NCBI GenBank assembly: GCA_031263025.1
Contig: JAISGO010000032.1
Span: 1-44,383, forward strand
DNA: 44,383 bases
Reading direction: 5' to 3'
Source of the DNA: Coriobacteriales bacterium
Lineage (GTDB): Bacteria; Actinomycetota; Coriobacteriia; Coriobacteriales; UBA8131
Shown: positions 1-44,383 of the stretch, one piece after another
How positions within the stretch are numbered: the stretch's first letter is position 1
Layout: each line of letters begins with the position of its first letter
The notes under the pieces: model-generated
What the model was told of the DNA's origin: nothing
The model's database searches: none
What the model saw: the letters and a program-made list of their open reading frames with translations, nothing else
Made by a program: the position numbers and the translations under genes

Positions 1-80
1 TTGGAGAGGTGTTGGAGGTCGTCCATGAGTTCTGTTTTGGCGTGGGCGAGTAAGGAGTTCTCCTGGAGGAGCTCGCTCAT
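1..80 (-). CDS. Partial ORF of unknown function running off the left edge
   Basis: Reading the minus strand from an ATG at position 80 gives an open, acidic, Leu-rich helical N-terminus (MSELLQENSLLAHAKTEL...) that continues past the left edge. The same frame stays open upstream to a TAA near 150 but offers no standard ATG, GTG or TTG start there. No good ribosome-binding site precedes the ATG. It lies just downstream of the AbrB-like gene, so a two-gene unit is possible. I do not recognise the family and it may be a fragment. Confidence 0.25.
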   Translation of the reverse strand, partial: MSELLQENSLLAHAKTELMDDLQHLS

Positions 81-163
81 GAAGGGCAGAAGATGGGAGA
101 TGATCTGGTCGATACCGCCGGCTGCCCGGTCACCTCTCCATTCGCTTTGAAGTTACGCGATCC

Positions 164-412
164 CTACCACGCCGCTCTCGCCATCGCGGCCGCATCGGGT
201 GGCCATATGCCTGTTGGATTCTCGTCCTTGACTTTCGCTTCGACTGCTCCGTCTGCGCTCGTAGTGATAGTCACACCGCCGCCACTATTGGCAAAAGCAT
301 AGACTTCCTGGCCGTCGTCAAGTTTCAAGAGCTCATCGGGTATCACCAGCACGCTGGAATCAGGCAAGTCGCTCGGCCTTTGTACCTTGATTATTTGAAT
401 CACACTTCCCAT
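164..412 (-). CDS. Small AbrB/MazE-like protein (possible antitoxin)
   Basis: 82 residues. The central part has the swapped-hairpin spacing of AbrB/MazE antitoxins: an Ile-Pro at about 24-25 (VIPDELLKLDDGQEVYAF), then a Gly-Gly-Gly turn and a beta strand (VTITT). The C-terminus is a short charged tail ending in a Trp. Antitoxins of this type bind their own promoter and neutralise a partner toxin encoded just downstream. No complete toxin is visible here, only the unidentified ORF at the left edge. The fold assignment is inferred from a weak pattern. Confidence 0.45.
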   Translation of the reverse strand: MGSVIQIIKVQRPSDLPDSSVLVIPDELLKLDDGQEVYAFANSGGGVTITTSADGAVEAKVKDENPTGIWPPDAAAMARAAW

Positions 413-464
413 GCCCGGATTCTAGCGCATACAAGCCAGGGCCATTCCTCGCACTGCGAAACAG

Positions 465-1751
465 TCAGACCTCCAGGCTGGCGTCGTCTGCGAGGAAGTC
501 GAGAATGCTCATCGTGAGGATGCCGTGCTCGTCACGGGTCGGCTTGACCACGTCGCGCACCAGGATTATCTTCTTGAAACTGTCGTCGATTGCGCGAAGC
601 GTTGCTTTCTCTTGCGCGATCTTCTCCGCATCAGGGAGCTGATAGGCAGACTGCAGATAATACCGCTTGCTCCCCAGGTTGGCGACGAAATCGACTTCCA
701 GGGACTTGCGGTAAGGCTCCCCTGCCCGGCTTCCCCGCTTCTCGATGACGCCGACGTCGACCGAGAAGCCACGCAGACGCAGTTCGTTATAGATGATGTT
801 CTCCATCAGGTGGTTCTCCTCGGTCTGCCTGAAGCCGAGGCGTGCGTTGCGCAAACCCGTGTCCGCGAAGTAATATTTCTTCGGACTCCCAATGTGCTTG
901 CGCCCCTTCACGTCGTAGCGCTTCGCCTCCTCGACCAGGAACGCCTCTTCCAGGTAACCAAGATAGGCCACGATGGTGTTCGTGCTAATCCGCGAATGGA
1001 GGACGCTCTTGAAGGTCGCCTCGAGTTTCGTCGGGTTCGTCAACGCGCCGACGTTTGAGGCCACCACGTCGAGCAGATCCTCCAGCTCCTGGGTCTTGCT
1101 GAGATGGTTACGCGACACGATGTCCTTCACGTAGGTTTCCTGGAAAAGGTTCTCAAGATAATGGACTTTCAGCTCGTCGCTTCTCATTGAGAGGATGAGC
1201 GGCATGCCGCCATACAGGACATACTCTGCCCAAGCCTCGTAGCGATCCCCCACAAAACCCTGCATGAACTCCGCAAAAGAAAGGGGCCTCACCCGCACTT
1301 CATCGCCACGACCGCGGAACTGGGTAAGCACGTCGGTGGAGAGCATTTTCGAGTTGCTGCCGGTCACATACACGTCGACATTGTGTTTACGCAACAGACC
1401 GTTGAGCACTCCATAGAGCGCGGGCGGTTCCTCGGGGTTCCTCAGCTCTTTACCGGAGATCGCGTACTGTACCTCATCAAGTAAGACATAATACTCACCT
1501 CTGTCGTCAATGAGTCCGTTGAGGAAAGCCGAAAGGGCGGCTGGGTCGCGGTACTGTGCGTTCTGCTCGTCGTCAAGAGCGAGCTCGATGAGATGGGCAT
1601 CATCGACACCAAGAGAATGCAAATATCCACCGAACAGATCGAAGAGCAGATAGGTCTTCCCACAACGCCGGATGCCGGTGACGATCTTGATCATACCGTT
1701 GTGCATCCGGCCTTTGAGTCGCTTCAGGTATCTATCACGCTTGACCTCCAT
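465..1751 (-). CDS. ATP-binding protein, AAA_14/DUF4143 family
   Basis: 428 residues with the two-part layout of this large family. The N-terminal AAA domain carries Walker A (GIRRCGKT, about 26-33) and Walker B with a following Glu (YYVLLDEVQ, about 87-95). A GSN sensor-like motif (VTGSNSKML) follows. The C-terminal DUF4143 part, from about residue 200, includes the typical YYFADTGLRNA and a PD-(D/E)xK-like stretch (SLEVDFVA). Length is normal for the family, which is common in accessory regions of anaerobes and has no settled function. It stands alone, with a 110 bp AT-rich stretch upstream that likely holds its promoter. Family assignment is firm; the role is unknown. Confidence 0.9.
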   Translation of the reverse strand: MEVKRDRYLKRLKGRMHNGMIKIVTGIRRCGKTYLLFDLFGGYLHSLGVDDAHLIELALDDEQNAQYRDPAALSAFLNGLIDDRGEYYVLLDEVQYAISGKELRNPEEPPALYGVLNGLLRKHNVDVYVTGSNSKMLSTDVLTQFRGRGDEVRVRPLSFAEFMQGFVGDRYEAWAEYVLYGGMPLILSMRSDELKVHYLENLFQETYVKDIVSRNHLSKTQELEDLLDVVASNVGALTNPTKLEATFKSVLHSRISTNTIVAYLGYLEEAFLVEEAKRYDVKGRKHIGSPKKYYFADTGLRNARLGFRQTEENHLMENIIYNELRLRGFSVDVGVIEKRGSRAGEPYRKSLEVDFVANLGSKRYYLQSAYQLPDAEKIAQEKATLRAIDDSFKKIILVRDVVKPTRDEHGILTMSILDFLADDASLEV

Positions 1752-1926
1752 CGCGCGCCCTCCTTATATTTTGAGTATTTTTGACAATTGTGTCATTTTT
1801 CCTCAAAATATGATAAAGCATCCTCACATTTCCTATGACGTAAAAGCAGACATTATCGGGCTATGACGACTGAGACGGCCGAAGCGCTCAGCGCTCGGCG
1901 AGGCGCGCTTCGAGTTCGGTTGAGCA

Positions 1927-2540
1927 GGCGAGCTCGGCGACGATGCCCGCCCCCTCGAATGCGGCGGCCGCAGCTTCGACGAGAACGGCAACGGCTCCCT
2001 CATGCGCATCCTCCCGTTATTATTCTATTTACAGAGTATAACATCACAATCTACTCCGCCCGTGGTCTGCGGATCGTCTCCGACGTCTCCTCGCTCACCC
2101 ACGCCCATCCGATCAGCTGCCTCGGCTGCGTGCTCTACCTGGCGGTCGCGGAGATGCTGCTGGCCTTTGGCCAGGATCTGAAGAACCCGGACTTGTGCGA
2201 GGCTGTCGCCGCCGCTATCCGACAAGCGCTGGACGTCTGCAAGGACGCAGCACCGCTGAACGAGGCCTGCACCTATTACAAACGCTTGGCTGAGCCGGCT
2301 TTCGCCGACGCGAGCGAAGACAGCATCGGCTCTGGCGGCTATGTCGTCGACACCACGGCGGCCGTTGCCGGCGGTCTCGCCGCCCTCCGCTACGGTTTCG
2401 CGCCAAACCGGGGCATCCCCGCAGCCTGGTAAGCCGAACTCGTCGGCGCCGAGCAACTCGAAACGATCGCCCATCGCCTCCATGAAAGCCTGACCGTCCA
2501 ACGAACCCACGCACGCGGTCTGGAGCCACAAGACGAATAG
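1927..2540 (+). pseudogene. Broken ADP-ribosylglycohydrolase (DraG/ARH-like)
   Basis: Pieces of an ARH-type hydrolase are readable in order. The motif GNGSLMRILPL appears around 1987-2020 in one frame. SSLTHAHP, then a helical middle, GSGGYVVDT and AAVAGGLAALRYG follow from about 2085 to 2430 in another frame, and a C-terminal LETIAHRLHESL continues after an in-frame TAA at 2430-2432. Three lesions are visible: a frameshift between about 2015 and 2085, loss of the segment that should lie between VVDT and AAVAGG (normally holding the LGDDTDT metal-binding motif), and the TAA stop. The family removes ADP-ribose from proteins or small molecules; this copy cannot be active. The missing segment appears collapsed at a shared Val-Asp-Thr coding stretch. 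Confidence 0.75.
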
Positions 2541-2585
2541 GGACGGCAATTTCGTCATGATCCGCATCCTTCCCCTTAATCCATA

Positions 2586-2768
2586 TCAGAATATCACTAT
2601 AAGCCAGACGATGAGGTATGTCACCAGTTTAATGATCTCGCGGAGGTCTTGGGTGAGATAGCTTAGGCAAGCCCCCAGCAACAGGAAGAGGTCGCGAAGG
2701 CGGAATCGCGCGGAGGTTTCATCGTTTTTCTTGCTGACGGCCATACGCTCAATGATACGACGGGACAT
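2586..2768 (-). CDS. Small hypothetical protein with one hydrophobic C-terminus
   Basis: 60 residues with a charged N-terminal half (MSRRIIERMAVSKKNDETS) and a hydrophobic C-terminal tail (LVTYLIVWLIVIF), so it could be a tail-anchored membrane peptide. No convincing ribosome-binding site is seen before the first ATG. It lies between two broken genes and may itself be a remnant. I do not recognise it. Confidence 0.22.
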   Translation of the reverse strand: MSRRIIERMAVSKKNDETSARFRLRDLFLLLGACLSYLTQDLREIIKLVTYLIVWLIVIF

Positions 2769-2804
2769 GGGCGATTAGTCGGCCATAAAAAAGAACTTAT
2801 AACC

Positions 2805-3068
2805 TCATTCATCATAATGCGCCCTGCACTGTAAAATGTTCAGATTGTCATTCTCGATGTAGTAGACTAGCCGGTTCTTCTCGTCGATGTGACGACTCCA
2901 GGTTCCGGAAAGACCATAGCGCAGCGGTTCTGGTTTGCCTATCCCGGATTCGGCACCGTTTCATTCGATGTCCTTCAATAGTTTATTGACTTTCTTTAGG
3001 GTCTTACGGTCTTGGCTTTGCCAGTACAGATAGTCTTCCCAGGCGTCATCTGACCAGATCTTTCGCAT
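2805..3068 (-). pseudogene. yoeB: YoeB/Txe-type toxin with an internal TGA
   Basis: The frame from the ATG at 3068 reads MRKIWSDDAWEDYLYWQ, the classic YoeB/Txe start. After 34 residues it meets TGA at 2961-2963. The same frame continues to a normal C-terminus (KPEPLRYGLSGTWSRHID, then RLVYYIE) and a stop at 2805. Overall length would be about 87 codons, normal for YoeB, a ribosome-dependent mRNA interferase. The position of the stop suggests one base change from CGA (Arg) to TGA. The ATG lies 2 nt after the antitoxin stop codon, the usual antitoxin-toxin order. Unless the TGA is read through or is a sequencing error, the toxin is dead. Confidence 0.85.
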
Positions 3069-3070
3069 GC

Positions 3071-3328
3071 TTAGGCCTCAATCAGATCATGTTGCGCCCC
3101 ATTGCCGCTCTTCAGCTGCTCGTAAGAGCGATAGAGGCGCTCTTGATTGGCCTCGCTCCAGAACGGCTCTTCATTGGTCGTCACCGCAAAAGGCAGACGC
3201 TGCTCACGGGTCACGGCGCGGGCGAAGAGATTGTACGCGGTCGAAGCCGACATGCCGACCTTCTGGCAGAACTCGTCAAAGGCCCGCTTCACCTCGACGT
3301 CAATGCGAAAACTTACGGTCGTTGTCAT
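3071..3328 (-). CDS. RelB/DinJ-family antitoxin
   Basis: 85 residues. The N-terminus MTTTVSFRIDVEVKRAFDEF is the ribbon-helix-helix DNA-binding start of RelB/DinJ antitoxins. A second helix follows (GMSASTAYNLFARAV), then a conserved LPFAV and a C-terminal toxin-binding region. The ATG at 3328 is chosen over the upstream in-frame start because a GGAGGAA ribosome site lies directly before it and the family motif begins there. The downstream YoeB-like toxin starts 2 nt after its stop, so the two form one operon. It probably represses its own promoter through the inverted repeat near 3360. It appears intact although its partner is broken. Confidence 0.85.
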   Translation of the reverse strand: MTTTVSFRIDVEVKRAFDEFCQKVGMSASTAYNLFARAVTREQRLPFAVTTNEEPFWSEANQERLYRSYEQLKSGNGAQHDLIEA

Positions 3329-3358
3329 GGTTCCTCCTTTGCCTTGTCTGCGAATCAC

Positions 3359-3380
3359 ATACATTGTATTGCGTTGTATG
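3359..3380. promoter_or_regulatory. Candidate antitoxin operator
   Basis: About 30 bp upstream of the antitoxin ATG lies the inverted repeat ATACA-T-TGTAT (3359-3369), followed 4 bp later by a second TTGTAT (3374-3379). Ribbon-helix-helix antitoxins bind short repeated half-sites at their own promoters, so this is the likely autoregulatory operator. Confidence 0.45.
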
Positions 3381-3476
3381 CAAATCGTCAAGGTCTTTGG
3401 TGAATTCTTGCTGCTCTGCATGATTATGACCCGACTGCATTGCTGTAATATATTGTCCAGAAAGGCATCCATACAC

Positions 3477-3872
3477 ATGAAACATTCTGAACATTATGGC
3501 GACTTCACTGCTACGGCTCACGGAAAAAGTAAGACCTGCGTCGGACGAAGCGGCAAGCCGCTCACGGAGTATCCCTCGGAGGCCGCGGCTCGCGAGAGTG
3601 CCCGCTACCTCGGCGGTACGCATGGGAAAATGGTGCCTTACCAATGCCAAAAATGTGGGAAGTGGCATCTTTCCCCCGCCAGTCGAGTCACTCCCAGCAG
3701 CCTGTCCTGCGGCTGCACCGACAGCCATGGTGCGCCGAAACGCCTCTATGCGACACGAAAGGCGGCAGAGCGGCGGGCCAAGATCATCCGCGACGAGCGC
3801 GGGCAGGACCTCAAGGTGTACCCCTGCCCGGTCGCAGACGGCTACCACCTCACGCACAGGGATAACCGATAG
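3477..3872 (+). CDS. Small Cys/His protein, putative zinc-binding, unknown role
   Basis: 131 residues from the ATG at 3477, which has an AAAGG about 10 nt upstream. The protein seems to contain two related halves. Each has a basic helix (EAAARESARYLG; RKAAERRAKIIRD) followed by a short knuckle: YQCQKCGKWHLSP in the first, VYPCPVADGYHLTH in the second. The CxxC...H pattern suggests a metal site in the first half, while the second half has lost one Cys. Similar small proteins occur on phage- and plasmid-derived islands. The longer upstream in-frame ORF overlaps the antitoxin and is not used here. Confidence 0.5.
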   Translation: MKHSEHYGDFTATAHGKSKTCVGRSGKPLTEYPSEAAARESARYLGGTHGKMVPYQCQKCGKWHLSPASRVTPSSLSCGCTDSHGAPKRLYATRKAAERRAKIIRDERGQDLKVYPCPVADGYHLTHRDNR

Positions 3873-3919
3873 CGGTTTCAGGGACACTCTAAATAGACTA
3901 CCGATAACGGGGACACCTA
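3862..3919. repeat. Tandem degenerate repeat with GGGACAC boxes
   Basis: Two direct units, each with ACCGATA, a CGG and a GGGACAC box (boxes at 3881-3887 and 3910-3916), lie between the end of the Cys/His gene and the terminator of the ABC operon. The GGGACACTCTA box matches one arm of the palindromes at 7734 and 8393, so this looks like a degenerate relative of that family. Confidence 0.45.
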
Positions 3920-3955
3920 AAATTGCCTTGGGAAGGTTTACGCATGAGTAAACAG

Positions 3956-3988
3956 AATGTAACGAGGGGACCGTCCCCTCGTTACATT
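3956..3988. terminator. Near-perfect hairpin at the end of the ABC permease gene
   Basis: Two perfect 16-bp arms (AATGTAACGAGGGGAC and its complement) are separated by a single base. The hairpin overlaps the last bases of the permease stop codon (3987-3989). It sits between the convergent ends of a plus-strand gene and the minus-strand ABC operon, so it is well placed as a bidirectional terminator. The loop is unusually short, which is more typical of a cruciform or repeat element. Confidence 0.6.
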
Positions 3989-5213
3989 ATTCGTAGCGCA
4001 GGGCCTCGATCGGTTCGAGACGGGCGGCTTTGCGGGCGGGGTAGACGCCGAAGATGATGCCGATGACGAGGGAGAAGAGCACCGCGATGAGCATCACCGG
4101 TAGCGACAGACCGTAGGTGAGCGAGCCCGAGACCAGGTCGACGACGATGATGATCAGACCGGAGAGGACGAGGCCGATGGCGCAACCGATCAGGCAGACC
4201 ACCAAGGCCTCAATCAGGAACTGGAGCAGGATGGAGCGACGGCGCGCCCCGATCGCCTTGCGGATGCCGATCTCGCGGGTGCGCTCGGTGACGCTCACCA
4301 GCATGATATTCATGATGCCGATGCCACCGACCAGAAGCGAGATGGCCGCGATGCCGCCGAGCAGCAGGGCGAAGGTGTTGGTGACGCTGGCCATGGTGTC
4401 GGCGATGGCGCTGGAATCACTGATATAATAATCCTCACTCGACCCGAAGTGGTTGAGCAGCCAGGCGTCGAGCGAGCTCTTGGCCACATCGATCTGGTCG
4501 GAGGAGGCTGCGCTTACATAGAAGCTGGTGATGCCGCTCGCCGAAGACGAGGAGCTGGAGGCCGACCCACCGAAACCGGACCCCGAGCTCGAACTCGCGT
4601 TCGACACCCGCTCGGCGATGCTGTAGGGGATGTAGACGGTGTACATCGACGACATCGCCCCGGTCGTGTCTTGCGCCGCCAACACCCCGACCACCGTGTA
4701 ATGGGTCTCGTCGAAGACGAAGGTCTCCCCCACCACGTCGGTCCGTCCGTAGATCGCCGCCGCCGCGTTGTTGGAGAGGACGACCACGTAGGAGTTATTA
4801 TCCTGATCGGCTTTGAGCAGGTAGCGGCCGTGGGCGAGGCCGTAGCCTTCGATGCCGAAATAGGCGTTAGTGGTGCCGACCGCCGAGACGTTGTAGCTCT
4901 CGGTGCCTTCCTTGGCGCTACCGCTCACGTTCTTCACTGGCGCGACCGCGCCGACCCCGTCGAGGGCGGCGATCTGGTCGAGGTCGGAGCTGTCGAGGGC
5001 AGTAGACGCGTCGGTGCTCTCGATATTCACCGACATCATGTCGCGGCCGATGCTGTTGATGTCGTTTTGCACCGAGGAAGTGGCCGAGGAAACCAGACTC
5101 ACCAACACCACCAGAGCGACCACGCCGATGATGATGCCAAGCATAGTGAGCAGCGAGCGCAGCTTGTTCGAGAGGATGGCCTTCCAGGCCATCTTGAGTG
5201 ATTGCAGGAACAT
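3987..5213 (-). CDS. MacB/FtsX-like ABC transporter permease
   Basis: 408 residues with the MacB architecture: an N-terminal membrane helix (LLTMLGIIIGVVALVVLVS, about 21-39), a long extracellular MacB_PCD-type domain, and three C-terminal helices. A cytoplasmic motif (ERTREIGIRKAIGARRRSI) between helices is diagnostic for the FtsX superfamily. A Ser/Gly-rich insert (about 205-226) sits in the extracellular domain. Its ATG overlaps the ATPase stop as TGATG. With the ATPase and HlyD-like adaptor it should form a tripartite exporter of peptides or toxic compounds in a monoderm envelope. Substrate unknown. Confidence 0.92.
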   Translation of the reverse strand: MFLQSLKMAWKAILSNKLRSLLTMLGIIIGVVALVVLVSLVSSATSSVQNDINSIGRDMMSVNIESTDASTALDSSDLDQIAALDGVGAVAPVKNVSGSAKEGTESYNVSAVGTTNAYFGIEGYGLAHGRYLLKADQDNNSYVVVLSNNAAAAIYGRTDVVGETFVFDETHYTVVGVLAAQDTTGAMSSMYTVYIPYSIAERVSNASSSSGSGFGGSASSSSSSASGITSFYVSAASSDQIDVAKSSLDAWLLNHFGSSEDYYISDSSAIADTMASVTNTFALLLGGIAAISLLVGGIGIMNIMLVSVTERTREIGIRKAIGARRRSILLQFLIEALVVCLIGCAIGLVLSGLIIIVVDLVSGSLTYGLSLPVMLIAVLFSLVIGIIFGVYPARKAARLEPIEALRYE

Positions 5214-6037
5214 CAGGCCACCGCCTTCCCGCTTTTGCGTAACTTAGCGCCCTCGTCATTGCGGGCCCCACCCGCAATCTTTTCCGGATGAGCTCCTGAA
5301 TCGAGTTCAGGATGACGGGTGGAAGGTTCAGGATGACGATCAGCGTCCAACTCCTCGTCGGCGGCGACCTTGCCGTCCATGATGCGGATGCGGCGGTGGG
5401 TCTGGGCGGCGATGTGGTCGTCGTGGGTGATCAGGACGATGGTCTTGCCCTCGCGGTTGAGCTCCGCGAAGAGCGCGAGGATCTCGGCCGAGGTGTGCGA
5501 GTCGAGGTTGCCGGTCGGCTCGTCGCCGAGGATCAGCTCCGGTTCGGTCACTAGCGCCCGGGCGATGGCGCAACGCTGCTGCTGGCCGCCGGAGACCTCG
5601 AGCGGGGTGTGCTGGTGGCGCCCCCAGAGGTCGACCCGCTCGAGCGCCTGGCGCACCCGGGGAGCACGCTCCTCGCGCCCCACCCCCGCGTAGATCAGCG
5701 GCAGCTCGACGTTCTCCTCCAGGGTCATCTTGCCGATCAGGTTGAAGTTCTGGAAGACGAAACCGATCTTGCGGTTGCGGATGTCAGCCAGCTCGTCCTC
5801 GCCGTAATTACTCACTGGTTTGCCGTCGAGATAATAGGTCCCGTAAGTCGCCAGGTCCAGGCACCCCATGATCTGCATAGTGGTGGACTTGCCCGACCCA
5901 GACGGCCCGACGATGGAGGCGAACTCGCCCTGGCGAACCTGGAAGCTGACCCCGTCGAGCGCCCGCACCTCGCTGTCCCCGACCTGGTAGATCTTATACA
6001 CGTCGACGAATTCGATGACGACTTTGGGATCGGCCAT
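5213..6037 (-). CDS. MacB/LolD-like ABC transporter ATP-binding protein
   Basis: 274 residues from the ATG at 6037 ([10 protein letters not shown]). The longer upstream reading overlaps the adaptor gene and lacks family similarity. Motifs: Walker [10 protein letters not shown] (44-52), Q-loop Gln 96, signature VSGGQQQR (148-155), Walker [13 protein letters not shown] (168-179), switch His 205. The start lies one base after the adaptor stop (TAA-G-ATG), so translation is probably coupled. The catalytic domain ends near residue 225. The remaining ~50 residues ([27 protein letters not shown]) are encoded by a palindromic repeat element, so the tail looks acquired and functionally neutral. Confidence 0.93.
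5254..5338. repeat. Palindromic repeat inserted in the 3' end of the ATPase gene
   Basis: A compound palindrome: an outer stem CGTCAT (5254-5259) with ATGACG (5312-5317), an inner hairpin ATTGCGGG...CCCGCAAT (5258-5278), and a second hairpin on CCTGAATCGAGTTCAGG (5295-5311). GTTCAGGATGACG is then repeated at 5326-5338. It encodes the RHPELDSG...RNDEG tail, a peptide signature of intergenic palindromic elements that have invaded reading frames in many bacteria. Confidence 0.7.
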
Positions 6038-6038
6038 C

Positions 6039-7652
6039 TTAGCGCCCCATCCCGGAAGGAGCGCCGCCGGGCATGCCACCGGCGAAGTTGCCGCCGCTGA
6101 AGCTCCGGTTCGACCGCCCGCTCGAAGACGAGGAGGATGACGATGACGACGTGCTGTTGTCGTCATAGACGATGTAATACACCGTCTGCCCCTCAGTGAG
6201 CCCGCCAGTGACCTGGACGGTGCTGCCGTCGGAAAGCCCGGTGGTGATGTCGACCTCGTCGCCTAGCGTGTCGCCATTCGCGCTGGTGTACACGAAGGAT
6301 TGGTTCCCGCTCTGCTGGATGGCCGCCGCCGGCAGGGTAAGCACGTTCGTGACGGAATCCTTGGTGATAACAGCGTCGGCGGTCATACCGATATACACGC
6401 CGTCAGCTTTGGCGAAGGTCAGGGTGGCGCTGTAGGTGCCACTGGAGCTCGAGCTGGAACCGGACGAGCTCGAAGTCGCGCTCCCGGTGTCGACTGCAGT
6501 CACCTTGCCCTTGAAGGTCTGGCCGCTAAGCGCGTCGAGCGTGATGCTCGCGCTCTGGCCAACCTTGACGCTTGCGATGTCGAGCTGGTCGACCGAGAGG
6601 TCGAGGGCATAATGGTCGGCGTCAGCGATAGTAGCGGCGATACCCTGATAGCTGTCGCCGCTGATCACCCATGCGCCGCTCGTCGAGCTGTCGCTACTGG
6701 TGCTAGAAGTCTCATCGGCAACCTGGCTGAAGACTGAACCGGTGGCGGCGCTGTCGCTAACGCTGCTTAAGGTAGCATCAGTCGAGGAGGCAACGGCAGT
6801 CTGAAAGTCAGCCGCAGAAGAGGTACCGGAGGTAGAACCCGATACGGCTCCACTGTCGCCCGTGCCAGAAGTGCTACCACTCGTACCCCCAGAGCCCGAG
6901 CTACTGCTCCCGCTTCCGCTATCGCTGTTCCCGCTCTTTGTACCGCTACCACTAGAAGTGCCACCACCGCTCTTGCTGCCGCTAGAAGATGAACCGGTCG
7001 ACTTCTTGCCGGAAGCGCTTGAACTGGCAGCGTTGTTCAGCCTGGTAGAACTGCCGCTTGCGCTCGTGGCCGTCGAAGCGGCGCTGGTCGTGTTCCCGCT
7101 CGTGCTTGAACTCCCGCCACTCAGGGTGAATTCGGTGGAAGCGGTGATATTGAGCGCGCTCACCTGTCCAGAGACCGGCGCGGTCAGCTTGTCCTGTGCG
7201 GCCAGCGCCTTGACCAGTTTGTAGCGCGCCTTCAAGGCGTTCACTTGGGCCTTGCGGATGGACTTGGTCTGCGTGGCTTTGGCGTCGGCGAGCTTGTCCT
7301 TGGCGTTACTGAGGTCGTCGGTGACGTCAGAGAACGCCTCAGAGACCGTCGAGGAGCTAAGGGTCGCCAGGGTGTCCCCTTTCTTGACGTAGTCGCCGAC
7401 CGCGACCTTCACGCTATTCACCTTGATGCCGTAGGGTAAATCGGCGTCGACCTCGTCGGCAGTCACGCTCCCCGACCCGGATACTGTGGTGGTAACGTTT
7501 CCGCTCGCGACCGTGGCCGTGCTCACGCTCGTCGTGCTCTTCTTCGAACCCAGCACCACCGCCCATATGATTATTAGAGCAACCACCACTACCACCACTA
7601 TCGCCGCAGCCATGATGATCCAAGGCAAACGTTTCTTCATCTTCGCCTGCAT
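6039..7652 (-). CDS. HlyD/MacA-like efflux adaptor with Ser/Gly-rich insert
   Basis: 537 residues. An N-terminal membrane anchor (about 9-34) precedes a lipoyl/hairpin region (YGIKVNSVKVAVGDYVKKGD), typical of membrane-fusion proteins. The coiled-coil hairpin is short. It is followed by a ~160-residue stretch of almost only Ser, Gly, Thr and Ala (about 170-330), then the beta-barrel domain (SVKVGQSASITLDALSGQTF) and a C-terminal MacA-like part. The tail is again Ser-rich and ends in Gly/Met-rich repeats. First gene of the operon adaptor-ATPase-permease, with a GAGGAAAGAGG ribosome site. The low-complexity region is far longer than in usual homologues and may span or bind the thick wall. Confidence 0.9.
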   Translation of the reverse strand: MQAKMKKRLPWIIMAAAIVVVVVVALIIIWAVVLGSKKSTTSVSTATVASGNVTTTVSGSGSVTADEVDADLPYGIKVNSVKVAVGDYVKKGDTLATLSSSTVSEAFSDVTDDLSNAKDKLADAKATQTKSIRKAQVNALKARYKLVKALAAQDKLTAPVSGQVSALNITASTEFTLSGGSSSTSGNTTSAASTATSASGSSTRLNNAASSSASGKKSTGSSSSGSKSGGGTSSGSGTKSGNSDSGSGSSSSGSGGTSGSTSGTGDSGAVSGSTSGTSSAADFQTAVASSTDATLSSVSDSAATGSVFSQVADETSSTSSDSSTSGAWVISGDSYQGIAATIADADHYALDLSVDQLDIASVKVGQSASITLDALSGQTFKGKVTAVDTGSATSSSSGSSSSSSGTYSATLTFAKADGVYIGMTADAVITKDSVTNVLTLPAAAIQQSGNQSFVYTSANGDTLGDEVDITTGLSDGSTVQVTGGLTEGQTVYYIVYDDNSTSSSSSSSSSSGRSNRSFSGGNFAGGMPGGAPSGMGR

Positions 7653-7733
7653 GCTACCTCTTTCCTCGGAGAATATTTGGATAGCTTTAATTTACCCGCC
7701 GAATCTGAAACCGAATTGAAACACGAGATATAC

Positions 7734-7757
7734 GGGGACACTCTATAGGGTGTCCCC
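7734..7757. repeat. TATA-centred palindrome between divergent genes
   Basis: 24 nt: GGGGACACTC, TATA, then GGGTGTCCCC, with one wobble pair in the stem. It lies in the promoter region between the divergent HlyD-like gene and the small membrane protein gene, so a terminator role is unlikely for this copy. Related palindromes occur at 8393-8430 and 12628-12651. Confidence 0.65.
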
Positions 7758-7846
7758 CGAAGCCAAAGCCGAATTATTTCAACCAGCTTTCAGCACTGAC
7801 GCCTAAGCTTGCAAATGTCACGTCAAAGAAAAAAGGAGATATCCTC

Positions 7847-8257
7847 ATGTCAGACAACAAACAATCCCCCAATCTGAACCCGGCCCCCGGCACCCCTGGT
7901 GCAGCGGTCATCTCAGGTGCTGCCCTCGCAAAATCCGAGCCTGACCACCCGACCAAGCTGCAAGCGACCATCATCATGGTTCTGCTCGCCGCGATCCTGG
8001 TCGTCTCCGCGATCACGCTCATCTTCACCATCACCGGTGGGTCCCGCCGCGACTTCGCCGGCGCTCCCGCCGGCATCTCCCGTTCCATGAATGGTATGAA
8101 TAGTGGCAGCAGCAGCGGTACCACCGGTACAAACGGCACCAGTAACGGCAGCGCAGGCAACGCGACCGGCAACAGCGGCTCTACAGGCAACTCCGGCACC
8201 ACCAGTTCCGACCACGCCGCAACCATCTTCGACACCGTCGCCTACCCCACCGTTTGA
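7847..8257 (+). CDS. Small single-pass membrane protein with Gly/Ser/Asn/Thr tail
   Basis: 136 residues with an AGGAGATATCC ribosome site before the ATG. One strong membrane helix (IIMVLLAAILVVSAITLIFTI, about 46-66) is followed by a short basic stretch and a low-complexity tail of Gly, Ser, Asn and Thr. The N-terminus is Pro/Ala-rich. By topology rules the tail is probably outside. It is divergent to the efflux operon, whose adaptor has a similar low-complexity composition, so a shared envelope role is possible. No family recognised. Confidence 0.6.
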   Translation: MSDNKQSPNLNPAPGTPGAAVISGAALAKSEPDHPTKLQATIIMVLLAAILVVSAITLIFTITGGSRRDFAGAPAGISRSMNGMNSGSSSGTTGTNGTSNGSAGNATGNSGSTGNSGTTSSDHAATIFDTVAYPTV

Positions 8258-8270
8258 GACTTAGACCCCC

Positions 8271-8301
8271 CGACATTGCTCGGCTTGACTGGGCAATGTC
8301 G
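8271..8301. terminator. Hairpin after the small membrane protein gene
   Basis: Perfect 9-bp arms CGACATTGC (8271-8279) and GCAATGTCG (8293-8301) with a 13-nt loop begin 14 bp after the stop codon. No U-tract follows, so it is a weak terminator candidate. Confidence 0.4.
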
Positions 8302-8392
8302 AAGATCGACCTGGGCCTTTGTTACATTTTGTTAGGTGAAGCACACAAAACAACGTGGCAATCCTGAGGTGGTTATAGGCCGTCCAAGAGGA

Positions 8393-8430
8393 CATCAAAC
8401 AGGACACTTATAGGGTGTCCCTGTTTGATG
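8393..8430. repeat. TATA-centred palindrome upstream of ftsY
   Basis: Arms CATCAAACAGG-ACAC and GTGTCCCTGTTTGATG pair along 15 bp with one bulged G, around a central TTATAGG. The GGACAC..TATAGGGTGTCC core matches the copy at 7734. It lies between two plus-strand genes. Confidence 0.6.
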
Positions 8431-8515
8431 TGCCCCCCCCGGAATTGTCAAGTGAGCCGTGTAATGACGAGAATGGGGCTATTCCACAACAGTCCGCCAT
8501 GATCCCGCTACGCTC

Positions 8516-8521
8516 TATAAT
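8516..8521 (+). promoter_or_regulatory. Candidate -10 box of ftsY (leaderless transcript)
   Basis: TATAAT ends 6 nt before the ftsY ATG, so transcription would start at or next to the A of the start codon. No Shine-Dalgarno sequence is visible upstream of the ATG. The -35 region is poor. Confidence 0.45.
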
Positions 8522-8527
8522 CTGAGC

Positions 8528-9556
8528 ATGTCATTTTTTGATAGATTGAAACAGGGGCTGTCAAAGGCCAACACGCAGCTCAAGGAGGGCTTGAACGTCG
8601 TCCTGCACAACTCGCCCAAAGTCGACGAAGACTTCTGGGATAAGCTCGAGGAAACTCTGATAGAGTCCGACTTCGGCGCCGCCGCGACCATGCAGATCGT
8701 CGGCGAACTGCGAAAGACCGCCACCCGCAAGGCCATCCCCGACGCCGCCGGCGTGCTCGCTTACCTCGCAGATGAGATCAAGGCGCTCTTCACTGCGGCG
8801 CCCTATGACATCTTCGGCGAGCCGGCCGCCTGTCTGGTCTTCGTCGGCATCAACGGTGTCGGCAAGACCACGACCTGCGGGAAGCTCGCGAAACAGCTGA
8901 AGGACGCTGGAAAATCGGTCATCCTCGGCAACGCCGACACCTACCGCGCCGCCGCCGCCGAGCAGCTTGAGGTCTGGTCCGAGCGTGCCGGTGTGCCGCT
9001 CGTCACCAAGGAACGCGGCGCCGACCCGGCCGGCGTGGTCTACGACACCTTGAACGCCGCCGAACGGGACGGGGTCGCCTTCACCCTGATCGACACCGCC
9101 GGCCGCCTCCACACCTCCTCCGACCTGATGCGCGAGCTTCAGAAGGTGGTCAAAGTGACCCGCAAACGCGCCGCCAAGTTCGCCCTCGACCAGAGCGCGA
9201 GCGAGCAGAGCGAGCGCCTGGCCCAGACGGCCGTCCTGCCCTCCGGCGAAGCGACCGGCCCGGAACTTGTCTCGGGAGGCCTGCCGGTCTACCTCATCCT
9301 CGTGCTCGACGCCACCACCGGTCAGAACGGCCTCACCCAGGCCCGCGAGTTCAAGGAGGCGGTCGATCTCGACGGCCTGATCCTGACCAAACTCGACGGC
9401 ACCGCCAAAGGCGGCATCGCCGTCGCCATCTCCCACGAGCTCGACCTACCCATCCTAAAAGTCGGCGTAGGCGAGCAAATCGATGATCTCGACGACTTCG
9501 ACGTCGACGACTTCGTCGCCTCCCTCATCGGCGACGAGAGCAACGAGGCCAGCTAA
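8528..9556 (+). CDS. ftsY: Signal recognition particle receptor FtsY
   Basis: 342 residues. SRP GTPase that docks SRP-ribosome complexes at the membrane. The N-terminal four-helix N domain (about 1-95) lacks the long acidic A domain, as in many Gram-positives. GTPase motifs: G1 GINGVGKTTT (108-117), DTYR (137-140), G3 DTAGR (189-193), G4 TKLDG (287-291), then AKGG (293-296). Between the G3 helix and the strand LILVLDATTGQNG there is an extra ~40 residues (about 213-252) not seen in typical FtsY. It includes PELVSG, a peptide typical of in-frame palindromic repeats. The core is intact, so the protein should be functional. Confidence 0.97.
   Translation: MSFFDRLKQGLSKANTQLKEGLNVVLHNSPKVDEDFWDKLEETLIESDFGAAATMQIVGELRKTATRKAIPDAAGVLAYLADEIKALFTAAPYDIFGEPAACLVFVGINGVGKTTTCGKLAKQLKDAGKSVILGNADTYRAAAAEQLEVWSERAGVPLVTKERGADPAGVVYDTLNAAERDGVAFTLIDTAGRLHTSSDLMRELQKVVKVTRKRAAKFALDQSASEQSERLAQTAVLPSGEATGPELVSGGLPVYLILVLDATTGQNGLTQAREFKEAVDLDGLILTKLDGTAKGGIAVAISHELDLPILKVGVGEQIDDLDDFDVDDFVASLIGDESNEAS
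9260..9277. repeat. PELVSG-type palindromic core within the ftsY insert
   Basis: The DNA encoding PELVSG (CCGGAACTTGTCTCGGGA) contains the imperfect palindrome CCCG...CGGG. It has the same spacing as the CCTGAATCGAGTTCAGG hairpin inside the ABC ATPase gene at 5295, whose frame encodes PELDSG. Confidence 0.4.
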
Positions 9557-9613
9557 TAAGCTATCCCCAAACCGCACAATGACAGAAACATCACAGAAAC
9601 GATACAAGCAAGT

Positions 9614-9715
9614 TGAAAATCCAATATTCGGAGCAGATTCGCGTCTGTCCGCACGGAGTGTCCGCCCGTACTCGAGTACGGGCGGACGCGAAGATGCCCG
9701 AATAGTGGATTTTCA
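9614..9715. repeat. Long nested palindromic element between ftsY and glmU
   Basis: A 102-nt near-perfect inverted structure. The outer arms start TGAAAATCCA and run to TTCGCGTC with only a few mismatches. Inside is a perfect 28-bp palindrome (9660-9687; GTCCGCCCGTACTCGAG and its mirror). It could fold into one long hairpin and block readthrough from ftsY, but the perfection suggests a small repeat element or recent conversion. Confidence 0.7.
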
Positions 9716-9735
9716 GAGCCAATAAAGGAGACCGT

Positions 9736-11142
9736 ATGGCATTCTCAGCATTAATACTAGCAGCCGGCGCTGGCACCCGGATGAAGTCAGACACGCCCAA
9801 AGTCGCCCACACCCTGCTGGATAAGCCGCTGGTACGTTGGGTGATCGACTGTGCCAAAGACGCCGGCGCCACCCAGATCTGTGTCGTGCTCGGCCACCAA
9901 CGCGAAAAAGTGATGGCTCTGGTCGATGACGTGCCGATCGTCTTCCAAGAAAAACGCCTGGGTACCGCCGACGCCGCCAAACAAGCGCGGCCAGTCCTTG
10001 CTGGCAAGGACGCTCCGGAATCGGTGATCGTCCTCAATGGCGACACTCCCCTGATCAAACCCGAGACCTTGAGGGATCTGGCCCTTGCCCGCGAAGCCAG
10101 CGGCGCCCACGCCTGCGTGCTCACTTTCAAAGCACAAAACCCCACCGGCTACGGCCGTATCGTGCGTGATCTGGAGGGTAGTTTTGTCAAGATCGTCGAA
10201 GAAGAGGACGCCAGCATCGCCGAACGCAACATCCATGAGGTCAATAGCGGGGTCTATTGTTTTGACACCAAAGTGCTCTTCGCCGCGCTCGAGCGGGTGG
10301 GTAACGACAACGCCCAGGGCGAGTACTACCTGACCGACACCCTGCCGGTGATCATGGAAGCAGGCGGGCGGGTTGATATCTTCAGCACCGAGGACGAGAG
10401 TGAGCTGGTGGGGGTGAACAACCGCGTGATGCTAGCTGAGGCCGCAGCGATCCTGCGCCAGCGCATCAACACCCGGCACATGCTCGAAGGCGTCACCATG
10501 CTCGACCCCTCGAGCGTTTGGATCGGCCCCGACGTCGAGCTCGAACACGACGTCGAAGTGCTGCCGATGACCTTGCTGATGGGTGACACCCACGTCGGAC
10601 GCGGCACCGTACTCGGTCCCAACACCCGTATCAACAGCTGCCAGATCGGCGAGGATTGCTCGATTGACGAGACCATCGCGATCGGCTCCACCATCGGCAA
10701 CCGGGTCTCGACTGGGCCGCGCGCCTATCTGCGCCCTGGCACCGTACTCAAGGACGGCGTGCACATCGGTACCTCGGTAGAGTTGAAGAACTCGACCATC
10801 GGCGTTAACTCAAAGGTACCGCACCTCTCCTATATCGGCGACTCCCAGGTAGGCCGCGAAGTCAACATCGGGGCTGGTTCAATCACCTGCAACTACGACG
10901 GTGTCAACAAGCACCCCACCGAGATCGGCGACCACGCCTTCGTTGGTTCCTCTACCATGTTCGTCGCGCCGGTCAAAGTCGGCAACGACACCGTGACCGG
11001 GGCCGGTTCGGTGATCACCCAAGACGTTCCAAACGGCGCACTTGCCCTAGAGCGCTCCGAGCAGATCACCAAGGAGGGTTGGAGCGCCGAGCATAAGAAG
11101 AAGCTTATCGGTCGCACCGGTAGTTTTCAAACGGTTGTCTAA
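9736..11142 (+). CDS. glmU: Bifunctional UDP-GlcNAc pyrophosphorylase / GlcN-1-P acetyltransferase
   Basis: 468 residues, normal GlmU length. It acetylates glucosamine-1-phosphate and then forms UDP-GlcNAc for peptidoglycan. The N-terminal nucleotidyltransferase starts with LILAAGAGTRMKSDTPK (about 6-22) and has VLNGDTPL (about 99-106). The C-terminal left-handed beta-helix carries hexapeptide repeats (IGEDCSIDETIAIGSTIGN) and the acetyltransferase region RPGTVLKDGVHIG...VELKNS and GAGSITCNYDG. AAAGGAGA precedes the ATG. glmM is elsewhere in this window (25.4 kb), so the last three steps to UDP-GlcNAc are covered. The tail (TKEGWSAEHKKKL) is typical. Confidence 0.97.
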   Translation: MAFSALILAAGAGTRMKSDTPKVAHTLLDKPLVRWVIDCAKDAGATQICVVLGHQREKVMALVDDVPIVFQEKRLGTADAAKQARPVLAGKDAPESVIVLNGDTPLIKPETLRDLALAREASGAHACVLTFKAQNPTGYGRIVRDLEGSFVKIVEEEDASIAERNIHEVNSGVYCFDTKVLFAALERVGNDNAQGEYYLTDTLPVIMEAGGRVDIFSTEDESELVGVNNRVMLAEAAAILRQRINTRHMLEGVTMLDPSSVWIGPDVELEHDVEVLPMTLLMGDTHVGRGTVLGPNTRINSCQIGEDCSIDETIAIGSTIGNRVSTGPRAYLRPGTVLKDGVHIGTSVELKNSTIGVNSKVPHLSYIGDSQVGREVNIGAGSITCNYDGVNKHPTEIGDHAFVGSSTMFVAPVKVGNDTVTGAGSVITQDVPNGALALERSEQITKEGWSAEHKKKLIGRTGSFQTVV

Positions 11143-11169
11143 GTTAGACCTGGTCGCTTTTGCACCAGC

Positions 11170-11175
11170 TATAAT
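11170..11175 (+). promoter_or_regulatory. Candidate -10 box of prs
   Basis: TATAAT 25 bp before the prs ATG, placed so that the leader would be about 19 nt and contain the ribosome site. No clear -35 box is seen at the usual distance, and cotranscription with glmU is also possible. Confidence 0.35.
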
Positions 11176-11200
11176 AAAGCCAAGCACAGAAAGGCAGGAC

Positions 11201-12175
11201 ATGGCAAACGAATTCGCGGTCTTCAGCGGGCGTACTAACCCCGAGCTGGCTGAGGCCATCGCAAGGGAGCTCGGTTTGGAGCTTGGCAACATCAAGTTGG
11301 AGGGCTTCGCCAACGGCGAGGTCTACGCGCGTTTCAAGGAAAGCGTACGCGGCAAGCACGTCTTCTTGATCCAATCGGTGGCCTGTGGCGGCCTACAGGA
11401 GGAGATTGACGTCAATGACTCCCTAATGGAGCTTCTGATTATGGTGGACGCAGCCAAACGCGCCTCGGCCGACAAGATCACCGCAGTGATCAGCCACTTC
11501 GGCTATTCCCGCCAGGACAAGAAGTCAGCCGCACGCGAGCCGATCACGGCCAAGCTGGTGGCCAACCTCTTGACCGCCGCCGGCATCGACAGCATCATCG
11601 CGGTCGATTTGCACCAAGGCCAGATCCAGGGTTTCTTCGACCAACCGGTCAACCACCTCACCGCCCTGCCCATCTTCGCCAACTATTTCGAGCAAAAACA
11701 CCTGCAAAACATCTGCATCGTCTCCCCTGACGTCGGCCGGGCTAAGGCCGCTAAGAAGCTCTCTGACATCATGGACGCCGACCTGGCGATCATGGCCAAG
11801 TCCCGCCCCGCCCATAACGTGGCCGAGGTCTCCCAGGTGATCGGCGAGGTCAAGGGCAAGGTCTGTATCCTCAACGACGACATGATCGACACCGCCGGCT
11901 CAATCTGCGCTGGCGCTCAGGCCCTGGCCGACGCCGGAGCGGCCGAGATCTACGCCTGCGCCACCCACGGCCTGCTCTCCGGGCCGGCTTATGAGCGACT
12001 GGAGAACTCCGTGATCAAGGAGGTTGTGGTCACCGACACGGTACGGGTCGCACCCGAACGCCTGACCGGCAAGATCCGGGTCGCCACCATCGCCCCCCTG
12101 CTCGCCCAGGCCATCCACAACGTGGCGGTCGGCGAGAGCGTCTCCGAGCTCTTCGACCCGGACTTCCAGTTGTAA
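11201..12175 (+). CDS. prs: Ribose-phosphate pyrophosphokinase (PRPP synthetase)
   Basis: 324 residues from the ATG at 11201, which follows AAAGGCAGG; the longer reading overlaps glmU and lacks similarity. Makes PRPP from ribose-5-phosphate and ATP for nucleotides, His and Trp. The N-terminus VFSGRTNPELAEAIARELG and FANGEVYARF are typical. The ATP-binding region has FGYSRQDKKSAAREPI. The central DLHQGQIQGFFDQPVNHL is a signature, and the PRPP loop reads LNDDMIDTAGS. The gene order glmU-prs is conserved across many Gram-positive bacteria. Confidence 0.97.
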   Translation: MANEFAVFSGRTNPELAEAIARELGLELGNIKLEGFANGEVYARFKESVRGKHVFLIQSVACGGLQEEIDVNDSLMELLIMVDAAKRASADKITAVISHFGYSRQDKKSAAREPITAKLVANLLTAAGIDSIIAVDLHQGQIQGFFDQPVNHLTALPIFANYFEQKHLQNICIVSPDVGRAKAAKKLSDIMDADLAIMAKSRPAHNVAEVSQVIGEVKGKVCILNDDMIDTAGSICAGAQALADAGAAEIYACATHGLLSGPAYERLENSVIKEVVVTDTVRVAPERLTGKIRVATIAPLLAQAIHNVAVGESVSELFDPDFQL

Positions 12176-12230
12176 GCAAACCCAACAATAACAAGGGGAA
12201 TGGGCTGTTTAGAGTGCCACCCCAACGTTA

Positions 12231-12259
12231 ATGCCCCTGCTCAGACCAAGCAGGGGCAT
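12231..12259 (+). terminator. Terminator after prs
   Basis: Perfect 11-bp arms ATGCCCCTGCT (12231-12241) and AGCAGGGGCAT (12249-12259) with a 7-nt loop, followed by CTTCTT. Located 55 bp after the prs stop and just before the tRNA-Arg promoter. Confidence 0.75.
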
Positions 12260-12281
12260 CTTCTTGAACCGCTCAATCCAC

Positions 12282-12287
12282 TATAAT
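12282..12287 (+). promoter_or_regulatory. Candidate -10 box of tRNA-Arg
   Basis: TATAAT 11 bp before the mature tRNA 5' end. A TTGAAC lies too close (12 bp spacer) to be a good -35 box. Confidence 0.45.
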
Positions 12288-12298
12288 AGGGAAACCGT

Positions 12299-12374
12299 GC
12301 CCTTGTAGCTCAGGGGATAGAGCGACTGCCTCCGGAGCAGTAGGCCGCAGGTTCGAATCCTGTCAAGGGCACCA
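12299..12374 (+). tRNA. tRNA-Arg (anticodon CCG)
   Basis: 76 nt including encoded CCA. The acceptor stem GCCCTTG pairs with CAAGGGC, followed by discriminator A. The D-stem GCTC/GAGC and anticodon stem ACTGC/GCAGT are perfect, with loop CTCCGGA, so the anticodon is CCG (reads CGG). The T-arm has TTCGAAT with one wobble pair in its stem. Confidence 0.97.
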
Positions 12375-12482
12375 TTTCGCTTGTTAAAATCTTCCAGCTT
12401 GCATTCGCGTCAGCCCTCATTACCGACTAGGTAACTTCGGTCTGACGCTCATCCAATCTGGAAGATTTTTCCTACGCGAAAT
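12375..12482 (+). repeat. Structured tRNA-trailing element, copy A (after tRNA-Arg)
   Basis: Starts directly after the tRNA CCA. Nested stems: TTTCGC with GCGAAA (12375-12380 / 12476-12481), AAAATCTTCCAG with CTGGAAGATTTT (12386-12397 / 12458-12469), GCGTCAG with CTGACGC (12407-12413 / 12442-12448), and TTAC with GTAA in the centre. The core CAGCCCTCATTAC (12411-12423), 5 nt, then AGGTAACTTCGGTCTG (12429-12444), is shared exactly and with equal spacing with the element behind tRNA-Lys. T5 follows the second stem, so it may also end transcription. Confidence 0.7.
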
Positions 12483-12571
12483 CGAAACAACGTTTTACCT
12501 TCCTTGACCTGCTTAGCTAAAGCAGCGACATTAGAACAAAATATCCGGCATCAGATTGCCGTTTTCGGCAG

Positions 12572-12605
12572 CGAATCCTGTCAGGGGCGCAATTTCTTTT
12601 CTATT
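12572..12605 (+). repeat. Partial tRNA-Arg 3'-end copy joined to the element terminus
   Basis: CGAATCCTGTCAGGGGCGC (12572-12590) matches the T-arm and acceptor 3' end of tRNA-Arg (12354-12372) with two differences. It is followed by AATTTCTTTTCTATT, identical to the sequence directly after the tRNA-Lys CCA on its strand. It looks like an attachment-site-style duplication or a decayed tRNA copy. No 5' half of a tRNA is visible. Confidence 0.55.
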
Positions 12606-12627
12606 CGACACATGCCGCGCCCAATGC

Positions 12628-12651
12628 GGGGATACCTTATAAGGTATCCCC
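12628..12651. repeat. Perfect 24-bp TATA-centred palindrome
   Basis: GGGGATACCT, TATA, AGGTATCCCC is its own complement over 24 bp. It lies just after the end of the iron-sulfur subunit gene (minus strand) and could also help terminate it. It is related to the palindromes at 7734 and 8393. Confidence 0.65.
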
Positions 12652-12682
12652 CGTTTGGCGTGTTGGCAGAAATCATCTCCTC

Positions 12683-13015
12683 TTAGAGGGAGAACAATAC
12701 CTGATGTGGCGACGTCGCCAAGTTTGCAGCGAGTTCTTCTAGGTCGCCATAGCGCATACATTTGGCTTGACAGTGATGGACGCAGGTAGGCAGCTCAGCT
12801 TTGGCCGTACGCGCAGCACACAGGTCGCACTGACGGGTCGGGCTGGGGATGTTATCGAACTGCCAACTGCCGTCCGGCAGCTGCCAAGGGCCGACCTGGT
12901 TGACCACGATGCCATGCTGATCGGGCGGCAGCCCATGCTCCATCTGACAGGCCACCTCACAACTATGGCAACCGGTGCACCACTGATAATCGATCAAGAG
13001 TCCTTTGGCAGACAT
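12683..13015 (-). CDS. Small 4Fe-4S subunit of the molybdenum oxidoreductase
   Basis: 110 residues, a minimal DmsB-like electron-transfer protein. It has CTGCHSCEVAC (Cys 13, 16, 19, 23) and a second set CDLC, CVHHC and a last Cys (CxxC-x11-CxxxCxxxC), enough for two 4Fe-4S clusters. It is about half the length of classical DmsB-type subunits, having lost the second ferredoxin half. Its ATG overlaps the stop of the catalytic subunit (TAATG) and a GGAGG site lies inside that gene's end, so the two are translationally coupled. It likely passes electrons to the catalytic subunit in the cytoplasm; no signal peptide or membrane anchor gene is present. Confidence 0.88.
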   Translation of the reverse strand: MSAKGLLIDYQWCTGCHSCEVACQMEHGLPPDQHGIVVNQVGPWQLPDGSWQFDNIPSPTRQCDLCAARTAKAELPTCVHHCQAKCMRYGDLEELAANLATSPHQVLFSL

Positions 13016-15360
13016 TAGTTATCCTCCTTCTCGAGCGGGCGCACGCGGCAGAGCGTGCTCTTATAGGTGCAGCCGAAACCAGCCTTGCCGGGATCGAAGG
13101 CGAGCAGATTGCCGACTGCCAAGTCCCAAAGGTCGTAGAGGTTGTCGGGGCTCCCCTCCGGATGCCACCACGCGTGGTCGGCGCTGACCACGCCATCCAT
13201 CACGCCCTGGTTGACCTTGACGATACGCTTACATTTGCCCCGGTCGTTCTCGACCCAGGCCCATTCGCCGTCACTGACACCGTACTTGTCAGCAGTGTGT
13301 TGGTTCATCTCCATCACCGGCTCGGGATGGAGGGCCCGCAGATGGGGGAATTGACGATGCTCGGAGTGGAAATAGCCCCAAGGCCGTGCACCGGTAGTGA
13401 GGATCAGAGGGTAATCCTTGAAAAGCTCTGGCGTCGACTTGGGGCCAGGGCTCGGCTCGAAGAACTCAGGCAGAGGATTGAGGCCGAGGTTACTGAGAAA
13501 ACTCGACCAGAGTTCGAGACGCCCGGTCGGGGTGTTGAAACCAGGCTTGCCGTCCAGGCGCAGCATTCCCTTCTCGTGCTTGTGGTACTCGAATGGAATA
13601 TAGGCCGGTGCTACTTCCCGCATGCTCTTGAAGTCGAAACCAGAGGGCTTGAGGATGTCATCGAACATCTCCTGGACGTCATTCCAGGGCCACGCCTCCG
13701 GGTTGAAGCGGCGCCCGAGCTCGAGGCAGATCTGCATGTCAGAGCGCCCCTCGGTCTCGGTCTCGATCGCCTTGTTGATGGTCTCGCCGCGCTGGGCGCC
13801 GTCACCGACGCGCAGCCCGTCCCGCTCCGGGTACATCAAAGCAGGCAAGACCACATCGCCGAGTGCCATGATAGTCGGGGTCATAAAGAGGTCGACACAG
13901 GCGATGAACTCGAGGTTGTTGTAGGCGGCAAGTTCGCGCTCGGGATCGGGCGAGGTGCAGGCTAAGAAATTGGTGGTCTCGATCCAGGCACCACGCAAAC
14001 GGTAGGGCTGGTCGGTCTCCAGCTGACTGATCATCTCGTCGGTCTGGCTCATAATGAAAGCTTGGCCGACCAGGGGATATTTGTCATAACCACAGCGCTT
14101 CTGGTCTTGGCCCTCGGGCAGCCACTCCCCGCCCCAGCCACCACCATAGTAGAGCAGGGTGGGCGGCGCGATCATGGCGCCAGGCTTCTCAATGTTGCCG
14201 GTGATCTCGAAAAGGGCGAGCAGGGCCTGTGAGGCGGGGATGGTCTCCTTGGTCATATCAATGGCCACGCCCCACTGCAGGATCGCGCTCTCGGCCTGGG
14301 CCAGGTCGCGGGCGGCTTGCACGATCTCATCTGCCTCAAGCCAAGTGATCTCTGCCACTGCTTCCGGCGTATAGGCGCTCACTGCTTCTTTCAGCTCATC
14401 GAAACCATAGCACCATTTGTCCACGAAGTCATGATCCCAGAGGTCCTCGGCGATGATCACGTTAATCATGCCGAGGGCAAGCGCACCATCGGTACCAGGA
14501 CGGATCTGCAAGAACTGACGTGCCCGCGAGGCTAGCCAGGTGCACTTGGGATCGACCACGATCAACTCGGAGCCGAGTCGCATACAATCCACTACCCAAT
14601 GGCCGTAGAGGCCGTCGGAATTGGAGACCAGGGGGTTGTTGCCCCAGACCACGATCCGCTCGGGCCGGTGCCATTCGGGATTGTCATAACGGTCGGCGAA
14701 CTCCTGGGAATAATCGCCAAGCCAAAACGACCCAGTGGTAGCAAAGCATGCCGTCACCCGGGGGGCATAGCAGCTCATGCCGCTGATATTGAGAACATAG
14801 TGGGGACTGCCGAAAGAGTACATTAAACGGGTGATGTACTGGGCGATGTCACGGCCAGTACCTTGGCAGAAGAGCACGCTCTCGGCACCGCTCTCCTCCT
14901 TGAAGCGCTGGAAGTTCTGATAAATCAGGTCGTAGGCCTCGTCCCAGCTGATCCGCTGCCATTTGTCCTTGCCCCGGTCGGCCCGCTCGCGTTTCATCGG
15001 GTAGCGCAGACGGCTGGGGTTGGTGATCGCCTCTGGCACCGCTATGCAGCGTACGCAGAGGCGACCTTGGTTGTAGGGGTTCTCCGGGTCACCCTCGACC
15101 TTAACCAGGTGCCCGTCGGCGTCGCTGTACATCAGCACGCCGCAGCCGTCATGACAGCCCGGGCCCGACCAGGCGCTACCCCGGGTCACGGTGAGGCCGT
15201 CCTGCTCGTAGCGCCAAGGATGGGCGTGTTCGACCAGCCCGAAAGACTTGCCGTTGGCCTCGAAGTTAAGGGCGTCCTGCCCTGACTTGTAGGAATTCGA
15301 CTTCATGTCGTCATTGGTGGTGACGCTGTCGAAGTCATGCTGCTCGATGTGCTCTGCCAT
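13015..15360 (-). CDS. Molybdopterin (bis-MGD) oxidoreductase, catalytic subunit
   Basis: 781 residues from the ATG at 15360, which has GGGGAGG directly upstream; the longer reading is not supported. DMSO-reductase-superfamily features: CHDGCGVL (Cys 69, 73), VEGDPENPYNQGRLCVRC (Cys 102, 105), then NPSRLRYPMKR, WDEAYDLI, VVWGNNPLVSN and a C-terminal molybdopterin-binding domain (LILTTGARPWGYFHSEHRQ). The usual first Cys of the 4Fe-4S motif is absent. Cys 197 (GMSCYAP) is my candidate for the Mo ligand. There is no twin-arginine signal, so the enzyme should be cytoplasmic, unlike respiratory DmsA. Cytoplasmic relatives include transhydroxylase/acetylene-hydratase-like enzymes and gut catechol dehydroxylases. 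Substrate cannot be read from sequence. Confidence 0.92.
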   Translation of the reverse strand: MAEHIEQHDFDSVTTNDDMKSNSYKSGQDALNFEANGKSFGLVEHAHPWRYEQDGLTVTRGSAWSGPGCHDGCGVLMYSDADGHLVKVEGDPENPYNQGRLCVRCIAVPEAITNPSRLRYPMKRERADRGKDKWQRISWDEAYDLIYQNFQRFKEESGAESVLFCQGTGRDIAQYITRLMYSFGSPHYVLNISGMSCYAPRVTACFATTGSFWLGDYSQEFADRYDNPEWHRPERIVVWGNNPLVSNSDGLYGHWVVDCMRLGSELIVVDPKCTWLASRARQFLQIRPGTDGALALGMINVIIAEDLWDHDFVDKWCYGFDELKEAVSAYTPEAVAEITWLEADEIVQAARDLAQAESAILQWGVAIDMTKETIPASQALLALFEITGNIEKPGAMIAPPTLLYYGGGWGGEWLPEGQDQKRCGYDKYPLVGQAFIMSQTDEMISQLETDQPYRLRGAWIETTNFLACTSPDPERELAAYNNLEFIACVDLFMTPTIMALGDVVLPALMYPERDGLRVGDGAQRGETINKAIETETEGRSDMQICLELGRRFNPEAWPWNDVQEMFDDILKPSGFDFKSMREVAPAYIPFEYHKHEKGMLRLDGKPGFNTPTGRLELWSSFLSNLGLNPLPEFFEPSPGPKSTPELFKDYPLILTTGARPWGYFHSEHRQFPHLRALHPEPVMEMNQHTADKYGVSDGEWAWVENDRGKCKRIVKVNQGVMDGVVSADHAWWHPEGSPDNLYDLWDLAVGNLLAFDPGKAGFGCTYKSTLCRVRPLEKEDN

Positions 15361-15436
15361 CGACCTCCCCTTCCCCTCTTTGATTCTCCTCCTTATCAGG
15401 ATAAGGGCAAGCCCCAAAAAAGTCAAGGCACAGAGC

Positions 15437-15471
15437 TTGGCTTATGTAAAAGCAAACTTTACATAAGCCAA
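15437..15471. promoter_or_regulatory. 14-bp inverted repeat upstream of the oxidoreductase operon
   Basis: Perfect arms TTGGCTTATGTAAA and TTTACATAAGCCAA around AGCAAAC, 77 bp upstream of the oxidoreductase ATG and 50 bp past the end of the NlpC/P60 gene. No U-tract follows on either strand, which argues for an operator rather than a terminator, though either is possible. No regulator gene is adjacent. Confidence 0.5.
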
Positions 15472-15520
15472 CAAACGTCTCATAACCGTAAGAAGCCTCC
15501 CTTTGTAACGGTTTGGGCGC

Positions 15521-17017
15521 TTAAATCACCCTAAAGGCATTGACGATGCAGTCATAGGTGGGCGCGAGCTTAGTGCCGAGTTTGCGCCAGGGGCTAAGGT
15601 CGGTCACCAGGCATTTGAGCACCCTGTCCTCCTTGCCGCTGGGCTTCAGCCAAAAACCGCCGGTGGCCTGCAGAACATAGGGCACCCCAGTCTGCTTACC
15701 GAGGTAGAAGAGGATATGCCCCTTGATGCAGAGGATACTGGCGCTAGGCAGCTTGGTGATGGTCTTCAGGCGCTGGGCGTCGCTCTTGCCGGACATGAGG
15801 ATATGGGCACCACTGGCCACGCCAATAGCGGCGGAGTTCTTGGGGATGAGCACGCCGCAAGTGCGGTAGACCACGTTGACCAAGCCCGAGCAGTCAACAT
15901 TGGACGAACCCTCACCCCAGCCGTAGGTGTCACCATACCAACAGAGCGCGGATTTGACCAAGTTGCGGCTGGTATAAGGCTGCCAGCCGAGGTAAAGCGC
16001 AGGGTCGGCGGTGATAGTCTGGGTAGTCGTAGTGAAATCACCAGAACTATCACTTGCCGGCGACTTGATCTGGTAGCTGGTCGCACTCGCGGCAGCTGGA
16101 GCAGCCAAGGGGATGATCGAACCCATCTGCCAGGAGGTATCACCTTGGCTATAACTGCGCCCGATCACGGTCAGGAAATCAGCGCTCTCGCCCCAGGCAT
16201 AACCGGCATAGCGCTCGTAGGTGCCACGGTCGGTAAAGCCGATGGAAGAAGCCTTGACCCAACCGGTGCAGAGATATGAGTGGGCGTAGTACCACTGTCC
16301 GTCAGCGCTGGTAGCGAAGATCAACAGTGGCTCGTCCGGCCCGAGCGAGGCCACCTGGAAGAGGTTGAGCCGCCCGTCATCGCCCTTATCGGCGAAGACC
16401 GCATCTGATGGCACGTTCTTGAAATCGGTGTGGGCTACGGTGATGGCGTAGCGGGCTTTGAGGCTACCGCTATAGCTGTCTAGGTTGGCGTTGGCAGTGA
16501 TCTGGGCAAGCTCTGCTGGAGTCCAATAGTCGCCGCCCGCATCGACATAGGGGCCGCCGGAGAGGCTGGCGTCCCAGAGATAACCATCGCGGTTCTCCTT
16601 GATGAGCTTAGCCGCACTGATACTGGTCTTAGCGCTGCGCATATCAACGATCATGTCGGGGCCGAGCCTAGCCTGGGAGCGGTTGTAGGCCAGTATCTCG
16701 GACTTGTCCAAGACCACCTTGTCGTTAACCCCGTCAAGACTTAAGGGGTCGATACTGGCGGCGCTCGCCCGGTTGGCCAGGTTGGTCGCTTTGGCCGAGA
16801 TCACCGGATAGGTCTGATCGGTAGTGGCAGCCGGGGCGCTGGACGCCGGGCTCGACGAAGTAGCACTGGGAGTATTTGATCCGCTACATGCTGTCAATGT
16901 GAAAACGCAGGATAGGAAGCAGCAGATTACTGCACAGCAAACAACTCGGCCTTGTCTACCTTGAACTCTTACATGGTCGGACGAAAGCCACTGTCCCTTT
17001 TGCCTCACCTGTCTCAT
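15521..17017 (-). CDS. NlpC/P60 lipoprotein endopeptidase with SH3-like domains
   Basis: 498 residues. A lipobox LTAC (Cys 44) after a hydrophobic stretch marks a lipoprotein. A Ser/Ala linker, an N-terminal stabilising region (DLMIVDMR-like: GPDMIVDMRSAKTS), and SH3-like segments (ATSADGQWYYAHSYLCTGWVKASSIGF) precede the C-terminal NlpC/P60 domain with catalytic Cys 376 (NVDCSGLV) and His 434 (IKGHILFYLG). This layout matches gamma-D-Glu-diaminoacyl peptidases of the YkfC type that cut wall stem peptides. It ends the minus-strand zinc-ribbon cluster, 30 bp after the preceding gene. Confidence 0.9.
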   Translation of the reverse strand: MRQVRQKGQWLSSDHVRVQGRQGRVVCCAVICCFLSCVFTLTACSGSNTPSATSSSPASSAPAATTDQTYPVISAKATNLANRASAASIDPLSLDGVNDKVVLDKSEILAYNRSQARLGPDMIVDMRSAKTSISAAKLIKENRDGYLWDASLSGGPYVDAGGDYWTPAELAQITANANLDSYSGSLKARYAITVAHTDFKNVPSDAVFADKGDDGRLNLFQVASLGPDEPLLIFATSADGQWYYAHSYLCTGWVKASSIGFTDRGTYERYAGYAWGESADFLTVIGRSYSQGDTSWQMGSIIPLAAPAAASATSYQIKSPASDSSGDFTTTTQTITADPALYLGWQPYTSRNLVKSALCWYGDTYGWGEGSSNVDCSGLVNVVYRTCGVLIPKNSAAIGVASGAHILMSGKSDAQRLKTITKLPSASILCIKGHILFYLGKQTGVPYVLQATGGFWLKPSGKEDRVLKCLVTDLSPWRKLGTKLAPTYDCIVNAFRVI

Positions 17018-17047
17018 ATCTTGCCTTTCTTAGGAACGCTTATCTAT

Positions 17048-17641
17048 TTAGTCTTTCATGAACGCGGCAATGAAGTACTTGATCGCCCCGACCACGAGGG
17101 CAATGGTAATAATCCAGCCTGGATAGAAAGTGAGATTGACCAACAAGGATGTGCCAAGATCACCAGCGTTGGTATAGCGGGTACTGAACATCGAGGAGCC
17201 GCCCAAGCCCTGGCAGACGTTGCAGATCAGGAAGACCACCACCGCCGCCGCCAACAAGATGAAGCCAACGGCTACGCAGGTACCGGTGGTACTGTTCTTC
17301 TTCTTAGCTTGCACGGGGACAGCCTTGACCGACTCCGCCGCCGCCATTTTAGCAGCTTGCGGCTCAGTGCCTGCGACGTTGACGACCTTGCCATCAGCCG
17401 CACTCGCCACAGACACCCCAGGTTCGGCTGCAGCAGACGTGATAACCTCGCCTGAAACGCTGGGTTGAGCTAACACAACGGCTTCTGCAGCCAGCTGGGC
17501 TCCCTGGCTGGCGCTATTAGCCGTCTTTGGCGCGGCTGGTTCGACAGCTTGCGGTTCAGCCACAACCTCGACCGGGTTGCCGCAAGTGGTACAGAACTTA
17601 GCCTTTTCGGGGAGCTTACTGCCACATTTAGTGCAGAACAT
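17048..17641 (-). CDS. Zinc-ribbon membrane protein (Cys4 + two TM)
   Basis: 197 residues. An N-terminal zinc ribbon MFCTKCGSKL...FCTTCG (Cys 3, 6, 17, 20) is followed by an Ala/Val/Pro-rich linker of about 95 residues and two hydrophobic segments (VAVGFILLAAAVVVFLICNV; YPGWIITIALVVGAIKYFI). The ATG overlaps the stop of the upstream zinc-ribbon gene (TGATG). By topology the ribbon is cytoplasmic. The CxxC-x10-CxxC spacing is identical in all ribbons of this cluster. Confidence 0.75.
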   Translation of the reverse strand: MFCTKCGSKLPEKAKFCTTCGNPVEVVAEPQAVEPAAPKTANSASQGAQLAAEAVVLAQPSVSGEVITSAAAEPGVSVASAADGKVVNVAGTEPQAAKMAAAESVKAVPVQAKKKNSTTGTCVAVGFILLAAAVVVFLICNVCQGLGGSSMFSTRYTNAGDLGTSLLVNLTFYPGWIITIALVVGAIKYFIAAFMKD

Positions 17642-18627
17642 CAGAGTGCCTCCTTAGTCAACGGACGTCCACAGCCCACGCAGAATTTAGCATCAGGGGC
17701 AAGTCTGGCCCCACATTGGGTACAGAATTTAGGCTGGCCAGAAGCAGCAGGAACAGCCGGAGCAACTGTCGCTACAGGGATTTGCGACGGGCTAACCACC
17801 GCCTGGCCAGGTATAGGGGTACCTGCAAGAGCATTTGCGTTTGCCATCGTAGGAGCTGCACCAAGGGTCACTGGCTTAATCGCAGGAAGTTCCCCGGCGT
17901 GACGGGGTGCCAGTTGGGGCGCCCGATAGCTGGTTTGAAAAGTAAAAGAGGCCTTCAACAAGACTTGCTCGCCCTGCCAATCAGCCTGCCCGGCGATCAC
18001 ACGCTCAAGCTGGTCACGTTCGGACTCACTCAAATCGTCCCAGTGAGCGAGGCGGTCAGCGGCAATCTTGGCAAGCAGCTGGCCGGCGATAATCGAAGCG
18101 TCTTGGGCAGAAGACAGGGCCAAGCTGATTCGCCAAACATCTTGGTCATCGTCTTTGTAGTAGATGATAAGCCTCTCACCACTCAGGAAACCAGTCTTGC
18201 GTGTATAGTCAATCCGGTAAATCCAATCATAATAGACCTGGCCGGCCATCACCTTGCCGTTGCGCTTGGCCTTGGCCATACCGGCGCTGACTGCCATTGC
18301 ACCCAGCGCGACCAAGGCACCCAAGCCTGTGCCCGACCAGAAGCTGCCCTTAGTGAACTTCTTGCAGTTGAATAGCACCCGATAATCGCTGAAGTAAACA
18401 TCCATCTTCATATCAGAACTACCATCAAGCAGGTCTTTGAAGCCTTTACCCAAATCCCGCTTTAAGTTCCAGCCTTTAGTAACGAGCAGACGGATGGGCT
18501 TGCCCTCATCGGAGCCGAGGATGCATTCGCCAACTTGGTCGATGGCAAGGTCGCGGGCAAGGCGAGGATTGCCGGAATCCTCAACCTGGTTAGGGTACTC
18601 GATAACAGTGAAACAAGGATAGCCCAC
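17641..18627 (-). CDS. Zinc-ribbon protein with PH/GRAM-like N-terminal domain
   Basis: 328 residues. Unlike its neighbours the zinc ribbon is C-terminal (FCTQCGARL...FCVGCG, Cys 302, 305, 316, 319). The N-terminal half has strands and a short Gly/Ala-rich hydrophobic stretch (GTGLGALVALGAMAVSAGMA) between beta segments (MDVYFSDYRVLFNCKKF; YYDWIYRIDYTRKTG), like PH/GRAM-type lipid-binding modules. No signal peptide is present, so it is probably a cytoplasmic or membrane-attached partner. Function unknown; the PH-like call is inferred from pattern only. Confidence 0.65.
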   Translation of the reverse strand: MGYPCFTVIEYPNQVEDSGNPRLARDLAIDQVGECILGSDEGKPIRLLVTKGWNLKRDLGKGFKDLLDGSSDMKMDVYFSDYRVLFNCKKFTKGSFWSGTGLGALVALGAMAVSAGMAKAKRNGKVMAGQVYYDWIYRIDYTRKTGFLSGERLIIYYKDDDQDVWRISLALSSAQDASIIAGQLLAKIAADRLAHWDDLSESERDQLERVIAGQADWQGEQVLLKASFTFQTSYRAPQLAPRHAGELPAIKPVTLGAAPTMANANALAGTPIPGQAVVSPSQIPVATVAPAVPAASGQPKFCTQCGARLAPDAKFCVGCGRPLTKEAL

Positions 18628-18641
18628 GCTCTGCCCCCTTC

Positions 18642-20831
18642 CTATTCCCCATAAGTCGCGACAAACTGTTTGACCAGCTGGGCATCGGCCTTATAGGAGG
18701 TATAGCCGCGTTTGCGCAAGAGCTTGCGCATGGTGATGGCGTTTTTGGTCTCCAGGCTAGAGAGATCGGAGTCTTTGAAGCTGCTGTCCTCGCTATAACG
18801 GCCATTGTAATAGCCGCCTGGGGTGTAGAAGATGGTGTCAAGCTCTTTGATCTTGGTGAAGGGGCGGCCATGGCGGGCGTAGATCTCGTTGATGGCGACC
18901 TCGATCTCGGCGTCGGTCAGGCCGGCAAGGTCAGAGGCACTGATCTTGGAGGTGGCGCTGTCCGGTACCAGGTCGGCATGGGAGACGTTACTGCCAGCGG
19001 CGCTGCTCTGACCGCTGACCGGGCTCTGACCGTTAGTCACGGTAGAGGGTGAGTAAGCATTGGAGGTGGCGCTGCCGACCACATCTGAGAAATCATCTTC
19101 CAGCTTCTGTACCACCGTGTCAGCGCCAGTACCGAACTGCGCTCCGTCGATGTAGAGACAGGGGATGTACTGCACTGCCGGGTTGGTACTGGCCAAGACC
19201 AAGGTGACGTGGGCCGCCACCTGGGGGTGCTGGTTAAGCCAGTCGGTGACTTGGTTGGAGTACTCACACCAGTTCTCATAGTAGAGGATGTAGGTGTGGG
19301 ACTGCCAGGTGTCGGTGGAGGTGGACGTAGAGGGTGCAGGCGTGCTCTGATAGGCACTGCTGCCGATCATAGACCCGTTGCCGCTGACAGTGATCTTGGC
19401 TGTGCCGTCGAGGCCGATCACCCTAAACTGCAGCGCACTCTGCGAACTTTGCCAGGTGGGTATCTGATAGTAGATCTGGCCTTCAACTATGGAGTAGTCA
19501 TCGATTGCATCATCACAGATCAGCTGTGCATTGCCACCGTTAAGGTTTAAGCGATAGAGGTTGTAACCACCATCAGTGTCTTGGGTCTCGTTTTGGTAAC
19601 TCGTGCCGCTGACGTCATCCGTCCAAACCGAGAAATAAAGCCAGCCATCGTTGCCTTGCAATTCAGAAATGTCATCCTTACCCTTACGGATTACCGTGAC
19701 AGCAGAGCTATTAATGTCAAAACTGCAAAGCAGGGATTCGACGTCATCCTCGCCATAGTCGATATCGGCAACGAAGAAGACTTTGCTGCCCTCGACTATG
19801 AATTCATCAAAATCCCTATAACGGTCACCATTAATAGAGCCGTCAAGCAGGACGTGATTGTCGCTGTCATTGCAGCTGATCATACAGAGGATAGTGTCGG
19901 CATCATCGTCCTCGCCAAGATAGAAGATCTCACTGCCGATGACTTTGAAGTCCGAGCAACCGGCGGTCTGCGTGAATTCATGTGGACGGGCGGCGGCGGT
20001 ATTCGCAAGCGGTAAGCTGTAAAGCTCACTTTGGGAGTCATCATCGTTTGAGTCTGCTGACACGATGAAGTAGATCGTATCGCCGCTGATCTGGAAACTA
20101 TCGACTCCGTTGGAATTGCTATAGAGGTCAGACTGGCCGCTGCCATCCTCGTTAATGGCGGCGATCACCCCTGTGTCGTCTTCCTCATCGTCATCATCAC
20201 TATCGACATAATCATAAGTGTAATAAATGCGCCCTTGCACAATCTGCATGTCTTGCACAGCCACTTCGTCTTTATCGGTGAGCTCCCGGTATCCGCTGCC
20301 GTCCAGGCCGATACGGACGAGGTAGTTGCCCTGCTCCCCGGCATTCCCACCCCAGGCGATGAAGTAGAGGGTATCGCCGTCGAGGATGATGCCATCGGTC
20401 GGCTCTGCATCCGATACCTCCACCAAGCCCGTGCCATCGCGGTTGCTACGATAGACGCCAGCGGTTTCATCAGCAGCAGCGTCGCCGGCATTGGCCCAGA
20501 AGATGTATTGGCCTGTGACCACGACCGAGCCAGACTGGAGAAGCTGTCCGCCAGCGCCGGTGTTAGTAATCTGGTTGGGGTCGGCAGCGGCGGCGGTGCC
20601 TGATCCGGAGAAGTGGAAATTGCCCAAGTTCGGAACCAAGATGGCCACGATGCAAACCACGACCATCACCACGGATAAAACAACAGTCGAAGGCTCGGCT
20701 TTGAAGCGTGCAGCCTTCGCAGCTCTCTGACCATCATCACCCTCATCCGCCGAGGCGGCGGGACTAGGCACGGCACTCACTAAAGCGGCAGCGCTTGAGG
20801 CTGGCGCAGCGGTTACCACATCGCCGGGCAA
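18642..20831 (-). CDS. 3' part of split protein: DUF5050-like propeller, Trx-like, YARHG
   Basis: 729 residues if started at the TTG at 20831. A membrane helix (VVLSVVMVVVCIVAILVPNL) follows a low-complexity start. A ~380-residue beta-propeller-like region has repeats of the form YRSNRDGTGLVEVSD / ILDGDTLYFIAW, typical of DUF5050. A thioredoxin-like module follows (ILYYENWCEYSNQVTDWL) with CxxS instead of CxxC, then a YARHG domain (EVAINEIYARHGRPFTK) near the C-terminus. It is in the same frame as the zinc-ribbon ORF upstream, separated only by a TAG at 20856-20858, so both were one ~799-residue protein. As it stands this part has no good ribosome site. Confidence 0.7.
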   Translation of the reverse strand: MPGDVVTAAPASSAAALVSAVPSPAASADEGDDGQRAAKAARFKAEPSTVVLSVVMVVVCIVAILVPNLGNFHFSGSGTAAAADPNQITNTGAGGQLLQSGSVVVTGQYIFWANAGDAAADETAGVYRSNRDGTGLVEVSDAEPTDGIILDGDTLYFIAWGGNAGEQGNYLVRIGLDGSGYRELTDKDEVAVQDMQIVQGRIYYTYDYVDSDDDDEEDDTGVIAAINEDGSGQSDLYSNSNGVDSFQISGDTIYFIVSADSNDDDSQSELYSLPLANTAAARPHEFTQTAGCSDFKVIGSEIFYLGEDDDADTILCMISCNDSDNHVLLDGSINGDRYRDFDEFIVEGSKVFFVADIDYGEDDVESLLCSFDINSSAVTVIRKGKDDISELQGNDGWLYFSVWTDDVSGTSYQNETQDTDGGYNLYRLNLNGGNAQLICDDAIDDYSIVEGQIYYQIPTWQSSQSALQFRVIGLDGTAKITVSGNGSMIGSSAYQSTPAPSTSTSTDTWQSHTYILYYENWCEYSNQVTDWLNQHPQVAAHVTLVLASTNPAVQYIPCLYIDGAQFGTGADTVVQKLEDDFSDVVGSATSNAYSPSTVTNGQSPVSGQSSAAGSNVSHADLVPDSATSKISASDLAGLTDAEIEVAINEIYARHGRPFTKIKELDTIFYTPGGYYNGRYSEDSSFKDSDLSSLETKNAITMRKLLRKRGYTSYKADAQLVKQFVATYGE

Positions 20832-20848
20832 GGCAGAGGCGGTCGAAG

Positions 20849-20885
20849 CAGACAGCTACGCCGGAGCCTCTGGCGTAGCTGTCTG
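20849..20885. repeat. 14-bp hairpin that contains the amber stop
   Basis: Perfect arms CAGACAGCTACGCC (20849-20862) and GGCGTAGCTGTCTG (20872-20885) with a 9-nt loop. The minus-strand TAG (20856-20858) lies in one arm. The arms are in coding sequence on both sides of the stop. Confidence 0.7.
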
Positions 20886-21044
20886 GGCCTGCACCTCTGG
20901 GTCAGGTTCTACGGGTATTTGAGCTGGGGGTTCTGCCGCAGCAGGCGCAGCCTGAGCCTCCTCCCCAACCCCGGTCGGGCTACCGCAATAAGGGCAGAAC
21001 TTGACCTGGTCCTTGATTTGTTTGCCACATTGTGCACAGTACAT
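20856..21044 (-). CDS. 5' part of split protein: zinc ribbon and linker
   Basis: 62 residues from the ATG at 21044: MYCAQCGKQI...FCPYCG (Cys 3, 6, 17, 20) and a Pro/Ala/Glu linker ending ATPEAPA before TAG. The frame stays open after the TAG into the 729-residue ORF, which begins with the same kind of Ala/Pro-rich linker. It is therefore best read as the N-terminus of one interrupted zinc-ribbon/propeller/YARHG protein. It could still be made as a short soluble ribbon peptide. Confidence 0.6.
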   Translation of the reverse strand: MYCAQCGKQIKDQVKFCPYCGSPTGVGEEAQAAPAAAEPPAQIPVEPDPEVQAQTATPEAPA

Positions 21045-21108
21045 AGTAAATGCCCCCCGTATCCTTGATGTCTTGGAAGAGCCAAATTGAGCCTTCCAGG
21101 TCTTTTTC

Positions 21109-22068
21109 CTAGAGCCCCAAGGGGTTCGCCCCTTTCGCCACATCGATCACCACGATATTGGCGATCTTGTCCATGAAGCAGCGATGGGTGAACTTGTCTT
21201 GATAGATCTGTACCCAGGCCACGATGAATGTCGCCAACAAAGCCAGCTCGATCAGATAGAAAAGCACCAGGCCCACTAAGGCCATGGAATATACATGACC
21301 CAGCGCCAAGACAAGCGACAGCAGCGCAGCCACTAGCATGACCAGGGCAGGCCCAGCGTCAAAGAGGAACTCGAACTTCCAGATCGCCGCAGCGCTGGGC
21401 TGGCGTCCGCTATGGACGTCGATCCAACGTAGTTTGAGCAGGTCGTCGATCAAGATGCCCTTGCCCTTACTGCGGTATGAGGAGTACTGCAGGAAGGTAT
21501 AGACCGCGAGCCAGACCAAGCCCAAGACGGTACCGAGCCAACCGTTGGGCTCTGAATAATAGTAGTAGCTATAGTAAGAAGCCCCACCGCCAAAAGGGAT
21601 CAGGTTAAGGAGGGTGAGGAGATAATAGGGCACCAGCGCGAGCAGGTTCTGCAGGATGTTGCGGCCGAAGCGCTGGGCGAAGCTAGCCGGGACACAACCG
21701 GCCAGATGAGGCAGGGCTTGGGCGAAACGCGCTTTGGCGGCCTCGATCTGCTGGGCCGGGGTCTGGTAGGTGGCAGCATATGCTGTTGGCGCCGGTTGGG
21801 CCACTCCGGTCTGGTAGACCGGCTGGCCGGGGACGGCTGCGGCCGGCGCAGGGGGCACGGTGGCTGTGGCTGCCGACACCGGAACGGGCTGGGCGGCGGA
21901 CACCGCTGCGGCCCCTGTTACTGAAGTGTCCGGCGTTACCGCCGCCGGAACGCTTGCGGCCTGGGCGGCATCAGGCGCGGCCGTCGTCGGCAAGGTCACC
22001 GCAGTGCCGCACTGCGGGCAGAACTTGGCATCGTCTTTGAGCTGTCGCCCACATTCTTTACAGAACAT
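21109..22068 (-). CDS. Zinc-ribbon multi-pass membrane protein
   Basis: 319 residues from the ATG at 22068. N-terminal zinc ribbon MFCKECGRQL...FCPQCG (Cys 3, 6, 17, 20), then an Ala/Pro/Val-rich linker to about residue 115. A C-terminal membrane domain with four to five hydrophobic segments follows (ILQNLLALVPYYLLTLLNLI; LGTVLGLVWLAVYTFL; ALVMLVAALLSLVLALG; LVLFYLIELALLATFIVAW). The segment with LLKLRWIDVHSGRQPS resembles RDD-family membrane proteins. Function unknown; it probably acts with the other zinc-ribbon proteins around it. Confidence 0.7.
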   Translation of the reverse strand: MFCKECGRQLKDDAKFCPQCGTAVTLPTTAAPDAAQAASVPAAVTPDTSVTGAAAVSAAQPVPVSAATATVPPAPAAAVPGQPVYQTGVAQPAPTAYAATYQTPAQQIEAAKARFAQALPHLAGCVPASFAQRFGRNILQNLLALVPYYLLTLLNLIPFGGGASYYSYYYYSEPNGWLGTVLGLVWLAVYTFLQYSSYRSKGKGILIDDLLKLRWIDVHSGRQPSAAAIWKFEFLFDAGPALVMLVAALLSLVLALGHVYSMALVGLVLFYLIELALLATFIVAWVQIYQDKFTHRCFMDKIANIVVIDVAKGANPLGL

Positions 22069-22121
22069 CAATCAATCCTTTCACTCCAAAGCGGACAAAC
22101 CGCCGTCCCCTTTTGTCCTAT

Positions 22122-22979
22122 TTAACCCACCTTGTAACTACGGTACTTCTGGTAGTTCTTGAAATACTTCTGGAAAGCCGCCGAGCAATCCGGGTTACTG
22201 GTGCGCCAGCTCTTGTGCTGGATGATGGTGCCGGCATTGCCCTTGGGGGCACCCCGGTAATAAGCATCAAGGTACTTGATCAGCGCGTCCAGAGCTTTAA
22301 GTTGGGCCACCAGGTAGTCGCTTTGACCGTTGTGCACTAGCTCGATGCCAATTGAGAAGTCGTTCATGCCGGTGGAAGTGTAGCCCATCTTGACTTGGTT
22401 CTTCTCCTCAGGCGACATGCCGTCATCACGGGTGGCGTCGTACTTGACTCCGAACTTCGCATCCATGCCCTTGTTGCCGGCCCCCACATGATGGGCGATC
22501 TGGTCGAGCGGTACCGCCTGGACGATCTTGCCATCGCGGCCGATCACGAAGTGGGCGGCGATACCGGTACGGTTGCCGCCGGAGGCGGCCCAAGCGCTTA
22601 CCACAGAAGCGGCGCTGCCCGAAGTCTCGGTATCGTGTAAGACCACATAAAGCTGGTCAGAGGCGGGCTTGGGGCCGTGTTCGAGCTTGGCGTGGGTATC
22701 CACGCTCACCCCAAGGGACTGCCAGAGGGCTTGGGCGTCGCTACTTTGGGCGGACTTTGCTTTACTATCAGTAGCACCTGCCCCATTCTGCGTGTTACCT
22801 GCGGCCGGGGTGTCCTGGATAGTAGCGGCGTTATCGAACTGCGCCCCACCGGTCGCAGCACTGCCCGCGTCCGCCGCCTGCCCACAAGCCGTGAAAGCCA
22901 GTAAAACCGGCACTAGGCAGGCACAGCAGGCAAGTTTGAAAGTCTGCCTTGTGCGCTTTTCTTTTCCTGATCTTGACAT
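22122..22979 (-). CDS. Lipoprotein N-acetylmuramoyl-L-alanine amidase (Amidase_2)
   Basis: 285 residues from the ATG at 22979 (TGATG overlap with the upstream stop). A hydrophobic start and lipobox FTAC (Cys 32) mark a lipoprotein. After a Ser/Ala/Asp linker comes an Amidase_2/PGRP-like domain: YVVLHDTET (His 115), AAHFVIGRDGKIVQ, IAHHVGAGN, a Glu in SIGIELVHNG, and IIQHKSWRTSNPDCS (His 255, Cys 265). His 115, His 255 and Cys 265 fit the zinc ligands of this family. It should cleave the muramoyl-Ala bond outside the membrane. It is second in the zinc-ribbon operon. Confidence 0.9.
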   Translation of the reverse strand: MSRSGKEKRTRQTFKLACCACLVPVLLAFTACGQAADAGSAATGGAQFDNAATIQDTPAAGNTQNGAGATDSKAKSAQSSDAQALWQSLGVSVDTHAKLEHGPKPASDQLYVVLHDTETSGSAASVVSAWAASGGNRTGIAAHFVIGRDGKIVQAVPLDQIAHHVGAGNKGMDAKFGVKYDATRDDGMSPEEKNQVKMGYTSTGMNDFSIGIELVHNGQSDYLVAQLKALDALIKYLDAYYRGAPKGNAGTIIQHKSWRTSNPDCSAAFQKYFKNYQKYRSYKVG

Positions 22980-25252
22980 CAATACTCCGCCAGGAAATCA
23001 TCGACCAGTCCCTTGAGTGCCTTTTCCTTACTGTAGCCAAGGCTCTTCAGCTGGCTGCGGATCAGCTTGGCGTTCTTACTCTCGGTCTTGGAGAGCTGGC
23101 TTTCCCTGAACTTCTTATTCTGCTTATAGCGGCCACCATAGGGCCCGCTCTTACTGTAGAAGACGGTGTTGAGGGCTTTGATCTTCTTGAACTTATAGCC
23201 GTGGCGGGCATAGATCTCATTGACCGCGATCTCCAGCTGCTCAGCCGAGAGCGGCTCCAAGTCGGCGCTGGTCAAAAGTGTTTTACCGCTGTTCGGCAGG
23301 ATGTCGTTGATGGAGGTGCTCACGGTAGTGGTGGGGGTGCCGCTGCCGGTCTTGGCGCCGCCCCCCGCCTTTGGAGTACTGAGGGCGACGGTGAGGTTGG
23401 AAAGGGCATTGCCGTCGGCGTCTTCTAAAGTGAGCTTTCCGCCATCGATCAAGACATAAAGCGAGAGGTCGTTCAGCTCCGAATACTCAGGGTAGACCGT
23501 AGTCTCAGTCTTGGTCACCGGTGTCTCGGTCTCAAAACCATCCGCGTCGGTACCATAGTCATAGGTCTGGTAGGTGTACTTCTCGGTGTAAGAGCAGTTG
23601 ACCTGGCCACCGGTGCTGGTGCCATAGTAGATGGCACCGTCGGAGAGGGTGTTGGGGGCATCGCCATTGATCCGGGCATCTCCCTCCAGAGGGGTGATGG
23701 TAGGGCCCGGCGAGATCGAGGACCAGCCGTTAAAGGTATAGGTGTAAGAATCGGTGTCGTCAGTCTCGTCGTCCGGTACGTCGACAGCGTCGAAGGGCAC
23801 GCCGGCCGGGGCCGGATCAGATCCCATGAAAGATTGCACGTACTTATCCTCCAGCTTGACCACTTGTTTATTCATCTTCTTGGTAAAGCTGACAGCGAAC
23901 TGATAGGCGTTGTCGGCACTCTTCTCCGACTTGGAGGCGACCGAGTCGGCCACGATGAAGTTGAGGGTGTTGGAGGTGACGAAGTCGCTCGCGGGAAAAC
24001 TGACCGCGTAGAGGCCGGGGTAGACCGGGAGGTTGAGGGCTTCTTGGTTGTCCGAGAGGAGGTCGCGGATGGGCACCGTGACGGAGACGCCGTTGACCGT
24101 AATGGTACCGCCGATGATGGTCGAGGCGTCGAGCGGCACCAGCTGCACCACCGAGGAGGCGACCTTGTATTTCTTGAAGAAGAGGTACTGGTTACCGTCT
24201 TCCACGATCGAGGCCTGGGTGGTCTGGTTGACCCCGCCCAGGGTATAGGTGACCTGCATGGTATAGCCACTCTCGCCGTTCGTGGAATAAGGCTCAAGCT
24301 CGCCGATGGAGACGTTGGAGATGCGGTTTCTAGGGTCGGCCAGGGTGCCGTCGACCAACATGGTCTGGGTGGCGGTGTCAAGACCAGGATCGATCACCGC
24401 GTTGGCAGAGACGATATCGCCGTTCGCGATGTCGTTGTAATACTGCTGCACGATGTTCTTAGGGGCAAAAGTGGTATTGGCCAAGACATTAACGGTGATG
24501 ATGGCCGCTGCCACCAGCACCACCACGATGGCGGCGATGATGATGATCAGGCGCTTGGCTTTCTTGGAGAGCTTCTTCTTGGCCTTCGGGGCTGCTGGGC
24601 TGGCGGCGGCTTGGGCAGTCGGCGGGGCTACCACCGGTTGGACGGCGGTGTCATTCGGACTAGCCAGACGAGTGGGTGCAGCAGATTTGACCGCAGCGGC
24701 GGTCTGGGCCGGCATCACCCGGGTCTGGGCGGCGGGCTCAACGACTGGAGTGGCCGGCGCTGCAGTAGCAGGGCTAACCGCAACCGGAGCAGCCTTGACT
24801 GGCTTGGCAGCAGCGGGATGGCCTTCTTGTGGTTTTGGCTTATCAGGGCTCGCCGCAGTCGGGACAGATGCGGCGACCGAGGTGACCTTGGCTGGCTTAC
24901 CAGCAGCGCCCGGAGCAGGCGAATGTTCCGTTTTGTCCTTTGGCTTGGCGGAGCTGGGCTTAGCCGGGGCAGTAGGAGCAGAGGCAGTGCTCGGATGCTC
25001 TGCTTCAGCTTTTGTCTTGTCGGATTGCGCAGGAGTTTCCGCGCCTGCGCCTTTGGCAGGAGGCTCGCTGGCTTTAGGAGTGGCAGTTTTAGCGGCAGGA
25101 GTCTTGGCGGATGCGGTCTTTGTCTCAGCTGGCTTGGACTCGGCTGGCTCATTTTGTGCAGGAGCAACCTCGGACAGATCTACCTTAGTGCCGCACTCGG
25201 CACAGAAGAGCGCACCTTCCTCGAGCTTGGCTCCGCAATTCGCACAAAACAT
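22979..25252 (-). CDS. Zinc-ribbon, membrane-anchored YARHG protein (TcaA-like layout)
   Basis: 757 residues from the ATG at 25252; the longer reading uses a GTG and adds six residues before the family start. N-terminal zinc ribbon MFCANCGAKL...FCAECG (Cys 3, 6, 17, 20), then ~210 residues rich in Ala, Pro, Lys and Thr, and one membrane helix (RLIIIIAAIVVVLVAAAIITV). The extracellular part starts with an NTF2-like stretch (KNIVQQYYNDIANGDIVSANAVI), continues through beta-rich domains, and ends with a YARHG domain (EIAVNEIYARHGYKFKK). The layout recalls staphylococcal TcaA and related wall-stress proteins. First gene of the cluster; substrate or ligand unknown. Confidence 0.8.
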   Translation of the reverse strand: MFCANCGAKLEEGALFCAECGTKVDLSEVAPAQNEPAESKPAETKTASAKTPAAKTATPKASEPPAKGAGAETPAQSDKTKAEAEHPSTASAPTAPAKPSSAKPKDKTEHSPAPGAAGKPAKVTSVAASVPTAASPDKPKPQEGHPAAAKPVKAAPVAVSPATAAPATPVVEPAAQTRVMPAQTAAAVKSAAPTRLASPNDTAVQPVVAPPTAQAAASPAAPKAKKKLSKKAKRLIIIIAAIVVVLVAAAIITVNVLANTTFAPKNIVQQYYNDIANGDIVSANAVIDPGLDTATQTMLVDGTLADPRNRISNVSIGELEPYSTNGESGYTMQVTYTLGGVNQTTQASIVEDGNQYLFFKKYKVASSVVQLVPLDASTIIGGTITVNGVSVTVPIRDLLSDNQEALNLPVYPGLYAVSFPASDFVTSNTLNFIVADSVASKSEKSADNAYQFAVSFTKKMNKQVVKLEDKYVQSFMGSDPAPAGVPFDAVDVPDDETDDTDSYTYTFNGWSSISPGPTITPLEGDARINGDAPNTLSDGAIYYGTSTGGQVNCSYTEKYTYQTYDYGTDADGFETETPVTKTETTVYPEYSELNDLSLYVLIDGGKLTLEDADGNALSNLTVALSTPKAGGGAKTGSGTPTTTVSTSINDILPNSGKTLLTSADLEPLSAEQLEIAVNEIYARHGYKFKKIKALNTVFYSKSGPYGGRYKQNKKFRESQLSKTESKNAKLIRSQLKSLGYSKEKALKGLVDDFLAEY

Positions 25253-25293
25253 GATGGATCTTCTTTCCACTTGGGCAAATGGACTAAGAGCAG

Positions 25294-25315
25294 GACAGGC
25301 TAAAGCGAGCCTGTC
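25294..25315 (-). other. Leader hairpin upstream of the zinc-ribbon operon
   Basis: Arms GACAGGCT and AGCCTGTC with a 6-nt loop lie between the predicted promoter and the first ATG of the operon. No U-tract follows. It may stabilise the leader. Confidence 0.4.
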
Positions 25316-25336
25316 TAGCTGTTTCTTTAATATAAC

Positions 25337-25365
25337 ATATCATTCAGCAAGAATTCAGTTAGCAA
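25337..25365 (-). promoter_or_regulatory. Candidate promoter of the zinc-ribbon operon
   Basis: On the minus strand TTGCTA (25365-25360), a 17-bp spacer and TGATAT (25342-25337) form a sigma-70/sigma-A-like promoter in an AT-rich island between glmM and the operon. It would give a leader of about 80 nt. Confidence 0.45.
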
Positions 25366-25415
25366 AACGGCCACAGCCAAGATTCGGGGCACCTTAAAGG
25401 GAAAGGCAAAGGAGG

Positions 25416-26762
25416 TTAAAGGAGTAAGCTGGCCAGCCCTTGGGCGGTCTGCCCGGCAAGATCCTGGCTCTCAGCCTCGACCATGATGCGCAGCAGGGGC
25501 TCAGTGCCGGAGGGGCGCACCAGCACCCGACCGCCGCCGGCTTCGGCAAGTGCGGCCTCAGCGGCACGGACGGAGGCCTTGAGGGTCTGGGCGGATTTTG
25601 TTTTGTCTTCGACCTTAACGTTGACCAAAGCCTGGGGATAGCGCGGCATCTGAGCGGCGAGCTCGGCCAGGCTGCTGCCTGAGGCCAACATCACCCGCAG
25701 CAGTTGTAGGGTAGTGAGCAAACCATCCCCGGTGCTGTTGTGGCCGGGGGCGCTGCCATAGAAGATGGTGTGACCGGACTGCTCACCGCCGAGCACATAG
25801 CCTTGCTTGCGTAGGGCGTCGAGGACATTGCTGTCGCCGACCGGGGTACGCAGGAAAGCGATCTTTTCCCGCTCACAGAAACGCTCCAGGCCGAGGTTAC
25901 TCATCACGGTACCGACCAAGCCGTTGCCCTCGAGCTGGTCTTGCTCTTTAAGGTATTTGCCACAAATCGCCAAGACCTGGTCGCCGTCCACCAGCTGGCC
26001 TTGACTATCGCAGAAGAGCACCCGGTCAGCGTCGCCGTCATGGGCGATGCCGAGGTCGAAGTCTCCCCTGCGGACCAACTCTTGTAAGCCCTCCATATGG
26101 GTCGATCCGGCGCCGAGGTTAATGTCTTCGCCACTGATGTGGGTATTGATAGCTGTGACTTTAGCCCCGAGCTGTTCCAGAGCAGGCGGCGAAGTCAGGG
26201 CGGCGGCACCATTGGCACAGTCAAGGGCGATGTGCAGGCCAGAGAGGTCGGGCATACCTGCCCTACAGTGTTTGATATAGAGCGTGACCGCGTCGCTGTT
26301 GGTCTCTGCCTGAACGGCCCGACCTTGGGCCTCAAGCGCCCCAAGGTCGGCCATCGCCGCCGTGCCAAGTTCGGAGGCAAGGGCACCTTCCAGGGTCTGG
26401 AGGGTTTCTTCTGACAGCTTGTAGCCATGGGCGTCAAAGAACTTAATACCGTTGTACTCAGCGGGGTTATGCGAGGCGCTGATCACTACTCCGGCATCGG
26501 CGCCAAGCTCACGGGCGAGCAGAGCCACCGCTGGGGTCGGGATAATGCCGAGCCGGCCGAATGTACCTCCGGCGGCCTTGACGCCAGCACCGAAAGCCGC
26601 TTCGAGGGCCGGGCCGCTTATCCGGGTGTCCCGGCCACAAAGCAGATGGTCGCCCAGCACCGCCACTGCCGCCTTACCCAGAGCATAGGCGAAGTCCAAG
26701 GTCAAGGGCGCCTGGCCGTAGACCCCACGCACTCCGTCAGTGCCGAAGTAGGTAAGGCTCAC
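25416..26762 (-). CDS. glmM: Phosphoglucosamine mutase
   Basis: 448 residues, normal length. Converts glucosamine-6-phosphate to glucosamine-1-phosphate, the substrate of GlmU. N-terminus TYFGTDGVRGVYG; active phosphoserine Ser 97 in VVISASHNPAEYNGIKFF; Mg2+ loop AHDGDADRVLF; sugar-binding GGEQSGHTIF; phosphate-binding VRPSGTEPLLRIMVEAE at the C-terminus. The ATG overlaps the stop of ddl (ATGA), so it is translationally coupled in a peptidoglycan-precursor operon. Confidence 0.97.
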   Translation of the reverse strand: MSLTYFGTDGVRGVYGQAPLTLDFAYALGKAAVAVLGDHLLCGRDTRISGPALEAAFGAGVKAAGGTFGRLGIIPTPAVALLARELGADAGVVISASHNPAEYNGIKFFDAHGYKLSEETLQTLEGALASELGTAAMADLGALEAQGRAVQAETNSDAVTLYIKHCRAGMPDLSGLHIALDCANGAAALTSPPALEQLGAKVTAINTHISGEDINLGAGSTHMEGLQELVRRGDFDLGIAHDGDADRVLFCDSQGQLVDGDQVLAICGKYLKEQDQLEGNGLVGTVMSNLGLERFCEREKIAFLRTPVGDSNVLDALRKQGYVLGGEQSGHTIFYGSAPGHNSTGDGLLTTLQLLRVMLASGSSLAELAAQMPRYPQALVNVKVEDKTKSAQTLKASVRAAEAALAEAGGGRVLVRPSGTEPLLRIMVEAESQDLAGQTAQGLASLLL

Positions 26763-27781
26763 TTCCCCGCCGCCGTTTCCAAGAGGCCCGCCAACCAGGG
26801 GCCGAACTCAAGCCCATCAGAGGCCACCGCCAGGGGAATTAAGGTATTTGCTCCCATGCCGGGGCTGACGCTGATCTCCAAGAGGTTGGCCGCTTGGCCG
26901 TCCCAAATCAGGTCGACCCGGCTGATACCGCCGACTCCGAAGGCCCGCGCCACCGCGAGCGCGAGGTCTTTGAGGTGATCCAAGACCTCGGCCGCTGCAG
27001 CTTTGCTGCGGGCCAGGTCGCGCCAGTGCACGGGCGCGACAAACTCGACCTGCTCAGGGGTCTGGCGGCAGGCGATGTCGTAGTAGTCGGTGTCGGTGAC
27101 GATCTCGACCGGCTCCAACACCTGATAACGCTCGTCTTCGCCACTGCCGGCTGCAGCCAAGGGCTGGCTGGCCGCACCCGGGGTCACCTGCACCACTCCG
27201 ATGGCTAGCTCGCAGCCTTTGACATGCTCTTGGATAAGCACCTCCCCATCGTAGGAATAGGCGTCAAGCAGGGCTTCGGCCAACTCACGCTGGGTACGGG
27301 CCAGGTGTACGCCAAAGCCGGATCCACCATGGGCCGGCTTGACCATCACCGGATAGCCACCAAAACGGCTTTTGATCATGGTCAGCGCTGTAGCCAGGCC
27401 CATCTTCTTGAAAGCGTCCACCCCAAAGGTGAGGTACTTGGGGATATGTAAGCCGGACAGCCCCTTGGTAGCGTAATGGAGCAGGGACTTGTTGAAGGCC
27501 ATCTTGCAGACCTCGGAAGCCGAGCCGAAGAAAGGCACACCCAAGTATTCGAGCAAGGACTGCACGGTACCGTCCTCACCGCCCTGGCCGTGCAGGGCGA
27601 CGTAAGCGAGCTGGGGCTTTTCCTTGCGCAGGGTGCGGGTAAGCTCGTCGGTGGTGTCAAGCGCCAACACCTTGTAGCCCTGGCGCTCCAACGCATCACA
27701 GATGAACTTACCGCTGGCCAGGGAAATCTCCCGCTCAAAGGAGGTACCGCCCATCAGGACGGCGATTTTCTTCAATGGCAT
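26759..27781 (-). CDS. ddl: D-alanine--D-alanine (or D-Ala-D-X) ligase
   Basis: 340 residues, ATP-grasp fold. Joins two D-Ala (or D-Ala and another D-substrate) for the peptidoglycan stem. Motifs: VLMGGTSFEREISLASG, HGQGGEDGTVQSLLEYLGVPFFG, VMVKPAHGGSGFGV, VLIQEHVKGCELAIGVV, RVDLIWDG and LEISVSPGMGANTLIP. Two points are unusual: the Mg2+-site Asn of the usual EINT.PG motif is Ser 304, and the substrate-loop region usually containing EAKY reads YYDIACRQ (about 233-240). A ~20-residue insert lies at 200-220. The enzyme is likely active, but its second-site specificity is open. It is coupled to glmM by ATGA and follows an aminotransferase gene by 7 bp. Confidence 0.9.
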   Translation of the reverse strand: MPLKKIAVLMGGTSFEREISLASGKFICDALERQGYKVLALDTTDELTRTLRKEKPQLAYVALHGQGGEDGTVQSLLEYLGVPFFGSASEVCKMAFNKSLLHYATKGLSGLHIPKYLTFGVDAFKKMGLATALTMIKSRFGGYPVMVKPAHGGSGFGVHLARTQRELAEALLDAYSYDGEVLIQEHVKGCELAIGVVQVTPGAASQPLAAAGSGEDERYQVLEPVEIVTDTDYYDIACRQTPEQVEFVAPVHWRDLARSKAAAAEVLDHLKDLALAVARAFGVGGISRVDLIWDGQAANLLEISVSPGMGANTLIPLAVASDGLEFGPWLAGLLETAAGK

Positions 27782-27788
27782 ATTATCC

Positions 27789-29057
27789 TCACTCCCGTAT
27801 CACGCCTGCTTTGATGAAAGCTCGGTACAACTCCAACCTATCCTGGATGGCCTCAGCCAAGCGTTTGATGGCCTCCTCCAAACGCTCCGGTGACTCGTAG
27901 CAGAAAGCGATACGCATGGAGTTGCCGCCGAGGCCGCCCCGGCGCGGATAACAGCCCCGCCCCGGCACGAAAGTAACTCCATGCTCGAGCGCGGTAGCCA
28001 GAAGCTCATCGGTATCGAAGTACTTAGGCAGGGTGACCCAGACGAAGAAACCACCCTCGGGATGGGTCCAATGCGCCTCGGGCGGGAAGTAGCGCTCTAG
28101 GGCGGCCAACATCGCCTCGGCCCGCATGCGGTAGAGGCCGCAGGCCTCAGCGAGGGTGGCATGCCAGTCGCTCTGGCGGAAGTACTCCAGGCAGAGCAGG
28201 TGGTTGAAGTTGGAGGAGCAGAGGTCGGCGCCTTGTTTGGCCATATTCAGCTTGTCCAGGATCGGCCCCGGCGCGACCACCCAGCCAGTACGCATAGAGG
28301 GGGCGAAGATCTTGGAGACGGTGCCGAGGTAGATCATATTGTCGTCGAGCGAACGGATCGCCGGTACTGCCTCACCGGCGAAGCGCAAGCGCGAGTAGGG
28401 GTCGTCTTCGATCAGGAGCACGTCAAAGCGATGGGCTAGCTCAAGCAGGCGTTTGCGCCGAGCTAGGCTCATGGTGACGCCACCGGGGTTCTGGAAGGTC
28501 GGGATGGTATAGATGAATTTAGCCTGCCCGCCGGCCCGGGCCAGCTTAGTCAAGACCTCCTCCAAGGCATCGGTGCGCATCCCCTCGTCGTCGAAGGGCA
28601 CGGTGATAATGCGCGGTTCAAAGGGCATGAAAGCATTAAGGGCGCCCAGGTAGGTGGGCCCCTCGGTGATGATATAGTCGCCACGATTGATGAAGCTCTC
28701 CCCGATCAGGGAGAGGGCCTGCTGGGCACCGGTGGTGATGAAGAGGTCGCGCGGCTCGATTGCCACCCCGAGCTCCGCCATCAGCTTGACGATCTCCTCT
28801 TTCAGCTCGGGTAGACCGCCGGTCTGACCGTACTGGAAGACACTGTCGCCGTAGTGGTTGTAGACATAGGTGGTGAGCTTCTTTACCTGGTCAAGCGGCA
28901 GTACATGGGTGTCCGGCATCCCACCCGAGAGCGATATCACGTCCGAGCGCGAAGCGGCGGCGAAAAGGTCGCGCACCGCCGAAGTGGTCATCACTTTGGT
29001 GCGCCGGGCATAGTCGCCCTGCCACTCGTCAAAGAGGATATAGGGGGAGTCGGACAT
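27789..29057 (-). CDS. PLP-dependent class I/II aminotransferase
   Basis: 422 residues, fold type I. Motifs: SLSGGMPDTHVLP at the substrate entry, TTGAQQALSLIGE, EGPTYLGALNAF, IEDDPYSRL (216-224) and the PLP lysine Lys 249 in GTVSKIFAPSMRTGW; a final Arg lies in NSMRIAF. It resembles the 2-aminoadipate / ARO8-like / MocR-domain branch without a DNA-binding domain. Donor and acceptor cannot be read from sequence. Its place as the first gene of an operon with ddl and glmM allows a role in amino-acid supply for the wall, but this is inference. Confidence 0.9.
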   Translation of the reverse strand: MSDSPYILFDEWQGDYARRTKVMTTSAVRDLFAAASRSDVISLSGGMPDTHVLPLDQVKKLTTYVYNHYGDSVFQYGQTGGLPELKEEIVKLMAELGVAIEPRDLFITTGAQQALSLIGESFINRGDYIITEGPTYLGALNAFMPFEPRIITVPFDDEGMRTDALEEVLTKLARAGGQAKFIYTIPTFQNPGGVTMSLARRKRLLELAHRFDVLLIEDDPYSRLRFAGEAVPAIRSLDDNMIYLGTVSKIFAPSMRTGWVVAPGPILDKLNMAKQGADLCSSNFNHLLCLEYFRQSDWHATLAEACGLYRMRAEAMLAALERYFPPEAHWTHPEGGFFVWVTLPKYFDTDELLATALEHGVTFVPGRGCYPRRGGLGGNSMRIAFCYESPERLEEAIKRLAEAIQDRLELYRAFIKAGVIRE

Positions 29058-29138
29058 ATGCAGAGATTTTAGCGCTTTTGCCCTAAACGCCCCATCCCTG
29101 CGCCGGCCCAGGTAGCATAAAGGCAGGCCGAAAGCCAG

Positions 29139-30863
29139 CTAACAACGCAGCTTAGCCAGTTGGTGGTGGATCTCGGCCAAGGTCATGGGAATGCTTGAGA
29201 AGTTAACCCCATGAATGCGGCTGAGCTCGGCGGCAATCTCTGACCAGTCAGTCAGACAGTAGAGGTTCTCGCGCAGATTAATGCAGTTTAAGGCGTCCAA
29301 GGCCTGGCAGATACGTTGGGCGGTATAGGCGTCCTTGAGATCCTTCTGGAGCAGGCTAAGCAACAGGATGACCACGAAGCTGACCAGGAAATGGGTGCGC
29401 ACATAGACTCCGGGGTCGAAGCCTGTCGGGACAGACCTTGGCAGGACGGGGAGGTTCTCAAAGAGCAGGGCCGCCCTTTGGTGGCGGCGAAAAGTGACCG
29501 CGACCTCCCGGGCCGGCATCTTGGTCTCGGTGGTGAGCAAGACTTGGTAACCACCGAGCTGCTCGATCCGGGCAAGCCCGGGGCGCTGCCCCTGGCTGGG
29601 CGGGTTTTGCCCTAACCAGGCCAGGCGGTTGCGTTCATGGAGCTGGCGGCGCAAATCACGCTGGTAGCGGCGGCGCAAAAGCGCCGCATGGTCGGGCGAA
29701 TAGACACAGACCTGCTTGACCGCGCAGATGGCTTGGTGGACGTCGCCCTGCGCGTCAACCTGGCAGAAGCGCCGACGCAGCTTACGGCTCTTGAAACGCT
29801 CGCCGGCCACACTGTCGCTCCAGGCGTCGTTTAAGATCCACTCGCGCAGCTCGCCCTGTGCGCCGCTGATGTCCTGGCTTAAGATGAAGCCGATCGCAGG
29901 ATCCGCGAAGATATGCAGGTCGCCAAGGCGCTTGATGCCGATGTCCTCGACTGAGACGATCCGCCCAAGCCCGGCCGCTTGCCTGCTCTTAAGTAAGTCA
30001 GCCCGGTGCCGGAGCGGATCGTCGACCAGGTAGTCAATGGCCATGAGGTCAAGGGGGATGCCCCGGGCATCGGTGAGCAGGGCACTGCGCACCAATCCGG
30101 GTAGGGCGCGAGTGGCAGGAGCCTGCTCAGGATGCCCTTTTGACGCCTGCTCCGCCTGCGGTAGGTGGCCGAAGTTTAAGCCCAGATAGGTATGCACCTT
30201 ATGGTAGAAGCCGAGCTTGAGCTCAGGCTGGTAGATCCGGGGCAGGCGCAGGCGCAGTTGGTTGAGCAGGTGACGACCTTGGCCGGCGATGCGCACAGTC
30301 GCGTCGAAGAGCTCAGCCGGGCGGAAATCGGCCCGCTCGAAAAGGCAACCGCGTCGCCCAGCATAGTCGAAGGGCCCAGTCGGACGCAGGCAGCGCAACA
30401 TCGTCAGCAGGCGAAAAACCGCATTGAGGTCATAGAGGACGTGCTGTTTTTGCTGGACACTACGCCAGAAGGACTCGATGCCGAGCTCCTCGTAGAGGTG
30501 GTAGGGAAAGAAATAGCCCAGGTTCTTGGCCACCACCGGCTTGGGCGCAGCCAGCCCCGACTCGCGCAGGTCCTCGACAAGTTGGTGTCCATTATGCTCG
30601 CCCTGGTTAAAACGCTCGACCATGGCCTGGCAGTGGGCCAAGGGGTCACGGTAACGCTCCGCCAACTGGTCAAGATAGCCGAAGGAGACGAAAGTCTTGG
30701 AGCGCGCTTTGCCGGATGCGTCACGGTAGCTGTAGACACAGCTCAAGAAGACCCGCCCGGTCTTGGGATTGACTGATTTCTTCAGGTACAGACGCCCCTC
30801 CCTCCTCTCAAAATTCTGTCGCGAAAAAATCCGAAATGCTACATGCTGTATGCTCCAGGCCAT
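29139..30863 (-). mobile_element. IS1634-family (IS4-like) transposase
   Basis: 574 residues. Typical family start (LYLKKSVNPKTGRVFLSCVYSYRD...KTFVSFGYLD), a DDE-type RNase H core (ALLTDARGIPLDLMAID; GRIVSVEDIG) and the late Glu region followed by VRTHFLVSFVVILLLSLLQK, which matches the conserved helix of IS1634 transposases. The reading frame is intact. I could not find convincing terminal inverted repeats or target duplications in the flanks (29058-29138, 30864-31042), so the element may have lost its ends. Confidence 0.88.
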
Positions 30864-30913
30864 TCAAAGCCGCATCATATCCCATGCTCATGGGCATTTT
30901 CTGGACTTACTTT

Positions 30914-30940
30914 ATTATACCGTGCACCCTACCCCATCAA
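30914..30940 (-). promoter_or_regulatory. Candidate promoter of the transposase
   Basis: On the minus strand TTGATG, 15 bp, TATAAT, about 50 bp upstream of the ORF. The spacer is short. Confidence 0.35.
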
Positions 30941-31042
30941 GGCTTGGCCGATACCAGGACCGAGGCTGCGCAGGCGCGCTGTTGGAAAGCCCTGATGCCG
31001 GCGCCAAGCACAGCAGGATCGCCAGGGACAGCGGTTGCCGCT

Positions 31043-32596
31043 TTAGCCCAGGATGCGCTTGAGGTCTTCAGCCGGCGTGGTAATGGGAGTAAGGGCGAAA
31101 TGCTCGACCAGGAAAGCTAAGATGTCCGGCGAGACGAAACCAGGCAGGCTGGGACCGAGCAAGATGTTTTTGATGTTCAAGCTGAGCAGGGTAAGTAAGA
31201 CCACCACCGCCTTCTGCTCGAACCAAGATAAGACCAAGGTCAGGGGAAGCTGGTTGACATCGCAATCGAAGGCCTGGGCCAAGGCCAGGGCGACTTGGAT
31301 GGCCGAGTAAGAGTCATTACACTGGCCCATGTCCATGATCCTGGGAAAATCGCCGATTTGCCCAAGCTCCAGGTCGTTGACCCGGAACTTACCACAGCCT
31401 AAGGTCAAAATGATGCTATCGGCCGGAGTCAGCTTGGCGAAGTCGGTGTAATAGTTGCGCCCGAGGCTGCCCCCGTCACAACCACCGACCAAGAAGAAAT
31501 GGCCGATCTTGCCGCCCTTGACCGCCTCGATGATACGCGGCGCCAGGGCCAAGACCGTACCTTGGGCGTAGCCACAGGTCATCTCAGTACCGCCGTTCAT
31601 ACCACGGCCGCTTCGGGGCTCCTGGTAGCCACCCAGCTCACGCGCCTTGGCGATGACGGCAGAGAAGTCCTTGTCCTTGCCGATGTGGACACAGCCCGGA
31701 TATTCCACCACCGAGGTGGTGAAGAGGCGATCGGCGTAGCTGGCCAGTGGCGGCACCAGACAGTTAGTGGTGAAGAGCAGGGCGCCGGGGATGCCGTCGA
31801 ACTCCCTCTGCTGGTTTTGCCAGGCGGTGCCGAAATGCCCTTTGAGCTGTGGATATTTCTTGAACTCCGGATAGGCCAAAGCCGGTAACATCTCACCGTG
31901 GGTGTAGACCGAGACACCGCTGTCGCGGGTCTGCTCCAAGAGCAGCTTGAGGTCGAGCAAATCATGGCCGCTGACCACGATGAAGGGGCCAGGTTCTACG
32001 GTGAGGGGCACCGGGGTCGGCTCCGGCATTCCGAAATGCTCGTTGTTCTCCTGGTCGAGCATCCCCATCACGGTCAGGTTGTGCTTGCCCACCTCAAGCG
32101 CCAAGTCTAGGAGGTCTTCCAGGGGCTGGTCAGGTTCGCCTAACAGATGTAGGGCGTGGATCACGAAAGCGTCTACCGTCGAGCTGATCCGACCAAGTTG
32201 CTGGGCGTGATAGGCGTAGGCGGCCAGGCCACGCAGCCCAAAAAGGACGAGGCTCTTGGCGCTGCGCAAGTTGGGGTCTGGCTCCAGCCAAATGCGGCGC
32301 ATGTCGAACATAGTGGCAGCGGAGAGCACCTGCACGCGCTCCGTTAGGTCGTCAATCGAGCTCCGGTTGAAATTGACATTGGTCATGGTGGCGAAAAGGC
32401 CCTCCCGGACCAGCGCGCTGACCTCAGCCGCTTGGTGTTTGCCATCCTCCGCGCTGGCAAAGGAGATGAGGGCGGCAGTCAGGCGATCCTGGGCTGCTGC
32501 CAACTCCTCGTCTTTGCCACAGACGCCAGCCAGCACGCAGCCGCCAGGGGCACTCTGCTCGCACTGGTCGCAGAACATATTTTGACTTTCGAACAT
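31043..32596 (-). CDS. hcp: Hybrid cluster protein (hydroxylamine / NO reductase)
   Basis: 517 residues. N-terminal Cys motif MFCDQCEQSAPGGCVLAGVCGK binds the first Fe-S cluster. Hybrid-cluster ligands are visible: His in SGHDLLDL, Glu in THGEMLPA, Cys in TNCLVPP, GCVHIGKD, TLGCGKFR and MGQCNDSYS, and Glu in WFEQKAV. The protein reduces hydroxylamine in vitro and handles nitric oxide/nitrosative stress in anaerobes. Start chosen at MFESQNMF because GGAG lies 8 nt upstream. No hcr reductase is adjacent. Two inverted repeats in the upstream region suggest regulation. Confidence 0.96.
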   Translation of the reverse strand: MFESQNMFCDQCEQSAPGGCVLAGVCGKDEELAAAQDRLTAALISFASAEDGKHQAAEVSALVREGLFATMTNVNFNRSSIDDLTERVQVLSAATMFDMRRIWLEPDPNLRSAKSLVLFGLRGLAAYAYHAQQLGRISSTVDAFVIHALHLLGEPDQPLEDLLDLALEVGKHNLTVMGMLDQENNEHFGMPEPTPVPLTVEPGPFIVVSGHDLLDLKLLLEQTRDSGVSVYTHGEMLPALAYPEFKKYPQLKGHFGTAWQNQQREFDGIPGALLFTTNCLVPPLASYADRLFTTSVVEYPGCVHIGKDKDFSAVIAKARELGGYQEPRSGRGMNGGTEMTCGYAQGTVLALAPRIIEAVKGGKIGHFFLVGGCDGGSLGRNYYTDFAKLTPADSIILTLGCGKFRVNDLELGQIGDFPRIMDMGQCNDSYSAIQVALALAQAFDCDVNQLPLTLVLSWFEQKAVVVLLTLLSLNIKNILLGPSLPGFVSPDILAFLVEHFALTPITTPAEDLKRILG

Positions 32597-32666
32597 ATCC
32601 GACTCCGTTCCGGTCGCGTATCGCTATCAGGAAGTGTAAAGCAAATCAAATCTGGGTACTGTTTGT

Positions 32667-32724
32667 TTTATAACATAATCAAATGATTTGCAACAATGCG
32701 CTTTGCTTACTATTTGTAAGCAAA
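32667..32724 (-). promoter_or_regulatory. hcp promoter and operator region
   Basis: On the minus strand TGTTGC (32695-32690), 17 bp, TATAAA (32672-32667). Overlapping the spacer is the inverted repeat CAAAT-G-ATTTG (32680-32690). Just upstream is the perfect inverted repeat TTTGCTTAC-TATTT-GTAAGCAAA (32702-32724). A related TTTGCTTTAC-like half-site lies in the leader. The regulator is not known. Confidence 0.5.
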
Positions 32725-32833
32725 CGACAAGGCCCTGTCGAAAACGCTTTTGGGTATGCCTAAAGAGGGTTTGCTCGATGAGCCCGGGCAGGCTAGCGGG
32801 GGCGGGGCAGCCCTCCCCTGCTTCGGCTAAGAT

Positions 32834-33394
32834 ATGGCTATGCAATCAGCGCAAGACAAAACAGGCCTACAGGCCATCCTCCATACCGACGGCGGCAGTC
32901 GGGGCAATCCGGGGCCTGCCGGCATCGGCTTTGTGCTCGAAGAGGCCAGACTCGAGAGACGCGAGCTGCCGGCTGGCACAGATGGCTTCAGCTGCGCCAC
33001 CGTCAAGGAGGAGCTCACCGCCACTGGGCGCGTCCTGGCCAGCGGTGGCGCTTACACCGGCGAGGGAACCAACAACCAAGCCGAGTACCAGGCCTTGATC
33101 TGGGGCATGCAAAACGCCCATGCCACAGGCGTCAAACAGCTCAAGGTGGTCGCCGACAGCGAGCTGATGGTCAAGCAGATGCAGGGGCTCTATAAGGTGA
33201 AGAACCCCGGCATCAAGATGCTCTTCGCACAGGCTGACGCACTGCGCAAGGATTTCGACGAGTGGTCGATCGAGCATACCTTGAGGGGCGGCAACAAAGC
33301 CGCTGACGCCCTGGTAAACCTTGCCTTAGACACGCGCTCAAGCTGCGGCGATTTCAAGGTCGCCTGGCAGTCTACAGGCCCGAGCCTCTTCTAG
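32834..33394 (+). CDS. rnhA: Ribonuclease HI-like protein
   Basis: 186 residues. The RNase H fold: first Asp in LHTDGGSRGNPGPAGIG, Glu in NNQAEYQALIWG, Asp in VVADSELMVKQMQG, and the last Asp in RGGNKAADALVNLALD. It lacks the basic handle of E. coli RNase HI and resembles the short Gram-positive/archaeal type. An insert (GTDGFSCATVKEELTATGRVLASGG) sits between the first two strands. A second ATG at 32840 is an alternative start and a TAAGAT just before it could make that transcript leaderless. It removes RNA from RNA-DNA hybrids. Confidence 0.88.
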   Translation: MAMQSAQDKTGLQAILHTDGGSRGNPGPAGIGFVLEEARLERRELPAGTDGFSCATVKEELTATGRVLASGGAYTGEGTNNQAEYQALIWGMQNAHATGVKQLKVVADSELMVKQMQGLYKVKNPGIKMLFAQADALRKDFDEWSIEHTLRGGNKAADALVNLALDTRSSCGDFKVAWQSTGPSLF

Positions 33395-33450
33395 GCAGCC
33401 GAGGCTAAGCAAAAGAATATCCCCCGATTGTGCAAGGACAGTCGCCTGCC

Positions 33451-34827
33451 TTAGGAACGCTCAGCCAGAGGCAGGTAGTGACGTGAGGAGTTAGTCGTCT
33501 TGTAGGCCGGGCGGATAATCCGGCGCCCGGAGACGATCTCCTCGAAGCGATGGGCGGCCCAGCCCGCCATCCGTGAGCAGGCGAAGAGCGGCGTGAAGAG
33601 GTCTTCAGGAATACCGAGCATGGTGTAGACGAAGCCAGAGTACATATCGACATTGGCGCAAATCGTCTTGCCTGGGCCCTTCACCTCGGCAAGCACCGCC
33701 GGGGAGAGACGCTCGATATTCTCGAGCAGGCGCAGCTCGGCCTCATGCGTGCTGCCAGCCGCTAGCTTCTCAGCGAAGCGCTTGCAGATCACCGCCCGCG
33801 GGTCGCTCTTGGTGTAGACGGCATGGCCCATACCGTAAATCAGACCGCTTGAACCCGGGATCTCCCTGCGCACGATCTTGGAGAGATAGGCAGAAAGCTC
33901 CTCGTCGTCATCCCAATCCGCGACCGCCTCCTTGATCGCCGCCTGCTGGCGACGCACTTGATGGTTGGCCCCACCGTGCTTGCGCCCCTTAAGCGAGCCC
34001 AAGGCACCAGCGTAGGCCGAATAGGGATCGGTGTCAGAAGAGGTCAGGACCCGAGTGGTGAAAGTCGAATTATTGCCACCGCCGTGCTCGGCGTGCAGGC
34101 AGAGCATCACCGCCAGCATCCGTGCTTCCTCAGGCGTGTAGCATCGGTCGGGTCGCAACATCGAGAGCACGGTCTCGGCGCTGGACTGTCCGGGGATGAA
34201 ACGGTGCATCAGCATCGACTCATGCTCGAAGGCGGCCCGCTTGGCATAATAGGCCAAGACCATGATCCGCGGCAGGCGCGAGAGCAGCGAGATCGCGGTC
34301 GAGATCTCGTGCTCATAGCTGCGGTCCTCGGCCTTGGCGTCGCTCGCATAGAGCATCAGCACGCTACGGGCCAGGGCGTTCATGATGTCCGGCGAAGCTG
34401 GCTGCATGATATAGGAAGCAGTGAAGCCGTCCGGCAGCTCACGCTGGGCGTCAAGTGCCGCCACGAAACCGTCAAGCTGGGCTGGGGTGGGCAGTTCCCC
34501 CATCAAGAGCAGGTAGATGATCTCCTCGAAGATGTAATGGCTGTCGCTACCCTCCGCACAGGCACCGTCGATCAGGTCATTCACGTCATAACCGCGGTAG
34601 ATCAGACGCCCGGCGGCTGGTTCTTTCTGTCCGGCGACCATCTTATAACCATAGACCTCGGAGATATTGGTGATGCCAGCGATCACACCGGTGCCGTCGG
34701 CGTTGCGCAGGCCACGTTTGACGTCGTATTTTTCATAGAAAGCAGGGTCGATACGGTTGATCGATTCGATCTCGTCATAGAGCGCGATGCGCGGCACATC
34801 TGCGCTATTGTTGTTGGCGTTAGTCAT
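33451..34827 (-). CDS. gltA: Citrate synthase
   Basis: 458 residues from the ATG at 34827, which has GGAG 9 nt upstream; a start 15 nt earlier (MEHPP) is possible. Motifs: LIYRGYDVNDLI, HAEHGGGNNSTFTTRVLTSSDTDPYSAYAGALGSLKG-like His/active-site region (split here: HAEHGGGNNS and RKHGGANHQV), GMGHAVYTKSDPRA, and a C-terminal Asp in NVDMYSGFVYTMLGIP. Condenses acetyl-CoA and oxaloacetate. It stands alone; in anaerobes it usually feeds an incomplete TCA branch towards glutamate. Confidence 0.96.
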   Translation of the reverse strand: MTNANNNSADVPRIALYDEIESINRIDPAFYEKYDVKRGLRNADGTGVIAGITNISEVYGYKMVAGQKEPAAGRLIYRGYDVNDLIDGACAEGSDSHYIFEEIIYLLLMGELPTPAQLDGFVAALDAQRELPDGFTASYIMQPASPDIMNALARSVLMLYASDAKAEDRSYEHEISTAISLLSRLPRIMVLAYYAKRAAFEHESMLMHRFIPGQSSAETVLSMLRPDRCYTPEEARMLAVMLCLHAEHGGGNNSTFTTRVLTSSDTDPYSAYAGALGSLKGRKHGGANHQVRRQQAAIKEAVADWDDDEELSAYLSKIVRREIPGSSGLIYGMGHAVYTKSDPRAVICKRFAEKLAAGSTHEAELRLLENIERLSPAVLAEVKGPGKTICANVDMYSGFVYTMLGIPEDLFTPLFACSRMAGWAAHRFEEIVSGRRIIRPAYKTTNSSRHYLPLAERS

Positions 34828-34906
34828 GGGAGGGTGCTCCATCAGTCCTAGGTTCGTCTCCCTATTTTAGCCCAATGCCACACCCTCACGCAGGCCAAAG
34901 GCATTA

Positions 34907-36691
34907 TCAAAGCAAACGGCCGCTGGCGTAATAGTGCTTTTTATAGTAGCTACTGTTGATAGACTGCAGCTTGACTGGGCTGCCGGCGTTGACCATCTTA
35001 CCGCCGCCGACGTAGATGCCAACATGACTGACCGGACGTCCCCCTAAGGTCGCATAAGTACCCGTGAAGAAGACCAGATCGCCCTTAGCCAGCTTAGATT
35101 TCTTGATGGGGGCGCAGGAATCATAGAAGCCCTGCGCGGTCAGGCGTGTCACTTGTTTGAGACCGCTTTGGCGCAGGCAGTAATAGACGAAACCCGAACA
35201 GTCAAAGCTATTCGGGCCCTCGGCCCCGAAGACATATTTCTTACCCAGCTTGGATTTAGCGACTTTCCATAGCTTCTTGTAGTCAGACGCGCTCATAGCC
35301 GAGGCGGTGGTGAAGTTGGTGTGGCTGAACTTCCACTTGCCGACCTTGGCGCCTTTCGTGCTGCTGATCTCATAATAACCGGAGCCCACATAGCGGCAAT
35401 TAAAAGGAGCGGTGCTGGCGCCGCTGTGCAGGTCATAAAGGGTGACCTGGGTGCCGGAGGCAGATAACTTGACGAACCACTTATGTCCGCTTACCACCTG
35501 ACTGGTCGCGCCGCTGCTGCTGATCTTGTAGGTGCCTTGCGCCAGGCGGGTAGTGGTATCGACCGCCTGAAGGCTGAAACGCTCAAAAGCGCTAGTAGAG
35601 GGAGTGCACAGGGTGAGGGCAGCGCCGCTCGCAGCACTCTTAGCGCGCAGCGCCATACCGGAGATATAGGAGTATAGGCTATAGCTACCATCAGTATTCA
35701 GGTGCACTGCGAAGCGCCGCGAACGAGCATGGCTGGCGCTGTACTGGATGAGACTGGCACCACTAGTGAGGCGGTTATCCAAGGACTTGAGGGGCTTGCC
35801 AGAGCTGACGGAGCGGAGATAGTAATAGCCCCCGCCGGCGCTACTAAACTTGAAATACTGGCTGAGGTCGTTTTGGGCTGGGGCAAGGCTGACCGCGCTG
35901 TTGTTCGCCAGAGCAGCTTGGGCGACGCCGCCGATCACGTTGTAATTGGTCAGAGCCAGGGCCAAGGCGGGATTTTGGGCAAAACGGATCTGGTAGGTCG
36001 TGGAGGTGAGTGTCTTGGCCTGGGTGCTGTCAAGGTTGGACTTGGCGGTCAGACAAGCGATGTAGGGAATCAGGTAGAAAGCCCCGGCCTTGGCGCTGCT
36101 GTCGCGCCCGAGCACGAGCTTGGCGCCGCTCGCAGAGGCACCGCCCTTGACCTGCATGGTCATACTAGACTTAAGGCGGGTGACCAACTTGACCGCACCA
36201 GGATAGGCAGGCACAGCCTTGACTTTCCACTGCTGCGAATGATAGCTCCGGTGGTAGCTTTGCTGCACGATCGCTGTGCCACTCTTGGTCTTGCTCTTGG
36301 CGACGCGCAGGGCCTTATGGCTGTGGACGTTTTTCAAGTAATAATAGCTGCCGGTCTTGTAGATCTGGAAGCGCTCGGCGGTGGCCATGCTGTTAGAATG
36401 CAGAGCAAGCTGGCGGCTGTCCTTTTTACTGGCACCCGGGACGGCCACGACCTTACTGCTTGAAGTAGCCGGGCGCAGGAAATAGATTTGGCCGTTTTTT
36501 GGGGTGGTGGGGTACTTGGGCGTTTGCAGGTCAGCGGCGACGCCGGCAGCCCAGGCGGTCTGGGGAACGAAGAAGTCAAAATGTCTAGTGCTACCCTCTC
36601 TCCCGCTGACTGATGGTAGTAAGGCACAACCAAGCAGCGCAAGGCTCAGGACAAGCAGTAGGCTCAGGGCTTTCCGCGCCAGATATGACAT
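34907..36691 (-). CDS. Secreted NlpC/P60 endopeptidase with ricin-like repeats
   Basis: 594 residues. A signal peptide (KALSLLLVLSLALLGCALLPS) is followed by about 400 residues of ricin-type beta-trefoil-like repeats (YYYLKNVHSHKALRVAKSK; YYYLRSVSSGKPLKSLDN; YSLYSYISGMALRAKS), likely glycan-binding. The C-terminal NlpC/P60 domain has the catalytic Cys in NSFDCSGFVYYC and His in VSHVGIYVGGGKMVNAG. It should cut stem peptides in the wall while bound through the repeats. No wall-anchoring motif is seen. Single gene, opposite end of the window from the other NlpC/P60 protein. Confidence 0.92.
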   Translation of the reverse strand: MSYLARKALSLLLVLSLALLGCALLPSVSGREGSTRHFDFFVPQTAWAAGVAADLQTPKYPTTPKNGQIYFLRPATSSSKVVAVPGASKKDSRQLALHSNSMATAERFQIYKTGSYYYLKNVHSHKALRVAKSKTKSGTAIVQQSYHRSYHSQQWKVKAVPAYPGAVKLVTRLKSSMTMQVKGGASASGAKLVLGRDSSAKAGAFYLIPYIACLTAKSNLDSTQAKTLTSTTYQIRFAQNPALALALTNYNVIGGVAQAALANNSAVSLAPAQNDLSQYFKFSSAGGGYYYLRSVSSGKPLKSLDNRLTSGASLIQYSASHARSRRFAVHLNTDGSYSLYSYISGMALRAKSAASGAALTLCTPSTSAFERFSLQAVDTTTRLAQGTYKISSSGATSQVVSGHKWFVKLSASGTQVTLYDLHSGASTAPFNCRYVGSGYYEISSTKGAKVGKWKFSHTNFTTASAMSASDYKKLWKVAKSKLGKKYVFGAEGPNSFDCSGFVYYCLRQSGLKQVTRLTAQGFYDSCAPIKKSKLAKGDLVFFTGTYATLGGRPVSHVGIYVGGGKMVNAGSPVKLQSINSSYYKKHYYASGRLL

Positions 36692-36834
36692 ATTCGTATT
36701 GTAGCACCGCAGGGACTGCAGGCTCTTAAGAAACTGCAGCGCTTGCTCTAAATAGACAACAAAATGAGTGCGGAGTCGAAGCGTACAAGCCAGGGGCGCC
36801 TGCGCGAGTATGACATCAGATACGATGCTCGCGA

Positions 36835-36933
36835 GAGGCGGGGCTCACCTGCTCAAACAGTCCTCGCCACAGATGCCTTAACCCTCCCGGTAGTCAACAT
36901 GCGGCTGCGGAACTCGCATTCGAGCCCCGCCTC
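36835..36933. other. Long-range inverted repeat, possible structured RNA
   Basis: GAGGCGGGGCTC (36835-36846) pairs perfectly with GAGCCCCGCCTC (36922-36933) across a 75-nt loop in the 587-bp gap between the NlpC/P60 gene and tRNA-Lys. A terminator-like hairpin follows 47 bp later. No credible ORF overlaps. It may be an RNA gene on the plus strand, or an untranslated leader on the minus strand. No known RNA family recognised. Confidence 0.35.
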
Positions 36934-36979
36934 TTATGAGTTTGTCTCCGCAACAAAGTTGCTTCGCATCTCAGAGCTA

Positions 36980-37002
36980 AAAATGTGCCACAGGCACATT
37001 TT
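36980..37002. terminator. Bidirectional terminator-like hairpin
   Basis: AAAATGTGCC and GGCACATTTT, perfect 10-bp arms with a 3-nt loop. The arms give a T-tract on either strand. It could end a plus-strand transcript covering 36.75-37.0 kb, or transcription from tRNA-Lys on the minus strand. Confidence 0.6.
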
Positions 37003-37046
37003 CTTCACGCTCTTCGCCCACTTTGGCTTCGAACCATTCAAAGGAT

Positions 37047-37070
37047 ATTTCTTTTATATTTGAGCGCAGT
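37047..37070. repeat. Direct repeat of the tRNA-Lys element arm
   Basis: ATTTCTTTTATATTTGAGCG followed by CAGT is repeated at 37174-37197 (TAGT there), 127 bp away. Between them, CAGACACGAAGTTTACT and GTAAACGAG resemble the element core, so a decayed tandem copy may lie here. The remaining sequence of the gap shows nothing else clear. Confidence 0.5.
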
Positions 37071-37173
37071 AGATTTTTCGATATTTTGCCCAGATTTTCG
37101 TCTGGCCAGACACGAAGTTTACTAAGGTAAACGAGTAGCCAGATTAAAGGGATCATCACATTGTGTAAGGGGC

Positions 37174-37278
37174 ATTTCTTTTATATTTGAGCGTAGTTGG
37201 GCTGAGTGACAGACCGAAGTTACCTGATGTGTAATGAGGGCTGGCGCGAAGCCCAAATGCGCCAAATAGAAAAGAAAT
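37174..37278 (-). repeat. Structured tRNA-trailing element, copy B (after tRNA-Lys)
   Basis: Begins right after the tRNA CCA on the minus strand. Outer arms pair 37259-37278 with 37174-37193 (16 of 20 positions), then TTGGGCT/AGCCCAA (37197-37203 / 37250-37256). The core CAGCCCTCATTAC (37243-37231), 5 nt, and AGGTAACTTCGGTCTG (37225-37210) is identical to copy A, while the stem arms and the central 5 nt differ. Confidence 0.7.
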
Positions 37279-37354
37279 TGGTGCGCCGTCGGGGGTTCGA
37301 ACCCCGGACCTTAGGATTAAAAGTCCTCTGCTCTGCCAGCTGAGCTAACGGCGC
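37279..37354 (-). tRNA. tRNA-Lys (anticodon TTT)
   Basis: 76 nt including encoded CCA. Acceptor GCGCCGT pairs with ACGGCGC, discriminator A. D-stem GCTC/GAGC; anticodon loop CTTTTAA with anticodon TTT; T-arm CGGGG TTCGAAC CCCCG. The first pair of the anticodon stem is a G-A mismatch. Confidence 0.97.
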
Positions 37355-37366
37355 AATCCGCTTCTG

Positions 37367-37372
37367 ATTATA
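37367..37372 (-). promoter_or_regulatory. Candidate -10 box of tRNA-Lys
   Basis: TATAAT on the minus strand, 12 bp before the tRNA 5' end. No good -35 box at the usual distance. Confidence 0.45.
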
Positions 37373-37487
37373 GCAGGTCTGACTAGCTAGGCGCGCCCCT
37401 ACTCCCCCATCACCGCTGCGTCAATACGGTCGGCGGAGCAAGCAGCTTAGCGCGCAGCTCCTGTCTCTGTGCCCACTCGATTGAGGG

Positions 37488-37826
37488 CTAGGGCTGCACG
37501 AACTGACCGCCACTAAAGTAGCCGGAGAGGCGGTGTCCATCGGGGAAGATGTAGGTGCCATAGCCGTCGAAACGCATGTCCTTGAGGGCACCGACATAGC
37601 TGCTGCCGTCGCTGAAGCGGACGGTGACGGGACCGCTGAAATGGCCGTCCTCCACCATGCCGGAAAAGACCTCACCGTTACCGTCATCATAGGTGGCAGG
37701 AAGCGCGAGAGGGATGATCCCCGTGGCAAAACCGGCCAGGGCGAGAGTTAGGAGCAGGGCGAGGATGCGCAGCACCCAGTTCAGACGGCGTCGACGACGC
37801 AGGGAAGGACTCATCGGAGCACTCAT
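37488..37826 (-). CDS. Membrane-anchored MORN-repeat protein
   Basis: 112 residues. A basic N-terminus and one membrane helix (WVLRILALLLTLALAGFATGI) precede about two to three MORN-like repeats (FSGMVEDGHFSGPVTVRFSDG; YVGALKDMRFDGYGTYIFPDG), which often bind membranes or carbohydrates. The ATG overlaps the stop of the acyltransferase (ATGA), so it is coupled to it and may help modify or localise the surface polymer. The exact function is unknown. Confidence 0.75.
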   Translation of the reverse strand: MSAPMSPSLRRRRRLNWVLRILALLLTLALAGFATGIIPLALPATYDDGNGEVFSGMVEDGHFSGPVTVRFSDGSSYVGALKDMRFDGYGTYIFPDGHRLSGYFSGGQFVQP

Positions 37827-39295
37827 GAAGCACCTCCAGGATCGGGCAGGTTGGAGACGTCGATGGCCATCTTGCCGCTGTCCAGACGCGCCTCGATGCT
37901 ACTGTAGAGCGGCGTCGTAGCCAGGGCGTAGACAGCCAAGCCAGCGAGCGCCACGCCGATCAGGGCAGTCGCTATGTTAAGGAGGATAGTGCCGCCACGT
38001 CGGCGAACCTTCTGCGGATCCGCTGGATTGGCGGCCTTTCCTGTAGTCTGCAAGGTTGCGCGAAGAGGCCCCGAATCAGGCCGGGAATGAGGAATTTCGA
38101 AAGCCCCAGCTTCGCGTGCCAACTGCTTGTCGCGATGGATGCGGAAGCGGCTCTCGACAAAGCGGTAGCAAAGCTCTGCGGCGGCTAAGGTAAGAGGGAT
38201 GGCAAGGGCGCCGCCGAGCAGCGGCGCGAGGTCACGGCCGACGCCAACCTGCTGCAGCCAGGCCCGGGCGATCACGATCAACGGCCAGTGAAAGAGGTAG
38301 ATGCTGTAAGAGCGGATACCGAGGTAGTTGCTGACTGCCCACTCCTTGTGTTCGCTGATCTCCTGCCAGAGCGCCGCGATCAAGATCAGCAATGCCGTCA
38401 GCAGCGCCGATGCCAGGATGCCCCAATGGTAGGTGCTTGCCGCATCGAAGTCGAGCAGAAAAGACAGGGCGACTTCTGCGGCCGCTGCCAGCGCTGCCAG
38501 CGTAAGGCTCACCGGCTTGAACCAGCGCAACCTGGCGATGCAGACAAAACGCCGGCGTGGCGAGAAACCGCCGATGCAGGCAGCTACCGAACCACACATC
38601 AGGGGAAAAGCATGGCTTAAGGTACCCATATAGGCAGCCGAGGGGTCGCCGCCCGCTGATACCGATATATTCATATAGATATAAGATGCGAGGAGTAAGG
38701 CCAGTCCGGCTGCGGCCAACACGGTAAGCTCGGGGCGCTGCACCGGAGAGCCACCAGTAAGGCCACCACCCCCGCCCTGCTTCGACTTATTCCTAAGCAC
38801 TGTCGCCACCCGGCTAATCAGTACCACCACCAGCGCCCAGACCAGGTAGTACTGCATCTCCACTGCGAGCGTCCAAGTATGGATGAAGAGATGGGGCAGA
38901 AGCTGGGCCTCGTAGCTGCCGCCGCTGGCGATCTCGTAGTAGTTGGTGGTCCAGCTAAGCGCGGCCGCCGCCTGGCGCAGGCCGTCGACCCGGAAGTCCG
39001 GCGAGACCGCCAGCGCGAGCGAGAGCGCCAGCAGCACCATCGCAAGCATCGCCGGAAAGAGCCGCCGCCAGCGCCGCACCCAGAAAGCAATCAGGTGGAT
39101 GCGGCCTTCGCCGTGCTGCTCCTTTAATAGGAGCGCGGTGATCAGATAGCCGGAGACGACGAAGAAGATGTCGACGCCGATGAAGCCGCCGGGCAGCGCT
39201 TGGGGAAAGGCATGATAGACCAGCACTAGCACCACGCCGAGGGCGCGCAGGCTGTTAAGCCAACGAAGGTTGCGAACGGCAGGGCGCTTGGGCAT
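37823..39295 (-). CDS. Acyltransferase-3 (OafA/OatA-like membrane O-acyltransferase)
   Basis: 490 residues. The start RWLNSLRALGVVLVLVYHAFP with the conserved His, then GGFIGVDIFFVVSGYLIT and FWVRRWRRLFPAM, are signatures of the Acyl_transf_3 family. About ten membrane helices follow. IRSYSIYLFHWPLIVIAR is the typical late motif. In OatA the SGNH esterase/transferase domain is fused at the C-terminus; here the protein instead ends in one extra helix and ~20 residues, while SGNH proteins are encoded separately just upstream. It should move acetyl groups across the membrane for wall or polysaccharide O-acetylation. Confidence 0.92.
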   Translation of the reverse strand: MPKRPAVRNLRWLNSLRALGVVLVLVYHAFPQALPGGFIGVDIFFVVSGYLITALLLKEQHGEGRIHLIAFWVRRWRRLFPAMLAMVLLALSLALAVSPDFRVDGLRQAAAALSWTTNYYEIASGGSYEAQLLPHLFIHTWTLAVEMQYYLVWALVVVLISRVATVLRNKSKQGGGGGLTGGSPVQRPELTVLAAAGLALLLASYIYMNISVSAGGDPSAAYMGTLSHAFPLMCGSVAACIGGFSPRRRFVCIARLRWFKPVSLTLAALAAAAEVALSFLLDFDAASTYHWGILASALLTALLILIAALWQEISEHKEWAVSNYLGIRSYSIYLFHWPLIVIARAWLQQVGVGRDLAPLLGGALAIPLTLAAAELCYRFVESRFRIHRDKQLAREAGAFEIPHSRPDSGPLRATLQTTGKAANPADPQKVRRRGGTILLNIATALIGVALAGLAVYALATTPLYSSIEARLDSGKMAIDVSNLPDPGGAS

Positions 39296-39328
39296 GATCA
39301 GGGGCGGATGGCTCAGCTTTGGCTGGTG

Positions 39329-40588
39329 CTACTTGACCTTGACCTTGAGGCTCTGCCGCAAGCTGCCAAAGCTGGCCGTAACCGTACAGATACCGGCCTT
39401 GTAGCCGTAGACTACGCCGGCTCTGGAGACCTTGGCGACCTTGCTGTTGCTAGAGGAGAAAGTCACAACTCCGCTAGCGGTCGTTGGAGTAGCGCTCATT
39501 GCCAACCGAAAATGGGTCGGCTTCACGCTCGAGCCCATCGCGACCCGAGAAAGCGCAAAGAAGCTCGCGGGGGTAAGCTCGGGCGTCACGGTGACCCTGA
39601 AACTCAGGCTCTTGTCGCTGCCGGTAGTCTTGGTCAAAGTGATCTGCGCGCTTCCCGCTCGCACCGCAGTAAGCAGGCCACTTGCATCGACCCGGCAGAC
39701 CGTGCTGTCCGAGCTCTGCCAACGCGTGGCCGCCCCGCTACTGAAAGCGGCACTGAGGGCAGCTGGAGCGTAGACGCTCGAACCCATCCCCAGGTAGATC
39801 TGGCTTTGGGCACAGTTCACGCCGACGCTGGCAAGGGCCTTTTTCTGGGCTTGGGCGGTCTTGTCCTTACGGATCTGCTTAATCGCCTTGATCACCACGT
39901 CGCCGTACCACTTACCGCTGGTTGCGGTCAAGTGGCAATGGTCGGAGAGCTTCTTTGAGCTCTTGGCGGTGATGAACTTGTACCAATCGGCGACATAGCA
40001 GTTGGAATAGTGCTTCGCCATCTTCAGCGCGGCCTGGCGGCTCTTCTGGGGATAACTCAAGCCCCGATAATACCCAGTCACGAAGACGACATCGCGCGAT
40101 GTGCCGATGGTCTTGCGCGCCTTCTTGGCCTGACTATAGGTGTACCAGTGGTTGGTCGAGAGCGCGATCACCACGATGCTGCCGAGCTTGTGCTTCTTCT
40201 TTAGTTGGCTCACCACCTTGAGGCCAGCCGGCAGCTCTCGACTGCCCTTATTGTCGGCCTTGCACCAGCTGATGCCCGAGACCTTGGCGATGCGCCGGGG
40301 CATCCCAGCGAAGAGCTGCGCCCCCAGCGGCACCGAATCGCCAATCTCGGTCACGCTGTCCGCCTTTGCCTTGGCCTTGCTAGACTTGTGGATCGTGTAG
40401 GTCGGAGTTGCGTCAGCGAAAGCCAGCTTGGCTGAGGCCTTGGACGCCCTTGTGTGCGTAGATATTGGCAAAATGGCCGGCCCCAGGGCGAGGGCCAGTC
40501 CAAGCAGACAGCAAAAGAGCAGGCAAAACGCTTTGCGGACAACCTTTAAAGACATGGCCCCTTGGCTTGAAGCACCTTTCTGTGACAT
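39329..40588 (-). CDS. Secreted SGNH-like protein with BIG2-type Ig domains
   Basis: 419 residues from the ATG at 40588 (AGGAG 9 nt upstream). Signal peptide (FCLLFCCLLGLALALGPAI). The SGNH-type domain has IGDSVPLG (nucleophile Ser), VVIALSTNHW where the usual block-III GxN reads ALSTN, and SDHCHLTATSG (Asp/His). Two bacterial Ig-like (BIG2) stretches follow (RWQSSDSTVCRVDASGLLTAVRAGSAQITL; TFSSSNSKVAKVSRAGVVYGYKAG). Likely an O-acetyl esterase or transferase partner of the acyltransferase-3 next to it. The GxN change may alter activity. Confidence 0.8.
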   Translation of the reverse strand: MSQKGASSQGAMSLKVVRKAFCLLFCCLLGLALALGPAILPISTHTRASKASAKLAFADATPTYTIHKSSKAKAKADSVTEIGDSVPLGAQLFAGMPRRIAKVSGISWCKADNKGSRELPAGLKVVSQLKKKHKLGSIVVIALSTNHWYTYSQAKKARKTIGTSRDVVFVTGYYRGLSYPQKSRQAALKMAKHYSNCYVADWYKFITAKSSKKLSDHCHLTATSGKWYGDVVIKAIKQIRKDKTAQAQKKALASVGVNCAQSQIYLGMGSSVYAPAALSAAFSSGAATRWQSSDSTVCRVDASGLLTAVRAGSAQITLTKTTGSDKSLSFRVTVTPELTPASFFALSRVAMGSSVKPTHFRLAMSATPTTASGVVTFSSSNSKVAKVSRAGVVYGYKAGICTVTASFGSLRQSLKVKVK

Positions 40589-40600
40589 CAAAATCTTCTC

Positions 40601-41275
40601 CTAATCCCCTACTTTGGCGCGCACGCTGTCCACCGACTGTTTGATCAGGTCGGCGTAGGCTTGGGCGCTAGATGCGGTCAGATGGCAGTTGTCGTCAGCG
40701 AGCTGGAGATCGGGATGCGACTTGACATAGCCGTACCAGTCGCAGACCGTGAAGTTGGCATATTTCTTGGCGGCGGCGGCGATGGTCGCGTTCACCTCAG
40801 GGACGTAAGGCAGGTTGTTCCGGTAGCAGTTGACGAAGACGACCTGCTTCTGGCTGCCGATCACTTTCATGGCCTGGTCGATGTCGCTTGCCACTAGGTA
40901 GTTAGTGCCGAGGGCGAGCACCACGATGTCGCCAAGTTTACCTTGTTTGCTCTCTTGCTTAAGAGTAGTCAGCCCTGCGCCGGAAAGGGTGCGATCGGTG
41001 TCGACCAGCAGGGTGATACCGGGCAGGTCGGCCTTGAGCTCGCTGACCGCGCCCAGCGGCACCGAGTCGCCGATCAGGGTGACCTTGGCGCTGGCGCCCT
41101 TGGTGGTATCAGCTCCAGGGCTCGTCACTGGTGATGCCGATGACGTCGCGTTCGTGGAGTTGTTAGTTGCAGCACCACTTGCCCCGCAGCCGGAAAGGCA
41201 GACCGAGCCCACCAAGATAGCCGCTATCAGGCATAAGGCCCTACAGAACAACCCTCGTTGCCTCGCACTTCGCAT
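40601..41275 (-). CDS. SGNH-hydrolase lipoprotein (OatA C-terminal-like)
   Basis: 224 residues. Lipobox LSGC after a hydrophobic start. A Ser/Thr/Asn linker precedes the SGNH domain: VTLIGDSVPLG (Ser), VVLALGTNYLV (Gly/Asn block III), and ADDNCHLTASS (Asp/His dyad). This is the same domain order as the SGNH part of OatA-type transferases. Situated 12 bp upstream of the second SGNH gene and close to the acyltransferase-3, so the three may form a split OatA system. Confidence 0.85.
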   Translation of the reverse strand: MRSARQRGLFCRALCLIAAILVGSVCLSGCGASGAATNNSTNATSSASPVTSPGADTTKGASAKVTLIGDSVPLGAVSELKADLPGITLLVDTDRTLSGAGLTTLKQESKQGKLGDIVVLALGTNYLVASDIDQAMKVIGSQKQVVFVNCYRNNLPYVPEVNATIAAAAKKYANFTVCDWYGYVKSHPDLQLADDNCHLTASSAQAYADLIKQSVDSVRAKVGD

Positions 41276-41323
41276 ATAAGTTCCCCTTCGCTTTCTATCC
41301 TGTTTTTGATTCTGCTGCCCGCC

Positions 41324-42727
41324 CTACCAGCTGAGCGACTTGTGCTCTGACTTATAGCCGACTTTCAGGCCTGAGCTGAGCTCATGGGTGGTCTTGCCGT
41401 TGTTAAGGTAGACCCGGTAGCTGGTGTTAACGTGCACGGTCAGGGCCATCACCGCGCTCACCCGGTGCTTGCTGAAGAAACCGGATTTGAAGGCATAGGA
41501 GGTGGAGAAGAACTTAGTGTCGCTCACGGCCTTACCATCGACGTACCATTGGCTGACCGACTGCTGAATATAGCTGTGCCCACCGCCCTTGAGGCTAAGC
41601 TCGGGGCAGTTGCAGCCGTGGGTGCCCATGTTCAAGGTGAGGGTGAGGCGCAGGGTGGTGTTGGTATGTGTGCTTTTCGTGATTTTGCTCAAGTAACTCT
41701 TGCTGTAGCCTGAGTAGTAAGTGCGACCATAGCTTTTGCGGTAGACTCGCACCTTGACGTAGTAGCGCTTAGCGGAGGCAAGGCCCTTGAGGGTGAGGTG
41801 TCCGGTGGCGGCACTGGAGACCGACTTGTGATGCCAGCTGCTGCTGCCCTGCTTACGATAAGCCAGCTCGTAGCCGGAGGTATTAGCGGTGCTGGTCTTG
41901 CGGTGCCAATATACGGCGAGCTTTTTCTTTTCCCCCTTGGTCTTGTAGATGCCGGCTGACTTCGTCGGTACAATGCTATAGGTACCCAGGTAAATCGGAT
42001 TCGAGACACCAAAACTGCTGCCGCTTGAGACCTGGGCATAGAGGTGATAGCTGCCGATGGAGACTGGCTCTGCCGTGCTCGCTGCGGCATAGCTATCCCC
42101 CGATTCACGTTTGCGGTAGGTGGTGATGATCATGCCGACCCCGCTGACTTTTGCAGACACGTTAGCGCTGCAGGCTTTACCAGTGTAGGCGTCTTGCTCA
42201 TCGTATTTGAAGGCAGACTTGGTCGGCGCCGGGTTGTCGACGTTGATGGTGGTGGTAAGACTGCCAGAAGCTAGGTAGCTCAGTTTGCGAGCAGCACTCA
42301 GGCTGGTCGCGGCAATGCTCTCGCCGTCGTCGAAGCTGCGCCAGTAGGCGGACTTGGTGTAAACCACTGCAGCCAAACAAAAATCCGACTTGCCGGCAAG
42401 GGCTGACGCAGGCAGATCGGCGCTTGCGGCATACTGGTCGGCGGTCGCGTCGTAGCTGCCCTGGCCGGCCGAGAGCAGGGCGATTGCCGCGCCCTCATCA
42501 CCGGCGCCGGGATAGACTGCCAGATAAATATCCCGGGGCGAAGGCGAAGCCTCGAAGGCCGCCGCCACCCGCGCACTCAAGTCGACTTTGACCCTAAGCG
42601 TCATGTCGGTACTCGCGCCAAAGGCGACCTGCTGCCCGCGCCCCTGTGGGAGGGCTGCCAAGCCGAGCGCGAGCAGGCCAGCGAGTAGGCAGGCAGCGAT
42701 CCTATAAATTGTTTTCGATTTGTCCAT
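41324..42727 (-). CDS. Secreted FN3-like surface protein
   Basis: 467 residues from the ATG at 42727 (MDKSKTIYRIAACLLAGLLALGLAALPQG, signal peptide). The longer start at 42784 adds an unsupported leader. Several beta-rich regions; a fibronectin-III-like module is readable (TSGYELAYRKQGSSSWHHKSV...ASAKRYYVKVRVYRKSYGRTYYSGYSKS). The C-terminus is Ser/Thr/Lys/Tyr-rich. No LPXTG motif. It shares repeat style with the next protein. Likely a secreted or wall-bound adhesin-like protein; function unknown. Confidence 0.7.
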   Translation of the reverse strand: MDKSKTIYRIAACLLAGLLALGLAALPQGRGQQVAFGASTDMTLRVKVDLSARVAAAFEASPSPRDIYLAVYPGAGDEGAAIALLSAGQGSYDATADQYAASADLPASALAGKSDFCLAAVVYTKSAYWRSFDDGESIAATSLSAARKLSYLASGSLTTTINVDNPAPTKSAFKYDEQDAYTGKACSANVSAKVSGVGMIITTYRKRESGDSYAAASTAEPVSIGSYHLYAQVSSGSSFGVSNPIYLGTYSIVPTKSAGIYKTKGEKKKLAVYWHRKTSTANTSGYELAYRKQGSSSWHHKSVSSAATGHLTLKGLASAKRYYVKVRVYRKSYGRTYYSGYSKSYLSKITKSTHTNTTLRLTLTLNMGTHGCNCPELSLKGGGHSYIQQSVSQWYVDGKAVSDTKFFSTSYAFKSGFFSKHRVSAVMALTVHVNTSYRVYLNNGKTTHELSSGLKVGYKSEHKSLSW

Positions 42728-42796
42728 AATCCGTCTTTTCCTGTAGATACAGTCAGTAAGATTTACGCCAAAAGTATAGAGCAACCCCCCCCTATG

Positions 42797-44383
42797 TCAA
42801 TGTCGCAACAACTTCGAATAAGCACTCTTGAATGGGGCCGAACGATAATATATCTTGACCTGGTAGTATTTGCCATTCTTCAAACCCTTTAGGTTGCAGG
42901 AAGAGTACTTGGCCTTGACCTTCTTGTAGTGCCAGATGTGGGTGCCCTTTTGGCGGTATTTGATCTCGTAATAACCATCGACGTAGGGCGTCTTGTGCCA
43001 TTGCAGCTGCAGCTTCTTAGACTTCACCACCTTCTTGGTCATGGTCGCGCTCAGGGCTTGCTTGGCCATAGGCGCGTAGGCTTTGACCTTGAAATAATAA
43101 CGCTTGCCCCGCTTTAGTTTCTTCAAGACGAGCTTCTTATCTGAGGTGAGCTTAAGGGTCTTGTGCTTGAAACCAGCGGATTTCTTCAGCGAGTAATACA
43201 CGATGTAGCGACTCGCGCCCTTGACCGCGCTTTTGAGGTAGAGCGTAGCCGAGGTCTTGGAGCGTTTTACTTTCTTGACCTGAGGGGTCTTGAGGGCGAT
43301 GGAGAAGGCGACGGTCTTGGAGACGCTGCCACTGAAAGCGCCCAGGCCGGTGATGGTGACCGTGGCGTAGGCGAGCTTGTGGGAGAGCAGCTTGTCGTTA
43401 TGATAGGCGGAGACGCTCACGCGGTAGTCGACGCCTTCTTTGAGGGCCTGCCCTGCATAGCTGATCTTGAAATCGGTGGGGCGGAGCGACTTGCCGGTAT
43501 AGGTCTGAGTGGGCAGGTCGACCGCGAGTTTGGTGGGCGTAGAGACCAAGTCAGTAGTCGCCTTGACGATCATGAAGTGAAGGGCAACAGTGCCGGAGTA
43601 GTTGCCCAGTGCGCTGACTGTTACCGTGGCCTCGCCTAGGGCGGTGTTGTCCTGATAGGTGGCCGTATAGTCCTTACCAGGCACCAGCGTGAGCTTGCCC
43701 TGATCTGCCGTCAAGATGGGAATGATGGGTTTGCCGGTATAGGTTTGCTGGGGAACGGAATCGATGGTGAAGACGCCGCTACCGCTGCCCTGGTCGGAGA
43801 TAGGAGCCGGAATGATACGATAGGTCGCCTGGGCGCTCGAGCCCGTATAGGACGTACCAGGAATGCCGCTCACCGTGACAGTGACAGTGCCGACGTCGGT
43901 GGTATCAGCGCTATAGGAAACGACATAATCAGCGGGATCGACTTTGACGGTGCCGGAGCAGAAGACGGTAGGAACCAGTTTTTGGGGTTGGCCGTTATAG
44001 GTGACGTCGTTTAAGCCGCTTAAGGTAAAGGCCGGAGCAGCTGGCGTTGGGGTGGGACGTTCGTCTTTAATAGTGAAATGAGCGGTCGCACTACCACTAT
44101 AGTCGCCGATACCGGTGACGGTCACAGTGGCGGTGCCGGGCTGGGTGTTATCGCTATAAGAGACTTTATAGTCAGTGCCAGCGACAAGGACGGCATCACC
44201 GAGCTTGACGGTGGGGGCGGGGGTGAGGGCCTTGCCGGTGTAGGCTTGGGGGGTTGGAATGGTGATGGTGGCGGTGGTGATGGCCAGGCCGTTTATGGTG
44301 ATGGTGCCCTCGGCGTAGGTGATGGTGTAGCTGGCGCTGACGTCGGCGCCGGAGGCGTTTTCGATCTTGGCGCCTGAGACGGT
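42797..44383 (-). CDS. Surface protein with MBG/Ig-like repeats (5' end missing)
   Basis: The frame is open from the right edge to the stop at 42797 (528 codons), so the start lies outside. At least four repeats of about 80 residues are seen, with TYTGKxLxPxxxV, AGTDYKVSYSDNTxxGTATVTVTGxGxYSG (MBG/Ig-like, typical for large surface proteins of Gram-positive gut bacteria). The last ~170 residues are FN3-like with Lys/Tyr-rich strands (GKYYQVKIYYRSAPFKSAYSKLLRH). No sorting signal at the C-terminus. Confidence 0.85.
   Translation of the reverse strand, partial: TVSGAKIENASGADVSASYTITYAEGTITINGLAITTATITIPTPQAYTGKALTPAPTVKLGDAVLVAGTDYKVSYSDNTQPGTATVTVTGIGDYSGSATAHFTIKDERPTPTPAAPAFTLSGLNDVTYNGQPQKLVPTVFCSGTVKVDPADYVVSYSADTTDVGTVTVTVSGIPGTSYTGSSAQATYRIIPAPISDQGSGSGVFTIDSVPQQTYTGKPIIPILTADQGKLTLVPGKDYTATYQDNTALGEATVTVSALGNYSGTVALHFMIVKATTDLVSTPTKLAVDLPTQTYTGKSLRPTDFKISYAGQALKEGVDYRVSVSAYHNDKLLSHKLAYATVTITGLGAFSGSVSKTVAFSIALKTPQVKKVKRSKTSATLYLKSAVKGASRYIVYYSLKKSAGFKHKTLKLTSDKKLVLKKLKRGKRYYFKVKAYAPMAKQALSATMTKKVVKSKKLQLQWHKTPYVDGYYEIKYRQKGTHIWHYKKVKAKYSSCNLKGLKNGKYYQVKIYYRSAPFKSAYSKLLRH

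Follow-up and report, generated by a model that had tools for sequence, protein, structure and literature searches.

The intercistronic RNase III hairpins of Escherichia coli, such as that of rpsO–pnp, are long and belong to single loci. Bacterial MITEs, among them ERIC, Correia/NEMIS and BOX/RUP/SPRITE, are short, non-coding, palindromic and dispersed, and are transcribed with their host gene; RNase III cleaves the transcripts of Correia elements, and mRNA decay changes where an ERIC copy stands at the 3′ end of a gene (PMC10969869). REP/BIME repeats are mobilised by RAYT (Y1) transposases (PMC3733652, PMC2817692), and flanking ORFs reportedly take their stop codon from GTAG REPs (PMC3733652). 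Effects of RNase III or RNase E and the donation of stop codons have accordingly been described for transcribed repeats of the MITE/REP kind, such as ERIC, Correia and BIME (PMC10969869, PMC3733652). Repeats of the bcr1 kind in Bacillus, as cited in PMC2267715, are about 150 bp long and have mobile characteristics. A search of the literature for the core letters of the family presented below, or for repeats targeted to terminators, returned nothing usable.

Here we describe a conserved hairpin family in the draft genome of a member of the Coriobacteriales (1.39 Mb, 89% complete), which lies in sense orientation at gene 3′ ends, has been copied within the genome and is present where relatives lack the element. 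The reading we favour, and hold to be somewhat better than an even bet, is that these hairpins form an undescribed MITE/REP-class family of palindromic interspersed repeats, which target gene 3′ ends, have spread by copying and probably serve as intercistronic hairpins for RNA processing or stability and not as terminators.

Like MITEs, the family consists of short, non-coding, dispersed palindromes that are intergenic and often near gene 3′ ends (roughly 72 copies, with TATTTGG/CAAATA and the outer arms paired as terminal inverted repeats). It differs from them in being strongly sense, in starting flush with a stop codon or a CCA, in keeping its internal-loop bases invariant while the paired arms vary fully, and in mostly lacking a target-site duplication, which is convincing at two copies here whereas it accompanies a related repeat in Bacillaceae; nor did a parental insertion sequence come to light. 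Palindromes at gene 3′ ends, bulged stems and clusters are shared with REP/BIME, but the alignments of 22 and 58 copies show units of about 110 nt, not 20–40, with one orientation and no GTAG or CGTC tag, and both Y1 genes of the genome carry other repeats. As REP definitions of size, tag and RAYT linkage, and mostly the MITE definition by target duplication, do not apply, we file the family as palindromic interspersed repeats outside the named families. Some of its long intercistronic hairpins occupy the same operon junctions as the E. coli RNase III hairpins, which are single-locus, whereas here they form a repeat family whose cleavage is putative. Integron attC sites are likewise bulged hairpins right after ORFs, but cassettes are not placed as the copies of this family are, which follow tRNA and housekeeping genes. 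By analogy, the family may work in the manner of the transcribed MITE/REP repeats ERIC, Correia and BIME.

The window, that is, the whole 44,383-nucleotide stretch analysed, is one contig of this genome (C43). A sequence-only reading had noticed in it an element starting immediately after the CCA of a tRNA-Arg gene and of a tRNA-Lys gene. Both copies were recovered at the positions it gave, 12375–12482 (+) and 37278–37174 (−), and in each the first base is the one after CCA. The core it had singled out, CAGCCCTCATTAC-N5-AGGTAACTTCGGTCTG with exactly 5 variable nucleotides, has two exact matches in the window, whereas 100 shuffles gave none even when 3 mismatches were allowed. Its stems and loops are as it described them: TTTCGC pairs with GCGAAA and AAAATCTTCCAG with CTGGAAGATTTT in the tRNA-Arg copy, and ATTTCTTTT with AAAAGAAAT and TTGGGC with GCCCAA in the tRNA-Lys copy. 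The two copies are thus real, but the reading understated the extent of the family, most of whose members follow protein genes and which has a third copy in the window. The features of the window are as follows, with covariance-model scores where they apply.

9611–9718, minus strand: third, diverged copy, between an ORF ending at 9556 (read as ftsY) and an ORF starting at 9736 (read as glmU); 59 bits, 1.3e-9; opposite strand 34 bits.
12299–12374, plus strand: tRNA-Arg(CCG), host gene.
12354–12378, plus strand: tRNA-Arg 3′ end, left member of a 25-nt direct repeat (22 of 25 identical) around the element.
12375–12482, plus strand: hairpin element behind tRNA-Arg(CCG), extended-arm variant (TTTCGC..GCGAAA outside TTAAAATCTTCCAG..CTGGAAGATTTTT); 51 bits, 1.4e-8, and 57 bits, 4.4e-9.
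12411–12444, plus strand: conserved core CAGCCCTCATTACCGACTAGGTAACTTCGGTCTG of the tRNA-Arg(CCG) copy, from the core pattern match against shuffles.
12572–12596, plus strand: tRNA-Arg 3′-end fragment, right member of the 25-nt direct repeat.
12592–12613, plus strand: remnant 5′ end of another copy (ATTTCTTTTCTATTCGACACAT), directly behind the tRNA-Arg 3′-end fragment.
37047–37131, minus strand: diverged remnant downstream of the tRNA-Lys copy, with a second core TTTACCTTAGTAAACTTCG (37113–37131) and a second 3′ end TGCGCTCAAATATAAAAGAAAT (37047–37068).
37174–37278, minus strand: hairpin element behind tRNA-Lys(TTT), standard form; 101 bits, 9.6e-21.
37210–37243, minus strand: conserved core of the tRNA-Lys(TTT) copy, from the core pattern match.
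37279–37354, minus strand: tRNA-Lys(TTT), host gene.

Elsewhere in the window, a further palindrome at 12621–12658, GGGGATACCTTATAAGGTATCCCC (in other places GGGGACACCTTATAAGGTGTCCCC), recurs at gene ends of this genome and possibly represents terminators, and a 574-aa ORF at 29139–30863 (−) has no Pfam match and looks transposase-like by eye.

Searching the genome for the core with up to 3 mismatches yields 6 places, 4 of them behind tRNA genes. An inner-core search of the whole genome exposed a much larger family, of which 22 full copies were aligned into a first covariance model; a second model, built from 58 copies, finds roughly 72 non-overlapping loci at E ≤ 0.001 (84 rows, 12 of which are the opposite strand of a listed copy). 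The sequence-only reading had known of no named family with this core, and a search of the element with the Rfam covariance models finds nothing, even at E values up to 10. Separately, a raiA RNA (Rfam RF03072, 157 bits) lies at 10666–10939 (−) of stretch L054, about 3 kb from element copies on contig C41.

Units are about 105–115 nt long and fold, taken alone, with a mean energy of −47 kcal/mol. From base to tip, each comprises a basal stem of 9–11 bp of any sequence, the TATTTGG/CAAATA pairing, a stem with fixed 3′-strand bulges, a long covarying stem and an apical hairpin that sits in a constant internal loop (CTCR ... ACTNCG). In the 58-copy alignment, which was made by sequence only and whose consensus hairpin has 34 pairs, the cells are paired in 89.7% of cases, compared to 62.8 ± 0.8% after shuffling, and all 34 pairs show two-sided changes. 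The covariation score is 0.661, against 0.193 ± 0.010 in shuffles and 0.09–0.18 when partners are slid by 1–3 columns. All four Watson–Crick types occur at the outer-arm pairs, and basal arms differ wholly between copies: about 9 of their first 10 positions pair with their own partner, compared to 5.1 with that of another copy. Near-invariant, by contrast with these arms, are the unpaired bases, namely 5′ CTCR and 3′ ACTNCG around the apical hairpin and the single 3′-strand bulges of the lower stem. Compensatory changes above chance and constant unpaired bases are what is expected of a structured RNA; the excess of compensatory change on which the earlier reading had made its case depend is there, far above shuffles, and its view of a structured element that has a conserved core and compensated stems is borne out by the covariation and the fixed unpaired bases.

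Copies adjoin 10 of the 40 tRNA genes, where the earlier reading had looked for more, and the ends of 49 of roughly 1103 ORFs (mechanical calls of at least 100 codons), so that tRNA genes are favoured (p = 1.6e-5). Relative to the gene, with ORFs of at least 150 codons, 38 copies are sense and 5 antisense (p = 2.5e-7), the copy at 9611–9718 being among the few that are antisense to their neighbours. Most lie between cistrons or in 3′-UTRs. The distance from stop codon to TATTTGG peaks at 7–8 nt, which places the stop codon inside the basal stem, and at CDS ends 26 of 36 paired basal arms extend at least as far as the stop codon. In standard tRNA copies the basal stem ends exactly at the base after CCA; in the extended-arm copies (Arg-CCG and Gly), about 10 nt of further stem intervene.

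Host genes, as read by eye, include groES, rplJ, rplF, rplS, rpmI, rpmF, rpsO, infA, infB, nusG, greA, lysS, ssb, secY, lexA and dnaB. Intercistronic copies occur at groES–groEL, rplJ–rplL, rplF–rplR, nusG–rplK, rpmI–rplT, rpsO–pnp, secY–adk, ssb–rpsR and rpmF–plsX; among the products at these junctions, Pfam confirmed GroES, GroEL, L10, L7/L12, L18, L11, L20, S15, PNPase (RNase PH domain) and S18. Two of the roles that the earlier reading had offered can be judged from this distribution. A structure of the tRNA 3′ trailer is not supported, with about 49 copies at protein-gene stop codons compared to 10 at tRNA genes, and we reject an element confined to tRNA trailers because protein genes precede most copies. 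Several tRNA genes are directly followed by copies, but an element aimed specifically at tRNA 3′ ends is not supported either; the guess of a small targeting element comes close to the explanation that we favour if its target is broadened from tRNA to the 3′ ends of genes in general.

Such positions invite a terminator role, and a transposable transcription terminator, each copy of which would be made an intrinsic and perhaps bidirectional terminator by AAAA-stem-TTTT arms, would fit the many protein-gene copies that carry AAAA/TTTT arms beside the stop codon, as well as the presence of the element beside terminators in Bacillaceae and in other families of the order. However, the copies between genes of core operons argue against plain terminators. 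A U-run of at least four occurs in the 3′ arm as often where the setting is co-directional (12 of 22) as where it is convergent (13 of 24), so a stem followed by a U-tract does not mark the ends of transcription units; tRNA copies have A-rich 3′ arms (AAAAGAAAT again) with no U-tract; and ordinary short terminators stand at other gene ends of this genome. Most copies are unlikely to be terminators, since they lie inside operons of essential genes, their U-runs do not track unit ends and the tRNA copies are A-rich, and we regard the transposable terminator as improbable.

Several observations bear on how the copies arose. The groES–groEL gap is 166 nt here, with the element, compared to 15–98 nt (median 26) without it in 21 of 21 genomes of the same family. 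A covariance-model search of 32 other genomes of that family found no match, and a diverged version lies directly after the rplJ stop codon in one same-family genome (G023). The copies behind tRNA-Lys in the window and behind tRNA-Arg(ACG) on contig C13 of the same genome are identical over 114 nt and different outside. Some copies are arranged in tandem, others are interrupted or truncated, and 5′ remnants of the element lie behind several tRNA genes that have no full copy. Bracketing repeats are convincing at two copies only, both at tRNA genes: 25 nt at tRNA-Arg(CCG), with members 218 bp apart, and 11 nt at tRNA-Arg(ACG); no target duplication was found around the remaining copies of the genome.

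These data weigh on a non-mobile alternative, in which a purely functional cis RNA, a 3′-UTR or intercistronic hairpin, evolved gene by gene under selection and was multiplied at most by gene conversion. Strong sense orientation, a fixed distance to the stop codon or CCA, sites in core translation operons and strong compensatory change around invariant loop bases would all suit it. Yet relatives lack the element at groES–groEL and give no model match, tandem arrays, interrupted or truncated copies and identical copies at unrelated loci look like copying, and the related repeats elsewhere appear plainly mobile, which leaves this alternative unlikely. Nor do we favour an origin of the variable arms by insertion into pre-existing terminator loops, because identical or near-identical copies share their arms and because, in another family of the order, it is constant ends that enclose the variable arms.

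As to a mobilising enzyme, the two Y1 genes of the genome are flanked by different repeats and not by the element, and we reject a RAYT-mobilised REP on this ground. These genes, both RAYT-like, at C21:5873–6196 (−) and C26:2912–3235 (+) (stretches L106 and L107), each have their own REP-like palindromes, TGCCAAA..GGGGACAGGT..TTTGGCA and TATCAAAGGGACGTTTCATTTGATACA, with copies of both scattered elsewhere in the genome. Inserts of another kind, with the common sequence TTCGAACCCTGAGAGGG, lie behind tRNA-His (C7), tRNA-Leu (C41) and tRNA-Ala (C5); those of tRNA-His and tRNA-Leu are followed further on by a tRNA 3′-end fragment and then a copy of the element. The inserts are perhaps a second small element that uses tRNA 3′ ends.

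Across the order, strict filters return matches in 20 of 399 genomes (this one included), mostly in one other family. Four genomes of that family hold 5 to 18 copies each by core pattern, compared to almost none for a reversed control. In that family, a small variable hairpin beginning at the stop codon precedes the element, which has constant ends (CGCTGC ... CGCTGA) with variable paired arms between them; in one instance a 47-nt perfect repeat, made up of a tRNA 3′ end and terminator, encloses the element. A scan of 84,980 species for the exact core found nothing outside this genome, and the viral, phage and plasmid collections searched gave no match. With a relaxed core, a scan of genome contigs gave 46 matches, about half of them single matches in unrelated sequence, about a dozen in Litchfieldia salsa and others in Gottfriedia, Niallia, Robertmurraya, Jeotgalibacillus and Bacillus.

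The Litchfieldia repeat is 156 nt long and shares a core of the same design, GCTCATTACC-N5-GGTAACTCCGC, with the family of the window. It has 12 full copies, 88–100% identical, and two 5′-truncated copies with intact 3′ ends directly after stop codons (L252, L253); no autonomous copy was found among these. Insertions occur in both orientations, each between two copies of a terminator hairpin specific to its locus, such as GAGGTTAGCCTGATACAGGCTAACCTC, so that the repeat looks like a mobile element that duplicates the terminator on insertion; it is also akin in size and mobility to bcr1. Across Bacillaceae, a repeat of about 156 nt between two copies of an intrinsic terminator was seen in stretches L150, L157, L163, L164, L168, L170, L171, L178–L182, L184, L186 and L192. 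The window-family model scores the Litchfieldia repeat weakly (best E value 3e-5). Common descent of the two, which would rest on core, architecture and this weak score, is likely but not certain. A cross-phylum superfamily with the core CTCR ... ACTNCG, which would integrate in fixed orientation at RNA 3′ ends (tRNA CCA, stop codon or terminator) and which in one lineage would have become genome-wide intercistronic RNA processing sites for the translation machinery, is a tentative and rather doubtful extension of this idea.

Duplicated terminator hairpins and insertion both ways in Litchfieldia, together with tandem arrays and remnants in the genome of the window, could also speak for a selfish palindromic repeat that has no host role and whose siting would merely reflect a target preference, such as cruciform-forming terminators or tRNA 3′ ends. 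In this genome, however, the copies are strongly sense and at a fixed distance to the gene end, and their basal arms stay paired despite complete variation. Near-strict sense orientation is not expected of purely selfish insertion, and this reading is quite unlikely. Retro-copying of a SINE-like kind, in which a reverse transcriptase would attach the element to RNA 3′ ends, would explain the exact start at the tRNA CCA, the taste for abundant RNAs and the 5′ truncations in Litchfieldia; we reject it as highly improbable, as a search for RVT_1 proteins found none in this genome (itself 89% complete), Bacillaceae copies lie in both orientations, and poly-A-like or priming signatures are lacking.

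Returning to the copied, gene-end-directed repeat that we favour, its spread into gene 3′ ends is indicated indirectly, by copies that are identical although their loci are unrelated, by sites that are empty in relatives, by tandem arrays, by the bracketing tRNA 3′-end duplication and by the same-core Bacillaceae repeat between duplicated terminators. It would move as a non-autonomous element, presumably through an enzyme that recognises the bulged palindrome. With its basal stem beginning at the base after the tRNA CCA or overlapping the stop codon, a copy once placed would form a strong hairpin at the cistron end in the sense RNA, and this hairpin probably sets processing or stability of mRNA or pre-tRNA between cistrons, perhaps as a site for a double-strand endonuclease (RNase III-type) or as a barrier to 3′ exonucleases. 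If this is right, a single repeat family has come to stand at the ends of many highly used genes, inside conserved operons and with the stop codon within the hairpin, and would offer a natural experiment on how mobile palindromes turn into RNA control elements, the insertion step of which the terminator-duplicating relatives make testable in cultured Bacillaceae.
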